Positions 1-43,926 of a stretch of 43,926 bases of DNA are shown piece after piece. The first letter of the stretch is position 1; each line of letters starts with the position of its first letter. The notes below the pieces were generated by a model. That model did no database searches, had not been told where the DNA came from, and saw only the letters and a list, made by a program, of their open reading frames with translations. Location: the NCBI GenBank assembly GCA_003134435.1, contig PLBE01000056.1, positions 6,008 to 49,933 on the forward strand. Reading direction: 5' to 3'. The DNA comes from Acidobacteriaceae bacterium (GTDB lineage: Bacteria > Acidobacteriota > Terriglobia > Terriglobales > Acidobacteriaceae). Made by a program: the position numbers and the translations under genes.

Positions 1-1424
1 TAAGGATTGTTGAGCTGCGCGCTGGCAGCGGGTCCGCCATCGCCGCAGGCGGCGGTGGATGGATTGCAGGCCCTACCATTTCCAGCCACGGTTTGAATGT
101 CGCCGCTGGCCGCCACTACTTTCCGAATGACCGAGCTGATCGAGTCTGCAATGAAGATGTCGTCCGAGGCGTCGAGCGATACACCTCCGGGGTAATTCAA
201 TTCCGCGTTCAGGGCTGGACCACCGTCTCCTGAATAGGCGAGTGTGTTATTTCCGACGACGGTCTGGATGTTGCCCGACACGACCTCGCGGATCACGAAG
301 TTATCAGTATCGGCGATAAAAATGTCGCCCGAACCATCCACATAAATCTGGTTGGGGTAGTTCAAATCCGCGCCCGTAGCCGCCCCGCCGTCGCCGGTAT
401 ATCCGAAAGCACCGAGAGTTCCGGCCACGGTTGTGATGTTGACGCTCCCGGCCGCTACTTCGCGAATCGCGGAATTATTCGTATCGGCGATAAAAATGTC
501 TTCCGTGCCGTCAACGAACACTCCACTGGGCACACAGAGATCTGCGGAGATCGCCGGCCCGCCATCTCCCGCGGATTGACAAGCTGTACCGCCTTCCGAC
601 TGGTAATAGGCTCCGGCCACGGTTTGAATGTCGCCGGCCGCGATGACGATCCCGGCAACCGTCACCGATGCGGTACCGGGGTTCACCACTCGGATAAGGT
701 TGTTATCCGTGTCAGCGATGAAGATGTTTCCCGAGCCGTCCAGGAATACAGCCTCCGGCAGATCAAGCTGCGCACTGGTCGCAAGCCCGCCGTCTCCGGC
801 ATAACCGCAGGGTGTTTGCAGCGCAGGATCGCCCGCGACGGTAGATATATTGCCCCCGCTCACCTTACGGATCAGGCAGTTATCCGTATCCGCGATGAAG
901 ATATTTCCCGAGCCGTCGACAAAAACTCCGTATGGATCATAAAGTTGCGCGCCGGTCGCCGGTCCTCCGTCCCCCGAGTAGCCAGGACTCCCGTTGCCTG
1001 CCACGGTCGTGATATTGCCGTTCGACGCTGTGACCTCGCGAATCACGGAATTCTCCGTGTCGGCGATAAAAATGTTTCCCGTTGCGTCGACCACCACGCT
1101 TTCAGGACCGTTGAGCGCTGCGCTGGTCGCGGGTCCCCCGTCACCGGAGTAGCCGCGAGTTCCATTTCCAGCCACCACCGTGACGTTTCCGGTGGTATCG
1201 ACCTTCAAGACACGACTGGAGTAGGAATCCGAAATGTAAGCATTGCCCGCCTCATCCAGCGCGACATTGCCCGGATACCCGATGCTGGCGCTAAGCGCCG
1301 CCAGATTCTTCGGGCCGCCGCCAGCGACTGTGCTGATGTTGTATTGGGCCAGCAAGGTGTGGGGCGCAAACAAGACGAGCGCGAAGAAGACGACAGCGAC
1401 AGCAAGTAAGCAGTGGGAACGCAT
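1..1424 (-). CDS. NHL-repeat secreted protein (3' end cut off by window edge)
   Basis: The frame runs from an ATG at 1424 to the left edge without a stop, giving about 474 residues. A hydrophobic signal peptide occupies roughly residues 5-25 and ends near LLAQ. The rest is a tandem array of about eight to nine NHL-type beta-propeller repeats. Each carries versions of VAGNG, GYSGDGGPA, a Gly-Val-x-Val-Asp strand, then GNIFIADT and IRxV. NHL propellers are usually extracytoplasmic binding scaffolds, and nothing here indicates an enzyme. A good Shine-Dalgarno (AGGAGG) lies about 8 nt before the ATG, inside the end of the upstream gene 1427-1873, so the two genes are probably co-transcribed. The repeats explain the periodic DNA similarity across the region. 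The C-terminus, and any sorting or further domain, lies outside the window. Confidence 0.88.
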   Translation of the reverse strand, partial: MRSHCLLAVAVVFFALVLFAPHTLLAQYNISTVAGGGPKNLAALSASIGYPGNVALDEAGNAYISDSYSSRVLKVDTTGNVTVVAGNGTRGYSGDGGPATSAALNGPESVVVDATGNIFIADTENSVIREVTASNGNITTVAGNGSPGYSGDGGPATGAQLYDPYGVFVDGSGNIFIADTDNCLIRKVSGGNISTVAGDPALQTPCGYAGDGGLATSAQLDLPEAVFLDGSGNIFIADTDNNLIRVVNPGTASVTVAGIVIAAGDIQTVAGAYYQSEGGTACQSAGDGGPAISADLCVPSGVFVDGTEDIFIADTNNSAIREVAAGSVNITTVAGTLGAFGYTGDGGAATGADLNYPNQIYVDGSGDIFIADTDNFVIREVVSGNIQTVVGNNTLAYSGDGGPALNAELNYPGGVSLDASDDIFIADSISSVIRKVVAASGDIQTVAGNGRACNPSTAACGDGGPAASAQLNNP

Positions 1425-1426
1425 GG

Positions 1427-1873
1427 TCACTTCGCCTCCTGGCCAGAGATCCGATCCAGCCGGACCACGGCGGTGCTCTTTCTGTTCCCTGGGCCACTCA
1501 GGCCCAGGATAAATCGTGGCCGCAGCCCTTTTTGCCACTGCTCGTATTCCGAGCGAGGGATGGTGAATTCCTGTGTTGTATCCGCGGACGCGTGCGCCGG
1601 CAGCGTAACCGCGCAGGCACTTGTTCCACCCTTACTTGGGCGGGAATTGTCCCGGAGAGTCATTCTCTGGATAAATAGGCTCAGCGCCCCATGGTTTACC
1701 AGGTGAATGCGCATCTTGATCTCTGCTTGAGGACCAAGACTTGTGTTTTGCACGACCTGATAGGAGCCCGTCACCAGTGGACCGTTGCTGGCGAGCGCAA
1801 TTTGGACCCCAAGGGCCAGCGATACGATGACGATAAGCCGTCGCGTACCGACACAAAAAGTTCTGTAGCTCAT
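1427..1873 (-). CDS. Small secreted hypothetical protein
   Basis: This encodes 148 residues. A short basic N-terminus and a hydrophobic stretch at about residues 13-29 suggest a signal peptide ending near ALAS. The mature part looks beta-rich, with alternating polar and hydrophobic residues and no known catalytic motif; I do not recognise the family. Its stop is only 2 bp from the start codon of the NHL-repeat gene, whose ribosome binding site lies inside it, so the two are almost certainly one transcript and may act together outside the cell. A sigma-54-like element points at this gene from about 105 bp upstream. Function unknown. Confidence 0.7.
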   Translation of the reverse strand: MSYRTFCVGTRRLIVIVSLALGVQIALASNGPLVTGSYQVVQNTSLGPQAEIKMRIHLVNHGALSLFIQRMTLRDNSRPSKGGTSACAVTLPAHASADTTQEFTIPRSEYEQWQKGLRPRFILGLSGPGNRKSTAVVRLDRISGQEAK

Positions 1874-1977
1874 GTGAACCTACCTTCCCGGGCGCCCTCG
1901 CAGGCCAACCCCCGCTCCGATGCCATATATCGCAGTGCTGGGCGCACCGCGCCAATTCCAGGGCTTTCTCCCGGAGT

Positions 1978-1994
1978 GGCAATCACGATGCCAG
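1978..1994 (-). promoter_or_regulatory. Sigma-54-type -24/-12 promoter for 1427-1873 and the NHL gene
   Basis: Read on the minus strand this is CTGGCATCGTGATTGCC. It matches the sigma-54 consensus TGGCAC-N5-TTGC, with GG and GC separated by exactly 10 nt. The predicted transcription start is near 1968, leaving a leader of about 95 nt before the ATG at 1873. The same element with one changed base occurs at 7230-7246. Confidence 0.6.
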
Positions 1995-2067
1995 CGTAGC
2001 ACGATGACTAAGCACCATGCTGCCAATGACTTGCACCAGCAATCCGGAGGAGATGAGGAGTGACCGC

Positions 2068-2117
2068 AGCGGCAAAACGCGCCCTTAGTGGGGAGAATGC
2101 CCCGATGCGTGCACCGC
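2068..2117. promoter_or_regulatory. Conserved core of the bidirectional module (candidate activator site), copy A
   Basis: About 38 of 50 positions agree with 7322-7370. It lies between the two outward -24/-12 elements, roughly 80-140 bp from each. It starts AGCGGCAAA and contains GGAGAA followed by GCCCCGAT. In sigma-54 systems this is where an enhancer-binding protein would bind. No activator gene is visible, so the assignment is inferred from position and conservation. Confidence 0.45.
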
Positions 2118-2203
2118 GTCCTTGAAGGAACATCGTTCGTCTTCAACTCATAACTGGCTAAAACCAGAGCTGCAAACGCCCCAATTGACTCGATCTGCAG
2201 TTT

Positions 2204-2219
2204 TGGCAATTCCGGTGCA
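2204..2219 (+). promoter_or_regulatory. Sigma-54-type -24/-12 promoter for the 2292 gene
   Basis: The sequence TGGCAATTCCGGTGCA has GG and GC separated by 10 nt and follows TTT. The expected start is near 2231, about 60 nt before the ATG at 2292. The equivalent element at 7454-7469 differs at one position. Confidence 0.6.
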
Positions 2220-2291
2220 CCCGGGTTCGCGCGGGCTTCTCGAATCTGCCCAGCCTACAATGAAACAGATCACAGGCCCTATCCGAAACCG

Positions 2292-3893
2292 ATGAACTCC
2301 AGCCCGCGAGCCACGGATCACCCAAACACGGATCGTTTGAACGCGGATCGTTCGATCGGAGATCGTTCGATCGGAAATCGTCCCAACTCGAATCGCGGTC
2401 GGTTCGATACCGCGCCCCTGCGAATCGCAACGCTGTTGCCTCTGTTCGCCGCCGCTGCGCTTTTCGAAGCTAAGAACCTCTCTGCTCTCACGGCGCTCTC
2501 CAACAGCGATGTCTGGCTGCACCTGCGTACCGGAACCTGGATGCTCCAAAACCACGCTGTGCCGCAGACCGGGCTTTTCTCACAGTCGCCGGACTTTCGC
2601 TGGACCGCCTCCACCTGGGGCTACGATCTGCTGGTTGCCGTTGCCTTCAGGATGCTGGACCTGCGTTCCATCCCGGTCCTGGTAATGATCTTCAAATCGG
2701 CGCTCGCCGTGGTCACGTATCTGCTGGCCGGTGGCGTACGCGGAAGATTTTGGACCGCAGTCGCCCTGTCGGCCACGGTGCAATACATCCTGGGCGGGGT
2801 TTTGCCCGGTCCCACCTACTGCTCCATGCTCTTGTTCGCTGTCGAATTACTCCTGCTCAACCAAAGCCGCGCAACGGATAGCGTCCGTCCACTTTTCTGG
2901 CTGCCGCCACTTTTTCTGCTCTGGGCCAATCTTGACAACCAGTTTGTGTTCGGACTCTTGCTGCTTTTGCTGTTCCTCCTGGCATCGAACATTCTCGCAT
3001 CGAACATTCCGAATCTCGCAAGTCCCCTTGGCAGTAGCTCAAAAATCCCGCTTGCTCACAGACAATCCACGCTTTCGCCCAAGAACGCGGGCGCCGTCGC
3101 CCTGCTCTGCGCCGTCGCCACCATCATTACGCCCCATTTCTACCACCTCTACGGAGTTTTTGTTGCCAGTTTCACCAGCGCCGCCAACCGTTATCTCCCG
3201 GATTTCCATGCCATGGGTTTCCGGCAACCCCAGGACTACGTTCTGATGCTGCTGGCCATGGCGGCGTTTCTCGCGCTCGGGCTGCGGCGTTCGCGCGATC
3301 CGTACCAGATTTCGCTGATGATTGGCTGCACTATGCTCTCTTTCCATGCACAGCGCGACGCTTGGCTGGTTGCGCTGGCTGCGATTGCGGTAATCGCCGG
3401 AGCGGTTGGCCATCCAACTCAAACTGCCAGCGCTGAACCCCAACACAAGCGCAACCGGCAGCTCTTCCTTGCCGCTGGAATGTCGCTTGCGATTCTGATG
3501 TTCGCGGCCGCGTTCGAAATTCCCCGCAGCCACGAAGCGCTCCTCGCCAAGGTTGCTCAAACCTATCCCGTCGGCGCCTGCGGCTACATTCGCGAACATC
3601 AACTGCCGCAGCCCTTGTTCAACGCCTATGAGTGGGGAGGGTTCCTGACCTGGTATTTGCCGGAATATCCCGTCGCCATCGACGGCCGCGCCGGCTTGTA
3701 TGATGACGACTTCGTCGTCCAATATTCCAAGGCGATGAGCGCCGATGTGCCTTACACGGCCTATCCCGCGATGGCCCAGGCGGGCACGCTGTTATTGCAG
3801 CGAAACTCGTTGATGGGGGAAGCCCTCAGCGCGGTGCCGGCGTTTCGAGTAGCCTACAGCGACCGTGTGGCCGTGGTGTTGACCAGACCTTAG
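2292..3893 (+). CDS. Polytopic membrane protein, GT-C-like, paralogue of 5507-7009
   Basis: This 533-residue protein has about ten predicted membrane segments after a polar N-terminal extension of about 40 residues. It aligns with the product of 5507-7009 through shared landmarks: NSDVWLHLRTGTW after the first membrane segment (DLDIWWHLKVGDW in the paralogue), STWGYDLL, LPPLFLLWANLDNQFVFGL, and a C-terminal soluble part with WGGFLTWYLPEYPVAIDGR and LYDDD. The topology and the acidic residue just after the first membrane helix recall GT-C glycosyltransferases that use lipid-linked sugars, but I cannot name the family. The N-terminal extension is encoded by a 15-bp tandem repeat and may be dispensable. 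No strong Shine-Dalgarno precedes the ATG. The gene converges on 3919-5514. Confidence 0.85.
   Translation: MNSSPRATDHPNTDRLNADRSIGDRSIGNRPNSNRGRFDTAPLRIATLLPLFAAAALFEAKNLSALTALSNSDVWLHLRTGTWMLQNHAVPQTGLFSQSPDFRWTASTWGYDLLVAVAFRMLDLRSIPVLVMIFKSALAVVTYLLAGGVRGRFWTAVALSATVQYILGGVLPGPTYCSMLLFAVELLLLNQSRATDSVRPLFWLPPLFLLWANLDNQFVFGLLLLLLFLLASNILASNIPNLASPLGSSSKIPLAHRQSTLSPKNAGAVALLCAVATIITPHFYHLYGVFVASFTSAANRYLPDFHAMGFRQPQDYVLMLLAMAAFLALGLRRSRDPYQISLMIGCTMLSFHAQRDAWLVALAAIAVIAGAVGHPTQTASAEPQHKRNRQLFLAAGMSLAILMFAAAFEIPRSHEALLAKVAQTYPVGACGYIREHQLPQPLFNAYEWGGFLTWYLPEYPVAIDGRAGLYDDDFVVQYSKAMSADVPYTAYPAMAQAGTLLLQRNSLMGEALSAVPAFRVAYSDRVAVVLTRP
2331..2390. repeat. 15-bp coding minisatellite, four units
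   Basis: Four consecutive 15-bp units start at 2331, 2346, 2361 and 2376. The second and third are identical (GATCGTTCGATCGGA). They encode a five-residue motif resembling D-R-S-I-G in the N-terminal extension of the membrane protein. The unit length is a multiple of three, so gain or loss of copies keeps the frame. Confidence 0.85.
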
Positions 3894-3918
3894 TTCCTAC
3901 AGTGTTTACTTGGCCGAA

Positions 3919-5514
3919 CTAAGGGCGGGTGCGGCGGAGGATGAAGTAGACCTGACGGACGTAGACCCCCTGCTTGTAAATCATGTATCCGTCGGAGACG
4001 TGCACGATTTCAAATCCTTCGGCACGGAGCGGCGGAATACCGATCTCCATCAGCACCTGTGGCTGCTCCGTAAACGCAATTACATAGTCGGGTCTCAACC
4101 GTCTGAATTCGTCTGGGTCCAGGGCGAGGCCGTAAAATGGCATGCCGTGGTGATAGTACGCGGTGGGCATGTTTACGAGGATGTTATGGTCGAAATAAGC
4201 CTGCACTCCGACGACACCATAAAGGAATCCGAATATTCGCTGTCGATCCGCCCCGACTGACTTGAGGTAGTTCGCTGCGTCACCAGCGCCGCTGTAGGGG
4301 TAGAGGTATTCATTACGAATTGCGACCTCGGCGTCCCAGATATTTAGCGCACATAGACAGAGCAGTGCGGCCCCCATGGCCTGCAACAAGCGGCGCTTGA
4401 GCGCGCTAAACCCGCGCTGCTCCCTCCAGTCGGGCCAAGCAACCCAAAGCGCGGTGATTGCCGCGACGAACAGCGTTCCATGGTGGTGCGCGGAGCCATG
4501 AATTAGACAATAGAGAGCAATCAACGACAATAGCGGCAATGCATAAATCAGCAACCTGCCCCGCAGGAAACACCACCAGCCGGCGAACAGGATGAACAGA
4601 GCCGAAGGCAGCCAGTAATCAAGAAAAGCACCTGAGATGGTTGACTCCAGCTTGACCAGCTTCGTGGGCTGCTGAGCCTGAATGGATGCGGGCAACTCCC
4701 CAAGTGCCTTCTTGACTGCAAACTCCTCAACATCCGGCGTCGGCTTCAGGATGATGCCGATGAACAGGAAGGTCAGTGCCATTACGGCGACGCAAATCTT
4801 GTAGCGCGTCTGGACTCCCTGTTCGAGAGTGCGCCAAGCGCGGATCGCTTCGATCAAATAGGCCAGCCCGAAACAGCCGGCGAGAATTGTGCCGTGCAGG
4901 CTCAAGTTCGCCAACAAGACCAATACGACCGTCAGGCGCTCGGGATGCTTGATGTCCTTGAACAGCATGGCCGCCGCGAATGCCAGCAGGGGCAGCAGAG
5001 TGTAGGGACGCGCGATCACGGCGTACTGGTAGACCATGAAATAGGTGAAGGCGAGCGGCCAGCGGATGATGCGGGGAAACGGCGCTTTGAAGATCAGCAT
5101 TGCGGCTCCGGCGGTGGCGCCGGCCATCCCGATGTAACCGAGCGCGCTATATTTCGCGTGGAAGACGTGCTGCGCCACCCACAGGATGGTGTGCCACAGG
5201 CCAGGAGAACCCTCGTAGCGCAATTCATGAAACCAGATAGTGCGCAGGCTGAGATCGCGCGCAATCAGCCAGGCCTGCGCCTCGTCGGCCCACTTCTCGT
5301 GATATTGAATGGTGAAGCTGACAACTACGATCCACAGGCCGAGCACACCGAAATCGCCAATCCGCCACCAAGGGTTAGAGGAAGCAGTGGAGGAAGGCCG
5401 AGAGACGGCGCCAGACGCGGGAGCGGCCAGATCAACCTGCACTGCGCCGGGAACTTCAAGCTGGTCAGTTCTGGTGCCCTCAGTCATGCGGTCAGTTCTG
5501 GTCCGGTCAGTCAT
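3919..5514 (-). CDS. GT-C-like membrane glycosyltransferase (GT39/GT83-type)
   Basis: This encodes 531 residues from the ATG at 5514; a longer frame reaches 5583 but would lie deep inside the upstream gene. After a polar N-terminal tail of about 60 residues, the first membrane helix is followed by HEKWADEAQAWLIARD. The Asp-Glu pair in the first extracytoplasmic loop is the expected catalytic/metal site of ArnT/PMT-type GT-C enzymes, which use polyprenyl-phosphate sugars. About ten more membrane segments and a C-terminal soluble part with PDEFRRLRPDYVI follow. The start overlaps the stop of 5507-7009 by 8 bp, so the genes are probably translationally coupled. Donor and acceptor are unknown; a surface glycan or protein target is inferred. 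Confidence 0.82.
   Translation of the reverse strand: MTDRTRTDRMTEGTRTDQLEVPGAVQVDLAAPASGAVSRPSSTASSNPWWRIGDFGVLGLWIVVVSFTIQYHEKWADEAQAWLIARDLSLRTIWFHELRYEGSPGLWHTILWVAQHVFHAKYSALGYIGMAGATAGAAMLIFKAPFPRIIRWPLAFTYFMVYQYAVIARPYTLLPLLAFAAAMLFKDIKHPERLTVVLVLLANLSLHGTILAGCFGLAYLIEAIRAWRTLEQGVQTRYKICVAVMALTFLFIGIILKPTPDVEEFAVKKALGELPASIQAQQPTKLVKLESTISGAFLDYWLPSALFILFAGWWCFLRGRLLIYALPLLSLIALYCLIHGSAHHHGTLFVAAITALWVAWPDWREQRGFSALKRRLLQAMGAALLCLCALNIWDAEVAIRNEYLYPYSGAGDAANYLKSVGADRQRIFGFLYGVVGVQAYFDHNILVNMPTAYYHHGMPFYGLALDPDEFRRLRPDYVIAFTEQPQVLMEIGIPPLRAEGFEIVHVSDGYMIYKQGVYVRQVYFILRRTRP
5461..5514. repeat. 27-bp tandem duplication at a start codon
   Basis: Two adjacent 27-bp units (5488-5514 and 5461-5487) agree at 22 of 27 positions. 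On the minus strand each begins ATGACTGA, so the duplication places two in-frame ATG codons at the start of the glycosyltransferase and overlaps the stop of the upstream gene. Confidence 0.8.
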
Positions 5515-7009
5515 GGGGCACTCGCCGCCGCGCGTATACCGTCGCAATCTCGTCGTGAAAAACAAGCTGAAAACGCGGGTCAATAGTCAAGATCTTAGCC
5601 AGGGGAAGTTGCGAATCGAGTAGCACCACCCCCGCCTCGTCGAGATAAGGATCAGTGGCATACGATTTTTCAGCGTTCTGTGAACTAAAGAAGATCCGGT
5701 CGAGATCGTCTCCGTAGAGGTCATTGCGCCCATCGATGGCCACCGGGTAATCGGGCATATACCACATCAGGAAACCGCCCCAATTGAGATTGTTGTAAAG
5801 CGGGCCGGGCACCGGATTTCGCCGCAGGAAGTTGACCGCGTTCACTGGATACTGAGCACTGATCGCCCGATCGAAACCGCGTTGGTTGAAGTCTGTTCCA
5901 CGGGAGAAGAGCGCCAGCAACACGACGACGGCCACCGCCGCTCCAGTCATCTCAAACCATGTTTCAGAGCGGTCGCGCGCCGCCTCGGGCGCGGGAAAGT
6001 CGGCAATGCAAGCCGCAGCCGGAATGCAGATGAACCAGGCATCGCGCATGGTGCGATACGCAACCACGCTCGCAATGGTAAGCAAGGCCAGCTTGAAGGG
6101 ATCGAGCTTCTTTCTCCAACCCAATTTTTGCCAACCCACGGCGAAGAATCCGGCCGCGGTGAGCAGAAGCTCCGCGTAATCGCTATACCAACGGAAGGTG
6201 AGCGGCTGCAGTTCCTGAATGACGGAATATGCGAACTTGGCTTTCGAATATTCGTAAACCGCCACATAAGGATGATAGAAGTTGGGGCCGACCACGGTTG
6301 CGAGCACACAGGCAGCAAACAAAACCAACAGACTCACAGCGGGAAGCTTGGGAGCAAGCAGGAACGCGGGAGCAATCCGCAGCGTGTTTGCCCACCTCTG
6401 CCCGAGCGATATGGCCGCCAACAGCCCTACGGGGAAGAGTCCGTAGATGAACTGGATATGCAGGTTTGCCCACAGCAGAAAAATTAGTGGCAGCCAGTAG
6501 AGTACCTGCAAACGGCCGCTGCGATTGGCCTCCAGAAGGAGGGTCAAAGTCACTGCGAACAGCACCATCGAAAAAAAGAAAGGCCGCGGCATCCCGTTAA
6601 ACAGGAACGCCGAGCAAGTCACTCCGGTCAACAGCCAGGCCAGCCAGAACTGGCCCGAAAGACGGCGAAGCATCCAGTAAATGGCGCACGCAACCGCGAG
6701 GGTGAGGAACGTTCCAAAGATTCCCATGCCGAGCAGGCCGAACCAGGCGTAGGCTCGCGACAACAGCACCTCGTATCCCCAACTGTAAGCGACCCATGGT
6801 CGATTCGCCGCAGTGCGCGACAGGATGCCGGTGTGAGGAACGGCCAGATGCTCGACGATCCAGTCGCCGACTTTGAGGTGCCACCAGATGTCGAGATCGA
6901 GCACGCAGAGCTTCAGTTGAAGGGCCATCAGCCCCACTGCGGTCATCAACCCGGCGAGAGCGCACAACTGCAGCCAGCGGACTCGCAGAAGCGCCCGCAA
7001 TTCCTGCAT
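5507..7009 (-). CDS. Polytopic membrane protein, GT-C-like, paralogue of 2292-3893
   Basis: This encodes 500 residues from the ATG at 7009; a TTG at 7045 in the same frame is an alternative start, and neither has a strong ribosome binding site. About ten membrane segments are predicted. Landmarks shared with 2292-3893 are LDIWWHLKVGDWIVEHLAVP, SWGYEVLLSRAY, LPLIFLLWANLHIQFIYGL and the C-terminal WGGFLMWYMPDYPVAIDGR with LYGDD. The two genes therefore arose by duplication, together with their upstream regulatory region. It is followed by the GT-C-like gene with an 8-bp overlap. A role in building or modifying a surface polymer is inferred from the company it keeps; no reaction can be assigned. 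Confidence 0.85.
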   Translation of the reverse strand: MQELRALLRVRWLQLCALAGLMTAVGLMALQLKLCVLDLDIWWHLKVGDWIVEHLAVPHTGILSRTAANRPWVAYSWGYEVLLSRAYAWFGLLGMGIFGTFLTLAVACAIYWMLRRLSGQFWLAWLLTGVTCSAFLFNGMPRPFFFSMVLFAVTLTLLLEANRSGRLQVLYWLPLIFLLWANLHIQFIYGLFPVGLLAAISLGQRWANTLRIAPAFLLAPKLPAVSLLVLFAACVLATVVGPNFYHPYVAVYEYSKAKFAYSVIQELQPLTFRWYSDYAELLLTAAGFFAVGWQKLGWRKKLDPFKLALLTIASVVAYRTMRDAWFICIPAAACIADFPAPEAARDRSETWFEMTGAAVAVVVLLALFSRGTDFNQRGFDRAISAQYPVNAVNFLRRNPVPGPLYNNLNWGGFLMWYMPDYPVAIDGRNDLYGDDLDRIFFSSQNAEKSYATDPYLDEAGVVLLDSQLPLAKILTIDPRFQLVFHDEIATVYARRRVPHD

Positions 7010-7229
7010 CGTGCTCAAAGTCTGAAACCTCTCGTTTCGTTGCAATCTTCGCGGCGTGCCGATTCACCGTGCGTTCAGGAAGCGAGTGTCTCGAGGATGC
7101 CCGCCGCATTCTTGGGAACCCGAATTTCTGCTTCCGTCATCTTTGCGGTCAGCAAGTCTGTCATCAAAACGCAGGCGAGCTTCGAACGTGCTCGTTCCAT
7201 GAGTCTTCATAGCAGACTAGTCGGGAGTC

Positions 7230-7246
7230 GGCAATCGCGATGCCAG
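7230..7246 (-). promoter_or_regulatory. Sigma-54-type -24/-12 promoter for 5507-7009 and 3919-5514
   Basis: On the minus strand this reads CTGGCATCGCGATTGCC, a strong match to TGGCAC-N5-TTGC with the invariant GG and GC 10 nt apart. The predicted start is near 7219, giving a leader of about 210 nt to the ATG at 7009, or about 175 nt if the TTG at 7045 is used. Confidence 0.62.
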
Positions 7247-7321
7247 CCTAACAGAAAGAATTAAGTGCAAGATTGACAATCACTTGGAACACGATTCTTG
7301 TTTGACCATCTCCCGATCGAA

Positions 7322-7370
7322 GCGGCAAATCGCGCCTCCGGTGAGGAGAAAGCCCCGATTCGGGACCGCC
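7322..7370. promoter_or_regulatory. Conserved core of the bidirectional module (candidate activator site), copy B
   Basis: This aligns with 2068-2117 (about 38 of 50 positions), beginning AGCGGCAAA and containing GGAGAA then GCCCCGAT. It lies between the two outward -24/-12 elements, as expected for a shared enhancer. The binding protein is unknown. Confidence 0.45.
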
Positions 7371-7453
7371 CTTCACCTGAAGCCGTTTCCGATCCGACTC
7401 ATAACTAACTGAAATCAGAAGTAGAAGCCGATCCGCCGCGGGTGATTCGGCTT

Positions 7454-7469
7454 TGGCAATTCCGATGCA
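7454..7469 (+). promoter_or_regulatory. Sigma-54-type -24/-12 promoter facing the SGNH hydrolase gene
   Basis: The sequence TGGCAATTCCGATGCA has GG and GC 10 nt apart and differs from 2204-2219 at one base. The start would be near 7481, leaving an unusually long untranslated stretch of about 380 nt before the chosen ATG at 7864. Confidence 0.58.
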
Positions 7470-7863
7470 CTCCGGTCTACGCGTATTTGTCTCTGCTTGA
7501 TCCCCACGCCCCAGTGGTCGTGCGGACCAAACGAGGGCAAAGACGGAAGGGACAAGGGTATAACCTCCATAGAAAGTACCAACAGCGGGATCGAATCGAC
7601 ACCGAAGTGGTGTGTGGATTTTCGCATTCCTCGGCCTGACGTTATCCGCGCAGGTTGCTTAACGTTCTGCCTTGGGGACAATGCAGGGCTGGATCACGAC
7701 GGGTTTGAGGACGCGGTTAGGCCCACGAAATCAGACTCCGATCCAGCCCTGTCTCGTCAGCCGCTCGTCAGCCAATGACGATCACGGACCCGATTCTCGG
7801 ACGGCCACAGCCGCGGATACGAGCGGGCTAATCATCAGGAGACCCAGCATCAGAATCGAAACA

Positions 7864-9549
7864 ATGACCACATCCGCTAAAACAGAAAAGCCCGTTCGCG
7901 GCTGGCGCTTCTGGGCGCCGCGGATCGCAGTGTCGGTCTCACTCCCCATACTGTTGCTCGGCATAGCGGAAGGAACGCTGCGCCTGTTTGGGGTGGGATA
8001 TCCGACCGGTCTTACTGTCCCCTGCACGGTACAGAGCCGACCTGCCTCTTGCTACAACCTGTTCTTCCCCGCGCCATTTTTTCCTTCGGGCATGATCAAG
8101 ACTCCGCAGGCCTATGCGATTCCGGCCGAAAAGCCACAGAGAACCTTCAGAATTTTTGTGCTCGGAGAATCCGCCGCCATGGGGGATCCCGATCCTGCCT
8201 ATGGATTCAGCCGCTATCTCGAGGTGATGCTCCGCGAACGCTTCCCTTCGATAAACTTCGAGGTCGTCAACACCGGCAGCGTCGCCATCAACTCCCACGT
8301 TCTGCTGCCGATCGCCAAGGGACTGGCGGATCAGCGACCGGACCTGTTCATCCTCTACTCGGGCAACAATGAAGTCGTCGGACCCTATGGCCCGGGGACG
8401 GCGCTCACGTCATCGGGAATGAGCCTGCCGGTGATTCGCAGCAGTATCTTCGTGCACTCCACCCGCATCGGCCAGCTTCTAACCAAGCTGGGAACACCCA
8501 AGCGGGAATGGGGCGGGATGGAGATGTTTCTTGATAAGCAAGTCCCCTCCAGTTCACCGCTCATGCGGCAGGTCTATGAGAACTTCGAAAGCAATCTGCG
8601 GGACACGATCTCCATCGCGCGCAGCTCGGGCGCGCGCGTGATCGTCGCCACGGTGGCGACGAATCTGAAAGACTGTGCCCCCTTCGCGTCATTGCACCGG
8701 GAAGGCTTGAGCCCGGAGGCTTTGCGCTCCTGGTCGACGCTGGTGCAACAGGGATCCGATCTGGAAAACAGCAGGGCATACGCGGAAGCATTGAAAATCT
8801 ATCTCTCAGCAGCCGCGGTTGACGACCAGTACGCCGAACTCGAATTCCGCATTGCCCACGCCCTCTGGATGCTTGGAGATTACCGCGCCGCCAAGGAACA
8901 TTTTTCCCGCGCTCGCGATCTCGACACGCTTCGCTTTCGCGCCGATAGCAAAATCAACGACATCAATCGCGCGGCAGCCTCGTCATTTTCGGGTGCCGAA
9001 CTGGTGGACGCCGACGCGATTTTCGCCCAGGAGAGCCCGAACGGAATCGTCGGCAGCGAACTTGTGTATGAGCACGTGCACATGACTCCTGAGGGAAACT
9101 ACATCTTGGCGCGGGCCATGTTCCTCCAGATCGCCAGCAAACTCCCTCATGAGATGGGGCAAGCCGCGTCTCAAAAGGACGATGCTTCCGACGTTCCTTC
9201 ACAAACCGAATGCGAACAACTGCTGGCGTTGACCGGTCATGACCGCCTTCGTATTACGCGGGAGATGCTGCAGCGCTTGCAGAAGCCTCCATTCACCAAT
9301 CAGCTGAATCACTCGGATCAGGTCCTGAGGTTGACCATCCAAGCGGGTGCTCCCGATGAAAGCCCGGACCAGACCGGCGCTGAGTATCAATGGGCGATCA
9401 GGAAAAGGCCGGATGACCGCATCCTGCACTACAACTTTGGACTCTTCCTGTTCGACTACGACCGCGCCGCGGCAACGGAACAGTTGCGTATGTCGCGCCC
9501 GTGGGACGGCTTCCCGGTTTTCGCTCCCGATGGCACGCCGATCGAATGA
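7864..9549 (+). CDS. SGNH/GDSL-type hydrolase or O-acyltransferase with TPR-like insert
   Basis: This encodes 561 residues from the ATG at 7864. The frame is open upstream to 7672, but that stretch is not protein-like, and the AGGAGA nearest the chosen start is rather far (21 nt). One membrane helix at about residues 20-40 would anchor a periplasmic domain. SGNH blocks are visible: FVLGESAAMGDP (block I, Ser103 as nucleophile), NTGSVAINS (block II), YSGNNEVVGPYG (block III) and EHVHMTPEGNYILA (His404/His406, block V). Between blocks III and V lies a helical TPR-like insert (about residues 300-355). SGNH proteins of this kind, like DltD and AlgX/AlgJ, work beside MBOAT proteins to load or remove O-acyl groups on surface polymers. 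It converges on the MBOAT gene, and a ligase and carrier protein follow. Confidence 0.85.
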   Translation: MTTSAKTEKPVRGWRFWAPRIAVSVSLPILLLGIAEGTLRLFGVGYPTGLTVPCTVQSRPASCYNLFFPAPFFPSGMIKTPQAYAIPAEKPQRTFRIFVLGESAAMGDPDPAYGFSRYLEVMLRERFPSINFEVVNTGSVAINSHVLLPIAKGLADQRPDLFILYSGNNEVVGPYGPGTALTSSGMSLPVIRSSIFVHSTRIGQLLTKLGTPKREWGGMEMFLDKQVPSSSPLMRQVYENFESNLRDTISIARSSGARVIVATVATNLKDCAPFASLHREGLSPEALRSWSTLVQQGSDLENSRAYAEALKIYLSAAAVDDQYAELEFRIAHALWMLGDYRAAKEHFSRARDLDTLRFRADSKINDINRAAASSFSGAELVDADAIFAQESPNGIVGSELVYEHVHMTPEGNYILARAMFLQIASKLPHEMGQAASQKDDASDVPSQTECEQLLALTGHDRLRITREMLQRLQKPPFTNQLNHSDQVLRLTIQAGAPDESPDQTGAEYQWAIRKRPDDRILHYNFGLFLFDYDRAAATEQLRMSRPWDGFPVFAPDGTPIE

Positions 9550-9566
9550 GCGGGAAGTTCTTGTGC

Positions 9567-9589
9567 AGAGTGCGGCCGGATTGCACTCT
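9567..9589. terminator. Hairpin between convergent SGNH and MBOAT genes
   Basis: A perfect 7-bp inverted repeat (AGAGTGC / GCACTCT, 9-nt loop) fills the 40-bp gap between the two convergent stop codons. It is placed to act as a bidirectional terminator. The U tract is weak on both strands, so this is inferred from position. Confidence 0.5.
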
Positions 9590-11056
9590 TCAGAAATTCC
9601 GATACATGAACTGGGCCGCATCAGCGCCGCGAGTGTGCGTCACCATCATGATGAGAAGCAACGCCAATATATAGAAAGGTGGAATCCAAAACCAGCGGTT
9701 GTTCGCGATGAGGGCGATGATCACTGAACGGGAGCGAGCGGCGTTGGCCTCGGCCTCGTCCTCAACCGAATAGCGATCGAGCGCCTCGATCGCCAACAGC
9801 ACAATCGCATATCCAGCCGCCAGAGCCGTAACCAGGACGTAAAGACTTCCGCTAAGGAAGTGGGACGAATAGCTAGCCGGTGACAGGGCGGCCGACAGCA
9901 TCTGCCGCGCCTCCAGCAGCGAATTGGCGCGGAAGAATATCCACCCCAGACTGACGAGACTCATCGTCGCCAACCGCGAGATCGCCTTCCAAAGGACGGG
10001 CGCGGGCGTCCCATTGAACTTGCGTTGCAGTTGCTGAACTTGACGATGTAAAACAAGCAGAACTCCGTGATAACAGCCCCAGAGTACAAAAAGCACGCTT
10101 GCTTTGTGCCACAACCCAAACAGTACCATCGAAATCACCAACACGAGATTTCGCCACCACACTTCGCGGCGGAGGACAGCCAGCGGCAAGAAAACATAAT
10201 CGCGAATCCAAAATGACAGCGACATGTGCCAGCGGGTCCAGAAAATCGACGCGCTCGTCGATTCAAACGGACCAACGAAATTCTCGGGCACGGTAAAGCC
10301 GAGCGCTTGCGCCGCGCCAATAGCGATGTGGGAATAGCCGGCGAAATCCATAAAAAGCTGCAACCCGTACCCGAAGGCCAGACACCAGGCATCCGTCCCG
10401 CTCCAGCGAGTCAGCCGATCGAAGCCAGAGTTGATGCCATCGCCCGCCAGGATTCCCTGCCCCAGCAACTGCGCCACCTGCATCATGAGCACGCCCGTCG
10501 CGATCCGGGCGAACCCGCGCCCGATGTCGCGCCCAAGGGTTGGACGCCCGGATCGAAATTGCGGAAGCATTTCGGGCATGCGGCAGATGGGCCCCGAGAT
10601 TACGACTGGGAAGAAGACCATGTACAGCGCAAATTCGACCAACGTCGGGTCGAGTTCCTCGCCACGGTAAAGGTCAAACAGGTAACTCATTGCCTGGAAG
10701 GTCCAGAAGGAGATTCCCAGCGGCAGGGCAAGGTGCGAGAACCTTTGCAACGAGGATAACGGGATGTTGACCGCAAGTTCCGGAAGGTACTTGAAGCTTC
10801 CCAGCAGCGCCAGGTTCAAGAGGATGCCGACCGACAGAACCCGCCCGGAAAGTTTTCGCTGAAGCCATTTCCCCAACAGAAAATTCATCGCCGTGGAGGC
10901 GAGAAGAACGATCGCGAACCAGCGCCCCCACGTGAGATAGAGCGCGTAGCCGCCGATCAGAAGCACGGCCTGTCGTACAGCTCGCGAGCGGACCTTGGCA
11001 AAGACACCCACGCCAAGCAGAAACACCGCGCCGTACAGGATTCCTCGAACCAACAT
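9590..11056 (-). CDS. MBOAT-family O-acyltransferase (AlgI/DltB-like)
   Basis: This 488-residue membrane protein has the normal length for AlgI/DltB proteins. Family landmarks are LPLGISFWTFQAMSYLFDLY (about residues 111-130), FMDFAGYSHIAIGAAQALGF (235-254), FWTRWHMSLSFWIRDYVFLP (272-291) and FGLWHKASVLFVLWGCYHG (313-331). His330 in the last motif corresponds to the catalytic histidine of MBOATs, and His317 is the second conserved one. MBOATs of this branch take an acyl group from a cytosolic donor and deliver it across the membrane to an exopolymer. A ligase and acyl carrier protein are divergently encoded 170 bp away and an SGNH protein is convergent, so the donor is plausibly an acyl-ACP, as D-Ala-DltC is for DltB. 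An AGGTGAG motif close to the ATG may serve as ribosome binding site. Confidence 0.92.
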   Translation of the reverse strand: MLVRGILYGAVFLLGVGVFAKVRSRAVRQAVLLIGGYALYLTWGRWFAIVLLASTAMNFLLGKWLQRKLSGRVLSVGILLNLALLGSFKYLPELAVNIPLSSLQRFSHLALPLGISFWTFQAMSYLFDLYRGEELDPTLVEFALYMVFFPVVISGPICRMPEMLPQFRSGRPTLGRDIGRGFARIATGVLMMQVAQLLGQGILAGDGINSGFDRLTRWSGTDAWCLAFGYGLQLFMDFAGYSHIAIGAAQALGFTVPENFVGPFESTSASIFWTRWHMSLSFWIRDYVFLPLAVLRREVWWRNLVLVISMVLFGLWHKASVLFVLWGCYHGVLLVLHRQVQQLQRKFNGTPAPVLWKAISRLATMSLVSLGWIFFRANSLLEARQMLSAALSPASYSSHFLSGSLYVLVTALAAGYAIVLLAIEALDRYSVEDEAEANAARSRSVIIALIANNRWFWIPPFYILALLLIMMVTHTRGADAAQFMYRNF

Positions 11057-11225
11057 GCCTCACCTGCGCTATCGAAACCGGATTCCGAGACCGAAACGGG
11101 CCCTTCAGAGCGAAAGGCATTATTACGTATTCGTGATCTTCTCGCATATGCTCTTGCGCATACCACCCAAGAAGCTCGGCGGTTGTGACCTGCGTCGCGG
11201 CTTTACACAACTCGCACCAGCTACA

Positions 11226-12956
11226 ATGACCGGCAGCGTGACCCAATTCCGCAATCTCATCGACGCACTCGCCGCCGCTCCCGGCGATCGTCCGTTTGTC
11301 ACCGCGTGGATCGACGAAGACGAGCGTGAGACTGTGAGTTTTGCCGAGTTTCGGGAGCGCGCCCGTTCTCAGGCAAAGGTGCTCCGCGAGCACGGTGTGA
11401 ATGCCGGCGATCGTGTCATCATCCTCATGCCGCAAAGCATTTCCGCGATGACAACCTTCATCGCGGCCATGATGCTTGGCGCCGTGCCCACCTTTCTCGC
11501 CTATCCTAATTTCAAGGTTGAGGCTTCCAAATACCGCTCCGGACTGGCGGGAGTCACGGCCAACCTCGAGGCCAAGGTGGTGGTCATCGACGAGCAATTC
11601 CCCGACGACATGCTCGGCCATGTATCTCTCTCTGAGGGAACGCTAGTGCTGCGCGCCGTCGACAACCCTGGTTCGCCTGCAGACGATGAACCGTCTCACC
11701 TGGAGATTCCTGCCGAAAGCCTCGCCTTCATTCAGCACTCGGCCGGTACAACCGGACTGCAGAAAGGCGTCGCTCTCACCCATACCGCCGTCCTGCGCCA
11801 GCTCGAACATCTCGCCCATGCTCTGAAGATCGATGGCGCGGCAGACAGGATTTACAGCTGGCTACCCCTATACCACGACATGGGATTGATTGCCTGCTTC
11901 ATGCTGCCCATGGTTTGCCACATGCCCGTCGTTATGCAGTCGCCGCTGGACTGGGTGATGCATCCGGAAACCATGTTGCAGGTCATCAGTGAGTACAGAT
12001 GCACTCTGGCCTGGATGCCGAACTTTGCTTTTCAGTTCGTTCCCCGGCGCACGCCGCGGAGCCACTGGACGCGATACGATCTCTCGTCGGCCCGCGCACT
12101 TATCAATTGTTCGGAGCCCGTCCGCTCCAGCAGTATGCTGGAATTCCACAATGCCTTCTCCGCCATTGGATTGAAAAACGGCGTCCTTCAATCTTCTTAC
12201 GCTATGGCTGAGAACGTCTTTGCCGTAACCCAATCCGACATCGATCGGCCCGAAGGTCCAGCCCGCATCTGGGCGGACGCCCAGAGGTTTCGCAGCACGC
12301 ACCAAATCGTGCCGGTAGCGAAAGACACGCCCGGCGCTCTTTCTTTCACCTCGTCAGGCCGGGTGCTCCCCGGCAATGAGATTCAAATCGGTTCCGATTC
12401 CGGCACGGGCATTTCCCTCGCCCCAGGCCACGTAGGCGAGATTCTCATCCGGGGCGACAGCCTCTTTACTGGTTACTACAACCGTCCCGACCTGACTGCC
12501 CATGCGATCATCGATGGCTGGTATCACACCGGCGACCTTGGTTTCTTCCTGGAAGATGAACTCTACGTGATCGGACGGAAGAAAGATCTCCTCATCGTTG
12601 GCGGCGAAAACCTTTATCCGCAGGATATCGAGGAGATTGTCGCCAGCCACCCGGCCATTCACGATGGCCGCTCCGTTGCCATCGGTGTGTACAACCCCGA
12701 TCTCGGGACTGAGGACATCGTCGTGGTCGCGGAAGTGGAACGCCAGGAACTCCTTGCCAATGCCCAGAACATCGAGCGCGAAATCCGCAATCAAATTGTC
12801 GAAGGCCTGGGCATCGCGGTCCGGATGATTTTCCTGAAGCCTCCGAAATGGATCGTGAAGAGCACTGCCGGCAAAGCTGCGCGGCCCGCCACCCGCGAGA
12901 AGTTATTCAAAGAACATCCGGATTTCAACCTCGAGTCTTCGAACCTCGATTCTTAG
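11226..12956 (+). CDS. Fatty-acyl-AMP ligase-like AMP-dependent synthetase (FAAL)
   Basis: This encodes 576 residues from the ATG at 11226; the upstream extension of the frame overlaps the divergent MBOAT gene and is unlikely. Adenylate-forming motifs are complete: HSAGTTGLQKG (171-181), SWLPLYHDMGL (211-221), SSYAMAEN (323-330), GWYHTGDLGF (431-440), RKKDLLIVGGENLYP (451-465) and a C-terminal Lys in KSTAGKAAR. The WLPLYHDMGL block and the length are typical of FAALs, which make acyl-adenylates and pass them to an acyl carrier protein rather than to CoA. The ACP gene begins 14 bp after the stop, and its Shine-Dalgarno overlaps the stop codon, so the two are one translational unit. The natural acid substrate cannot be read from the sequence. 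A medium-chain acyl-CoA synthetase is the alternative. Confidence 0.9.
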   Translation: MTGSVTQFRNLIDALAAAPGDRPFVTAWIDEDERETVSFAEFRERARSQAKVLREHGVNAGDRVIILMPQSISAMTTFIAAMMLGAVPTFLAYPNFKVEASKYRSGLAGVTANLEAKVVVIDEQFPDDMLGHVSLSEGTLVLRAVDNPGSPADDEPSHLEIPAESLAFIQHSAGTTGLQKGVALTHTAVLRQLEHLAHALKIDGAADRIYSWLPLYHDMGLIACFMLPMVCHMPVVMQSPLDWVMHPETMLQVISEYRCTLAWMPNFAFQFVPRRTPRSHWTRYDLSSARALINCSEPVRSSSMLEFHNAFSAIGLKNGVLQSSYAMAENVFAVTQSDIDRPEGPARIWADAQRFRSTHQIVPVAKDTPGALSFTSSGRVLPGNEIQIGSDSGTGISLAPGHVGEILIRGDSLFTGYYNRPDLTAHAIIDGWYHTGDLGFFLEDELYVIGRKKDLLIVGGENLYPQDIEEIVASHPAIHDGRSVAIGVYNPDLGTEDIVVVAEVERQELLANAQNIEREIRNQIVEGLGIAVRMIFLKPPKWIVKSTAGKAARPATREKLFKEHPDFNLESSNLDS

Positions 12957-12970
12957 GAGAGCAGATACGC

Positions 12971-13222
12971 ATGACCGCGGAAGCACAGCAGATGATTGAA
13001 CACGTCTTAAGCCTTATCCGAAAACCGGGCCTGACGATCGACGAAAACACGCCCCTGGTTTCCTCCGGCCTGATCGATTCGATGGCGCTGGTTGACCTGT
13101 TGCTGAAGCTCGAAGACCTCACCCGCATGCGCATCCCGCCCGGCAAGGTGCAACCGAAACACATGGACACGGTTGCCTTGATGTTTGCCACCGCGCAACG
13201 CGTGGGGAAACCGCGCAAGTAG
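12971..13222 (+). CDS. Acyl carrier protein partner of the FAAL
   Basis: This encodes 83 residues from the ATG at 12971. The ribosome binding site AGGAGA (12955-12960) sits 10 nt upstream and overlaps the stop of the ligase gene. The 4'-phosphopantetheine site is SSGLIDSMALVDLL with Ser37 as the attachment serine, in the DS-Met/Leu form typical of stand-alone carrier proteins. Helix I and the C-terminal helix are predicted in the normal places, and length and acidic character fit an ACP. It would be charged by the adjacent FAAL. By analogy with DltC it could then dock on the divergent MBOAT protein, although delivery to a lipid or peptide synthase outside the window cannot be excluded. Confidence 0.9.
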   Translation: MTAEAQQMIEHVLSLIRKPGLTIDENTPLVSSGLIDSMALVDLLLKLEDLTRMRIPPGKVQPKHMDTVALMFATAQRVGKPRK

Positions 13223-13230
13223 CCCGTTCA

Positions 13231-13903
13231 CTATTTGATCAGACGAAAGAGATCGCTGTAATCGTCGGTCCAGAGACGCGGTTGCTGTGGCTTAGTGTCC
13301 GGTGGAAGCATCGGTTCGAGCCCCATCGTATCCAGCAATCCAGCTCTCCGCGTCACTAATACCCAGCAATTGCTCAGCAGTGGTCCTTGGCCTTCTTCAT
13401 AACGGATGACTGAATCCGCATGAAAATAGTCCGCCGCTCCTTGCACTACCGGCAGAAGATTGATGTGCCTTCTACTGACGTGGATGGCAACGATTCCACT
13501 GGGATCAAGGTGTCGCCATTACGCTTCGAAGGCCTCCCGTGTAAGCAGGTGAACCGGTATCGCATCGCCGGAGAATGCATCGACCACCAGGACGTCGAAC
13601 CTTTGATTCTCGCCTCGCGCCGTTTCCTGTTCCAGCAATCGCCGTGCATCTCCCTGTACTGTGTCAATCCGAGCATCCGAGTCTCGGAGGTAAGTGAATA
13701 CCGGGTTCGACCCGGAGGACAGATCAATCACGGCAGGATTGATTTCGTAATATCGGAAATAATCGCCGTGCCGTCCGTAGGCGGCAAGCGTACCCGCGCC
13801 CAATCCGATGATTCCGACGCGCAGGCTTCCTTCTCCAATGCTCCTTTTTCGGGTGACTTTGCATTACCCGCCCTATCCCACTCCGCCGCCCATAGTAGGT
13901 GGT
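13231..13903 (-). pseudogene. Decayed spermidine-synthase-like methyltransferase-fold gene
   Basis: The minus strand reads as the C-terminal half of a spermidine-synthase-like protein in pieces. TTYYGRRSGIG lies in one frame near 13903-13865. A frame change follows near the TTTTT run at 13845-13849. LRVGIIGLGAGTLAAYG, YYEINPAV and FDVLVVDAFSGDAIPVHLL then read on in a second frame. A TAA at 13519-13521 interrupts that frame where the family usually has an aromatic residue (REAFEA-stop-WRHLDPSGIVAIHV). The same frame continues to WTDDYSDLF and ends at 13231. The N-terminal part, often a membrane domain in bacterial fused versions, is missing. The frameshift and nonsense codon together rule out a functional product unless they are assembly errors. 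Confidence 0.78.
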
Positions 13904-13915
13904 GCCACGCGGCCC

Positions 13916-14249
13916 ATGTTGTCGAGCGCTGCTCAAGTCGTGTTCATCGGCGAGACAACCAGAAACTTCTTCGGCGACGTCCGTTTCAGGAAGTCGCCGC
14001 AAACCGTATTCAACGGCGTTGACACCGGCCTCTACCGCACTCAGGCCGGTGGAGAAACAAAAATCGCACTCCGCCGCGATTACAATCTGCCCGTGAACAG
14101 CCCTGCAATTCTGTTCGTGGGGCGCTTCGTCGAGAAAAAAGGCTTGCGGGTCATGCGAAGTATGGTGGAACTACACCCGGACTGGACCTGGGCATTTGCC
14201 GACTGGGGACCGCTCGATCCCACCAGTTGGAATGCCGCGAACGTGCCGT
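13916..14249 (+). pseudogene. Internal fragment of a GT4-family glycosyltransferase
   Basis: About 110 residues match the middle of GT4 glycosyltransferases: AAQVVFIGETTRNFFGD, TVFNGVDTGLYR, LRRDYNLP, then AILFVGRFVEKKGL (start of the nucleotide-sugar-binding C-terminal Rossmann domain) and WGPLDPTSW. The acceptor-binding N-terminal domain and the EX7E donor site are absent. The similarity stops where the cytochrome-like gene ends on the other strand (14250), and begins where the spermidine-synthase remnant ends. It is therefore a truncated relic rather than a gene, although the frame itself remains open to 14263. Confidence 0.72.
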
Positions 14250-17075
14250 TCAGTGCCCCGTGATCGTATAGCTCGCAACCGCGACACCGCTTTGCGCAAT
14301 CCCATTTCCGGCAGCCATCGCTCGAACCACGCTGGTGGTCGAAACCGTGATGCTGCACGGGTTCGAGCACGAAGGCGACGAGGTTGAGGGGAACGACCCA
14401 TCGGTCGTGTAGTAGATCGTAACCCCGCTGGTCGCATCCGAGATGGTCACATTGACTGGCGTTGAATAGTAGGTTCCGGCGCTGGGCGAGAAGGTCGGAT
14501 TGCTCGCCGCAATCGTGTACGTCGCCACAGCTACGTTGCTTGCAGTAAAACCGCCTCCAGAAGCGATGGCCTTGAACGTGGTTGTAGCCGAAACCGGCAG
14601 CTTGCACGGATTCGAGCATGAAGTCGAGGATGTCGTTGGACCGGTTCCGTTGGTTGTGTAGTAGATCATCGCACCGCTTACCGTGTCCGAGATCGTCACC
14701 GTCTGCGTCGAATAATAGGTGCCAGACGAGGGGGAGAACGTTGGAACTGGAGCCTGGATCAGGTACGTGCCGCTGGATACCGAACTGGTGAGGTAGGCAT
14801 AGGCAGCCGTGATTGCATTGATCGTCATGTTCTGTGAAACCACAATCGGCAACGAGTACGGCGTCGATTTGGTGGTTGGAGTCGACCCGTCCGTGGTGTA
14901 GTACATCGGCAGGTTGAGAGTGTTCGACAGCTTCACCGATTGCGGCGTGCTGAACGTCGAAGGCGTTGGCGAGAAAGTGGGCGCCGGGGCCGTCGGAAGC
15001 ACGATGGAGTACGTGGCTAAAGCCACGTTGCTCTGCGGAATTCCCGCAGATGTCGCCAGCGCATTGATCGTTGTGGTGGTCGAGATGGAAATCGGTGCCG
15101 AGTAAACGAGAGAGCTTCTCGTTGGCGTTGATCCATCAGTTGTGTAATAGATCGTCGCGCCACTCATCGAGTCGGAAATGGTTACGACCTGCGGCGAATG
15201 GTATGTACTGGTTGGTGAAGGAGAGAAAATTGGTGTGGGAACCGCTGGATCTGGGGGATGCATCACGGACGCCCAATACGCCAATTGCGATTTCGTATAG
15301 GCGTGCGCGCCCGGCATGCCTGGAGGCAAGGTGAGGCCGTATGAATTTGTTTGGCCGTCGTTCCCTACGTGGCATTGGCCACAGGCGAGGTCAACGTCCT
15401 GCCACGTTGCTGGAGTGAAAGTCGTACCATCCAACGCGGAGAATTCTGGAGCCGTGCTCAGAGAACTTATGCCTTGGTTGTAAAGCTGGTCGGGCGTCGG
15501 GAATGTCCGGTAATTGGGATCAGTACTAATCCTGAACATGTGACTGCCGGCCCGCCCCAAAGCAGCTTGCATATGGCACGTGATACACGCTCCCGGGATG
15601 TCAGCAGAAGTTCCAGTTGGGAACGGAGTGCCTGGTCCCATCGGATGGTTGACCGTCGACATGATGTTGCTGGACAGCGCGTGGCATTGATCACACCGAG
15701 TCGCAATCGGTTTCGGAGCGTTCGCCGCCGCTACCGTGCTCTGGTGCGGATCGTGGCAGCCCGTGCACCCAAAATTCTTGGTCGGGTCGCCTAAGCTCTC
15801 GCTGAAATCGCTACCGTACGTGCCGGAGATGGTGACGGAGAGATCTGAAGAGTGTTGTGCGTTCTGGATCAAGGTGCCGTTAAAGCGGGCGTGTGGACTA
15901 TTGAGGAATGCTTGCCCAGCTTCGTGATCGACGTAGGGCTTGTAGATCCACTGCGAAGAATTGGCGAGACAGGTGGAATAGCTCGCCCCGGAGAGGTCGG
16001 AGCAGTATCCGTGGTCAAGCGTCTTCATCGTATTTGCCGGACTGATGCTGCCGGTAACCGGTGGATTGGCGGTTGGGTTCGCGATGGTGATGCTTTCTTC
16101 CCGGTGGCACTCCATGCATAACGCCGTTGCCGCTTCATTCTGGCGGATGGTGGCTTGCAGGCCACCCTCCGGATGCGAGCCCGAGGTCCAAGCGGCAACG
16201 TGACACCGCTCGCACTGAATCCCGGTCAAGAACCACGACGAAGTGCCGTTGGTACCGGAAGCTGCGAATCCATCCGTGGGAATTCGGCTGAACTGCGCAT
16301 CCGGAATCCAGGTAACTGTATTGTTGCTGTTCGACGTAGGCTCCGGTGCGGATTGATCAAAATTGTAGCCAGTATTGTGGCAACGCCCGCAGTCGAAATT
16401 GCCCTTCGGATACAAGTCACCGGTGAATCCGCTGTCGAAAACCGAATTCAAGTGAGTGCCAGCTGGATTAGCGGTTCCGCCGTAGTTCTCCCACCCACCG
16501 TAAAGATAAAAGAGATTTCGGAGTCCGCCCGCCGCAACTGTGGGAGCAACTGGGGTGTAGGCAGCGGGAGCGTGAGAATTGGGCAGAGTGTAGTAAGGAT
16601 ATTGGCAAGCCTGGTCGGTCGAATTCAGGCCGTTCTGCGCCGGAGTCCCGAGAGGATTACACCAGCCCAGCGTGACTTGGCCGCTGTTCCAGTTAAAAGC
16701 GCTTCCCGACCCGTAATACCCGTCGTTTGTCGAATAGCCTACGCCGTCGGGACCGCTCCAAAGAACAGTGGGGGCGATCTTGCGGAGGCTATTCTTATGC
16801 CCCGTCATCAGGTAGGGTAGCGTGTCGGTCCCGAAGTGACAGCTCAAACATTGGTTCACGTCGGAATAGCGCGTCGTCCAACCACCGGCGGCATTATTGG
16901 CGGCTCCATCCCCGTGATACACCTGGCCGGTTCCGTTCGGCTCATAGGTGAGATTGTCTTCTGGGGCACATCCCTGACTCAGGTAGCACTGCGAATACAG
17001 ATTCAGCGGATAGAGGGCAACAATTGCCAGGATAATAAGTGCGATAGACCTTGCTCCAACCGATTTCGCCGTCAT
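14250..17075 (-). CDS. Octaheme c-type cytochrome-like protein with four chitobiase-type C-terminal repeats
   Basis: This encodes 941 residues. A signal peptide (about residues 8-29) is followed by eight CxxCH heme-binding motifs: CLSCH (76), CGRCH (229), CERCH (288), CMECH (320), CTGCH (437), CDQCH (461), CITCH (497) and CGQCH (565). These predict covalent c-type heme attachment in the periplasm or outside the cell. From about residue 612 there are four tandem repeats of about 80 residues, each with a TFSP start, an IYYTTDGS core and an ATYTI end. This is the pattern of the chitobiase/beta-hexosaminidase C-terminal domain, a beta-sandwich often found in adhesive or carbohydrate-associated proteins. 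The cytochrome part resembles multiheme electron carriers; an enzyme activity cannot be assigned. No maturation or partner redox genes are nearby. Confidence 0.9.
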   Translation of the reverse strand: MTAKSVGARSIALIILAIVALYPLNLYSQCYLSQGCAPEDNLTYEPNGTGQVYHGDGAANNAAGGWTTRYSDVNQCLSCHFGTDTLPYLMTGHKNSLRKIAPTVLWSGPDGVGYSTNDGYYGSGSAFNWNSGQVTLGWCNPLGTPAQNGLNSTDQACQYPYYTLPNSHAPAAYTPVAPTVAAGGLRNLFYLYGGWENYGGTANPAGTHLNSVFDSGFTGDLYPKGNFDCGRCHNTGYNFDQSAPEPTSNSNNTVTWIPDAQFSRIPTDGFAASGTNGTSSWFLTGIQCERCHVAAWTSGSHPEGGLQATIRQNEAATALCMECHREESITIANPTANPPVTGSISPANTMKTLDHGYCSDLSGASYSTCLANSSQWIYKPYVDHEAGQAFLNSPHARFNGTLIQNAQHSSDLSVTISGTYGSDFSESLGDPTKNFGCTGCHDPHQSTVAAANAPKPIATRCDQCHALSSNIMSTVNHPMGPGTPFPTGTSADIPGACITCHMQAALGRAGSHMFRISTDPNYRTFPTPDQLYNQGISSLSTAPEFSALDGTTFTPATWQDVDLACGQCHVGNDGQTNSYGLTLPPGMPGAHAYTKSQLAYWASVMHPPDPAVPTPIFSPSPTSTYHSPQVVTISDSMSGATIYYTTDGSTPTRSSLVYSAPISISTTTTINALATSAGIPQSNVALATYSIVLPTAPAPTFSPTPSTFSTPQSVKLSNTLNLPMYYTTDGSTPTTKSTPYSLPIVVSQNMTINAITAAYAYLTSSVSSGTYLIQAPVPTFSPSSGTYYSTQTVTISDTVSGAMIYYTTNGTGPTTSSTSCSNPCKLPVSATTTFKAIASGGGFTASNVAVATYTIAASNPTFSPSAGTYYSTPVNVTISDATSGVTIYYTTDGSFPSTSSPSCSNPCSITVSTTSVVRAMAAGNGIAQSGVAVASYTITGH

Positions 17076-17735
17076 GTCGATCTCCGCGTCTTAACTTGTA
17101 TCTTGCTAATTCATCGTGAATTGCTGACTAACCAGGCCCCGTTCATTAAGTGTCTTGCGGGGAGAGACGCCGTCGTGGAAGAAGCGCACAGCAGACTCTT
17201 CCATCGGATCAGATCAGAATCAATTTTCAAGACCGGGAGCTGACAGGTATGAACGAGACACGCCATCCTTTTCCCGCCCGGCCAGTGGGCAAGTCCGGAT
17301 CGCAAAGCGATGCACATCAAGTTGCACGAACAACCGGACTCTGGGTATGGGTAGCAACAATGAGCCCGCCACGTCAGTGATACGACTCACCCATCATTGT
17401 GATCCTCACGGATATTGCATTTCGCGTGAAGTGTCCTCTCCATGACGGCCGCTTTACCGTTCCAGTGTTCACCGTCTAGGTTTCGAAGTGGCTCCGCGAG
17501 TAAGGACCCTACGGGAAGGGAACGCGCAATTTCAAGAAGCTTGGGCCGCCAGTTTCCCTTCCGATCTTTGGCATGCCGAAGAAGCCCTAGTCGCGACACG
17601 CGCTAGAAAGCGCAGCGCACAAACGGCAGTAAAAAGCCCTGCGGGCACACGAAAGAGGAAATCCGTCGGTGTGTCGGCGCCTCCCGTGTGCGACCTAATT
17701 TAACATTATCAGGGGCGGGCATGTCTGTGATTCTG
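17076..17735. other. 660-bp non-coding gap
   Basis: I see no credible gene in this stretch. The open frames lack ribosome binding sites and have arginine/serine-rich composition typical of shadow frames in GC-rich DNA. It should hold the promoter of the cytochrome gene (left side) and does hold a probable terminator of the debranching-enzyme gene (17631-17646). I found no sigma-54-type element of the kind seen elsewhere in the window. Confidence 0.5.
17631..17646 (-). terminator. Probable Rho-independent terminator of the debranching-enzyme gene
   Basis: On the minus strand GCCC-GCA-GGGC is followed directly by TTTTT. It lies about 90 bp beyond the stop codon at 17736. The stem is only 4 bp, but the U tract is in the right place. 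Confidence 0.5.
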
Positions 17736-19889
17736 TCAACGTGTTTGCAGCGGAACGGTCTTCGTTTGGGATCGAACCAGGACGACAATGGATCGCGGAG
17801 CTACTTGATAGATCGGCTGCTGCATCGGTAAACCGCGTTCTGAGAAATCGTTGGGACTCGCCAGGTCAGTGTCTACAATTCTTAACCAGTCTTGCGGGGC
17901 ACCTTCCTGGATCTGGAACTGCAGCTCTTCCCAATAAGCATTGATCATCACATAAATATCATCATCATCTTGTGCGGCGCCATGTAGGCAAAACGCCAGG
18001 CTGTGTGACTCTGGCGATAGATCGACGGAGGGGCCCGTGCCGTACCAGGAGATATCCTCGCGCCAGAATCTGCTGCGGCATAGAGAAGGATGAGACTTGC
18101 GGAACGCAACCATGCCTTTGAAGAAGCGGAATATGTCCTGATTCGCCTGGAGCTGGCTCCAATCCAGCCAGCTGATTTCGTTGTCTTGATTGTAAGGATT
18201 ATTATTTCCGAACTGTGTGTTGAAGAACTCGTCACCGGCCCGGAACATCGGGATGCCGTTCGACAGCATGAGGAGGCAGAAGAAGTTTTTAGCCTGTTTC
18301 CGGCGCAGGGCCAGAACCTCCGCTGGAACGCTCTCGTCTCCTTCAAGCCCGCAATTCCAACTGTAATTCGCGTCCATACCGTCTTGATTGTCATGACCGT
18401 TTTTCCAGTTGTGTTTCTGATTGTAGGAAACCAGATCGTAGAGCGTGAAACCGTCGTGGCAATCGATGTAGTTGACGGTCTGGAAGGCGTGATAGGCATG
18501 CTCACGGCTGTCCGGAAACAAGTCATCGCTGCCGTAGATACGACGCATAAGGTCCGGGACCATCCCCACGTCGCCCCTGACAAAACGGCGGACATCGTCG
18601 CGATACCGCGCGTTCCATTGCAGCCAGGTCGTGCCCGGAAACCCATGTCCGAGCTGATAGCCGCCGACGTCCCAAGGCTCCGCGATCAACGCTAACCGGC
18701 CCAGTTCGGGGTCGGCGGCAATTTCACTGAAAATTGGAGCATCTCCCCAATTCAGCGATCCGTCGGCATTGCGGCTAAACACCGATGCCAGATCGAACCG
18801 GAAACCATCGATGTGCATCTCGTTCTTCCAATAACGCAGGCTGTCCATAACCATTTTGCGCACGTGAGGCTGGTTGAAATTCAGCGTGTTGCCAGTGCCC
18901 GAGTAATTCGCGAATGGCCTGGTTGGGTCGGTGGACTGCATGTAATAACCCGAGGGGTCGAAACCTTTGAAGTTATAGGTAGGGCCGACGTGATCGCCCT
19001 CACAGGTATGGTTGTACACAACGTCGAGCACGACGAAGATTCCGGCTTGGTGAAAAGCCCTGACCATATTCTTGAACTCAAGATGCTGTCCATCATCAGC
19101 ACTCGATGCATATTGCGCATGAGGTGCAAAGAAGTTGAGAGGCATGTATCCCCAATAGTCATCCTGATGGGGATCGCGTTGAAATATGGGCATAAGCTCG
19201 ACGACGGTGATCCCAAGGTCCTTCAGATATGGGATTTTTTCGATCAAGCCGGCATAGGTTCCAGCTCGCGAGGGATGCACACCGGAATTGGGATTCCTGG
19301 TGAACCCCTTGACGTGAAGTTCGTAGACGATCGCGTCCGATTCAGGTCGGGGCGGGAGATCTTGAGCCCAATCGAAACCGGCCTGTTGTCTGGGCAAAAC
19401 TCCAAGCGGTGCCTTTTCATGATTCGGTCCGGACTTCATTGCCAGCTTGCGATCAAATCCGGGCGGGAAGAAAACACCTTTCGCATAGGGGTCGAGAAGT
19501 ATCTTCTCGTGGTCGAAGCCGCGGAGACCAGCAACGGGCGGCCCTGAAACCGAGTAACCGTAATAACGGGCTTCGCACATTTGATCGAGCGGGATCCTGC
19601 AGTGCCAGATCCGCCCAGACTTATTGCGGATAGGATCGAACTGAAATGTCAAGAGTGGCGTTGCCAAATCGGCGGGGGAATAGAGAAGCAGTTTCACACT
19701 CTCGGCATGTTCAGCACACACCGCAAAATTGAAAGCATGGTCTTCCTCGATCCAGCCAACCCCTAGCGGCAATGGAAGCCCCTCTGTGTGTGCCCACGCG
19801 CAACGTTTCTGCGATGACGCGGCTGAGACGGACGCCGCGTCAGGCAGGCAGTCGCTGACCGCAATGGGTTGGGGAAGTGTGTTTTTCAC
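17736..19889 (-). CDS. glgX: Glycogen debranching enzyme, GlgX/TreX type (GH13)
   Basis: This 717-residue protein starts with GTG at 19889. It has an N-terminal CBM48-like domain (LGVGWIEEDHAFNFAVCAEHA) followed by the GH13 barrel. Conserved regions are complete: VVLDVVYNHTCEG (region I), DGFRFDLASVF (region II, Asp nucleophile), LIAEPWDVGGY (region III, Glu acid/base) and NYIDCHDGFTLYDLVSYN (region IV, transition-state Asp). It hydrolyses alpha-1,6 branches of glycogen or limit dextrin in the cytoplasm. The symbol is given for the family; TreX-type isoamylases are very similar. Its start is 43 bp downstream of the small periplasmic protein gene, so the two may share a transcript. The phosphoglucomutase gene 3 kb away fits a glycogen or trehalose function. 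Confidence 0.92.
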   Translation of the reverse strand: MKNTLPQPIAVSDCLPDAASVSAASSQKRCAWAHTEGLPLPLGVGWIEEDHAFNFAVCAEHAESVKLLLYSPADLATPLLTFQFDPIRNKSGRIWHCRIPLDQMCEARYYGYSVSGPPVAGLRGFDHEKILLDPYAKGVFFPPGFDRKLAMKSGPNHEKAPLGVLPRQQAGFDWAQDLPPRPESDAIVYELHVKGFTRNPNSGVHPSRAGTYAGLIEKIPYLKDLGITVVELMPIFQRDPHQDDYWGYMPLNFFAPHAQYASSADDGQHLEFKNMVRAFHQAGIFVVLDVVYNHTCEGDHVGPTYNFKGFDPSGYYMQSTDPTRPFANYSGTGNTLNFNQPHVRKMVMDSLRYWKNEMHIDGFRFDLASVFSRNADGSLNWGDAPIFSEIAADPELGRLALIAEPWDVGGYQLGHGFPGTTWLQWNARYRDDVRRFVRGDVGMVPDLMRRIYGSDDLFPDSREHAYHAFQTVNYIDCHDGFTLYDLVSYNQKHNWKNGHDNQDGMDANYSWNCGLEGDESVPAEVLALRRKQAKNFFCLLMLSNGIPMFRAGDEFFNTQFGNNNPYNQDNEISWLDWSQLQANQDIFRFFKGMVAFRKSHPSLCRSRFWREDISWYGTGPSVDLSPESHSLAFCLHGAAQDDDDIYVMINAYWEELQFQIQEGAPQDWLRIVDTDLASPNDFSERGLPMQQPIYQVAPRSIVVLVRSQTKTVPLQTR

Positions 19890-19932
19890 AGTGTGAACCC
19901 CGGATCAACTCGTGCTCGAACTCGAGCGCGCG

Positions 19933-20466
19933 TCATGGCTGATGCAGTTCCACCACGCCAACTCTCTGCCCGGCGTCCTCTGCCTGGGTGAGCGGAGGAA
20001 GTGAGGACTCGACTTGCATATCGATCAGCAAATCGATGCGACGCTCCAACTGAAAGAACTTCGCCACGGTAAGAGCCGGAAGAACCTTATTGAACTTCTT
20101 GTAATACTTCTTCTTCAACGCAGCCAGACGGGAGTCGCAATCAAACATTTGATCTGCCATCGCTTTGGCTTCGGCGCCGGTCAGGTTCGGGTACTTCTGG
20201 GTGTACTGCTTGATGACGGCAGCGCGACGATCATCCAGCCTGGATCGTTCGTAGTCGTATTGCCGATAGACCGGCCAGAATGCCGCGCCATCTCTGTCGT
20301 TGAAATTCATTCCCGATGTGATGAGGGCAGTCCTGTCTGCCTGCATATTGGCACGCACTACGGCGATGGTGGAGTCGATCGTGGGCTCCTGATCTTGAGC
20401 GCTGGCGAGATCGCAGAATGCGAAAATCGCGAACGTAGCCGCGACAAATACACAATTCTTCATCAT
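19933..20466 (-). CDS. Small helical periplasmic protein, unknown function
   Basis: This encodes 177 residues from the first of two consecutive ATGs (20466/20463), chosen because AGGAG lies 8 nt upstream; the frame extends further but that part is not protein-like. A signal peptide (about residues 5-22) ends in DLASAQDQ. The mature part is predominantly charged helix, with FWPVYRQYDYERSRLDDRR, LAALKKKYYKKFNKVLP and FFQLERRIDLLIDMQ. It resembles the Spy/CpxP-like class of small helical periplasmic proteins in general character, but lacks a clear LTxxQ motif. It precedes the debranching-enzyme gene on the same strand. Confidence 0.75.
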   Translation of the reverse strand: MMKNCVFVAATFAIFAFCDLASAQDQEPTIDSTIAVVRANMQADRTALITSGMNFNDRDGAAFWPVYRQYDYERSRLDDRRAAVIKQYTQKYPNLTGAEAKAMADQMFDCDSRLAALKKKYYKKFNKVLPALTVAKFFQLERRIDLLIDMQVESSLPPLTQAEDAGQRVGVVELHQP

Positions 20467-20770
20467 TGACTGAACTCCTAAGCCGCTTGCTTCTGTCATT
20501 TCGCAGGCGCAGCGGCGCAGTGCGCTCGGCAAACTGGTGCGAACAGCTCCAGGAAAGGACAGTGGAGCACTTGCAATCGTTGATGTAGGCACGCCACGCG
20601 CCGAAGTAATCTCACAATCAAGTCATTTCTTATGTTGTGGTTTTGCAACAAACCTGGTTCCGCTCGACCATACCGTGCCCAGTAACAGGCACGCGGGACC
20701 TCGTCTGGTCACGCCTGGGTCGATTCGAAGACTGTTGGTTTTTCCATTGCATGAGGATATTCGCCGAGCC
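20467..20770. other. 304-bp gap upstream of the small periplasmic protein gene
   Basis: It should contain the promoter for the small-protein and debranching-enzyme genes and the 3' end of the flippase transcript. I see no gene, no clear hairpin with a U tract and no -24/-12 element here. Confidence 0.4.
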
Positions 20771-21910
20771 CTATTCACCTTGCGACGGCTCGACTACCGG
20801 ATTCAGCTTCGCCGCCAGTGCCCTCGGCGCCTCGGCCCTCTTTATAACGACCATGCACAGGGCTCCAACCGCTGCCCAGAAGGCAGTGCGCGCACGTCGG
20901 CATAATGCCAGTGTCAATCCAGCCGTTCCCGTCACGCCAAACATCCTGGCAATGATCATATTTCCGCCTTCATAGGTCCCGAAGTTGCCCGGGTTGAACG
21001 CTCCCACCAGGTTGATCACCTTAGTCAGCGCTTCCACGATGAAAGCGCCGCCGATTGCGACTTTGGCTCCCATGAATCGCAGAATGATGTAGACCTCGAG
21101 GACTGCCAGCATGTGCCATAGGAGATTGAAGAGGAATGTTGCCCAGAACGCGGCCGGCGCTTCCTCAGGAAAGCTCAGGAGGTTGCCTTCCGCCGAGTCA
21201 ATGATCGGCTGTTTGCCACTGACCCAGGTATGAAGCCAGGGCAATCGGCCAAGCGCCCGGGTGGCACGGCCCACCAGCTGCCACCGGTTTCTAACCGAGA
21301 CACCTGCTAAGATCGCCGCTGCGATGAGCACTGCAACGAGCAGCACTGCGTAGACTCGCCACGCGCCAGAAAGCGGGGCAAGCAGTAAGGTGGCTGAGAT
21401 TCCTGAAACAGCGATCAGTACGGCGGTGAAGATGTGCAGAGCTCCGTCAATCGCGCCTGCCGATAATGCATTCGGTAGGGTCACTGCGCGACCCAACAGC
21501 GAAATGCGCGTACCCTCTCCAAGCACCTTCCCTGCGACGCCAAATTGTCCGATCCCATCGGAGATTAATTGCGCGACGAAGCTACGGAACCACGAAAGGC
21601 CGCTGATATCGCAGGTAAAAGCCTGTCTCCAGGCGTATGTTTTGGCCAATTGCGAGAGCCCTCCCAAGAGGATAACGAGGGCGAATCCCCAGCCGACTGC
21701 CTGCAGTTGTTTCCACACGGCTACCGGGCCGGTTCGAAAGACCAGGTAGCCCAATAGACCAAGGCCCAGCACGGCTGCAAAAAAACGAAGAGAGAACTGC
21801 ATGAAAGACTGTAGTCTGGGCGCGGTAGTGCTCTTACGCGCTCGCTTCGGTTTGTGCGTCTGCTGGATCTCCATCAGCGCACATTGGATAACTGAGTTAA
21901 CGGCTCCCAT
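20771..21910 (-). CDS. Flippase-like membrane protein (YbhN/AglD, LPG-synthase TM family)
   Basis: This encodes 379 residues with about eight membrane segments after a basic N-terminal tail (HKPKRARKS). Family features include the repeated Gly-rich segments LSQLAKTYAWRQAFTC, ISDGIGQFGVAGKVLGEGTR and, near the C-terminus, VINLVGAFNPGNFGTYEG. This membrane domain is shared by the flippase part of MprF and by AglD-type proteins, and is thought to move or present lipid-linked molecules. GGGAG about 7 nt before the ATG at 21910 supports that start. A strong sigma-54-type element and an upstream double dyad precede it, in the same arrangement as for pgm. Substrate unknown. Confidence 0.85.
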   Translation of the reverse strand: MGAVNSVIQCALMEIQQTHKPKRARKSTTAPRLQSFMQFSLRFFAAVLGLGLLGYLVFRTGPVAVWKQLQAVGWGFALVILLGGLSQLAKTYAWRQAFTCDISGLSWFRSFVAQLISDGIGQFGVAGKVLGEGTRISLLGRAVTLPNALSAGAIDGALHIFTAVLIAVSGISATLLLAPLSGAWRVYAVLLVAVLIAAAILAGVSVRNRWQLVGRATRALGRLPWLHTWVSGKQPIIDSAEGNLLSFPEEAPAAFWATFLFNLLWHMLAVLEVYIILRFMGAKVAIGGAFIVEALTKVINLVGAFNPGNFGTYEGGNMIIARMFGVTGTAGLTLALCRRARTAFWAAVGALCMVVIKRAEAPRALAAKLNPVVEPSQGE

Positions 21911-21960
21911 GTCGCTCTCCCCATTTCCAGTCGATTTACTTAGCTAGACATTGAGGAACA

Positions 21961-21976
21961 GCAGATGGATTGCCAA
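21961..21976 (-). promoter_or_regulatory. Sigma-54-type -24/-12 promoter of the flippase-like gene
   Basis: The minus strand reads TTGGCAATCCATCTGC, with GG and GC 10 nt apart. The predicted start is near 21948, giving a leader of about 38 nt. The double-dyad block at 22040-22072 lies at about -90 to -122. Confidence 0.62.
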
Positions 21977-22039
21977 TCGGGATGTGCGCTTAAGAGCGTT
22001 AATTTCGCTTATTTCGCAGAAGACAGCCTCGATTGCGCG

Positions 22040-22072
22040 TGCCCTGCCTAGGGCAGTGCCTCCATGTGGGCA
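22040..22072. promoter_or_regulatory. Double-dyad enhancer-like block, copy 1
   Basis: Two adjacent dyads of the form TGCCY-N6-GGGCA lie 17 bp apart centre to centre. The 33-bp block agrees with 24474-24506 at 30 positions. Its distance from the -24/-12 element (about 65 bp) matches the other copy, as expected for the binding site of a sigma-54 activator. The activator is not encoded in the window. Confidence 0.6.
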
Positions 22073-22138
22073 TTGATGGAAGGACCCACGGCTGACAATT
22101 CACAGCATTTTGGTTGCAGGATGCCGCGTTATCGGCAG

Positions 22139-22606
22139 TTACTCATGCCTTTCCTTTTCATCTTCATCAGTAGCGCGCAACCCCGACATCGACTGGATGC
22201 GAATGCGAAAAAAGAGCGGATCGATTAATTGATCGCCCACTTTCATTTGCCGCTCACCCAGTCCATTAAGCCACCAATGACTGTGGTTTGCGAGCAGTGA
22301 ACTCGCATGTTTACGCTCGGCGGAATATTGCGGCTCGGGTAATTCCTCATATTGTCCGCTGACGATAACGCTGGTCCATTCGCCCTGATTCTGTATTTCG
22401 TCGATTTGGACACACACTTTGGGATTGGCGCGCATCCACTTCACCTTCTGCCCAAGGGTCGAGAAAACGTACAGATATCCGCTATCGTAGGCAAAATGAA
22501 TCGGCACCGCGTACGGCTGGTTCTCATAGGAGCAGCCCAGTCGGCCCAGAGAAGCACGCTCAAGAAGCGCCTTGCATTCCTCCGCCGCCATTTCATTGAC
22601 TTCCAT
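22139..22606 (-). CDS. Pyridoxamine-5'-phosphate-oxidase-fold (NimA-like) flavin protein
   Basis: This encodes 155 residues from the ATG at 22606, chosen because GGAGG lies 7 nt upstream; an in-frame start at 22678 lies inside the pgm gene. The split-barrel fold shows as LGRLGCSYENQPYAVPIHFAYDSGYLYVFSTLGQ, where the GRL and PYAVPI segments form the flavin-binding strands. VKWMRANPKVCVQID and WTSVIVSGQYEEL complete the domain. Homologues bind FMN or related flavins and include 5-nitroimidazole reductases; the physiological substrate here is unknown. It follows phosphoglucomutase after 16 bp and is very likely in the same operon. Confidence 0.85.
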   Translation of the reverse strand: MEVNEMAAEECKALLERASLGRLGCSYENQPYAVPIHFAYDSGYLYVFSTLGQKVKWMRANPKVCVQIDEIQNQGEWTSVIVSGQYEELPEPQYSAERKHASSLLANHSHWWLNGLGERQMKVGDQLIDPLFFRIRIQSMSGLRATDEDEKERHE

Positions 22607-22622
22607 GATGGTTTCCTCCAGC

Positions 22623-24323
22623 TCAAGACTGACTGAGAGCGTTGCGAACGATCTCCTGAGCTTCGCTAATGATTGCATTCAGATGTGACTCTCCGTTAAA
22701 ACTCTCAGCATAGATCTTGTAGATGTTTTCGGTGCCGGAGGGCCGCGCCGCAAACCAGCCGGACTTCGCCACCACCTTCAGGCCGCCGATGGGAGCACTG
22801 TTCCCGGGAGCCCTCGTTAATTTAGCGACGATCGGTTCGCCCGCCATTTCTGATTCTTTCACTGAATCCGCCGAGAGTTTCTGCAATTTTTGTTTTTGCT
22901 CAGGAGAGGCCGGCGCATCGATCCGCGTATACAGAGGACTTCCAAACTCCGCAGTCAGTTCACCGTAGTGCAACCCCGGATCCTTTCCGGTTCGAGCGGT
23001 GATCTCCGCGGCCAGAAGATCCATGATGGGTCCGTCTTTGTCGGTGGTCCATACGGTGCCGTCGCGGCGCAGGAAGCTCGCACCCGCGCTCTCCTCTCCA
23101 CCGAAACACACGGAACCATCGATCAGGCCGGGCACAAACCATTTGAAGCCCACTGGCACTTCTTGCAACTGGCGTCCAAGCTTCTGCACGACGCGATCGA
23201 TCATGCTGCTGCTTACCAGCGTTTTGCCGACGGCGGAGCGGGAGCTCCACTCTGGCCGATTCGTCAGCAGGTAACGGATCGCGGCAGCCAGGAAGTGGTT
23301 CGGGTTCATCAAACCCGCTGATGGAGTCACGATGCCATGACGGTCAGAGTCGGGGTCATTGGCGAAGGCCACCTGGTATTGATCCTTCAGGCCTACTAGT
23401 CTGGCCATCGCGTACGGGCTCGAACAATCCATCCGAATCCTGCCGTCATGATCGACCGGCATAAAGGAAAATGTGGGATCAATCGCGGGATTTACGACGG
23501 TGATATCCAATCCGTAGAGGGAGTTGATCGGTTCCCAGTATCGGAGGGCGGCTCCGCCCAGCGGGTCGACAGCTAATCTGAGGCCTGCATCGCGAATTGC
23601 GTCCATGTCGACGACATTCTTCAGATCCCGCACATAGGGCAACACCAAATCTTCCTCGCGGGTGGAAGGTGCTTTGATTGCCTGCTCATATGGAATTCGT
23701 TTGACTTCGCGATTGCCAGCTCGCAGAAGATTGTTTGCCCGATCCTGTACCCAGCGCGTGACTTCCGTATCGGCAGGGCCGCCGTTGGGCGGGTTGTACT
23801 TGAAACCACCGTCTTCCGGAGGATTGTGGGACGGTGTGATGACGATGCCATCCGCCAAACCAACTTGTCGAGTGCGGTTGTGGACCAGAATGGCATGTGA
23901 GATAACCGGTGTTGGTGTGAAGCCATCGTCCTTTTGGATGACGGTCTCGACATTATTATTGTTCGCGGCCAGAACTTCCAGCGCGGAACACTGCGCCGGC
24001 GAGGACAGGGCGTGCGTGTCCTTCCCCATGTACAGGGGGCCCGTAATACCCTGCGCCATGCGGTAATCGCAGATCGCCTGGGTAATGGCGAGAACGTGCG
24101 CTTCGGTGAACGTGCCGTTTAGAGATGTCCCGCGGTGGCCGCTCGTTCCAAAAACGACTAACTGGTTGGAATCCTCGAGATCCGGCTTGCGGTCAAAGTA
24201 TGCCTTCTCCAATCTGGAGAGGTCCACAAGCATTTCCCTGGGAGCAGGTTTCCCGGCCAGCGGCGAAGTCCCGGACCCGCTCAACTCTGTTGCCGCTGGT
24301 TTGTTGTCCGGCGCAGTTGCCAT
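22623..24323 (-). CDS. pgm: Phosphoglucomutase (alpha-D-glucose-1-phosphate specific)
   Basis: This encodes 566 residues from the ATG at 24323 (GGAG 9 nt upstream); another in-frame ATG at 24350 is possible. Active-site elements are complete: GTSGHRG near residue 60, the phosphoserine loop [10 protein letters not shown] (Ser165), the metal loop DPDSDRHG, the sugar loop GEESAGASF and the phosphate loop [14 protein letters not shown]. The enzyme interconverts glucose-1-phosphate and glucose-6-phosphate, linking glycogen and nucleotide-sugar synthesis to central metabolism. Length is close to the Escherichia coli Pgm class. It leads an operon with the PPOX-fold gene and is preceded by a sigma-54-type element with an upstream double dyad, unusual for a housekeeping mutase. 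Confidence 0.95.
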
Positions 24324-24397
24324 CCTTGCATTCTCCGATATCGCTATCATATCGCCATCCCAGCTGGGCGATCATCTAGTTACCAAACCATAGTAGT

Positions 24398-24413
24398 GCT
24401 GATCGCTTGCCAA
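24398..24413 (-). promoter_or_regulatory. Sigma-54-type -24/-12 promoter of pgm
   Basis: The minus strand reads TTGGCAAGCGATCAGC, with the GG and GC pairs 10 nt apart. The predicted start is near 24386, about 62 nt before the ATG at 24323. It shares TTGGCAA with the flippase promoter. Confidence 0.6.
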
Positions 24414-24473
24414 TCGGCCCCTCTCTGACACGTCATTTCTCAGAGATCCCGCGCGCCTGATCTGCGCCTCGGA

Positions 24474-24506
24474 TGCCCTGCCTCGGGCAGTGCCTCAATC
24501 TGGGCA
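24474..24506. promoter_or_regulatory. Double-dyad enhancer-like block, copy 2
   Basis: The block has two TGCCY-N6-GGGCA dyads 17 bp apart and is 30/33 identical to 22040-22072. It lies about 63 bp upstream of the -24 box of pgm, matching the geometry at the flippase gene. Confidence 0.6.
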
Positions 24507-24834
24507 GAGTCTCAGAGGACAAAGATCACAAACATCGTGGCGCTATAGAGACATACTGTCGGTCTCGATTGGCACTTTGCATGCAAACCGTGGAAAGTTC
24601 ATGTGCGCACGCCAAGCCCGTCGGTGAAGTAGGGGTGCGCGGCAGTTGATCCCAGCTCTCCCCAGGCAGTTACGGATCAAGTCTCGCGCACCTCATCCGA
24701 CGGTTCGCACGGCGACAAGAGCGGGTCTCATGCGGCATGTCACTGATGGCGGCGTCTGTGAAACCACGGTGGATATTCATTGCAACGGCTCAGGCTTGAA
24801 AAGGCGCTTCGCTATTCTCTGCATTTGCTTGGTT
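24507..24834. other. Non-coding stretch upstream of the pgm control region
   Basis: No gene is recognisable. A 64-codon plus-strand frame is present but lacks a ribosome binding site and has no protein-like features. It separates the pgm control region from the 3' end of the channel locus. Confidence 0.4.
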
Positions 24835-25050
24835 CTATGAGGCGATCTTCCGCTTGAGCGCGAGAAGATCCTCGAAACTTCTGGCAAACTCCGAGCGAAC
24901 CTCATTATAAGGCTCCAGGATTCGGCCTCCATAGAAGTGATCTCGGACCTGGATCTCGGCCACTCTATGACGTGGTTTGCTGGACTTCCAGTCCCGCAGT
25001 AGCGGGTTCGGAGCGAAATGCCAGACGAGATTGTGACTTGCCTTCGACAA
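24835..25050 (-). CDS. Doubtful small ORF overlapping the channel gene end
   Basis: This frame of 71 codons starts with TTG and overlaps the last 86 bp of the channel gene. The translated C-terminal half (HFYGGRILEPYNEVRSEFARSFEDLLALKRK) looks protein-like and amphipathic, but no ribosome binding site is visible and I recognise no family. It could be a small downstream gene, the shifted tail of a longer ancestral channel protein, or chance. Confidence 0.25.
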   Translation of the reverse strand: MSKASHNLVWHFAPNPLLRDWKSSKPRHRVAEIQVRDHFYGGRILEPYNEVRSEFARSFEDLLALKRKIAS

Positions 25051-25456
25051 GATGGGTGACCACCGCGAATAGTAGCCCCACCGAGATTCCGGACATCAGC
25101 ATGCCTACCATACCCTCTAAAGGGCCCAACAGTCGCCACTTGAGAGGGAGGACCACATCGCCGTATCCGACTGTGGCATAACTGCTCGCCGAGAAGTAGA
25201 ATGCGGACTCCCAGGATGGGAAGCAAAGCCCGCGATAGCAACTTGCCCAAAGCAGAATAACTACTCCGTGCAGAACGATGACCGCCACCGTAGTTTGCAT
25301 GACCAGGGCGGCAGAGTGGAACATTCGAAGATCGTGAAGGCCGCTAGCGGCAACGCTTCTTAACCAAGCGATAAGCGCGGCAACGCCAGCACACTGCAAG
25401 CATAGTGTAAGCAGTACGAGCAGAACGGCGGCGCCAGCTTGTTGAAATACAATCAC
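24965..25456 (-). CDS. Small potassium-channel-like protein (Ion_trans_2 pore)
   Basis: This encodes 163 residues. Hydrophobic helices lie at about residues 7-31, 50-72 and 108-135. Between the last two is a pore loop with SSYATVGYGD (selectivity filter Thr95-Asp100), the signature of K+ channels. There is no cytoplasmic RCK/TrkA domain, so it is a minimal pore protein, presumably tetrameric. The short polar C-terminus ends at 24965. It would pass K+ down its gradient; gating is unknown. It lies on the same strand as the RND remnant upstream but is probably independent. Confidence 0.82.
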   Translation of the reverse strand: MIVFQQAGAAVLLVLLTLCLQCAGVAALIAWLRSVAASGLHDLRMFHSAALVMQTTVAVIVLHGVVILLWASCYRGLCFPSWESAFYFSASSYATVGYGDVVLPLKWRLLGPLEGMVGMLMSGISVGLLFAVVTHLVEGKSQSRLAFRSEPATAGLEVQQTTS

Positions 25457-25546
25457 TGTTCGACATCGCTCCTCTCGGTTGAAAACCGGCCTTCGTTCTG
25501 GTCTAACGCGTTTTCCATCGGGTTATAAGCGCTCAGTGCCTGCCAG

Positions 25547-27918
25547 TCAGCCGGCGTTTACAGCGTGTAAAGATTCTTCAGATTCAACCGGAGCGACCGT
25601 CTCCCACTTAATCAGCTTCAAATCCAACACGAAGATGGAGTAGATCACTGGGACAAGCAGCAGTGTCACAAACGTCGCGATAGAAAGACCACCAATCTGG
25701 GCATAGCAGAGAGGTTCCCAGAGCGGTCCCCCGTGAATGGCCAGCGGTATGAGTCCAAGCACAGTTGCGCCGACCGTGATCATTACAGGTCTGAGCCGCA
25801 CGATGCCGGCATCGAGCAGAGCTTCTCGCAACGGCTCTCCTTGTTCGTGTGCTTCTTCGATGAAGTCGAAAAGCACGATAACGTGGCTGACGATCACACC
25901 GACCAGGCTGGCGACTCCCAGGAACCCCATAAATCCGAAGGGTTGTCCCATGATTACCAGTCCCGCAAGGGCTCCTGTCATTCCGTACGGGATGGCAGCG
26001 AATACGAGAAGTGGCTTGACGGCGCTGCGAAACTGTACAACCAACGCAATGTAGATCAGCATCACGGAAATCGCCATCACCGCACTGAGTTCCTTAAAGC
26101 CTTTCTGCTGTTCGTCGTATTCGCCCCCGATTTCCAGGAAATAGCCGGGAGGCAGGTTCTGCTGGAACGCCTTGATTTTGGGCAGCAGGGGCGTGAGCAC
26201 CTGAGACGGTAACACACCCGGGATCGGGAACGCGGATACCGTGACCGTGCGGAACTGATTGCGGCGCTTGATTTTCGATACCGCCATTTCCGTGGTGACG
26301 TTTGATACCTGCCTCAAAGGTACGCGCTGATTGCTGGTCAAGGAATAGACGTATGCATTTTGGACGTCAGATAGTCCGGCACGGTCCTCCATCCGGAGGC
26401 GCACGGCGATGGGGATTTGCTTGTCAGCCTCCCGGTAAGTTGAGACAGGTAATCCGCTCATCGCCGCGGCCGAGGAGAGAGCTATATCGAGATTCGTGAT
26501 GCCGGAAAGGTTGGCGCGATCCGGGTCGACTTTTAACCGGACATTCATGGCAGGTTCGCCCCAGTCGTCTCGTACCCGGGTCGCATTTGGTTGGGCGCGA
26601 AAGATTGCCTGGAGATCGCCAGAGAGACGGTGCAGAACCTCCATCTCGGGACCTGAGATTCGAATCGAGACGGGAATCCCGACCGGCTTGCCGGTCTCGA
26701 GCTGCCGCACATCGACCCGGGCGCCCGGGACCTCCCGGCTCAGCGCCGTCTGTAGCGGCCCAACCAGTTCGTTGGTAAAGTGCTTGTCGGCAACCTCGAC
26801 TAGGATCTGCGCGTAATTCAGTTGTTGCCGCTCGGGGTCAACGGAGAACCAGAATCTGGGACCGCCGCCCCCGACGAAGGTGGTCAGTGATTGCAGGACA
26901 TCTTTCTGATGATGTTCGTTTCCAAACCGTTCGGACTCTTGCCGAATGACAGTTTCCGCTTGTTGTGCAACCGCGTCCGTCGCGCCCAGGGGGGCGTCGG
27001 GCGGAAGCCAGACGTCCACGTACGACAGGTAGGAGAGGTCCTTGGGGAAGAACTGCGGCTTCAGCATTCGGAAAAACACTCCACCCAAGATCAGAATGAT
27101 GAGCGAGCCGGCGAAAGTACCCCAACGATGTCGGAGCGCGAAGTCGCCTACCCGGTAATAGAGCGCCGGGAACCCATGCTGCCGCCGCTCCGACATGGGC
27201 GGCTCCAGGCGCTTTGGTGGTTCGATCATGTAATACGCGATTAACGGCATAAAAGTGAAAGAGACTATGACGGAGGCGATCAGCGTGCACGTCATTACAA
27301 CCGGCAGGCTATAGAGGAAAAAGTGTGTGTCGCCGGTCAGCATTAGGAACGGGAGGTACGCGACGATGTTCGTGATCGTCGCGAATACAATCGCCTTCGC
27401 CAGTTTGGTCGGTCCAATCCAGGATGCGAGCTCGCGCGGAGAGCCGGAACCCAACTCGCGCTTGATCGCATCGCCTGCCACAACGGGCATATCTACCAGC
27501 AAGCCGAGCGCGATGATCAAAGTCGCGATCGAGACCTGTTGAATATCAATGTTGAGAACGTGAATGATGCCGAAGGTCATCGCCAGCGTCAGCGGAATGG
27601 ACGCTGCCATTAGCATGGCCGCGCGCCAGTCCCAGAAACCGACCAGGGCGACGATGACTACGAGAACAATGGCCTCGTAGAGGCTACCCATCAACAGACT
27701 GACCAGCTCTTTTACTTGCCGCGGCTGATCCGAGGTGCGAGCCACGATGAGATCGGCCGGGAGCTGCGGGCGGACATAGGCCAGGGCCTTGTCGACTGCA
27801 GCGCCGAATTTGAAGATCTGTTCTCCTGACCGCATTTGCACCGCCAGGGTGATGGCGCGGTTGCGATGCCAATTTCCGTCCGCCTCCCGCGACACCATGT
27901 AGTTCAAATATCGGGTAC
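25547..27918 (-). pseudogene. 5'-truncated RND efflux transporter gene
   Basis: About 790 residues match RND pumps from RYLNYMVSREADGNWHRNRA to the normal C-terminus. Recognisable parts include QVKELVSLLMGSLYEAIVLV (a membrane helix in the N-terminal half), the TM4 motif LGLLVDMPVVAGDAIKREL, the second large periplasmic loop and the C-terminal helices with VGATVLGLIPLAIHGG. Complete members have about 1,050-1,100 residues, so roughly the first 300 (first helix and most of the first periplasmic domain) are missing. Upstream of 27918 the frame stays open for another 100 codons, but that part is antisense to a recombinase fragment and bears no resemblance to RND. TM4 has Asp-Met where AcrB-type pumps have Asp-Asp. 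Adaptor and outer-membrane partner genes are absent. Confidence 0.8.
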
Positions 27919-27920
27919 CC

Positions 27921-28366
27921 GCAAACGGGTGATACCTCTTACAGATTCCGAGGGCAGGGAAAAAGAAGAGATTTACCCGTTGGATGCTGTGGTGCACGTT
28001 GAACTGTTGCAACGTTTGCGGACATTGGGAGCGGGAGCCAAGTGGATTCTGCATGGGCGAACGGGTGAGCCAGTGGATTTGGGGAACGCCCGCAAGCGTT
28101 GGCTGCATCCTACAGCGGCTCTCATCGGCGTCAAGGTTGGTGGATGGCACGATTTCCGCCATACTTTGAAACGACAGATGCGACGAGCGAAAGAAGACCC
28201 TGTTGTCGTCCGCGATACCTTGGGACATTCACGGGTGGAACAACAGGAAATCTACGATGAGGCACGGCGCTCTGAAGTGGGTGAGGCTTTGCGGCGTGTT
28301 GGTTTGCTCCTACAAAGTGGCAAACGGATGGAACCAAGCGTGGCACCAAATCCATCCATCCAGTGA
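27921..28366 (+). pseudogene. C-terminal part of a tyrosine recombinase/integrase gene
   Basis: About 148 codons match the catalytic C-terminus of phage-type integrases. They include TRKRVIPL (strand with the catalytic Lys region), WHDFRHT (HxxR box, His and second Arg), LGHS (His/Trp box) and QQEIYDEA with the nucleophilic Tyr. The N-terminal core-binding domain and the first catalytic Arg box are missing. The fragment begins directly where RND similarity ends (about 27918-27921) and stops 24 bp before the 3' end of tRNA-Lys, the usual position of an integrase gene at an attachment site. It cannot make an active recombinase. Confidence 0.78.
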
Positions 28367-28389
28367 AAATTTGTCAACTGTATGGAGGA

Positions 28390-28465
<76 letters not shown>

Positions 28466-28732
28466 ACGGTCAACGGCGAAGTGGGGACAAACTTGGATTA
28501 TAGCATCCGCTCTGCGCGATCCTGCGCGGCGAAGGAGACATCGGTTTTTGAAATTCTTGCGTTGCGACCGTCGCCGAGCCTGACGCTCCGATTGGACCGA
28601 TGTGGACTATTTCCAAATTTCGATCGCGACGCCAAGCTGCGCAAGCATGCCTCCCACCGTCCGATCTTTAGTACAATCGCGAAACAACTTTCAGGCCGAG
28701 GTTGGGTTGGGGTTGGGTGGAGGAGAGACTTT

Positions 28733-29248
28733 ATGTCGTGGAACAAGGTTTTACTTTCAGCGCTGCTGGGGATCATGTTGGCGGGGGCGTTCTCCCGAGG
28801 CCGCGGGCAGGTGGTGATGCCACGGCGGCCGGTTGCATCCGGGCCAGCGGCGAAGGCACCAAAACAAGAGCCCTGCTGGGAGGTCGCGGGCGTTTCCAAA
28901 GCGGCGATGCAACAGCGGCGTGCGATTACGCAGCGGGCGCGCCAGGAAGTGGAAGGAGTGTGCGCGAACTCGGCGCTCTCGGCACAACAGAAGCAGCAGG
29001 AGATCAAGGAAATTCGTCTGAAAGAACGGCAGGAAATGGAAGCCACGATCAGCCCCGAGCAGCAGGAGGCGCTGCGGTCTTGTCAGCAGGAACGCAACCA
29101 CGGCGGGCACGGTGGTGGACATGTCGGGGGCGGCGGGCACGGCGGACCGTGCGGCGAGATGGCGGTTGGGCAAAAGCCTCATCCGACGGATCCTCATCCG
29201 ATGGAAGAAGACGAAACGCCTGCGAACGATGCGGCCAAGCCCAATTAA
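28733..29248 (+). CDS. Small secreted protein with His/Gly-rich tail (Spy-like character)
   Basis: This encodes 171 residues from the ATG at 28733; AGGAGA (28721-28726) is 6 nt upstream. An N-terminal hydrophobic segment (about residues 6-20) acts as signal sequence. The central part (CWEVAGVSKAAMQQRRAITQ through EIKEIRLKERQEMEATISPEQQEALRSC, quoted in two pieces) is a charged helical hairpin like those of Spy/CpxP-type periplasmic proteins. The C-terminal part contains a His/Gly run (HGGHGGGHVGGGGHGG) and further His-Pro pairs, suggesting metal binding. Cysteines near residues 44 and 84, and again at the end of the helical part, could form disulphides. Function is inferred only from composition. 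Confidence 0.72.
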   Translation: MSWNKVLLSALLGIMLAGAFSRGRGQVVMPRRPVASGPAAKAPKQEPCWEVAGVSKAAMQQRRAITQRARQEVEGVCANSALSAQQKQQEIKEIRLKERQEMEATISPEQQEALRSCQQERNHGGHGGGHVGGGGHGGPCGEMAVGQKPHPTDPHPMEEDETPANDAAKPN

Positions 29249-29413
29249 AGTTTCTGGTCGCAGACCGGTGGCGAGTCGGTTTTGGATCGAGCGGTTACGA
29301 ACCAGCGGGCTCGATGGCGCTGTGTATCTTGAATTTGTGCGGGGGCGTGGAACTCAGACCGCGGCGAGACTAGGCGCGGCTCGGTTTCCGCGTTGAGTCG
29401 AGCTGGCGTTCGA

Positions 29414-29761
29414 TTACGCGGAAGCGGCTTCCCTTTTTTGCCCAGCAGGAGCAGCGCCTGAACTGGAAGCTGGCTTGCGAATCGGCACGACTTCGGCCGG
29501 ACCAGCGGCACGCTGCTCGACTCTTCCGATTACCGGTCGGACGGACGATCCCCCTGCCGACAGGGAAACGAACCGGTTCTCGCTCCACAGGCGATGAACC
29601 AATCGGCGCTCGCGTGGGCGGAGCACCTGTTGCGGGAGCGAGAAAAAATTTCGGAATGTCCAAATAAGATACACGCGCTCTAAGAAGCTTGGCTGCACAT
29701 ATCGCGGTCCGATGGGTGTGTCCAGTTCTAAGACGCCCTCTGTGAGTTTGTCAATCCACAT
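29414..29761 (-). CDS. Conserved-looking small hypothetical protein
   Basis: This encodes 115 residues from the ATG at 29761, with AGGTGG 8 nt upstream. The N-terminal half is well structured (LELDTPIGPRYVQPSFLERV, LIWTFRNFFSLPQQVL, ERRLVHRLWSENRF) and looks like a compact helical domain. The C-terminal third is Ala/Pro/Ser-rich and probably disordered. There is no signal peptide. I do not recognise a named family and propose no function. It lies between the His-rich secreted protein gene (convergent) and the PilZ gene. Confidence 0.6.
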   Translation of the reverse strand: MWIDKLTEGVLELDTPIGPRYVQPSFLERVYLIWTFRNFFSLPQQVLRPRERRLVHRLWSENRFVSLSAGGSSVRPVIGRVEQRAAGPAEVVPIRKPASSSGAAPAGQKREAASA

Positions 29762-29948
29762 GACTTAAGCCACCTGAAAAAGCTGCCCTAATATGTCCTT
29801 ACTTTCAAAGCGGGCATTATTGCACCAGCGATGGGGCATTGGGAAGCAAATCTTTTGTTTAATTGAGAATTTGTCTGCGGGGCCCGGATCAAATTGAGAC
29901 AGGCGGGGCGGAGGGTTCGGTGGAGACAGTCGGGTCAAGGCATTGCGT

Positions 29949-30275
29949 TCAAACAATCTCGGGCAACCGTGCGATGCGGTCGAAGGTAGCGGCAATGCCC
30001 ACGCCCTTGCCAGTGGATTCTTCCACGCGCACGACCGTCGCCTCACAGAGGGTCCAACCCCCGGGGGCTAGTCCCAGACCAGGAGGAAGCATGATGACCA
30101 GTTCGAGTTTCGAGCCTGCTTTCATCCCGGCTTCGGAATAGAGAAAGATGCCGGTGGAACTCAGGTCGCGAGTCATGCCCTGGTGATCGCCGCTCGGGTG
30201 ACGCAGCTCGACGGGGACGCGAACTGGCACGCGCTGGCGCGAACGCCGCTCGGTATTTGCAGTTCTCTGGGTCAT
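29949..30275 (-). CDS. PilZ-domain protein (probable c-di-GMP receptor)
   Basis: This 108-residue protein is a single PilZ domain. The N-terminal RxxxR motif is Arg15-Val-Pro-Val-Arg19 in RRSRQRVPVRVPVEL, and the second motif is D37-L-S-S-T-G in TRDLSSTGIFLYSE; together they form the c-di-GMP-binding site. The rest is the beta-barrel (LELVIMLPPGL, ATVVRVEE, VGIAATFDRI). It has no output domain, so it would act by binding a partner. Both binding motifs are intact, so ligand binding is likely. Partner unknown. Confidence 0.88.
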   Translation of the reverse strand: MTQRTANTERRSRQRVPVRVPVELRHPSGDHQGMTRDLSSTGIFLYSEAGMKAGSKLELVIMLPPGLGLAPGGWTLCEATVVRVEESTGKGVGIAATFDRIARLPEIV

Positions 30276-30376
30276 CTGATGTGGAAGTCTACTCCATGCC
30301 GGGGATGGACGTCACGGGCGTCGAGCCTCTGGAACTGAGGGTTGCTGCAATATCGTCGGTTGCGGCGGTGGGGCGA

Positions 30377-30395
30377 CCGGGCGGGGGACGCCCGG
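30377..30395 (-). terminator. Strong hairpin after the TonB-dependent receptor gene
   Basis: A perfect 7-bp inverted repeat (CCGGGCG / CGCCCGG, 5-nt loop) begins about 20 bp past the receptor stop codon. No U tract follows, so termination is inferred from position and stem strength. Confidence 0.45.
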
Positions 30396-30414
30396 CGCTC
30401 CAATGGCTAGCGAA

Positions 30415-33400
30415 CTAAAAACTAAAGCGGGCGGACACTTGAATATCTCGCGGACCTCCGCCGCCGAGGAACGGGTTCTGCGCTCCCACATCGGGAGTGA
30501 CCTCGAGCGGGAAGAAGCCGATGCCGCGGCCGGTGTTGGGATCGACTCCGTTGTTGTTCCAGAGAACGTTGAAGCTGGGAAGAAGAGGATTGGCGAAATT
30601 CGGGTGGTTGAGCACGTTAAAGAAGTCGGCTCTGAGCTGAACACTGAAACGTTCGCCGACTTTTGTATCCTTGGCGAAGGAGAGATCGAAATTGCGATAT
30701 CCCGGTCCGTAAAAGCCGTTACGCGCGGAACTGCCGAAATGGTAACCGCCAGTGCAGGCCCCGGCGGCCCAGGTGCAGGGCGCGGCGAAGGCGCTCAAGT
30801 TGATAAAGTTTGCCGGGCTGCTGGTACCCGCCCAGGGATTGCCTACCAGGTCCGGACGCTCATAATACTCGCCGTTGCCGTTGGCCGTGTTGTAGCTGTT
30901 GTAATCGAGCAGCGAGAAGGGCATGCCGGTAGCGAGCGAAACCACGCCGCTGACGCTCCAGCCCGCGGTCAACAAGGGCATGGAATGCGCGGCTGGAATC
31001 TTGTAGTCCCAGAGCCAACTGAAGCGCTGGCGCACATCGAATCCGGAATTGCTGCGCTCGTTGCGAATGTTGAAGCTGTTGTCGGGTTGGGCCTGGAAAG
31101 GAGCGTAGTCCTGTCCATCGCTGGCGGTATCGATGGAGTGGCTATAGGTGTAGTTCACGGTTGAAGTAAAGCCGTGAAGATCGCGGATCTTCAGACTGGT
31201 CTGGAGAGAGTTGTAGTTGGAGATGGCCGTGGATTGGAAGTCGAGCACGTAGTAATACGGCAAGCCCAACGCCGAGAGCGGGCGGATGCCGGTGGTGGGA
31301 TCAGCCTGGTTGAGATCGGTAAAGCGAAACAGCTTGCGGCCGGCCGATCCGACATAGGCGACCGAGATAGCAGTGCGATGGGTGAGATCCTGCTCGATGT
31401 TGAGGTTGTAATTCTGGACGTAGGGAGTGCGCAGGCGCTGGTCGACGGTAAAGACATCTTCGGGACCGAAGCTGCTGAACACCGGACCGGTGCACGAACT
31501 GCTTCCGGGCACGGGGATGGATCCGGCGGTACCGCAGGCTACGGGCTGCAGAGCGTTGGGGTCGAGGAAGCCATAGGAAATCGGTCGCGGTCCGACATCG
31601 TTAAAGAGAGGACCAGCGTTCAAGGAAGTGTAGGGAATCTGGCCGGCGAAGAAATCCTGCGAGAAAGCGTCGTAGGAAAATCCGTAGCCGGCGCGGACAA
31701 CTGTCTTGCCGGTTCCAAAGACATCGTAGGCGATGCCGATACGAGGTGAGAAGTTGTTGTAGTCCTTGGGATACAGACTGCTGGGTCCGCCACTGGCGCC
31801 GACCTGAACCAGGTTGTACGAAGAGTCCAGGATGCTAAAAAGGTCCTTCTTCTCGCCGATGACGCCGTAGTAGTCCCAGCGCAGGCCGTAATTCAAAGTG
31901 AGGCGGTGGGAGAGCCGGAAGTTATCCTGGAGATAGAACGCGAAATTGTTCTGATAAGTATTGCGATGGGAGTTGCCGGCGGTCTGGTAACTGGAGAACT
32001 CGCCGCTGTCGGCCTCGCCGGCGAGGAACTGGGGCAAGGAATCGAAAGTGAGCTTGCCGCGATGAGTAAGATCGAAGAACTGGGCTACCGAGGTGCGGCG
32101 GAATTCAAAGCCGAACTTCCAATTATGCGAGCCGCGATTGTAGGAAAAATTATTGAGATATTGCCAATTGCTGTCCACGCGGCCGCGGGGGTTGGACTTG
32201 TTCGCGCCTAAGCCCGCGAACGACTGGTCGCCAGTATCGCCAGTCGGATTGCTTACGCTGATGACGGGCAAGCCATAATCGAGGCTGGTGAAATCGGGAT
32301 TGGATGTATTCAAACCCAGGCTGGCGGGGTCGGTTTTGACGTCCTGCGCGGCAAATGACTCGGCGAAGCGGTTCCAGCCACCGCGAAATTCGGCCAGCAG
32401 CCGGGTCGAAATCACGTGGGTATAGGAGAGCGATATGACCTGAACGCGGGTGGGAACGACCGTATTAAATCCGGGCAACACATTTCCGCCAACGATGGCG
32501 AGCGGAGCGCTCTGGCTGCTGTCGCCGAAGTAATAGCGGCCTGTCAGCACGTCGTCGCGGCCGATGTGCTGATCGACCTTTGTAATCAGGCTGTCGAGTC
32601 GGTTGCTGGACGGAGTGTTGACTTCCTCGGTGAAAGTGCCGTCGCCGCCGGGATCGTTCCCGTTGGCAGGCAGCACTCCCCAGGGGTTGGTGTTCAGAAT
32701 GTTTTGAATGATGGGGTTGATGCCACCCACCGGGGTATTGGCCGCAATCAGGGCTTGCGACGGAATGACGGCCGGGGCGGGGAAACTGACACGTTCGCGC
32801 TGTCCCTCATACGCCACCAGGAAGAAAGTCTTGTCTTTGACGATGGGGCCGCCAAGCGATCCGCCGAACTGGTTGTTATGAAATGCATTTTGGGGCGCGG
32901 GATCGGCGTTGAAATAATTGCGCGCATCGAGGGCGTTGTTGCGGAAGTATTCGAAAACCGAGCCGTGCAAGCCGTTGGTCCCCGACTTAGTCACGATGTT
33001 GACGATCGATCCCGAGTTGCGTCCGTACTCGGCTTCGGTGTTGTTGAGGATCGCCATTTCCTGGATCGCGTCGACGGGCAGCAGAGTGGCGGGGATTCCG
33101 AAGACACCGCCTTCGTTGATGGCGTTGTCGTTGCGGAAGCCGTCGTTCATGTCGGTGCCGTCGAGCAGGAAGTTATTGGAGCGGCCACGATTGCCATTCA
33201 CCGAGAAGACTCCGAAGGAGCCGGGAGAATCGTTGACCGAACTGGGATCGGCATTGGCGCCCGGGACGGCGGTCAGCATCTTCATGAAGTCGCGGCCGTT
33301 GACGGGAAGGTCCTTGAAATCCTCCGCCTCCAGGGTGCCGCCCAGCGTGTTGCTGCTGGTTTCAACCAGCGGGACTTCGGCCTGAACTTCGACCTTCTCT

Positions 33401-33732
33401 TCGACGCGTCCGGGCGTGAGGGTGAGATTGGCGCGTTGCGGGCCCTCTACTCCGATGGTGATGTTGATGGCAGTCTGGGTGCGGAAACCGGGCTTAGTCG
33501 CGGTGATGGAGTAGGTGCCCAGGGGCAACTCGGTGAAGTTATAGTTGCCGTCGGCATCGGTCACACTTTCGCGAACCAGGCCGGTGCCGGTATTGGTGGC
33601 TGTAACTTTTGCATCGGCGACGGACGCGCCACTGGCGTCGGTAATGGTTCCCAGAATGCCGCCGCGGAAACTTTGGCCCAGCGCGACCCCAGCCAATAAC
33701 ACGATCACCAGCAACATTCTTCGCAGATTCAT
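30415..33732 (-). CDS. TonB-dependent receptor-like outer-membrane protein with carboxypeptidase-regulatory domain (Oar type)
   Basis: This encodes 1,105 residues from the ATG at 33732, chosen because AAGGAG lies 9 nt upstream and a signal peptide (MNLRRMLLVIVLLAGVALGQ) follows. A Cna-B/carboxypeptidase-regulatory domain comes next (GTITDASGASVADAKVTATN, DGNYNFTELPLGTYSITA). A plug domain follows (LPVNGRDFMKMLTAVPGA, VNGNRGRSNNFLLDGTDMND), then a long beta-barrel ending in the aromatic-terminated strand SARFSF. This architecture is abundant in Acidobacteriota, where many copies per genome are thought to import or handle large substrates such as glycans. There is no obvious TonB box and no substrate-binding or SusD-like partner gene next to it, so the ligand is unknown. 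Confidence 0.92.
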   Translation of the reverse strand: MNLRRMLLVIVLLAGVALGQSFRGGILGTITDASGASVADAKVTATNTGTGLVRESVTDADGNYNFTELPLGTYSITATKPGFRTQTAINITIGVEGPQRANLTLTPGRVEEKVEVQAEVPLVETSSNTLGGTLEAEDFKDLPVNGRDFMKMLTAVPGANADPSSVNDSPGSFGVFSVNGNRGRSNNFLLDGTDMNDGFRNDNAINEGGVFGIPATLLPVDAIQEMAILNNTEAEYGRNSGSIVNIVTKSGTNGLHGSVFEYFRNNALDARNYFNADPAPQNAFHNNQFGGSLGGPIVKDKTFFLVAYEGQRERVSFPAPAVIPSQALIAANTPVGGINPIIQNILNTNPWGVLPANGNDPGGDGTFTEEVNTPSSNRLDSLITKVDQHIGRDDVLTGRYYFGDSSQSAPLAIVGGNVLPGFNTVVPTRVQVISLSYTHVISTRLLAEFRGGWNRFAESFAAQDVKTDPASLGLNTSNPDFTSLDYGLPVISVSNPTGDTGDQSFAGLGANKSNPRGRVDSNWQYLNNFSYNRGSHNWKFGFEFRRTSVAQFFDLTHRGKLTFDSLPQFLAGEADSGEFSSYQTAGNSHRNTYQNNFAFYLQDNFRLSHRLTLNYGLRWDYYGVIGEKKDLFSILDSSYNLVQVGASGGPSSLYPKDYNNFSPRIGIAYDVFGTGKTVVRAGYGFSYDAFSQDFFAGQIPYTSLNAGPLFNDVGPRPISYGFLDPNALQPVACGTAGSIPVPGSSSCTGPVFSSFGPEDVFTVDQRLRTPYVQNYNLNIEQDLTHRTAISVAYVGSAGRKLFRFTDLNQADPTTGIRPLSALGLPYYYVLDFQSTAISNYNSLQTSLKIRDLHGFTSTVNYTYSHSIDTASDGQDYAPFQAQPDNSFNIRNERSNSGFDVRQRFSWLWDYKIPAAHSMPLLTAGWSVSGVVSLATGMPFSLLDYNSYNTANGNGEYYERPDLVGNPWAGTSSPANFINLSAFAAPCTWAAGACTGGYHFGSSARNGFYGPGYRNFDLSFAKDTKVGERFSVQLRADFFNVLNHPNFANPLLPSFNVLWNNNGVDPNTGRGIGFFPLEVTPDVGAQNPFLGGGGPRDIQVSARFSF

Positions 33733-33791
33733 TCGTTTGATCTCCTTAAAGCATTGCTCGCAGCAAATGCAGTTCCACATGAGATTGGCGG

Positions 33792-33797
33792 ATTATA
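33792..33797 (-). promoter_or_regulatory. Possible -10 box of the receptor gene
   Basis: A perfect TATAAT on the minus strand lies about 60 bp upstream of the start codon. No good -35 hexamer is found at 16-18 nt, so this is a weak call. Confidence 0.3.
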
Positions 33798-33960
33798 AAC
33801 GACTGTGCCAGAAAGACCAGTGACAGAGGCAAGGAATTGGCATAGAAAGAGTTGCTGGAAGCTATCGGCTGGGGGAATGCGGGGTGGCCGTAAGCTTAGA
33901 AGATCGGCACTGGGAGAGGCCGTTGGTTGAGGCGATCGCCAGACCTATGTCGGCACCGGG

Positions 33961-34030
33961 GTCGGAACTATGGTAGGAACTATCATCGGAACATGGTCCG
34001 AACTATGGTCCAACTACGGCCCGAACTATG
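33961..34030. repeat. 11-12-bp intergenic minisatellite, six units
   Basis: Six consecutive imperfect units begin at 33961, 33973, 33985, 33996, 34008 and 34019 with consensus GTCCGAACTATG. They lie in the 375-bp gap (33733-34107) between two outer-membrane protein genes. The rest of that gap has no gene. No dyad symmetry within units suggests a simple transcription-factor site. Confidence 0.8.
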
Positions 34031-34107
34031 AAAAGACAGATTGTGAATCTACGAAATTCCGGAATATTACGGCGTAGAAAACGGGGCCAGACCGCGGGCC
34101 GATCCAA

Positions 34108-35841
34108 TCAGAAGTTGAAGGCTACGCCGCCACGGACGGCTCGCGCCGATTGCACGAGATAGAGAGTGCGGCCGTCCCGTCCCATCACGGGCACGTAGCC
34201 CTGAGCCAGAAGATTTCGGAGATCCATGAGGATTTCCATGTGTCCGGCAAAAAAACTAGCTGGGATGGGTTGGCGAATAAAGAGATTGAAGTAAGGATCG
34301 GACTGTCCGGCTGAAGTGTTAAAGACATCGACGGGAGTCAAGGCATGGCCGCCGGTGTAGCGATAGGAAGCGATCCATCGCGTCTTGGTCCTGGGGAGGG
34401 TTCCGCTGAATTTGGCGGCAACGGCATGGCGCTGTTCGGCGCGAATCCAATCGCGCGCGTCCTGCAGTTGAACGTCGGGGTGGGACAGGTCAAGCACTCC
34501 GCCGTAAGCATAGTCCAGGGTCGCGGTAAGGTCGGACAACAACTTGCGCTGCAGCACGACGCGCATTCCGGTGGTGGTGAAATCATTTCCCTGATAGCTG
34601 AAAGTGCCCGAATAAATATCGGGCAGCACTTCACCGGATTCCGCGGTGATTTCGCCGACTCCGGTAAGCACTGGGTCGGCGATGCTGTCGGCGTAGTAGG
34701 CGACCTGCATGGAGTTCTTGCCGATGCGCTGGGAGATCGAAACTTCCTGATGATGAGCGCGTTCCACGGCCGGGGTGAATCCGGTGATGCTCATACGGGG
34801 CGCGGTTTCGCTCAGATCGGAGGAAGCGGACTCCAGACGATCGTCGGCCACACCCTCCACTCCCATATTCGGCACCGAACTGGCGTATTGATACTCCAGA
34901 ACCGTGTTAGGAGTCAGATGGAGATCGGCGGAGGCGAAGGGCTTGAAGGCGTTGACCCGACCCATGAACTGGATCGATTGATATTCACTGCCGAGTTTCA
35001 TCTCCAGACGATCGCCGAGGACGACGCGATCCGAACTGGTGACCGACAGCGCCTGCAGGGTGGCCCCGGGCAAATTGTTCAGGTCGGGCGAGTTGAGATG
35101 AAGGGCGGTAATCGCGACCGACGGTTCGAACATGCCGTTAAAACGGCTGGTGTAGGTAGTTCGCAGGACACCGGATGGCACGCCCTGCCCATCCGAGTCA
35201 TAGCCAACATTACCGTTGAGCCGAAGGGTGCCGCTCGATAACAGGGAACGCTCGACGGCAAAACCGGCATTCATGTCGGAGGAACTGCCAAAACCCTGCC
35301 CGGGCGAACCGCCCAGGAAAGTCACGGTACCTTTCAAGTCGTGGTCGCCGCCAGAATCGCCGCTCTGGGCAACCACGGTGGTGCCATCTTCAAGCACGCG
35401 CAGGATGGGACGGTTGGCAACCGAACGCAACGTCCACTTCCAGTCATCATCATCCGATGGACCACGGGATGGAACCATTTCGATGGCTTCGAACAGCGTG
35501 GAGAGGGTAACGTTCACCATCAACTTCGCGCCGGCGCGCACGCCAATCTTTTCCCGCAAAGAAGGGAGGAACGATGGGGCGCTCACTTTGACGCTATAGG
35601 TTCCGGGCAGCAGACTGGTGACTGAGTAGAAGCCGCGATCGTCGGTAAAGACCTTGAGCGCCTCGGCAGCCGAGCCCATGATTTCTACAACCGCGCCCAT
35701 TTGAGGGGCGCCGTTGTTATCGCGAACGTATCCCGAAATTGCACCGGAGATCGCTCCGGACGAAGTTCCGCACCACGCTGAAACCGGAGCGCTTACGATC
35801 ACACTTGCAACGACTACCAGATACCCGAGTTTTCGAAACAT
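34108..35841 (-). CDS. Outer-membrane beta-barrel protein with carboxypeptidase-regulatory domain
   Basis: This encodes 577 residues from the ATG at 35841, preferred over 35889 because a signal peptide follows directly (MFRKLGYLVVVASVIVSAPV) and the longer form would overlap the upstream gene. Residues of about 30-110 form a carboxypeptidase-regulatory-like beta-sandwich (ISGYVRDNNGAPQMGAVVEI, DDRGFYSVTSLLPGTYSVKV). The remainder is a series of amphipathic strands ending GGVAFNF, typical of an outer-membrane barrel. It is only about half the size of Oar-type receptors, and no plug domain is obvious, so it may be a pore or an adhesin rather than an active importer. It follows the GWxTD gene after 34 bp and is probably co-transcribed with it. 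Confidence 0.8.
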   Translation of the reverse strand: MFRKLGYLVVVASVIVSAPVSAWCGTSSGAISGAISGYVRDNNGAPQMGAVVEIMGSAAEALKVFTDDRGFYSVTSLLPGTYSVKVSAPSFLPSLREKIGVRAGAKLMVNVTLSTLFEAIEMVPSRGPSDDDDWKWTLRSVANRPILRVLEDGTTVVAQSGDSGGDHDLKGTVTFLGGSPGQGFGSSSDMNAGFAVERSLLSSGTLRLNGNVGYDSDGQGVPSGVLRTTYTSRFNGMFEPSVAITALHLNSPDLNNLPGATLQALSVTSSDRVVLGDRLEMKLGSEYQSIQFMGRVNAFKPFASADLHLTPNTVLEYQYASSVPNMGVEGVADDRLESASSDLSETAPRMSITGFTPAVERAHHQEVSISQRIGKNSMQVAYYADSIADPVLTGVGEITAESGEVLPDIYSGTFSYQGNDFTTTGMRVVLQRKLLSDLTATLDYAYGGVLDLSHPDVQLQDARDWIRAEQRHAVAAKFSGTLPRTKTRWIASYRYTGGHALTPVDVFNTSAGQSDPYFNLFIRQPIPASFFAGHMEILMDLRNLLAQGYVPVMGRDGRTLYLVQSARAVRGGVAFNF

Positions 35842-35875
35842 CTCGTCAACCACCTCTGGGGGACCAGGCAGCGGC

Positions 35876-37654
35876 TTACTCCACGGCAAAGGTTGCCGTT
35901 GGATCCACCGTCTGCTTGGAAAGGTTGTCGTTCACCTTAATCTCGATCTTGTAGAGGCCCGGCTGCAAATTCGCGGCGGAAAGCGTCTTTTGCAGCGTGA
36001 CCTGATCGCCTACGTTACCCATCGTGTCGGTGGACTCGACGGTATGGATGACCGCCTTGTTGTTTGCGTCGGTCACATTGTATTCGATGGTAGCCGACGG
36101 CTTATGCGTTTTTTCGTCGACGCTGAGATTGTATACCTGCATCCAGAAATTCATCTTCTGCCCACGTTTGAACGCGATGGGCTTGCCGTCGGAAGGCGCG
36201 ACCCGCGGCCGTACTTTGGTAGTTCCGATCACGAAATTGCCGGTGCCGACGTTTTTGGTGGCCACCGGTTCCATCTGGTCGGCGATGATGAGGGTGGAAC
36301 TGCTCAACTTGTCCTCGCTAAAGTCGGGGATCACGATGGCATGGCTCCAACTTCCAGTGCGATCTCCGTTGACGTCTTTGACCACGACATCGAGACGGTA
36401 GCGGTTCTGGCTGATGCGCAGCGGCAGAGCTTTCCAGTAGACCGATGAATTCTCGGTTGTCTTGGGCAGCAACTCGACGGGAACATCGACCTGCACCGTG
36501 TCTTCAAAGGTCTGCACAATCTTGCCGGTCAGCGTCGTCACGCGTCCGAAGATATTCACGGTGCCGCGCTCGATGCCCTCTTTATTCTGGAACGTAACGT
36601 CGCGGTTCTTGATTTGGATGGTAATGGGAACCAGCACCGTGTCGCTGGTTACTTTCACGAAGTCGGCGCGCACGTCGAAGGGCATCAGATTGACGCTGAG
36701 TTTGTGGCTGACGACTTCTTCCAGATCTTTAAACTTGATGGCGGGAGCAGCCTGCAACTTGGCAAACTGCTCGAGGCGATCGAATTCCTTGGTCTGCAAA
36801 TCCTGATTGAAAGGACCGCTGCCGAGTTGCTCCAGACCGTTGCTGCCGCTGAAGCGCGATGCCTTGTTCGACATGCCCATTTGCTCGTAGAGCGTGAGAC
36901 CGGCATTGGGCGTGTTCTTCAGAGCGTCTTTTTCGGAGCGGTCGATGGTCATGTGGTAGTCGCCGCACATGCAGGTGTCGACGAACTCGACGATGACTTC
37001 CTGGCCGATGCCCTCGAGGTAACGGTAGCGCCAGGTTTCAAAGGGGTACGTGGAGGTTTCGCCGCCGCCTTCTTCCATGGGGCGCTCGTAGGTTCCGCCG
37101 GAAGGATGGGAGTCGATTTCGTCGGCCGGTCCAAAAACGATGTAGGTGCGCCCGCGATCGGTCTTCCAGCCGGGGATGCCGGCGGCGAAATGTTCATTCG
37201 CGTATGCGATGCGGCGGTAGTGCTCTTCCTTAAACTCGTTCTCTTCCGTATCGGGAGTGGGATCGCGGCGCTGCCAGAAGGCTTCGATGAACTGGTCGCG
37301 CTCCTCGTCATTCGAGAGTTGCATGAAGGCGGCTCGTTCTTCGTCGGTGATGATCCAGCGCACATCCTCATCCAGCCACTTGCGGTAAGTCTTGCCCAAC
37401 TCCCTCTTGAGCTCCTTGGCGTTGGCCTTTTTCTGCTTTTCCGAGATGGGCCGCTTGAGAGGGTCGACTGGGGTGGCTTGGGCGCCCGCTGCCTGGCCGG
37501 TGGAGACATTCGTGACTTTGACGTTGTCTTTGCTCTGGTTCTGGTCCTGCGACTGGGAAACGTCCTGTGCCTGGGAAGCGGCGGAAAAAGCGAGAGCCAT
37601 CAAAGCCGCCAGCAAACCGATCGAGCAACGATTTCGAACACCTGCGGAGAACAT
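35876..37654 (-). CDS. GWxTD-domain secreted protein
   Basis: This 592-residue protein has a signal peptide (about residues 10-29, ending SAASQAQ) and a Gln/Ser/Asn-rich linker. The GWxTD domain includes RKWLDEDVRWIITDEERAAF, QFIEAFWQRRDPTPDTEENE and the name-giving GIPGWKTDRGRTYIVFGPAD (Gly162, Trp163, Thr165, Asp166). The C-terminal half is beta-rich, with NIFGRVTTLTGKIVQTFEDT and KMNFWMQVYNLSVDEKTHKP, suggesting Ig-like folds. GWxTD proteins are widespread in Acidobacteriota and Bacteroidetes-related phyla, but their function is not established. The downstream barrel protein gene (34 bp away) suggests an envelope complex. Confidence 0.88.
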   Translation of the reverse strand: MFSAGVRNRCSIGLLAALMALAFSAASQAQDVSQSQDQNQSKDNVKVTNVSTGQAAGAQATPVDPLKRPISEKQKKANAKELKRELGKTYRKWLDEDVRWIITDEERAAFMQLSNDEERDQFIEAFWQRRDPTPDTEENEFKEEHYRRIAYANEHFAAGIPGWKTDRGRTYIVFGPADEIDSHPSGGTYERPMEEGGGETSTYPFETWRYRYLEGIGQEVIVEFVDTCMCGDYHMTIDRSEKDALKNTPNAGLTLYEQMGMSNKASRFSGSNGLEQLGSGPFNQDLQTKEFDRLEQFAKLQAAPAIKFKDLEEVVSHKLSVNLMPFDVRADFVKVTSDTVLVPITIQIKNRDVTFQNKEGIERGTVNIFGRVTTLTGKIVQTFEDTVQVDVPVELLPKTTENSSVYWKALPLRISQNRYRLDVVVKDVNGDRTGSWSHAIVIPDFSEDKLSSSTLIIADQMEPVATKNVGTGNFVIGTTKVRPRVAPSDGKPIAFKRGQKMNFWMQVYNLSVDEKTHKPSATIEYNVTDANNKAVIHTVESTDTMGNVGDQVTLQKTLSAANLQPGLYKIEIKVNDNLSKQTVDPTATFAVE

Positions 37655-38075
37655 AGGACGGCCTACCTCACGAAAGACGTCAGTAGCCTAATTCTATGTT
37701 CATTGGATACAACAAGGCAAGAAGAAGTGGCCTGTGAGGATTAAAGATTTCCTGCCTGGAGGCGGACCTCTAAATCCCTTAAGAATCCGTGTTTTGCGAT
37801 CGGTCGCGGAGGGAGCAAAATTCGCAGGGAGGCCAATCGAAGCCGGACGCCGGGCGCGATATAATGACCTTGCGCTACGGGCTCCTTCGCCAGATTGACT
37901 AACGCACGCTGGGAGAGCAACTTCCTCGAGTGAGCTCGGGAACTTCCGGCATGGTTTGAACGTAACTCTACCAGCAAGAGTGGCGCGTTTTGGCCGTTCT
38001 ACTAGCCGTATAACTGCCGGAACGGGGGGCAATCTGTACACTTGCGGTCGGAACGATGAGAGAAACTCCTGAGCT
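37655..38075. other. Divergent intergenic region, 421 bp
   Basis: It separates the GWxTD gene (left) from the MacA-like gene (right) and must hold both promoters. A TATAAC about 60-65 bp before 38076 and a TAGAAT about 40 bp before 37654 are possible -10 boxes without convincing -35 partners. No gene is seen here. Confidence 0.4.
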
Positions 38076-39467
38076 ATGAAGACCTGGAAAAAAGTGCTGA
38101 TTGGCGTGGGCGCGGCTCTGCTGGTGACAATTATTGTCGCGGTCACGGTTTACCAGAACCAGAAGAATCTGGTGACAGTGCAGACCGGCAAAGTGCAAAA
38201 GCAGAATCTGGCCTCGGTGGTGAGCGCGTCGGGTGAAATCAAGCCAAAGACTTACGCCAACATCGGAGCCAATGCGATGGGCAGAATCACCAGGCTGCAC
38301 GTGAAGGAAGGCGACCGGGTGCAGAAGGGGCAATTGCTGGCGCAACTGGAGAACGTGCAGTCGCTGGCCGACGTGAATGCGACGCGAGCATCGGTACAGG
38401 CGGCCCAAACCGATGCGGTCGCCGCGGATGCCGCTCTGAACACAGCGCTGGCAGATCTGAACCGCGCCAAATCCGACGCGGCGCATGCCAAGCTCGACTG
38501 GGAACGGGCGCAAGGGCTCTATAGCGCGGCGCTCATTGCGAAGCAGGATTACGACGTGAAAAAAGCGGCGTGGGAATCCGCCGATGCCGGGCTCGCGGAG
38601 GCCGATGCGAAGGTGGCGCAAGCCAAGGCCCAAAAAGATTCGATGGACAAGCACATCACGCAAAATCAGGCGAACCTGACGCGGGTTGCCGACGTGCTGC
38701 AGAAGACTACGTATGAGGCGCCTTTCGACGGCGTGATTACCAATCTTCCGGTGCGCGAAGGCGAGACGGTGGTGATGGGAATTCAGAATTCACCGGGCAG
38801 CACGCTGATGACGATTGCGGACATGTCGGTGATTACGGCAGAAGTAAAAGTGGACGAGACCGACATTGTCAATGTGCATCTGCAGCAACCGGCGGAAGTG
38901 ACCATCGATGCGATTCCGCACAAGGTATTCCATGGGATCGTCAGCGAAATTGGAGACAATGCGATCGTGCGTTCGACCGGTGTCGCCACCTCTCAGTCCA
39001 CCTCAACCAGCGAAGAGGCGAAGGATTTCAAGGTGGTGGTCACGCTTACCGATCCACCGCTGGACCTGCGCCCCGGTCTGTCGGCGACCGCCAAGATTAC
39101 GACCGCGACCCGGAGCAGCGTTCTGAGCATTCCGATTCAGGCGCTGACGGTCCGGACCCAGGCGGATCTCGTGCCCAAAGACAAAGACGCTGCCAAAGGC
39201 GCAGTCCAGGCCGCCAGCAGCGCCCCCGCGGAGGCATCGAAACAGAAGGAAGAGTTGCAGGGCGTATTCGTGATCCGTAAGAAGAAAGCCGAGTTCGTTC
39301 CAGTGGATACCGGGATCAGCGGGACCACGGATATCGAAGTCGTCAAGGGCCTGCAAGAGGGTGACGAAGTAATCACCGGCAGTTATAAGGTTTTGCGTAC
39401 CTTGAAGCCTGGAACCAGCGTCAAAGTAGATAACTCGGCCCCGAAGAAGGAAGACGAAAGCAGCTAG
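38076..39467 (+). CDS. MacA-like periplasmic adaptor (membrane fusion protein)
   Basis: This encodes 463 residues. One N-terminal membrane helix (about residues 7-26) anchors it to the inner membrane. A lipoyl/barrel-sandwich domain comes next (VVSASGEIKPKTYANIGANA, LHVKEGDRVQKGQLLAQLEN), then a long coiled-coil hairpin (about residues 100-200, alanine-rich) and the second half of the lipoyl domain (TYEAPFDGVITNLPVREGET). A beta-barrel (VDETDIVNVHLQQPAEVTID) and a membrane-proximal domain complete it, with a Lys/Ala/Glu-rich insert near residue 380. Such adaptors link an inner-membrane transporter to an outer-membrane channel. The ABC ATPase gene follows, so a MacAB-type system is likely, although no permease or outer-membrane factor is next to it. 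Confidence 0.9.
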   Translation: MKTWKKVLIGVGAALLVTIIVAVTVYQNQKNLVTVQTGKVQKQNLASVVSASGEIKPKTYANIGANAMGRITRLHVKEGDRVQKGQLLAQLENVQSLADVNATRASVQAAQTDAVAADAALNTALADLNRAKSDAAHAKLDWERAQGLYSAALIAKQDYDVKKAAWESADAGLAEADAKVAQAKAQKDSMDKHITQNQANLTRVADVLQKTTYEAPFDGVITNLPVREGETVVMGIQNSPGSTLMTIADMSVITAEVKVDETDIVNVHLQQPAEVTIDAIPHKVFHGIVSEIGDNAIVRSTGVATSQSTSTSEEAKDFKVVVTLTDPPLDLRPGLSATAKITTATRSSVLSIPIQALTVRTQADLVPKDKDAAKGAVQAASSAPAEASKQKEELQGVFVIRKKKAEFVPVDTGISGTTDIEVVKGLQEGDEVITGSYKVLRTLKPGTSVKVDNSAPKKEDESS

Positions 39468-39524
39468 AGCCGGAGCGGGTGAAGCGCAGCATCGGCTTGG
39501 CGCTCGGCGCTACACTTGAGTCAG

Positions 39525-39549
39525 GTTCTAACTTCTGGCCGGTTAGAAC
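39525..39549. other. Inverted repeat between adaptor and ATPase genes
   Basis: GTTCTAAC (39525-39532) and GTTAGAAC (39542-39549) form a perfect 8-bp stem with a 9-nt loop in the 156-bp gap between the two transporter genes. It could be an operator, an RNA-processing hairpin or an attenuator. No U tract follows. Confidence 0.55.
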
Positions 39550-39623
39550 GTCAAAGTAAAGTCAAAGTTAGAGATCAAACGGACAGAGGAGCGTGCGTGC
39601 CCGATCCGGAGAAGGAGAGCAAG

Positions 39624-40364
39624 ATGGCGACTGCCGAGGTACTACCAATTGATCGGCCCGCGGGTTGGGCTGGACCCGACTCCTACATGATCTCGACCGA
39701 GGATCTGTGGAAGACCTATGACATGGGTTCGGAACACGTGCACGCGCTACGCGGCATCAATTTGCGGATCCAGCGCAACGAGTACGTGGCCATCATGGGG
39801 CCGTCCGGTTCGGGCAAGTCTACGCTGATGAACCTGATCGGCTGTCTCGACTCGCCATCCAAAGGGCAGTACTGGCTGAATGGACAACTGGTCAGTGAAC
39901 TCGACGACGACGAACTGGCGCGCATCCGGAACAAGGAAATTGGCTTCGTGTTCCAGACCTTCAATTTGCTGGCTCGGGCCACTTCGCTGCACAACGTGGA
40001 GCTGCCTCTGATTTACGCGGGAGTTCCGGCAGAAGAGCGGGCGGAGCGCGCCAAGGCGGCGCTGACATCGGTCGGAATGGAGTCGCGCATGAACCACAAG
40101 CCCAACGAACTCTCGGGCGGGCAGCGGCAACGCGTGGCCGTGGCGCGCGCTCTGGTCAATAATCCAGCCATCATCCTCGCCGACGAACCGACGGGAAACC
40201 TCGATTCGCAGACTGGCAACGAAATCATGGCCTTGTTCGACCGGCTGCACTCGGAAGGCAATACGATCGTTCTGGTGACGCACGAGCACGACATCGCCGA
40301 ATACGCCCATCGCATCATCTACATCAAAGACGGCATCGTCGCCAAGGACGAAGTCAAGCGCTAA
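39624..40364 (+). CDS. ABC transporter ATP-binding protein (MacB/LolD type)
   Basis: This encodes 246 residues from the ATG at 39624, chosen because AAGGAG lies 7 nt upstream; the frame extends to 39516. All ATPase motifs are intact: Walker [10 protein letters not shown] (59-67), Q-loop FVFQTFNLL, signature [15 protein letters not shown], Walker [13 protein letters not shown] and the switch His in VLVTHEHD. The sequence type (Tyr-rich A-loop, [27 protein letters not shown]) is that of the MacB/LolD/FtsE group, which works with FtsX/MacB-like permeases. It follows the adaptor gene by 156 bp. The expected permease gene is missing: the next gene is convergent. The permease may be elsewhere in the genome. 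Confidence 0.92.
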
Positions 40365-40385
40365 GTCATTCGGCGAGATCTCGTT

Positions 40386-42308
40386 TTATTTTCCGGAGAG
40401 CAGCGCCTCGGCCGCTTTCCGCGCCTCGTCAAGATTAGGCGACAAGCGAGCCACGCGGTCGAAAAGCACCTGCGCCTCGTCCGAGCGCCCTTGCGCCTTC
40501 AAGGCCTGCGCTAATAGCAGATATCCGACATCGGTGGGCTGCAGGGACATGGCGCTGGAATACTGACGGACAGCTTCGGGCAGATCCCCTTCTTTCTGGG
40601 CGATTAATCCGAGCCCGATCCTTGCCATGGCCATCGCCTGATCGGGCGCCAACTGCAGTGCGGTTTGGTAGCACTGTTTCGCCTGGGCGAAGTCTCCCAT
40701 CTGGCGGTAAGCCGACCCCAAATTGCCAAACGCGGTGGCGCGAAGTCCGGTATCGGCGGCATGCAGGGCGACCATCTGATAGCGCTCGATCGCAGCCGGC
40801 AAATGGCCGCGACTGTGCTCATAGGCGCCAAGATTCAGGTTGGCGGGCAGATCGTCGGAACGGATGGCGAGGGCGGCGCGGAAGTGGGCGGCGGCTTCTT
40901 CCATCTGCCCCTGGCTGGCTAGGAATTGGCCCATGGCGTCGTGGGCAACGTAATTGTTTTCGGTCAGCGCCAGGGTGCGCAGCCAAAATGATGGTGTGTC
41001 ACGCCAATAACTCACCTGGTGGTGAGTGACGGTCGCGAGGACGAGCAGACATGCTACGGCGGGGATGGCAAGTTTGTGAGCGGAAACGCGCAGCGCTTGG
41101 GCTGCGTCGGCCACCAGCCAGGTAAACATCAGAAACAGTCCAATCAATGGGAGGTAGGCGTAGCGATCCGCCATACCCTGCGCGCCTACCTGAACCAGTC
41201 CGATCATGGGAACGAAGCTGCCGAGGAACCAGAACCATCCCACGGCAAGATAACGCTGATCGCGTGCGCGCACGGCGAAGATGGTGATGACAAGCAACGT
41301 AACTGCGCTCGCCATGACTTGCCAGACCGGATAGAGCGCGGTGGGATGGGGATAGAGCGCGACCAGCTTCGTCGGCCAGAGTGCCTTTGAAAGATAAGCC
41401 GGGTACGATACGACGGCCGTCTCGCAGCGCAGGAGCAGGCTGTACTGCGCAGTGGTCTGGAGGGCGCCGCCGGCGCTTTGGGCCTTCATCGTGATCACCG
41501 AGCTCGCAGCGGAGAGCAGCAGGAGCGGAAGTTTTTCGAGCAGCAGCCAGGCAGTCGACTTTTTGCGTGGACATGCGTCTTCGGATGGCGGTGCGGTTTT
41601 ATCCCAAACACTTATTCTGCCGAGCGGCCAGTAATCCCACAGCAAGAGTAGAAACGGAAATGTGATCGCCTGCGGCTTCGCGAGCAGAGAAACCGCGAAG
41701 GCGAAGAACACCGTGGTATAACGCTCGATTCCGGGGCGACGCGCATACCAGGTATAGGCATAGAGGGCGAGCAGAAAGAAGAACATGCTGAGCACGTTCT
41801 TGCGCTCCGCGACCCAGGCCACGGACTCGACATTGATGGGATGCAGCGCAAACAGGGCGGCGACCATGAGGCTGCGCCAGCGGAATCCGGTGGCGCTCTG
41901 CAACAGCAGGAAGAGTAGGACGGCGTTGACGGTGTGGAGCAGAACACTTGTGTTGTGATGTCCAGCGGGATTCAAAGCGAAAAGCTGGCAATCGAGAGCA
42001 TGCGAGAGCCAGGTCAGGGGATGCCAATTGGCATAAAAAAATGTGGTGAAAGCCCATTTCACAGTGTCCGGCGTCAGGCCGGATCTTACGTGAACATTGC
42101 TCGTGACGTACTGATCGTCGTCATAATTGAGGAAGCCATTGTGAGTGACGGAACTGTAGGAGAGCAGTGCGGCAGTGGTCAACAACATACACAGGAGAAG
42201 AGTACGGCGCCGCGACGACTGGAACTGGCCGGGGGAAGGTGAGCCTCCCGGGAGTTGTGTGGGTTTTGCCGCCACGGCGGCCACGGCGGAAGAAGAAGAC
42301 GAACTCAT
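40386..42308 (-). CDS. Membrane glycosyltransferase with C-terminal TPRs (TMTC-like GT-C)
   Basis: This encodes 640 residues. The first membrane helix (about residues 33-52) is followed by HNGFLNYDDDQYVTSN, where the acidic cluster occupies the position of the catalytic Asp in GT-C enzymes. FFYANWHPLTWLSHALDCQL, LFALHPINVESVAWVAERKN and LLLLWDYWPLGR are hallmarks of TMTC-like O-mannosyltransferase homologues. About ten membrane helices are followed by four to five TPR units from about residue 450 (AHDAMGQFLASQGQMEEAAAHF, quoted only as its pattern end QMEEAAAHF, and AFGNLGSAYRQMGDFAQAK). It probably transfers a polyprenyl-phosphate-linked sugar to secreted proteins, with the TPRs binding the target. 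It starts 64 bp after the transpeptidase gene on the same strand. Confidence 0.86.
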   Translation of the reverse strand: MSSSSSSAVAAVAAKPTQLPGGSPSPGQFQSSRRRTLLLCMLLTTAALLSYSSVTHNGFLNYDDDQYVTSNVHVRSGLTPDTVKWAFTTFFYANWHPLTWLSHALDCQLFALNPAGHHNTSVLLHTVNAVLLFLLLQSATGFRWRSLMVAALFALHPINVESVAWVAERKNVLSMFFFLLALYAYTWYARRPGIERYTTVFFAFAVSLLAKPQAITFPFLLLLWDYWPLGRISVWDKTAPPSEDACPRKKSTAWLLLEKLPLLLLSAASSVITMKAQSAGGALQTTAQYSLLLRCETAVVSYPAYLSKALWPTKLVALYPHPTALYPVWQVMASAVTLLVITIFAVRARDQRYLAVGWFWFLGSFVPMIGLVQVGAQGMADRYAYLPLIGLFLMFTWLVADAAQALRVSAHKLAIPAVACLLVLATVTHHQVSYWRDTPSFWLRTLALTENNYVAHDAMGQFLASQGQMEEAAAHFRAALAIRSDDLPANLNLGAYEHSRGHLPAAIERYQMVALHAADTGLRATAFGNLGSAYRQMGDFAQAKQCYQTALQLAPDQAMAMARIGLGLIAQKEGDLPEAVRQYSSAMSLQPTDVGYLLLAQALKAQGRSDEAQVLFDRVARLSPNLDEARKAAEALLSGK

Positions 42309-42372
42309 GAGTCTGACTATTGTGACGCAGCGGGAACCGAAGCGCGAGTTCCCATGGTCACGAGGGCGGCGG

Positions 42373-43638
42373 CTACTGCGGCGTGGCTGACGTACTGACC
42401 TTCCGCAGATCTGAATCGGAAATTGCGCCCGCTGTTCCAGCTACAAAGAAATTGTGATCGTAGAGGTTGCGGTACATGCGTCCGGCGATTTCCGCGGCCT
42501 TGGGCCCGAAAGTGGGACGGCCACCTTGCAGGAAGACGACGGTCACGATGCGTCCGATGTCGGTGTTGGCGTAGGAGGCAAACCATCCAAAGCGGGTACC
42601 GGCGTGGGAACATGTCCCGGTCTTACCGAGGATCGATTCCTCGTTGAAGTTCAACCGCAGGCTGCGCGCGGTGCCGTAGGCGACGGCTCCCGCCATACCG
42701 TCGGAGAGTTCAGGAATTACGGGCTCGATATCGAGATGGCGCTTGACCCGAGGCTGGAAGCTGGCAACCGCATCGGGGCTGGTGGGATGTTGCAGGTAGT
42801 AGAGCGTGCCGCCGTTTGAGATTGCCGTCACCAGCGCTCCCAGTTGCAGCGGAGTCATCGAAATGCCCTCGCCGAAAGAGCACATCTTGCTGACACCGCC
42901 GAGTTTCGCGGGAATTTCTTCTTCGGGATACGTACCCAGATGTTCGCCCGGAATGTGATAACCGGCCAGTTCGCCGAGTCCAAACTGGTGGGCGTAGTAC
43001 TGAACTTTCTCGAAGCCAAGCTTGCGCCCGACGGCTTCGAAGTAGGCATTGTTCGAATGCGCCAGCGCCTCGGTGAGATTCATCCGGGTGCGGCCGCCGA
43101 GAGCAACTTCGGTTTGCTTGTCGATCACACCTTCGCTCAGCGCGGCAAGAGCGACGGAAAGCTTGATGGTGGAGCAGGGCTGCGCGCCGCTCGCAAGCGC
43201 GAGCTTCTGATTGACCATGGCGAGAACGCGTCCGCTGGTGGGCTCGATCGCGACCACCGTGCCGTTCATGTTGCCGAGGGCGTCGATGGCAGCCTGACGG
43301 ACCACGGGATCTTCGCCACCGGTCACATCGCCTTCGGTGATGTCAGCGGCGAAGGAACTGGTGTGGAAACGCTCATAATAACGATGACGGCGCCTTGTGG
43401 CCGCAGCGTGCGAGCGGGGAGAAGCCGTAGCGGCGTAATGCGAACGCGGGACGCGGCTGCGCGCCAGACTTCGCATACGTCTTTTCGCGTGCTGATTTTC
43501 GGTTACGGCGCGGGATTTCGGGTGTGTCACCGGGCGCGGGTTAACGCTGGCTGCCAAGCCAACTGCTTCCAGCAAGATTGCCAATCCTAAAAAAAATCCA
43601 AGACGTAGAAAACATCTACTAGACTTCACTTCACCCAT
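42373..43638 (-). CDS. Stand-alone penicillin-binding transpeptidase (class B PBP-like)
   Basis: This encodes 421 residues. A signal anchor (about residues 11-31) is followed by an unusual Arg/His/Ser-rich linker (about residues 35-95). The transpeptidase domain has all three motifs: S156-T-I-K159 in GAQPCSTIKLS, S195-N-N197 in AHSNNAYFE and K339-T-G341 in LGKTGTCS. Serine acylation and D,D-transpeptidase or carboxypeptidase activity in the periplasm are therefore expected. The N-terminal pedestal of typical class B PBPs is missing, making it short. The ATG at 43638 has only a weak GGGG upstream. A sigma-54-type element lies about 60 bp upstream, and the TMTC-like gene follows 64 bp downstream, possibly in one operon. 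Confidence 0.88.
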   Translation of the reverse strand: MGEVKSSRCFLRLGFFLGLAILLEAVGLAASVNPRPVTHPKSRAVTENQHAKRRMRSLARSRVPRSHYAATASPRSHAAATRRRHRYYERFHTSSFAADITEGDVTGGEDPVVRQAAIDALGNMNGTVVAIEPTSGRVLAMVNQKLALASGAQPCSTIKLSVALAALSEGVIDKQTEVALGGRTRMNLTEALAHSNNAYFEAVGRKLGFEKVQYYAHQFGLGELAGYHIPGEHLGTYPEEEIPAKLGGVSKMCSFGEGISMTPLQLGALVTAISNGGTLYYLQHPTSPDAVASFQPRVKRHLDIEPVIPELSDGMAGAVAYGTARSLRLNFNEESILGKTGTCSHAGTRFGWFASYANTDIGRIVTVVFLQGGRPTFGPKAAEIAGRMYRNLYDHNFFVAGTAGAISDSDLRKVSTSATPQ

Positions 43639-43693
43639 CCCCGGTGGTCATTGGCCAATCTGCCGCTTTAGTCTGTTGGCCTAGTCAGTTAGA

Positions 43694-43710
43694 TGCAATA
43701 GACTCGCCAA
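43694..43710 (-). promoter_or_regulatory. Sigma-54-type -24/-12 element before the transpeptidase gene
   Basis: The minus strand reads TTGGCGAGTCTATTGCA, with GG and GC 10 nt apart and a good TTGCA -12 box; position 5 of TGGCA is changed. The predicted start is near 43683, 45 nt before the ATG. No TGCCY-N6-GGGCA dyad is seen upstream, and 43711-43926 holds no recognisable gene, only a 6-bp hairpin (43858-43874). Confidence 0.45.
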
Positions 43711-43926
43711 ATCCCCACACCGAAGGCACGGTCTGCTGCAACTATCCGATAGTAGGCGATTTAGGCTTTTCGGAGCAAGGTAAAACTGGTTGCTTGGCGG
43801 AAGCGGAATCCGTTCGATAACTATCTGAATAAATTGGCTTTAATGGGATTTCATCCAAGAGGACACGCTCCTCTGTAATCTCATAGACTGGTTAACCGGG
43901 AAGTGCGCGAATGTTGCACGATCTTG

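Follow-up and report, generated by a model that had tools for sequence, protein, structure and literature searches.

Putative carrier-protein-dependent MBOAT-SGNH envelope acylation by a Dlt-like gene set in an Acidobacteriaceae bacterium

The window analyzed here is a 43,926-nt stretch of contig PLBE01000056.1 from an Acidobacteriaceae bacterium (assembly GCA_003134435.1), within which all coordinates are counted. From sequence alone, an original prediction had recognized the part list of a Dlt system (ligase, carrier, MBOAT and SGNH protein) at this locus, and members of all four families were detected and confirmed, arranged as follows:

7864-9549, plus strand: SGNH protein (Pfam, alignment, predicted model, Foldseek)
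9590-11056, minus strand: MBOAT membrane acyltransferase, 488 aa (Pfam, NCBIfam, PDB matches, alignment)
9593-9610, minus strand: FMYRNF hexapeptide at the MBOAT C-terminus (alignment; meaning from passages of PMC12148441)
11057-11225, no strand: divergent intergenic stretch between the MBOAT and ligase genes
11226-12956, plus strand: fatty-acyl-AMP-ligase (FAAL) type enzyme (NCBIfam, PDB matches, insert length, start comparison)
12971-13222, plus strand: acyl carrier protein (ACP), 83 aa (Pfam, NCBIfam, attachment-site motif)

The MBOAT gene diverges from the FAAL gene over about 170 bp (11057-11225), presumably a shared promoter region, and converges with the SGNH gene. Because the MBOAT gene lies on the minus strand and the other three on the plus strand, the four genes do not form a single operon. 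Sequence comparison places the FAAL start most likely at ATG 11226 rather than at the first open codon (10995), since this methionine is conserved in close relatives (L063, L064, L066 and L086) and a stop codon lies just ahead of the equivalent position in L065. The ACP start (ATG 12971) falls 14 bases past the FAAL stop, which is overlapped by an AGGAG; a longer ACP frame from 12848 is unlikely because M or V occupies the position of 12971 in most relatives. The carrier had been described as translationally tied to the ligase: the tight spacing agrees with this, but the window has no true stop/start overlap between the two, whereas 4-base overlaps of this kind join FAAL to ACP in locus L083 and E2 to ACP in L044.

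The ligase had been predicted to be of FAAL type and not specific for D-alanine, and most of our comparisons point the same way. Its sequence is nearest to FAALs and carries an extra segment after the YxxxE motif: YAMAE to GRVLPG spans 48 residues, versus 18 in the four of seven same-genome CoA ligases in which both anchors were found. In a PDB search, 18 matches rank above the first CoA ligase; they include 3pbk (a fatty acyl-adenylate ligase), FadD32, FadD28 and FadD23, and the remainder carry synthase names. Against this, NCBIfam ranks a long-chain fatty-acid-CoA ligase subfamily first (PRK07768, 328.8 bits) and a FAAL subfamily second (317.2 bits); scores for the best 25 of 108 families are all under cut-off.

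The ACP is a weak match in Pfam (18.8 bits; cut-off 20.8), and its best NCBIfam match, DltC, is also weak (20.7 bits against a cut-off of 68). Nevertheless, the attachment-site D-S is present in all 35 distinct ACP rows; script patterns scored 33/35 and 34/35, passing over rows that are one-letter variants or, in one case, shortened, where D-S is visible by eye. This motif marks S37 (codon 13079-13081) as the putative phosphopantetheine serine.

The MBOAT clears the cut-off of Pfam PF03062 (68.4 bits versus 27), and its two expected histidines, H277 and H317, are invariant in 50 of 50 aligned rows. The protein ends in FMYRNF, which fits FxYxxF, described in passages of PMC12148441 as the acyl-shuttle hexapeptide of DltX and PatA. 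Y485 and F488 of this motif are likewise invariant in all 50 rows, while its first position varies among F, L and M within the window's MBOAT lineage. The MBOAT thus combines the conserved histidine and C-terminal FxYxxF of MBOAT-SGNH envelope acyltransferases.

The SGNH protein, as anticipated, appears to be membrane-anchored: it has a single N-terminal anchor, and all 21 aligned rows keep S103, E403 and H406, so that the MBOAT has an anchored SGNH partner with both Ser and His. Its SGNH Pfam scores are under their cut-offs. Since an alignment profile searched against the PDB matched the TPR part only, the SGNH assignment rests on the motifs and on a predicted model, of low confidence in part, for which Foldseek suggests an SGNH fold. 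The anticipated TPR-like insert, at about residues 310-380, was recovered by profile search and in the predicted model, with Pfam TPR matches that each score below cut-off.

The co-occurrence of the four families in relatives, called for beforehand, was found. In a set of 31 distinct orthologous MBOAT loci (at least 53% identity; seven same-contig duplicates removed), those whose contigs reach far enough have an ACP in 26 of 27 cases, a FAAL in 25 of 28 and an SGNH protein in 27 of 28. In four loci (L077, L078, L080 and L083) the FAAL, ACP, SGNH and MBOAT genes follow one another in this order on a single strand, separated by short gaps; L074 has ACP and SGNH genes and no adjoining FAAL, its assembly having a FAAL at L083. 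The SGNH partners of these orthologous MBOATs belong to at least five sequence types, two of which have no Pfam match and were called SGNH by GDS and His motifs; this variation suggests that it is the function that is conserved, and not one gene. The set is patchy: of 24 genomes in the genus, several incomplete, 14 have an MBOAT match at 1e-20. In the tree, one MBOAT group (support 96/92) has a loader or ACP in reach for 37 of its 38 rows; L059 and L103 have long branches.

Related SGNH-MBOAT cores are accompanied by other loading enzymes. An NRPS-type adenylation domain occurs at seven loci, with an adjoining ACP in six; at the seventh, L107, no ACP lies within about 10 kb of the A-domain, an additional stretch included. 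An LnmK-family acyltransferase/decarboxylase (G117) and a pyruvate-dehydrogenase-like E1-E2 pair (G090) were found at one locus in one genome each. In G090, E1-E2 occupies the FAAL place in a coupled row, E1-E2-ACP-SGNH-MBOAT; the best FAAL matches in G090 (2.2e-20) and G117 (2.1e-24) are both at CoA-ligase level. A second, syntenic cassette, at 13 loci, includes a KAS III in which Ser replaces the catalytic Cys. We suspected that E1-E2 might belong to ordinary central metabolism, and no MBOAT match lies alongside four related E1-E2 pairs (L099-L102). However, in L099, L100 and L101 the protein encoded next has a 4'-phosphopantetheinyl transferase domain, and a Cupriavidus plasmid carries E1-E1-E2-ACP in a row, which together favor carrier loading by E1-E2. 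Five loci additionally hint at a link with methylmalonyl-CoA mutase. FAAL relatives also occur in 12 plasmid records; in the four of these that were examined no MBOAT is annotated, gene annotation there being incomplete.

The gene set probably loads an acid onto a carrier, passes it through the membrane and decorates the cell's own surface, with a loading enzyme that is apparently exchangeable and differs from that of the D-alanine system. We judge it likely that this is a carrier-protein-dependent MBOAT-SGNH envelope acylation pathway. Because the MBOAT ends in the FxYxxF shuttle, a mechanism can be written, in which we infer each transfer step, the acid and the acceptor. The FAAL would form an acyl-adenylate and load the acyl group onto the phosphopantetheine of its dedicated ACP. 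The ACP would dock to the MBOAT on its inner face, and H317 may there drive transfer to Y485 of the shuttle; on the outer side, S103 of the SGNH protein would take the acyl group from the acyl-tyrosine, and the SGNH protein could then hand it to a surface polymer or glycolipid. The logic would be that of Dlt, except that a fatty-acyl or other carboxylic acid replaces D-alanine and that, as in PatA, the shuttle of DltX forms part of the MBOAT. The original prediction proposed such a route from acid through ACP and MBOAT to the surface; the ligase-ACP-MBOAT-SGNH part of it is supported by the recurrence of the set, the compact one-strand forms, the shuttle motif and catalytic residues, and the replacement of the loader, while the surface acceptor remains a proposal. 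Extending this to the relatives, we lean somewhat towards regarding carrier-dependent MBOAT-SGNH acylation as a modular platform, with Dlt as one instance: an ACP-SGNH-MBOAT core in Terriglobales-type Acidobacteriota fed by at least five interchangeable loaders (FAAL, NRPS-type A-domain, LnmK-type decarboxylating acyltransferase, pyruvate-dehydrogenase-like E1-E2 and Ser-type KAS III), so that many acids, probably short or functionalized as well as fatty, may be esterified onto the surface.

FAAL-ACP pairs are known from lipopeptide and polyketide pathways, which share with this locus a FAAL-type ligase adjoining a small ACP. Here, in contrast, the ACP lies beside a membrane acyltransferase, and we rejected a PKS or NRPS link because neither occurs among the subset of neighbors typed by Pfam; the FAAL matches located in long frames (717-3235 aa) have only 31-34% identity. 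Similarly, the alternative loaders belong to the same ACP-loading families as LnmK, QncN/QncL and DpsC, but in those known examples a polyketide or peptide synthase, rather than an MBOAT, is supplied by the ACP. DltABCDX, which D-alanylates teichoic acid, shares with the locus an adenylating ligase, a dedicated carrier, an MBOAT, an SGNH protein and a tyrosine shuttle in FxYxxF. It differs in its D-Ala ligase, in having the shuttle on DltX instead of the MBOAT's own C-terminus, in its DltD and in its hosts, Dlt being well known from Gram-positive bacteria and ours belonging to an Acidobacteriota member. PatA/PatB, which O-acetylates peptidoglycan, and similar pairs share the MBOAT with C-terminal FxYxxF and the membrane-anchored SGNH protein; PatA takes acetyl-CoA directly according to PMC12148441, and here a carrier and loader are encoded beside the MBOAT. 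Dlt is described as the MBOAT-SGNH pathway with a carrier-derived acyl group and the others as using acyl-CoA. According to the same 2025 paper, no MBOAT-SGNH pathway besides Dlt has a carrier, a statement to which our cassettes would be exceptions.

Alternatively, the MBOAT-SGNH pair may use acetyl-CoA as PatA does (PMC12148441), with FAAL and ACP as mere neighbors serving another lipid or secondary-metabolite pathway. Such independence would fit the divergence of FAAL and MBOAT in the window, the FAAL matches found elsewhere in long frames, the lack of an ACP within 5 kb at 60 of the order's 74 other MBOAT places, the L092 orthologue, which has no partner gene in 10 kb on each side, and the ACP-less L107. 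We nonetheless consider it quite unlikely, given ACP retention at 26 of 27 orthologue loci, the one-strand forms, the SGNH/MBOAT stop/start overlap in L044 and the persistence of ACP-SGNH-MBOAT where other loader families replace FAAL.

The SGNH protein might instead be a surface esterase that strips acyl groups: the best Foldseek matches of its partly low-confidence model are esterases (3mil, 7ddy and 4iyj), with PatB (7trr/7tjb/8tlb) at rank 15. A role as final transferase agrees better with an anchored SGNH protein adjoining the MBOAT in 27 of 28 loci despite its changing sequence type, and with DltD and PatB, which passages of PMC12148441 describe as transferases acting after their MBOAT; the esterase reading is therefore unlikely. 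A true Dlt system esterifying D-alanine would explain the identical part list, a best NCBIfam match of the MBOAT to DltB, PDB matches to DltB only, and the DltC match of the ACP. However, the MBOAT scores 171.3 bits against the DltB cut-off of 375 (TIGR04091), outside that family, no DltA appears among the best 60 of 210 PDB or best 25 of 108 NCBIfam matches of the ligase, and neither Pfam nor NCBIfam matches the SGNH protein to DltD. D-alanylation proper was thus rejected on ligase identity and family scores as very improbable; the system, as judged from these family tests, is Dlt-like in its working yet not Dlt.

If the cassettes work as we read them, carrier feeding is present in lineages beyond those with Dlt, with other acids, and unforeseen cell-surface esters are to be expected among bacteria of soil and peat. 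Loader exchange on a single core also offers a ready test of what the MBOAT accepts, and a route to choosing the acyl group on a bacterial surface.

Three membrane proteins lie upstream as context, outside the core:

2292-3893, plus strand: homologue of the 5507-7045 protein (sequence match)
3919-5583, minus strand: polytopic membrane protein
5507-7045, minus strand: GT-C-fold membrane protein (structure comparison: OST/STT3, DPY19, ArnT)

All three had been taken for GT-C or GT-C-like proteins. Structure comparison gives the 5507-7045 protein a GT-C fold, and the 2292-3893 protein is its homologue; the 3919-5583 protein has no Pfam match. In some relatives, proteins of the 5507-7045 type adjoin the set.

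The four genes proposed to form a Dlt-like, carrier-fed surface acylation set are arranged in the window as follows:

7864-9549, forward strand: SGNH protein, with Pfam scores below cut-off (NonGDSL 19.3, GDSL_2 17.9)
9590-11056, reverse strand: MBOAT protein (PF03062, 68.4 bits, cut-off 27)
11226-12956, forward strand: FAAL-type ligase (AMP-binding, PF00501, 190.2)
12971-13222, forward strand: ACP (PP-binding, 18.8, slightly below the cut-off of 20.8)

The genome has no PF03062 match other than this MBOAT and nothing FAAL-like other than this ligase (next match 3.4e-24). The original prediction that these families travel together was borne out in relatives. A scan of genome contigs returned 32 loci, 31 of them from Acidobacteriota, and genome searches added more; with seven contig-repeating loci (L numbers) removed, there were 31 distinct loci with at least 53% MBOAT identity. 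An ACP lay within 7 kb in 26 of the 27 orthologue loci with sufficient flanks; the five of 31 without one were L072, L079, L085 and L091, at contig ends, and L092, which has full flanks and an MBOAT without any partner. FAAL was present in 25 of 28 loci (missing from L074, L081 and L092; contig-cut L079, L085 and L091 excluded), and 27 of 28 carried one or another type of SGNH protein (absent from L092; contig-cut L071, L072 and L079 excluded). SGNH clusters 10 and 32 had no Pfam match and were assigned through their GDS and late His motif, while the L045 type exceeds the GDSL_2 cut-off. FAAL and MBOAT are divergent in the window; L077, L078, L080 and L083 have the one-strand order FAAL-ACP-SGNH-MBOAT. 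Nine of 150 genomes of the order (G numbers) had a FAAL match at 1e-60, and FAAL adjoins an MBOAT in four of the eight other FAAL-matching genomes (G099, G064, G042, G028). In G081, G107 and G119, the contigs that hold the FAAL match, in frames of 717-3235 aa, are not those with the MBOAT matches; G012 had no MBOAT match at 1e-20. A methylmalonyl-CoA mutase family gene, identified by Pfam in L068 and by clustering in L070, L075, L084 and L087, is a neighbour of the set in these five loci, at a distance of a few kb.

Matches in the PDB place the window ligase nearest to FAALs. Eighteen PDB rows precede its first CoA ligase, including FadD32, FadD28, FadD23 and the fatty acyl-adenylate ligase 3pbk, with others carrying synthase names; DltA was absent from the best 60 of 210 rows. 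NCBIfam ranked the long-chain-fatty-acid-CoA ligase subfamily PRK07768 first (328.8 bits) and one of fatty acyl-AMP ligases second (317.2), with every listed match scoring below its own cut-off. YAMAE and GRVLPG are separated by 48 residues in the window ligase versus 18 in CoA ligases of the same genome (both anchors found in four of seven); among relatives the pattern often missed the second anchor. We take the extra segment after YAMAE to be a mark of FAALs.

The PDB matches of the window MBOAT were DltB structures only, and H277, H317, Y485 and F488 were kept in all 50 rows of an MBOAT alignment that omits L047, L085 and L091 (<400 aa) and holds two contigs twice (L043/L077, L044/L081). 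The protein ends in FMYRNF, an FxYxxF motif whose first position is F, L or M within its own lineage. According to one paper, the C-terminal FxYxxF of PatA is acetylated on its tyrosine by PatA itself, DltX bears this motif too, and a carrier is lacking from MBOAT/SGNH pathways apart from Dlt (PMC12148441). A structure model from 21 SGNH sequences (mean pLDDT 72.6, pTM 0.73) matched SGNH esterases, with PatB of Neisseria and Campylobacter at ranks 15, 22, 31 and 37. S103, E403 and H406 were invariant (21/21); hydropathy gave one N-terminal membrane segment (residues 16-34), and a TPR insert lies at approximately 310-380. A second SGNH-TPR homologue in the same genome (45%, 842 aa frame) adjoins a carbamoyltransferase (L094:7189-11742), with no MBOAT match in that stretch.

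The enzyme presumed to charge the ACP appears exchangeable. An amino-acid adenylation domain accompanies MBOAT and SGNH in seven loci (L088 and L104-L109); the two tested, L088 and L104, scored 336 and 327 bits for TIGR01733 (cut-off 317.4), and the L108 match comes in two pieces. An ACP was found in six of the seven, with none within ~10 kb of the A-domain in L107, where the MBOAT and SGNH genes are 4 kb apart on opposite strands. G252 and G231 hold both this type and the FAAL set. A sulfotransferase lies between MBOAT and SGNH at L088:11753-12619, and three sulfotransferase-like matches lie near the A-domain of another locus (L180:4109-6850). In L046 (G117), an LnmK-family gene (TIGR04098, 122.7 bits, cut-off 100) overlaps the ACP start with its end; the PDB match to LnmK covers the second half, and Y75 stands opposite LnmK Y62, a catalytic residue, in a non-significant alignment piece only. 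A single G090 contig (L044/L081) carries the row E1-E2-ACP-SGNH-MBOAT, in which E1-E2 is a pyruvate-dehydrogenase-like pair and stop and start codons overlap by 4 bases at the E1/E2, E2/ACP and SGNH/MBOAT junctions. The top FAAL matches in G090 (2.2e-20) and G117 (2.1e-24) were similar to those of CoA ligases of the window's genome. There are precedents for such loaders: an ACP is the route by which QncN/QncL/QncM bring a glycolic unit to a peptide (PMC6335953), and LnmK is a bifunctional AT-decarboxylase working with the free ACP LnmL (PMC9570651). Elsewhere, in L099, L100 and L101, the protein encoded after an E1-E2 pair combines a 4'-phosphopantetheinyl transferase domain with a hydrophobic end and a start that looks ACP-like by eye (no Pfam match); it is perhaps a self-activating carrier. 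A Cupriavidus plasmid (L117:10430-13617) has consecutive PDH E1 alpha, E1 beta, E2 and ACP genes, with a FAAL-like match nearby.

Sixty further MBOAT places, part of those in the order, were combined with 14 earlier ones and searched with an ACP HMM that was rebuilt once to take in its first-round hits. No ACP was found within 5 kb of the MBOAT in 60 of the 74, so most MBOAT genes examined in the order seem to be carrier-free. One of the 14 places with an ACP was L059 (G028; FAAL-ACP-SGNH-MBOAT), and the remaining 13 are syntenic and have the set MBOAT-SGNH-SGNH-ACP-KAS III. Pfam typed the MBOAT, the two SGNH proteins and the KAS III of L056; for the other 12, typing was by tblastn with the L056 proteins. 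Each of the 13 MBOATs has FxYxxF at its end, and each KAS III has Ser at what we read from the motif as the catalytic Cys place, with HQAN and GN kept. DpsC, a KAS III whose triad is Ser-His-Asp, self-acylates and then hands the acyl group to its ACP (PMC12664062); the likeness is partial, since the cassette proteins retain the FabH-type His and Asn.

The MBOAT tree (53 rows) omits eight duplicates (seven contig repeats and L089), the truncated L072, L079, L085 and L091, and a single row that had a stop or was shorter than 330 aa. MBOATs linked to FAAL, A-domain, LnmK and E1-E2, plus L074 and L092, form a 38-row group (support 96/92), within which the MBOATs of G090 and FAAL-bearing L083 are sisters (100/99). 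L056, the only one of the 13 KAS III rows in the tree, lies outside this group; its branch is long and its support weak. Carrier linkage may thus have arisen more than once. L059 and L103 are also long branches of unsure placement.

The neighbouring 5507-7045 protein has a GT-C fold (model pLDDT 72.6; structure matches STT3/OST, DPY19 and ArnT), which makes a surface glycan or glycoprotein a sensible candidate acceptor; in the fetched flanks, the upstream context genes were not seen in many loci. As far as the listed open-access matches show, no publication treats FAAL with MBOAT or the MBOAT-ACP-SGNH-ligase set; the titles listed dealt with the SGNH family, Dlt, PatAB or other topics. Beside the ACP, 13234-13903 (reverse strand) is a remnant, shortened and split between frames, that matches residues 550-772 of a protein of 772 aa. 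L064 has this protein as an open frame next to its ACP (no Pfam match), and there are long frames in L063 and L070 too; a piece of the remnant matches spermidine synthase weakly (36 bits, cut-off 40). Overlapping it on the forward strand is a short ORF (13808-14263) with a glycosyltransferase-like stretch by eye and no Pfam match. A further gene, 14250-17075 (reverse strand), encodes a 941 aa protein with eight CxxCH haem motifs and, by eye, long C-terminal repeats.
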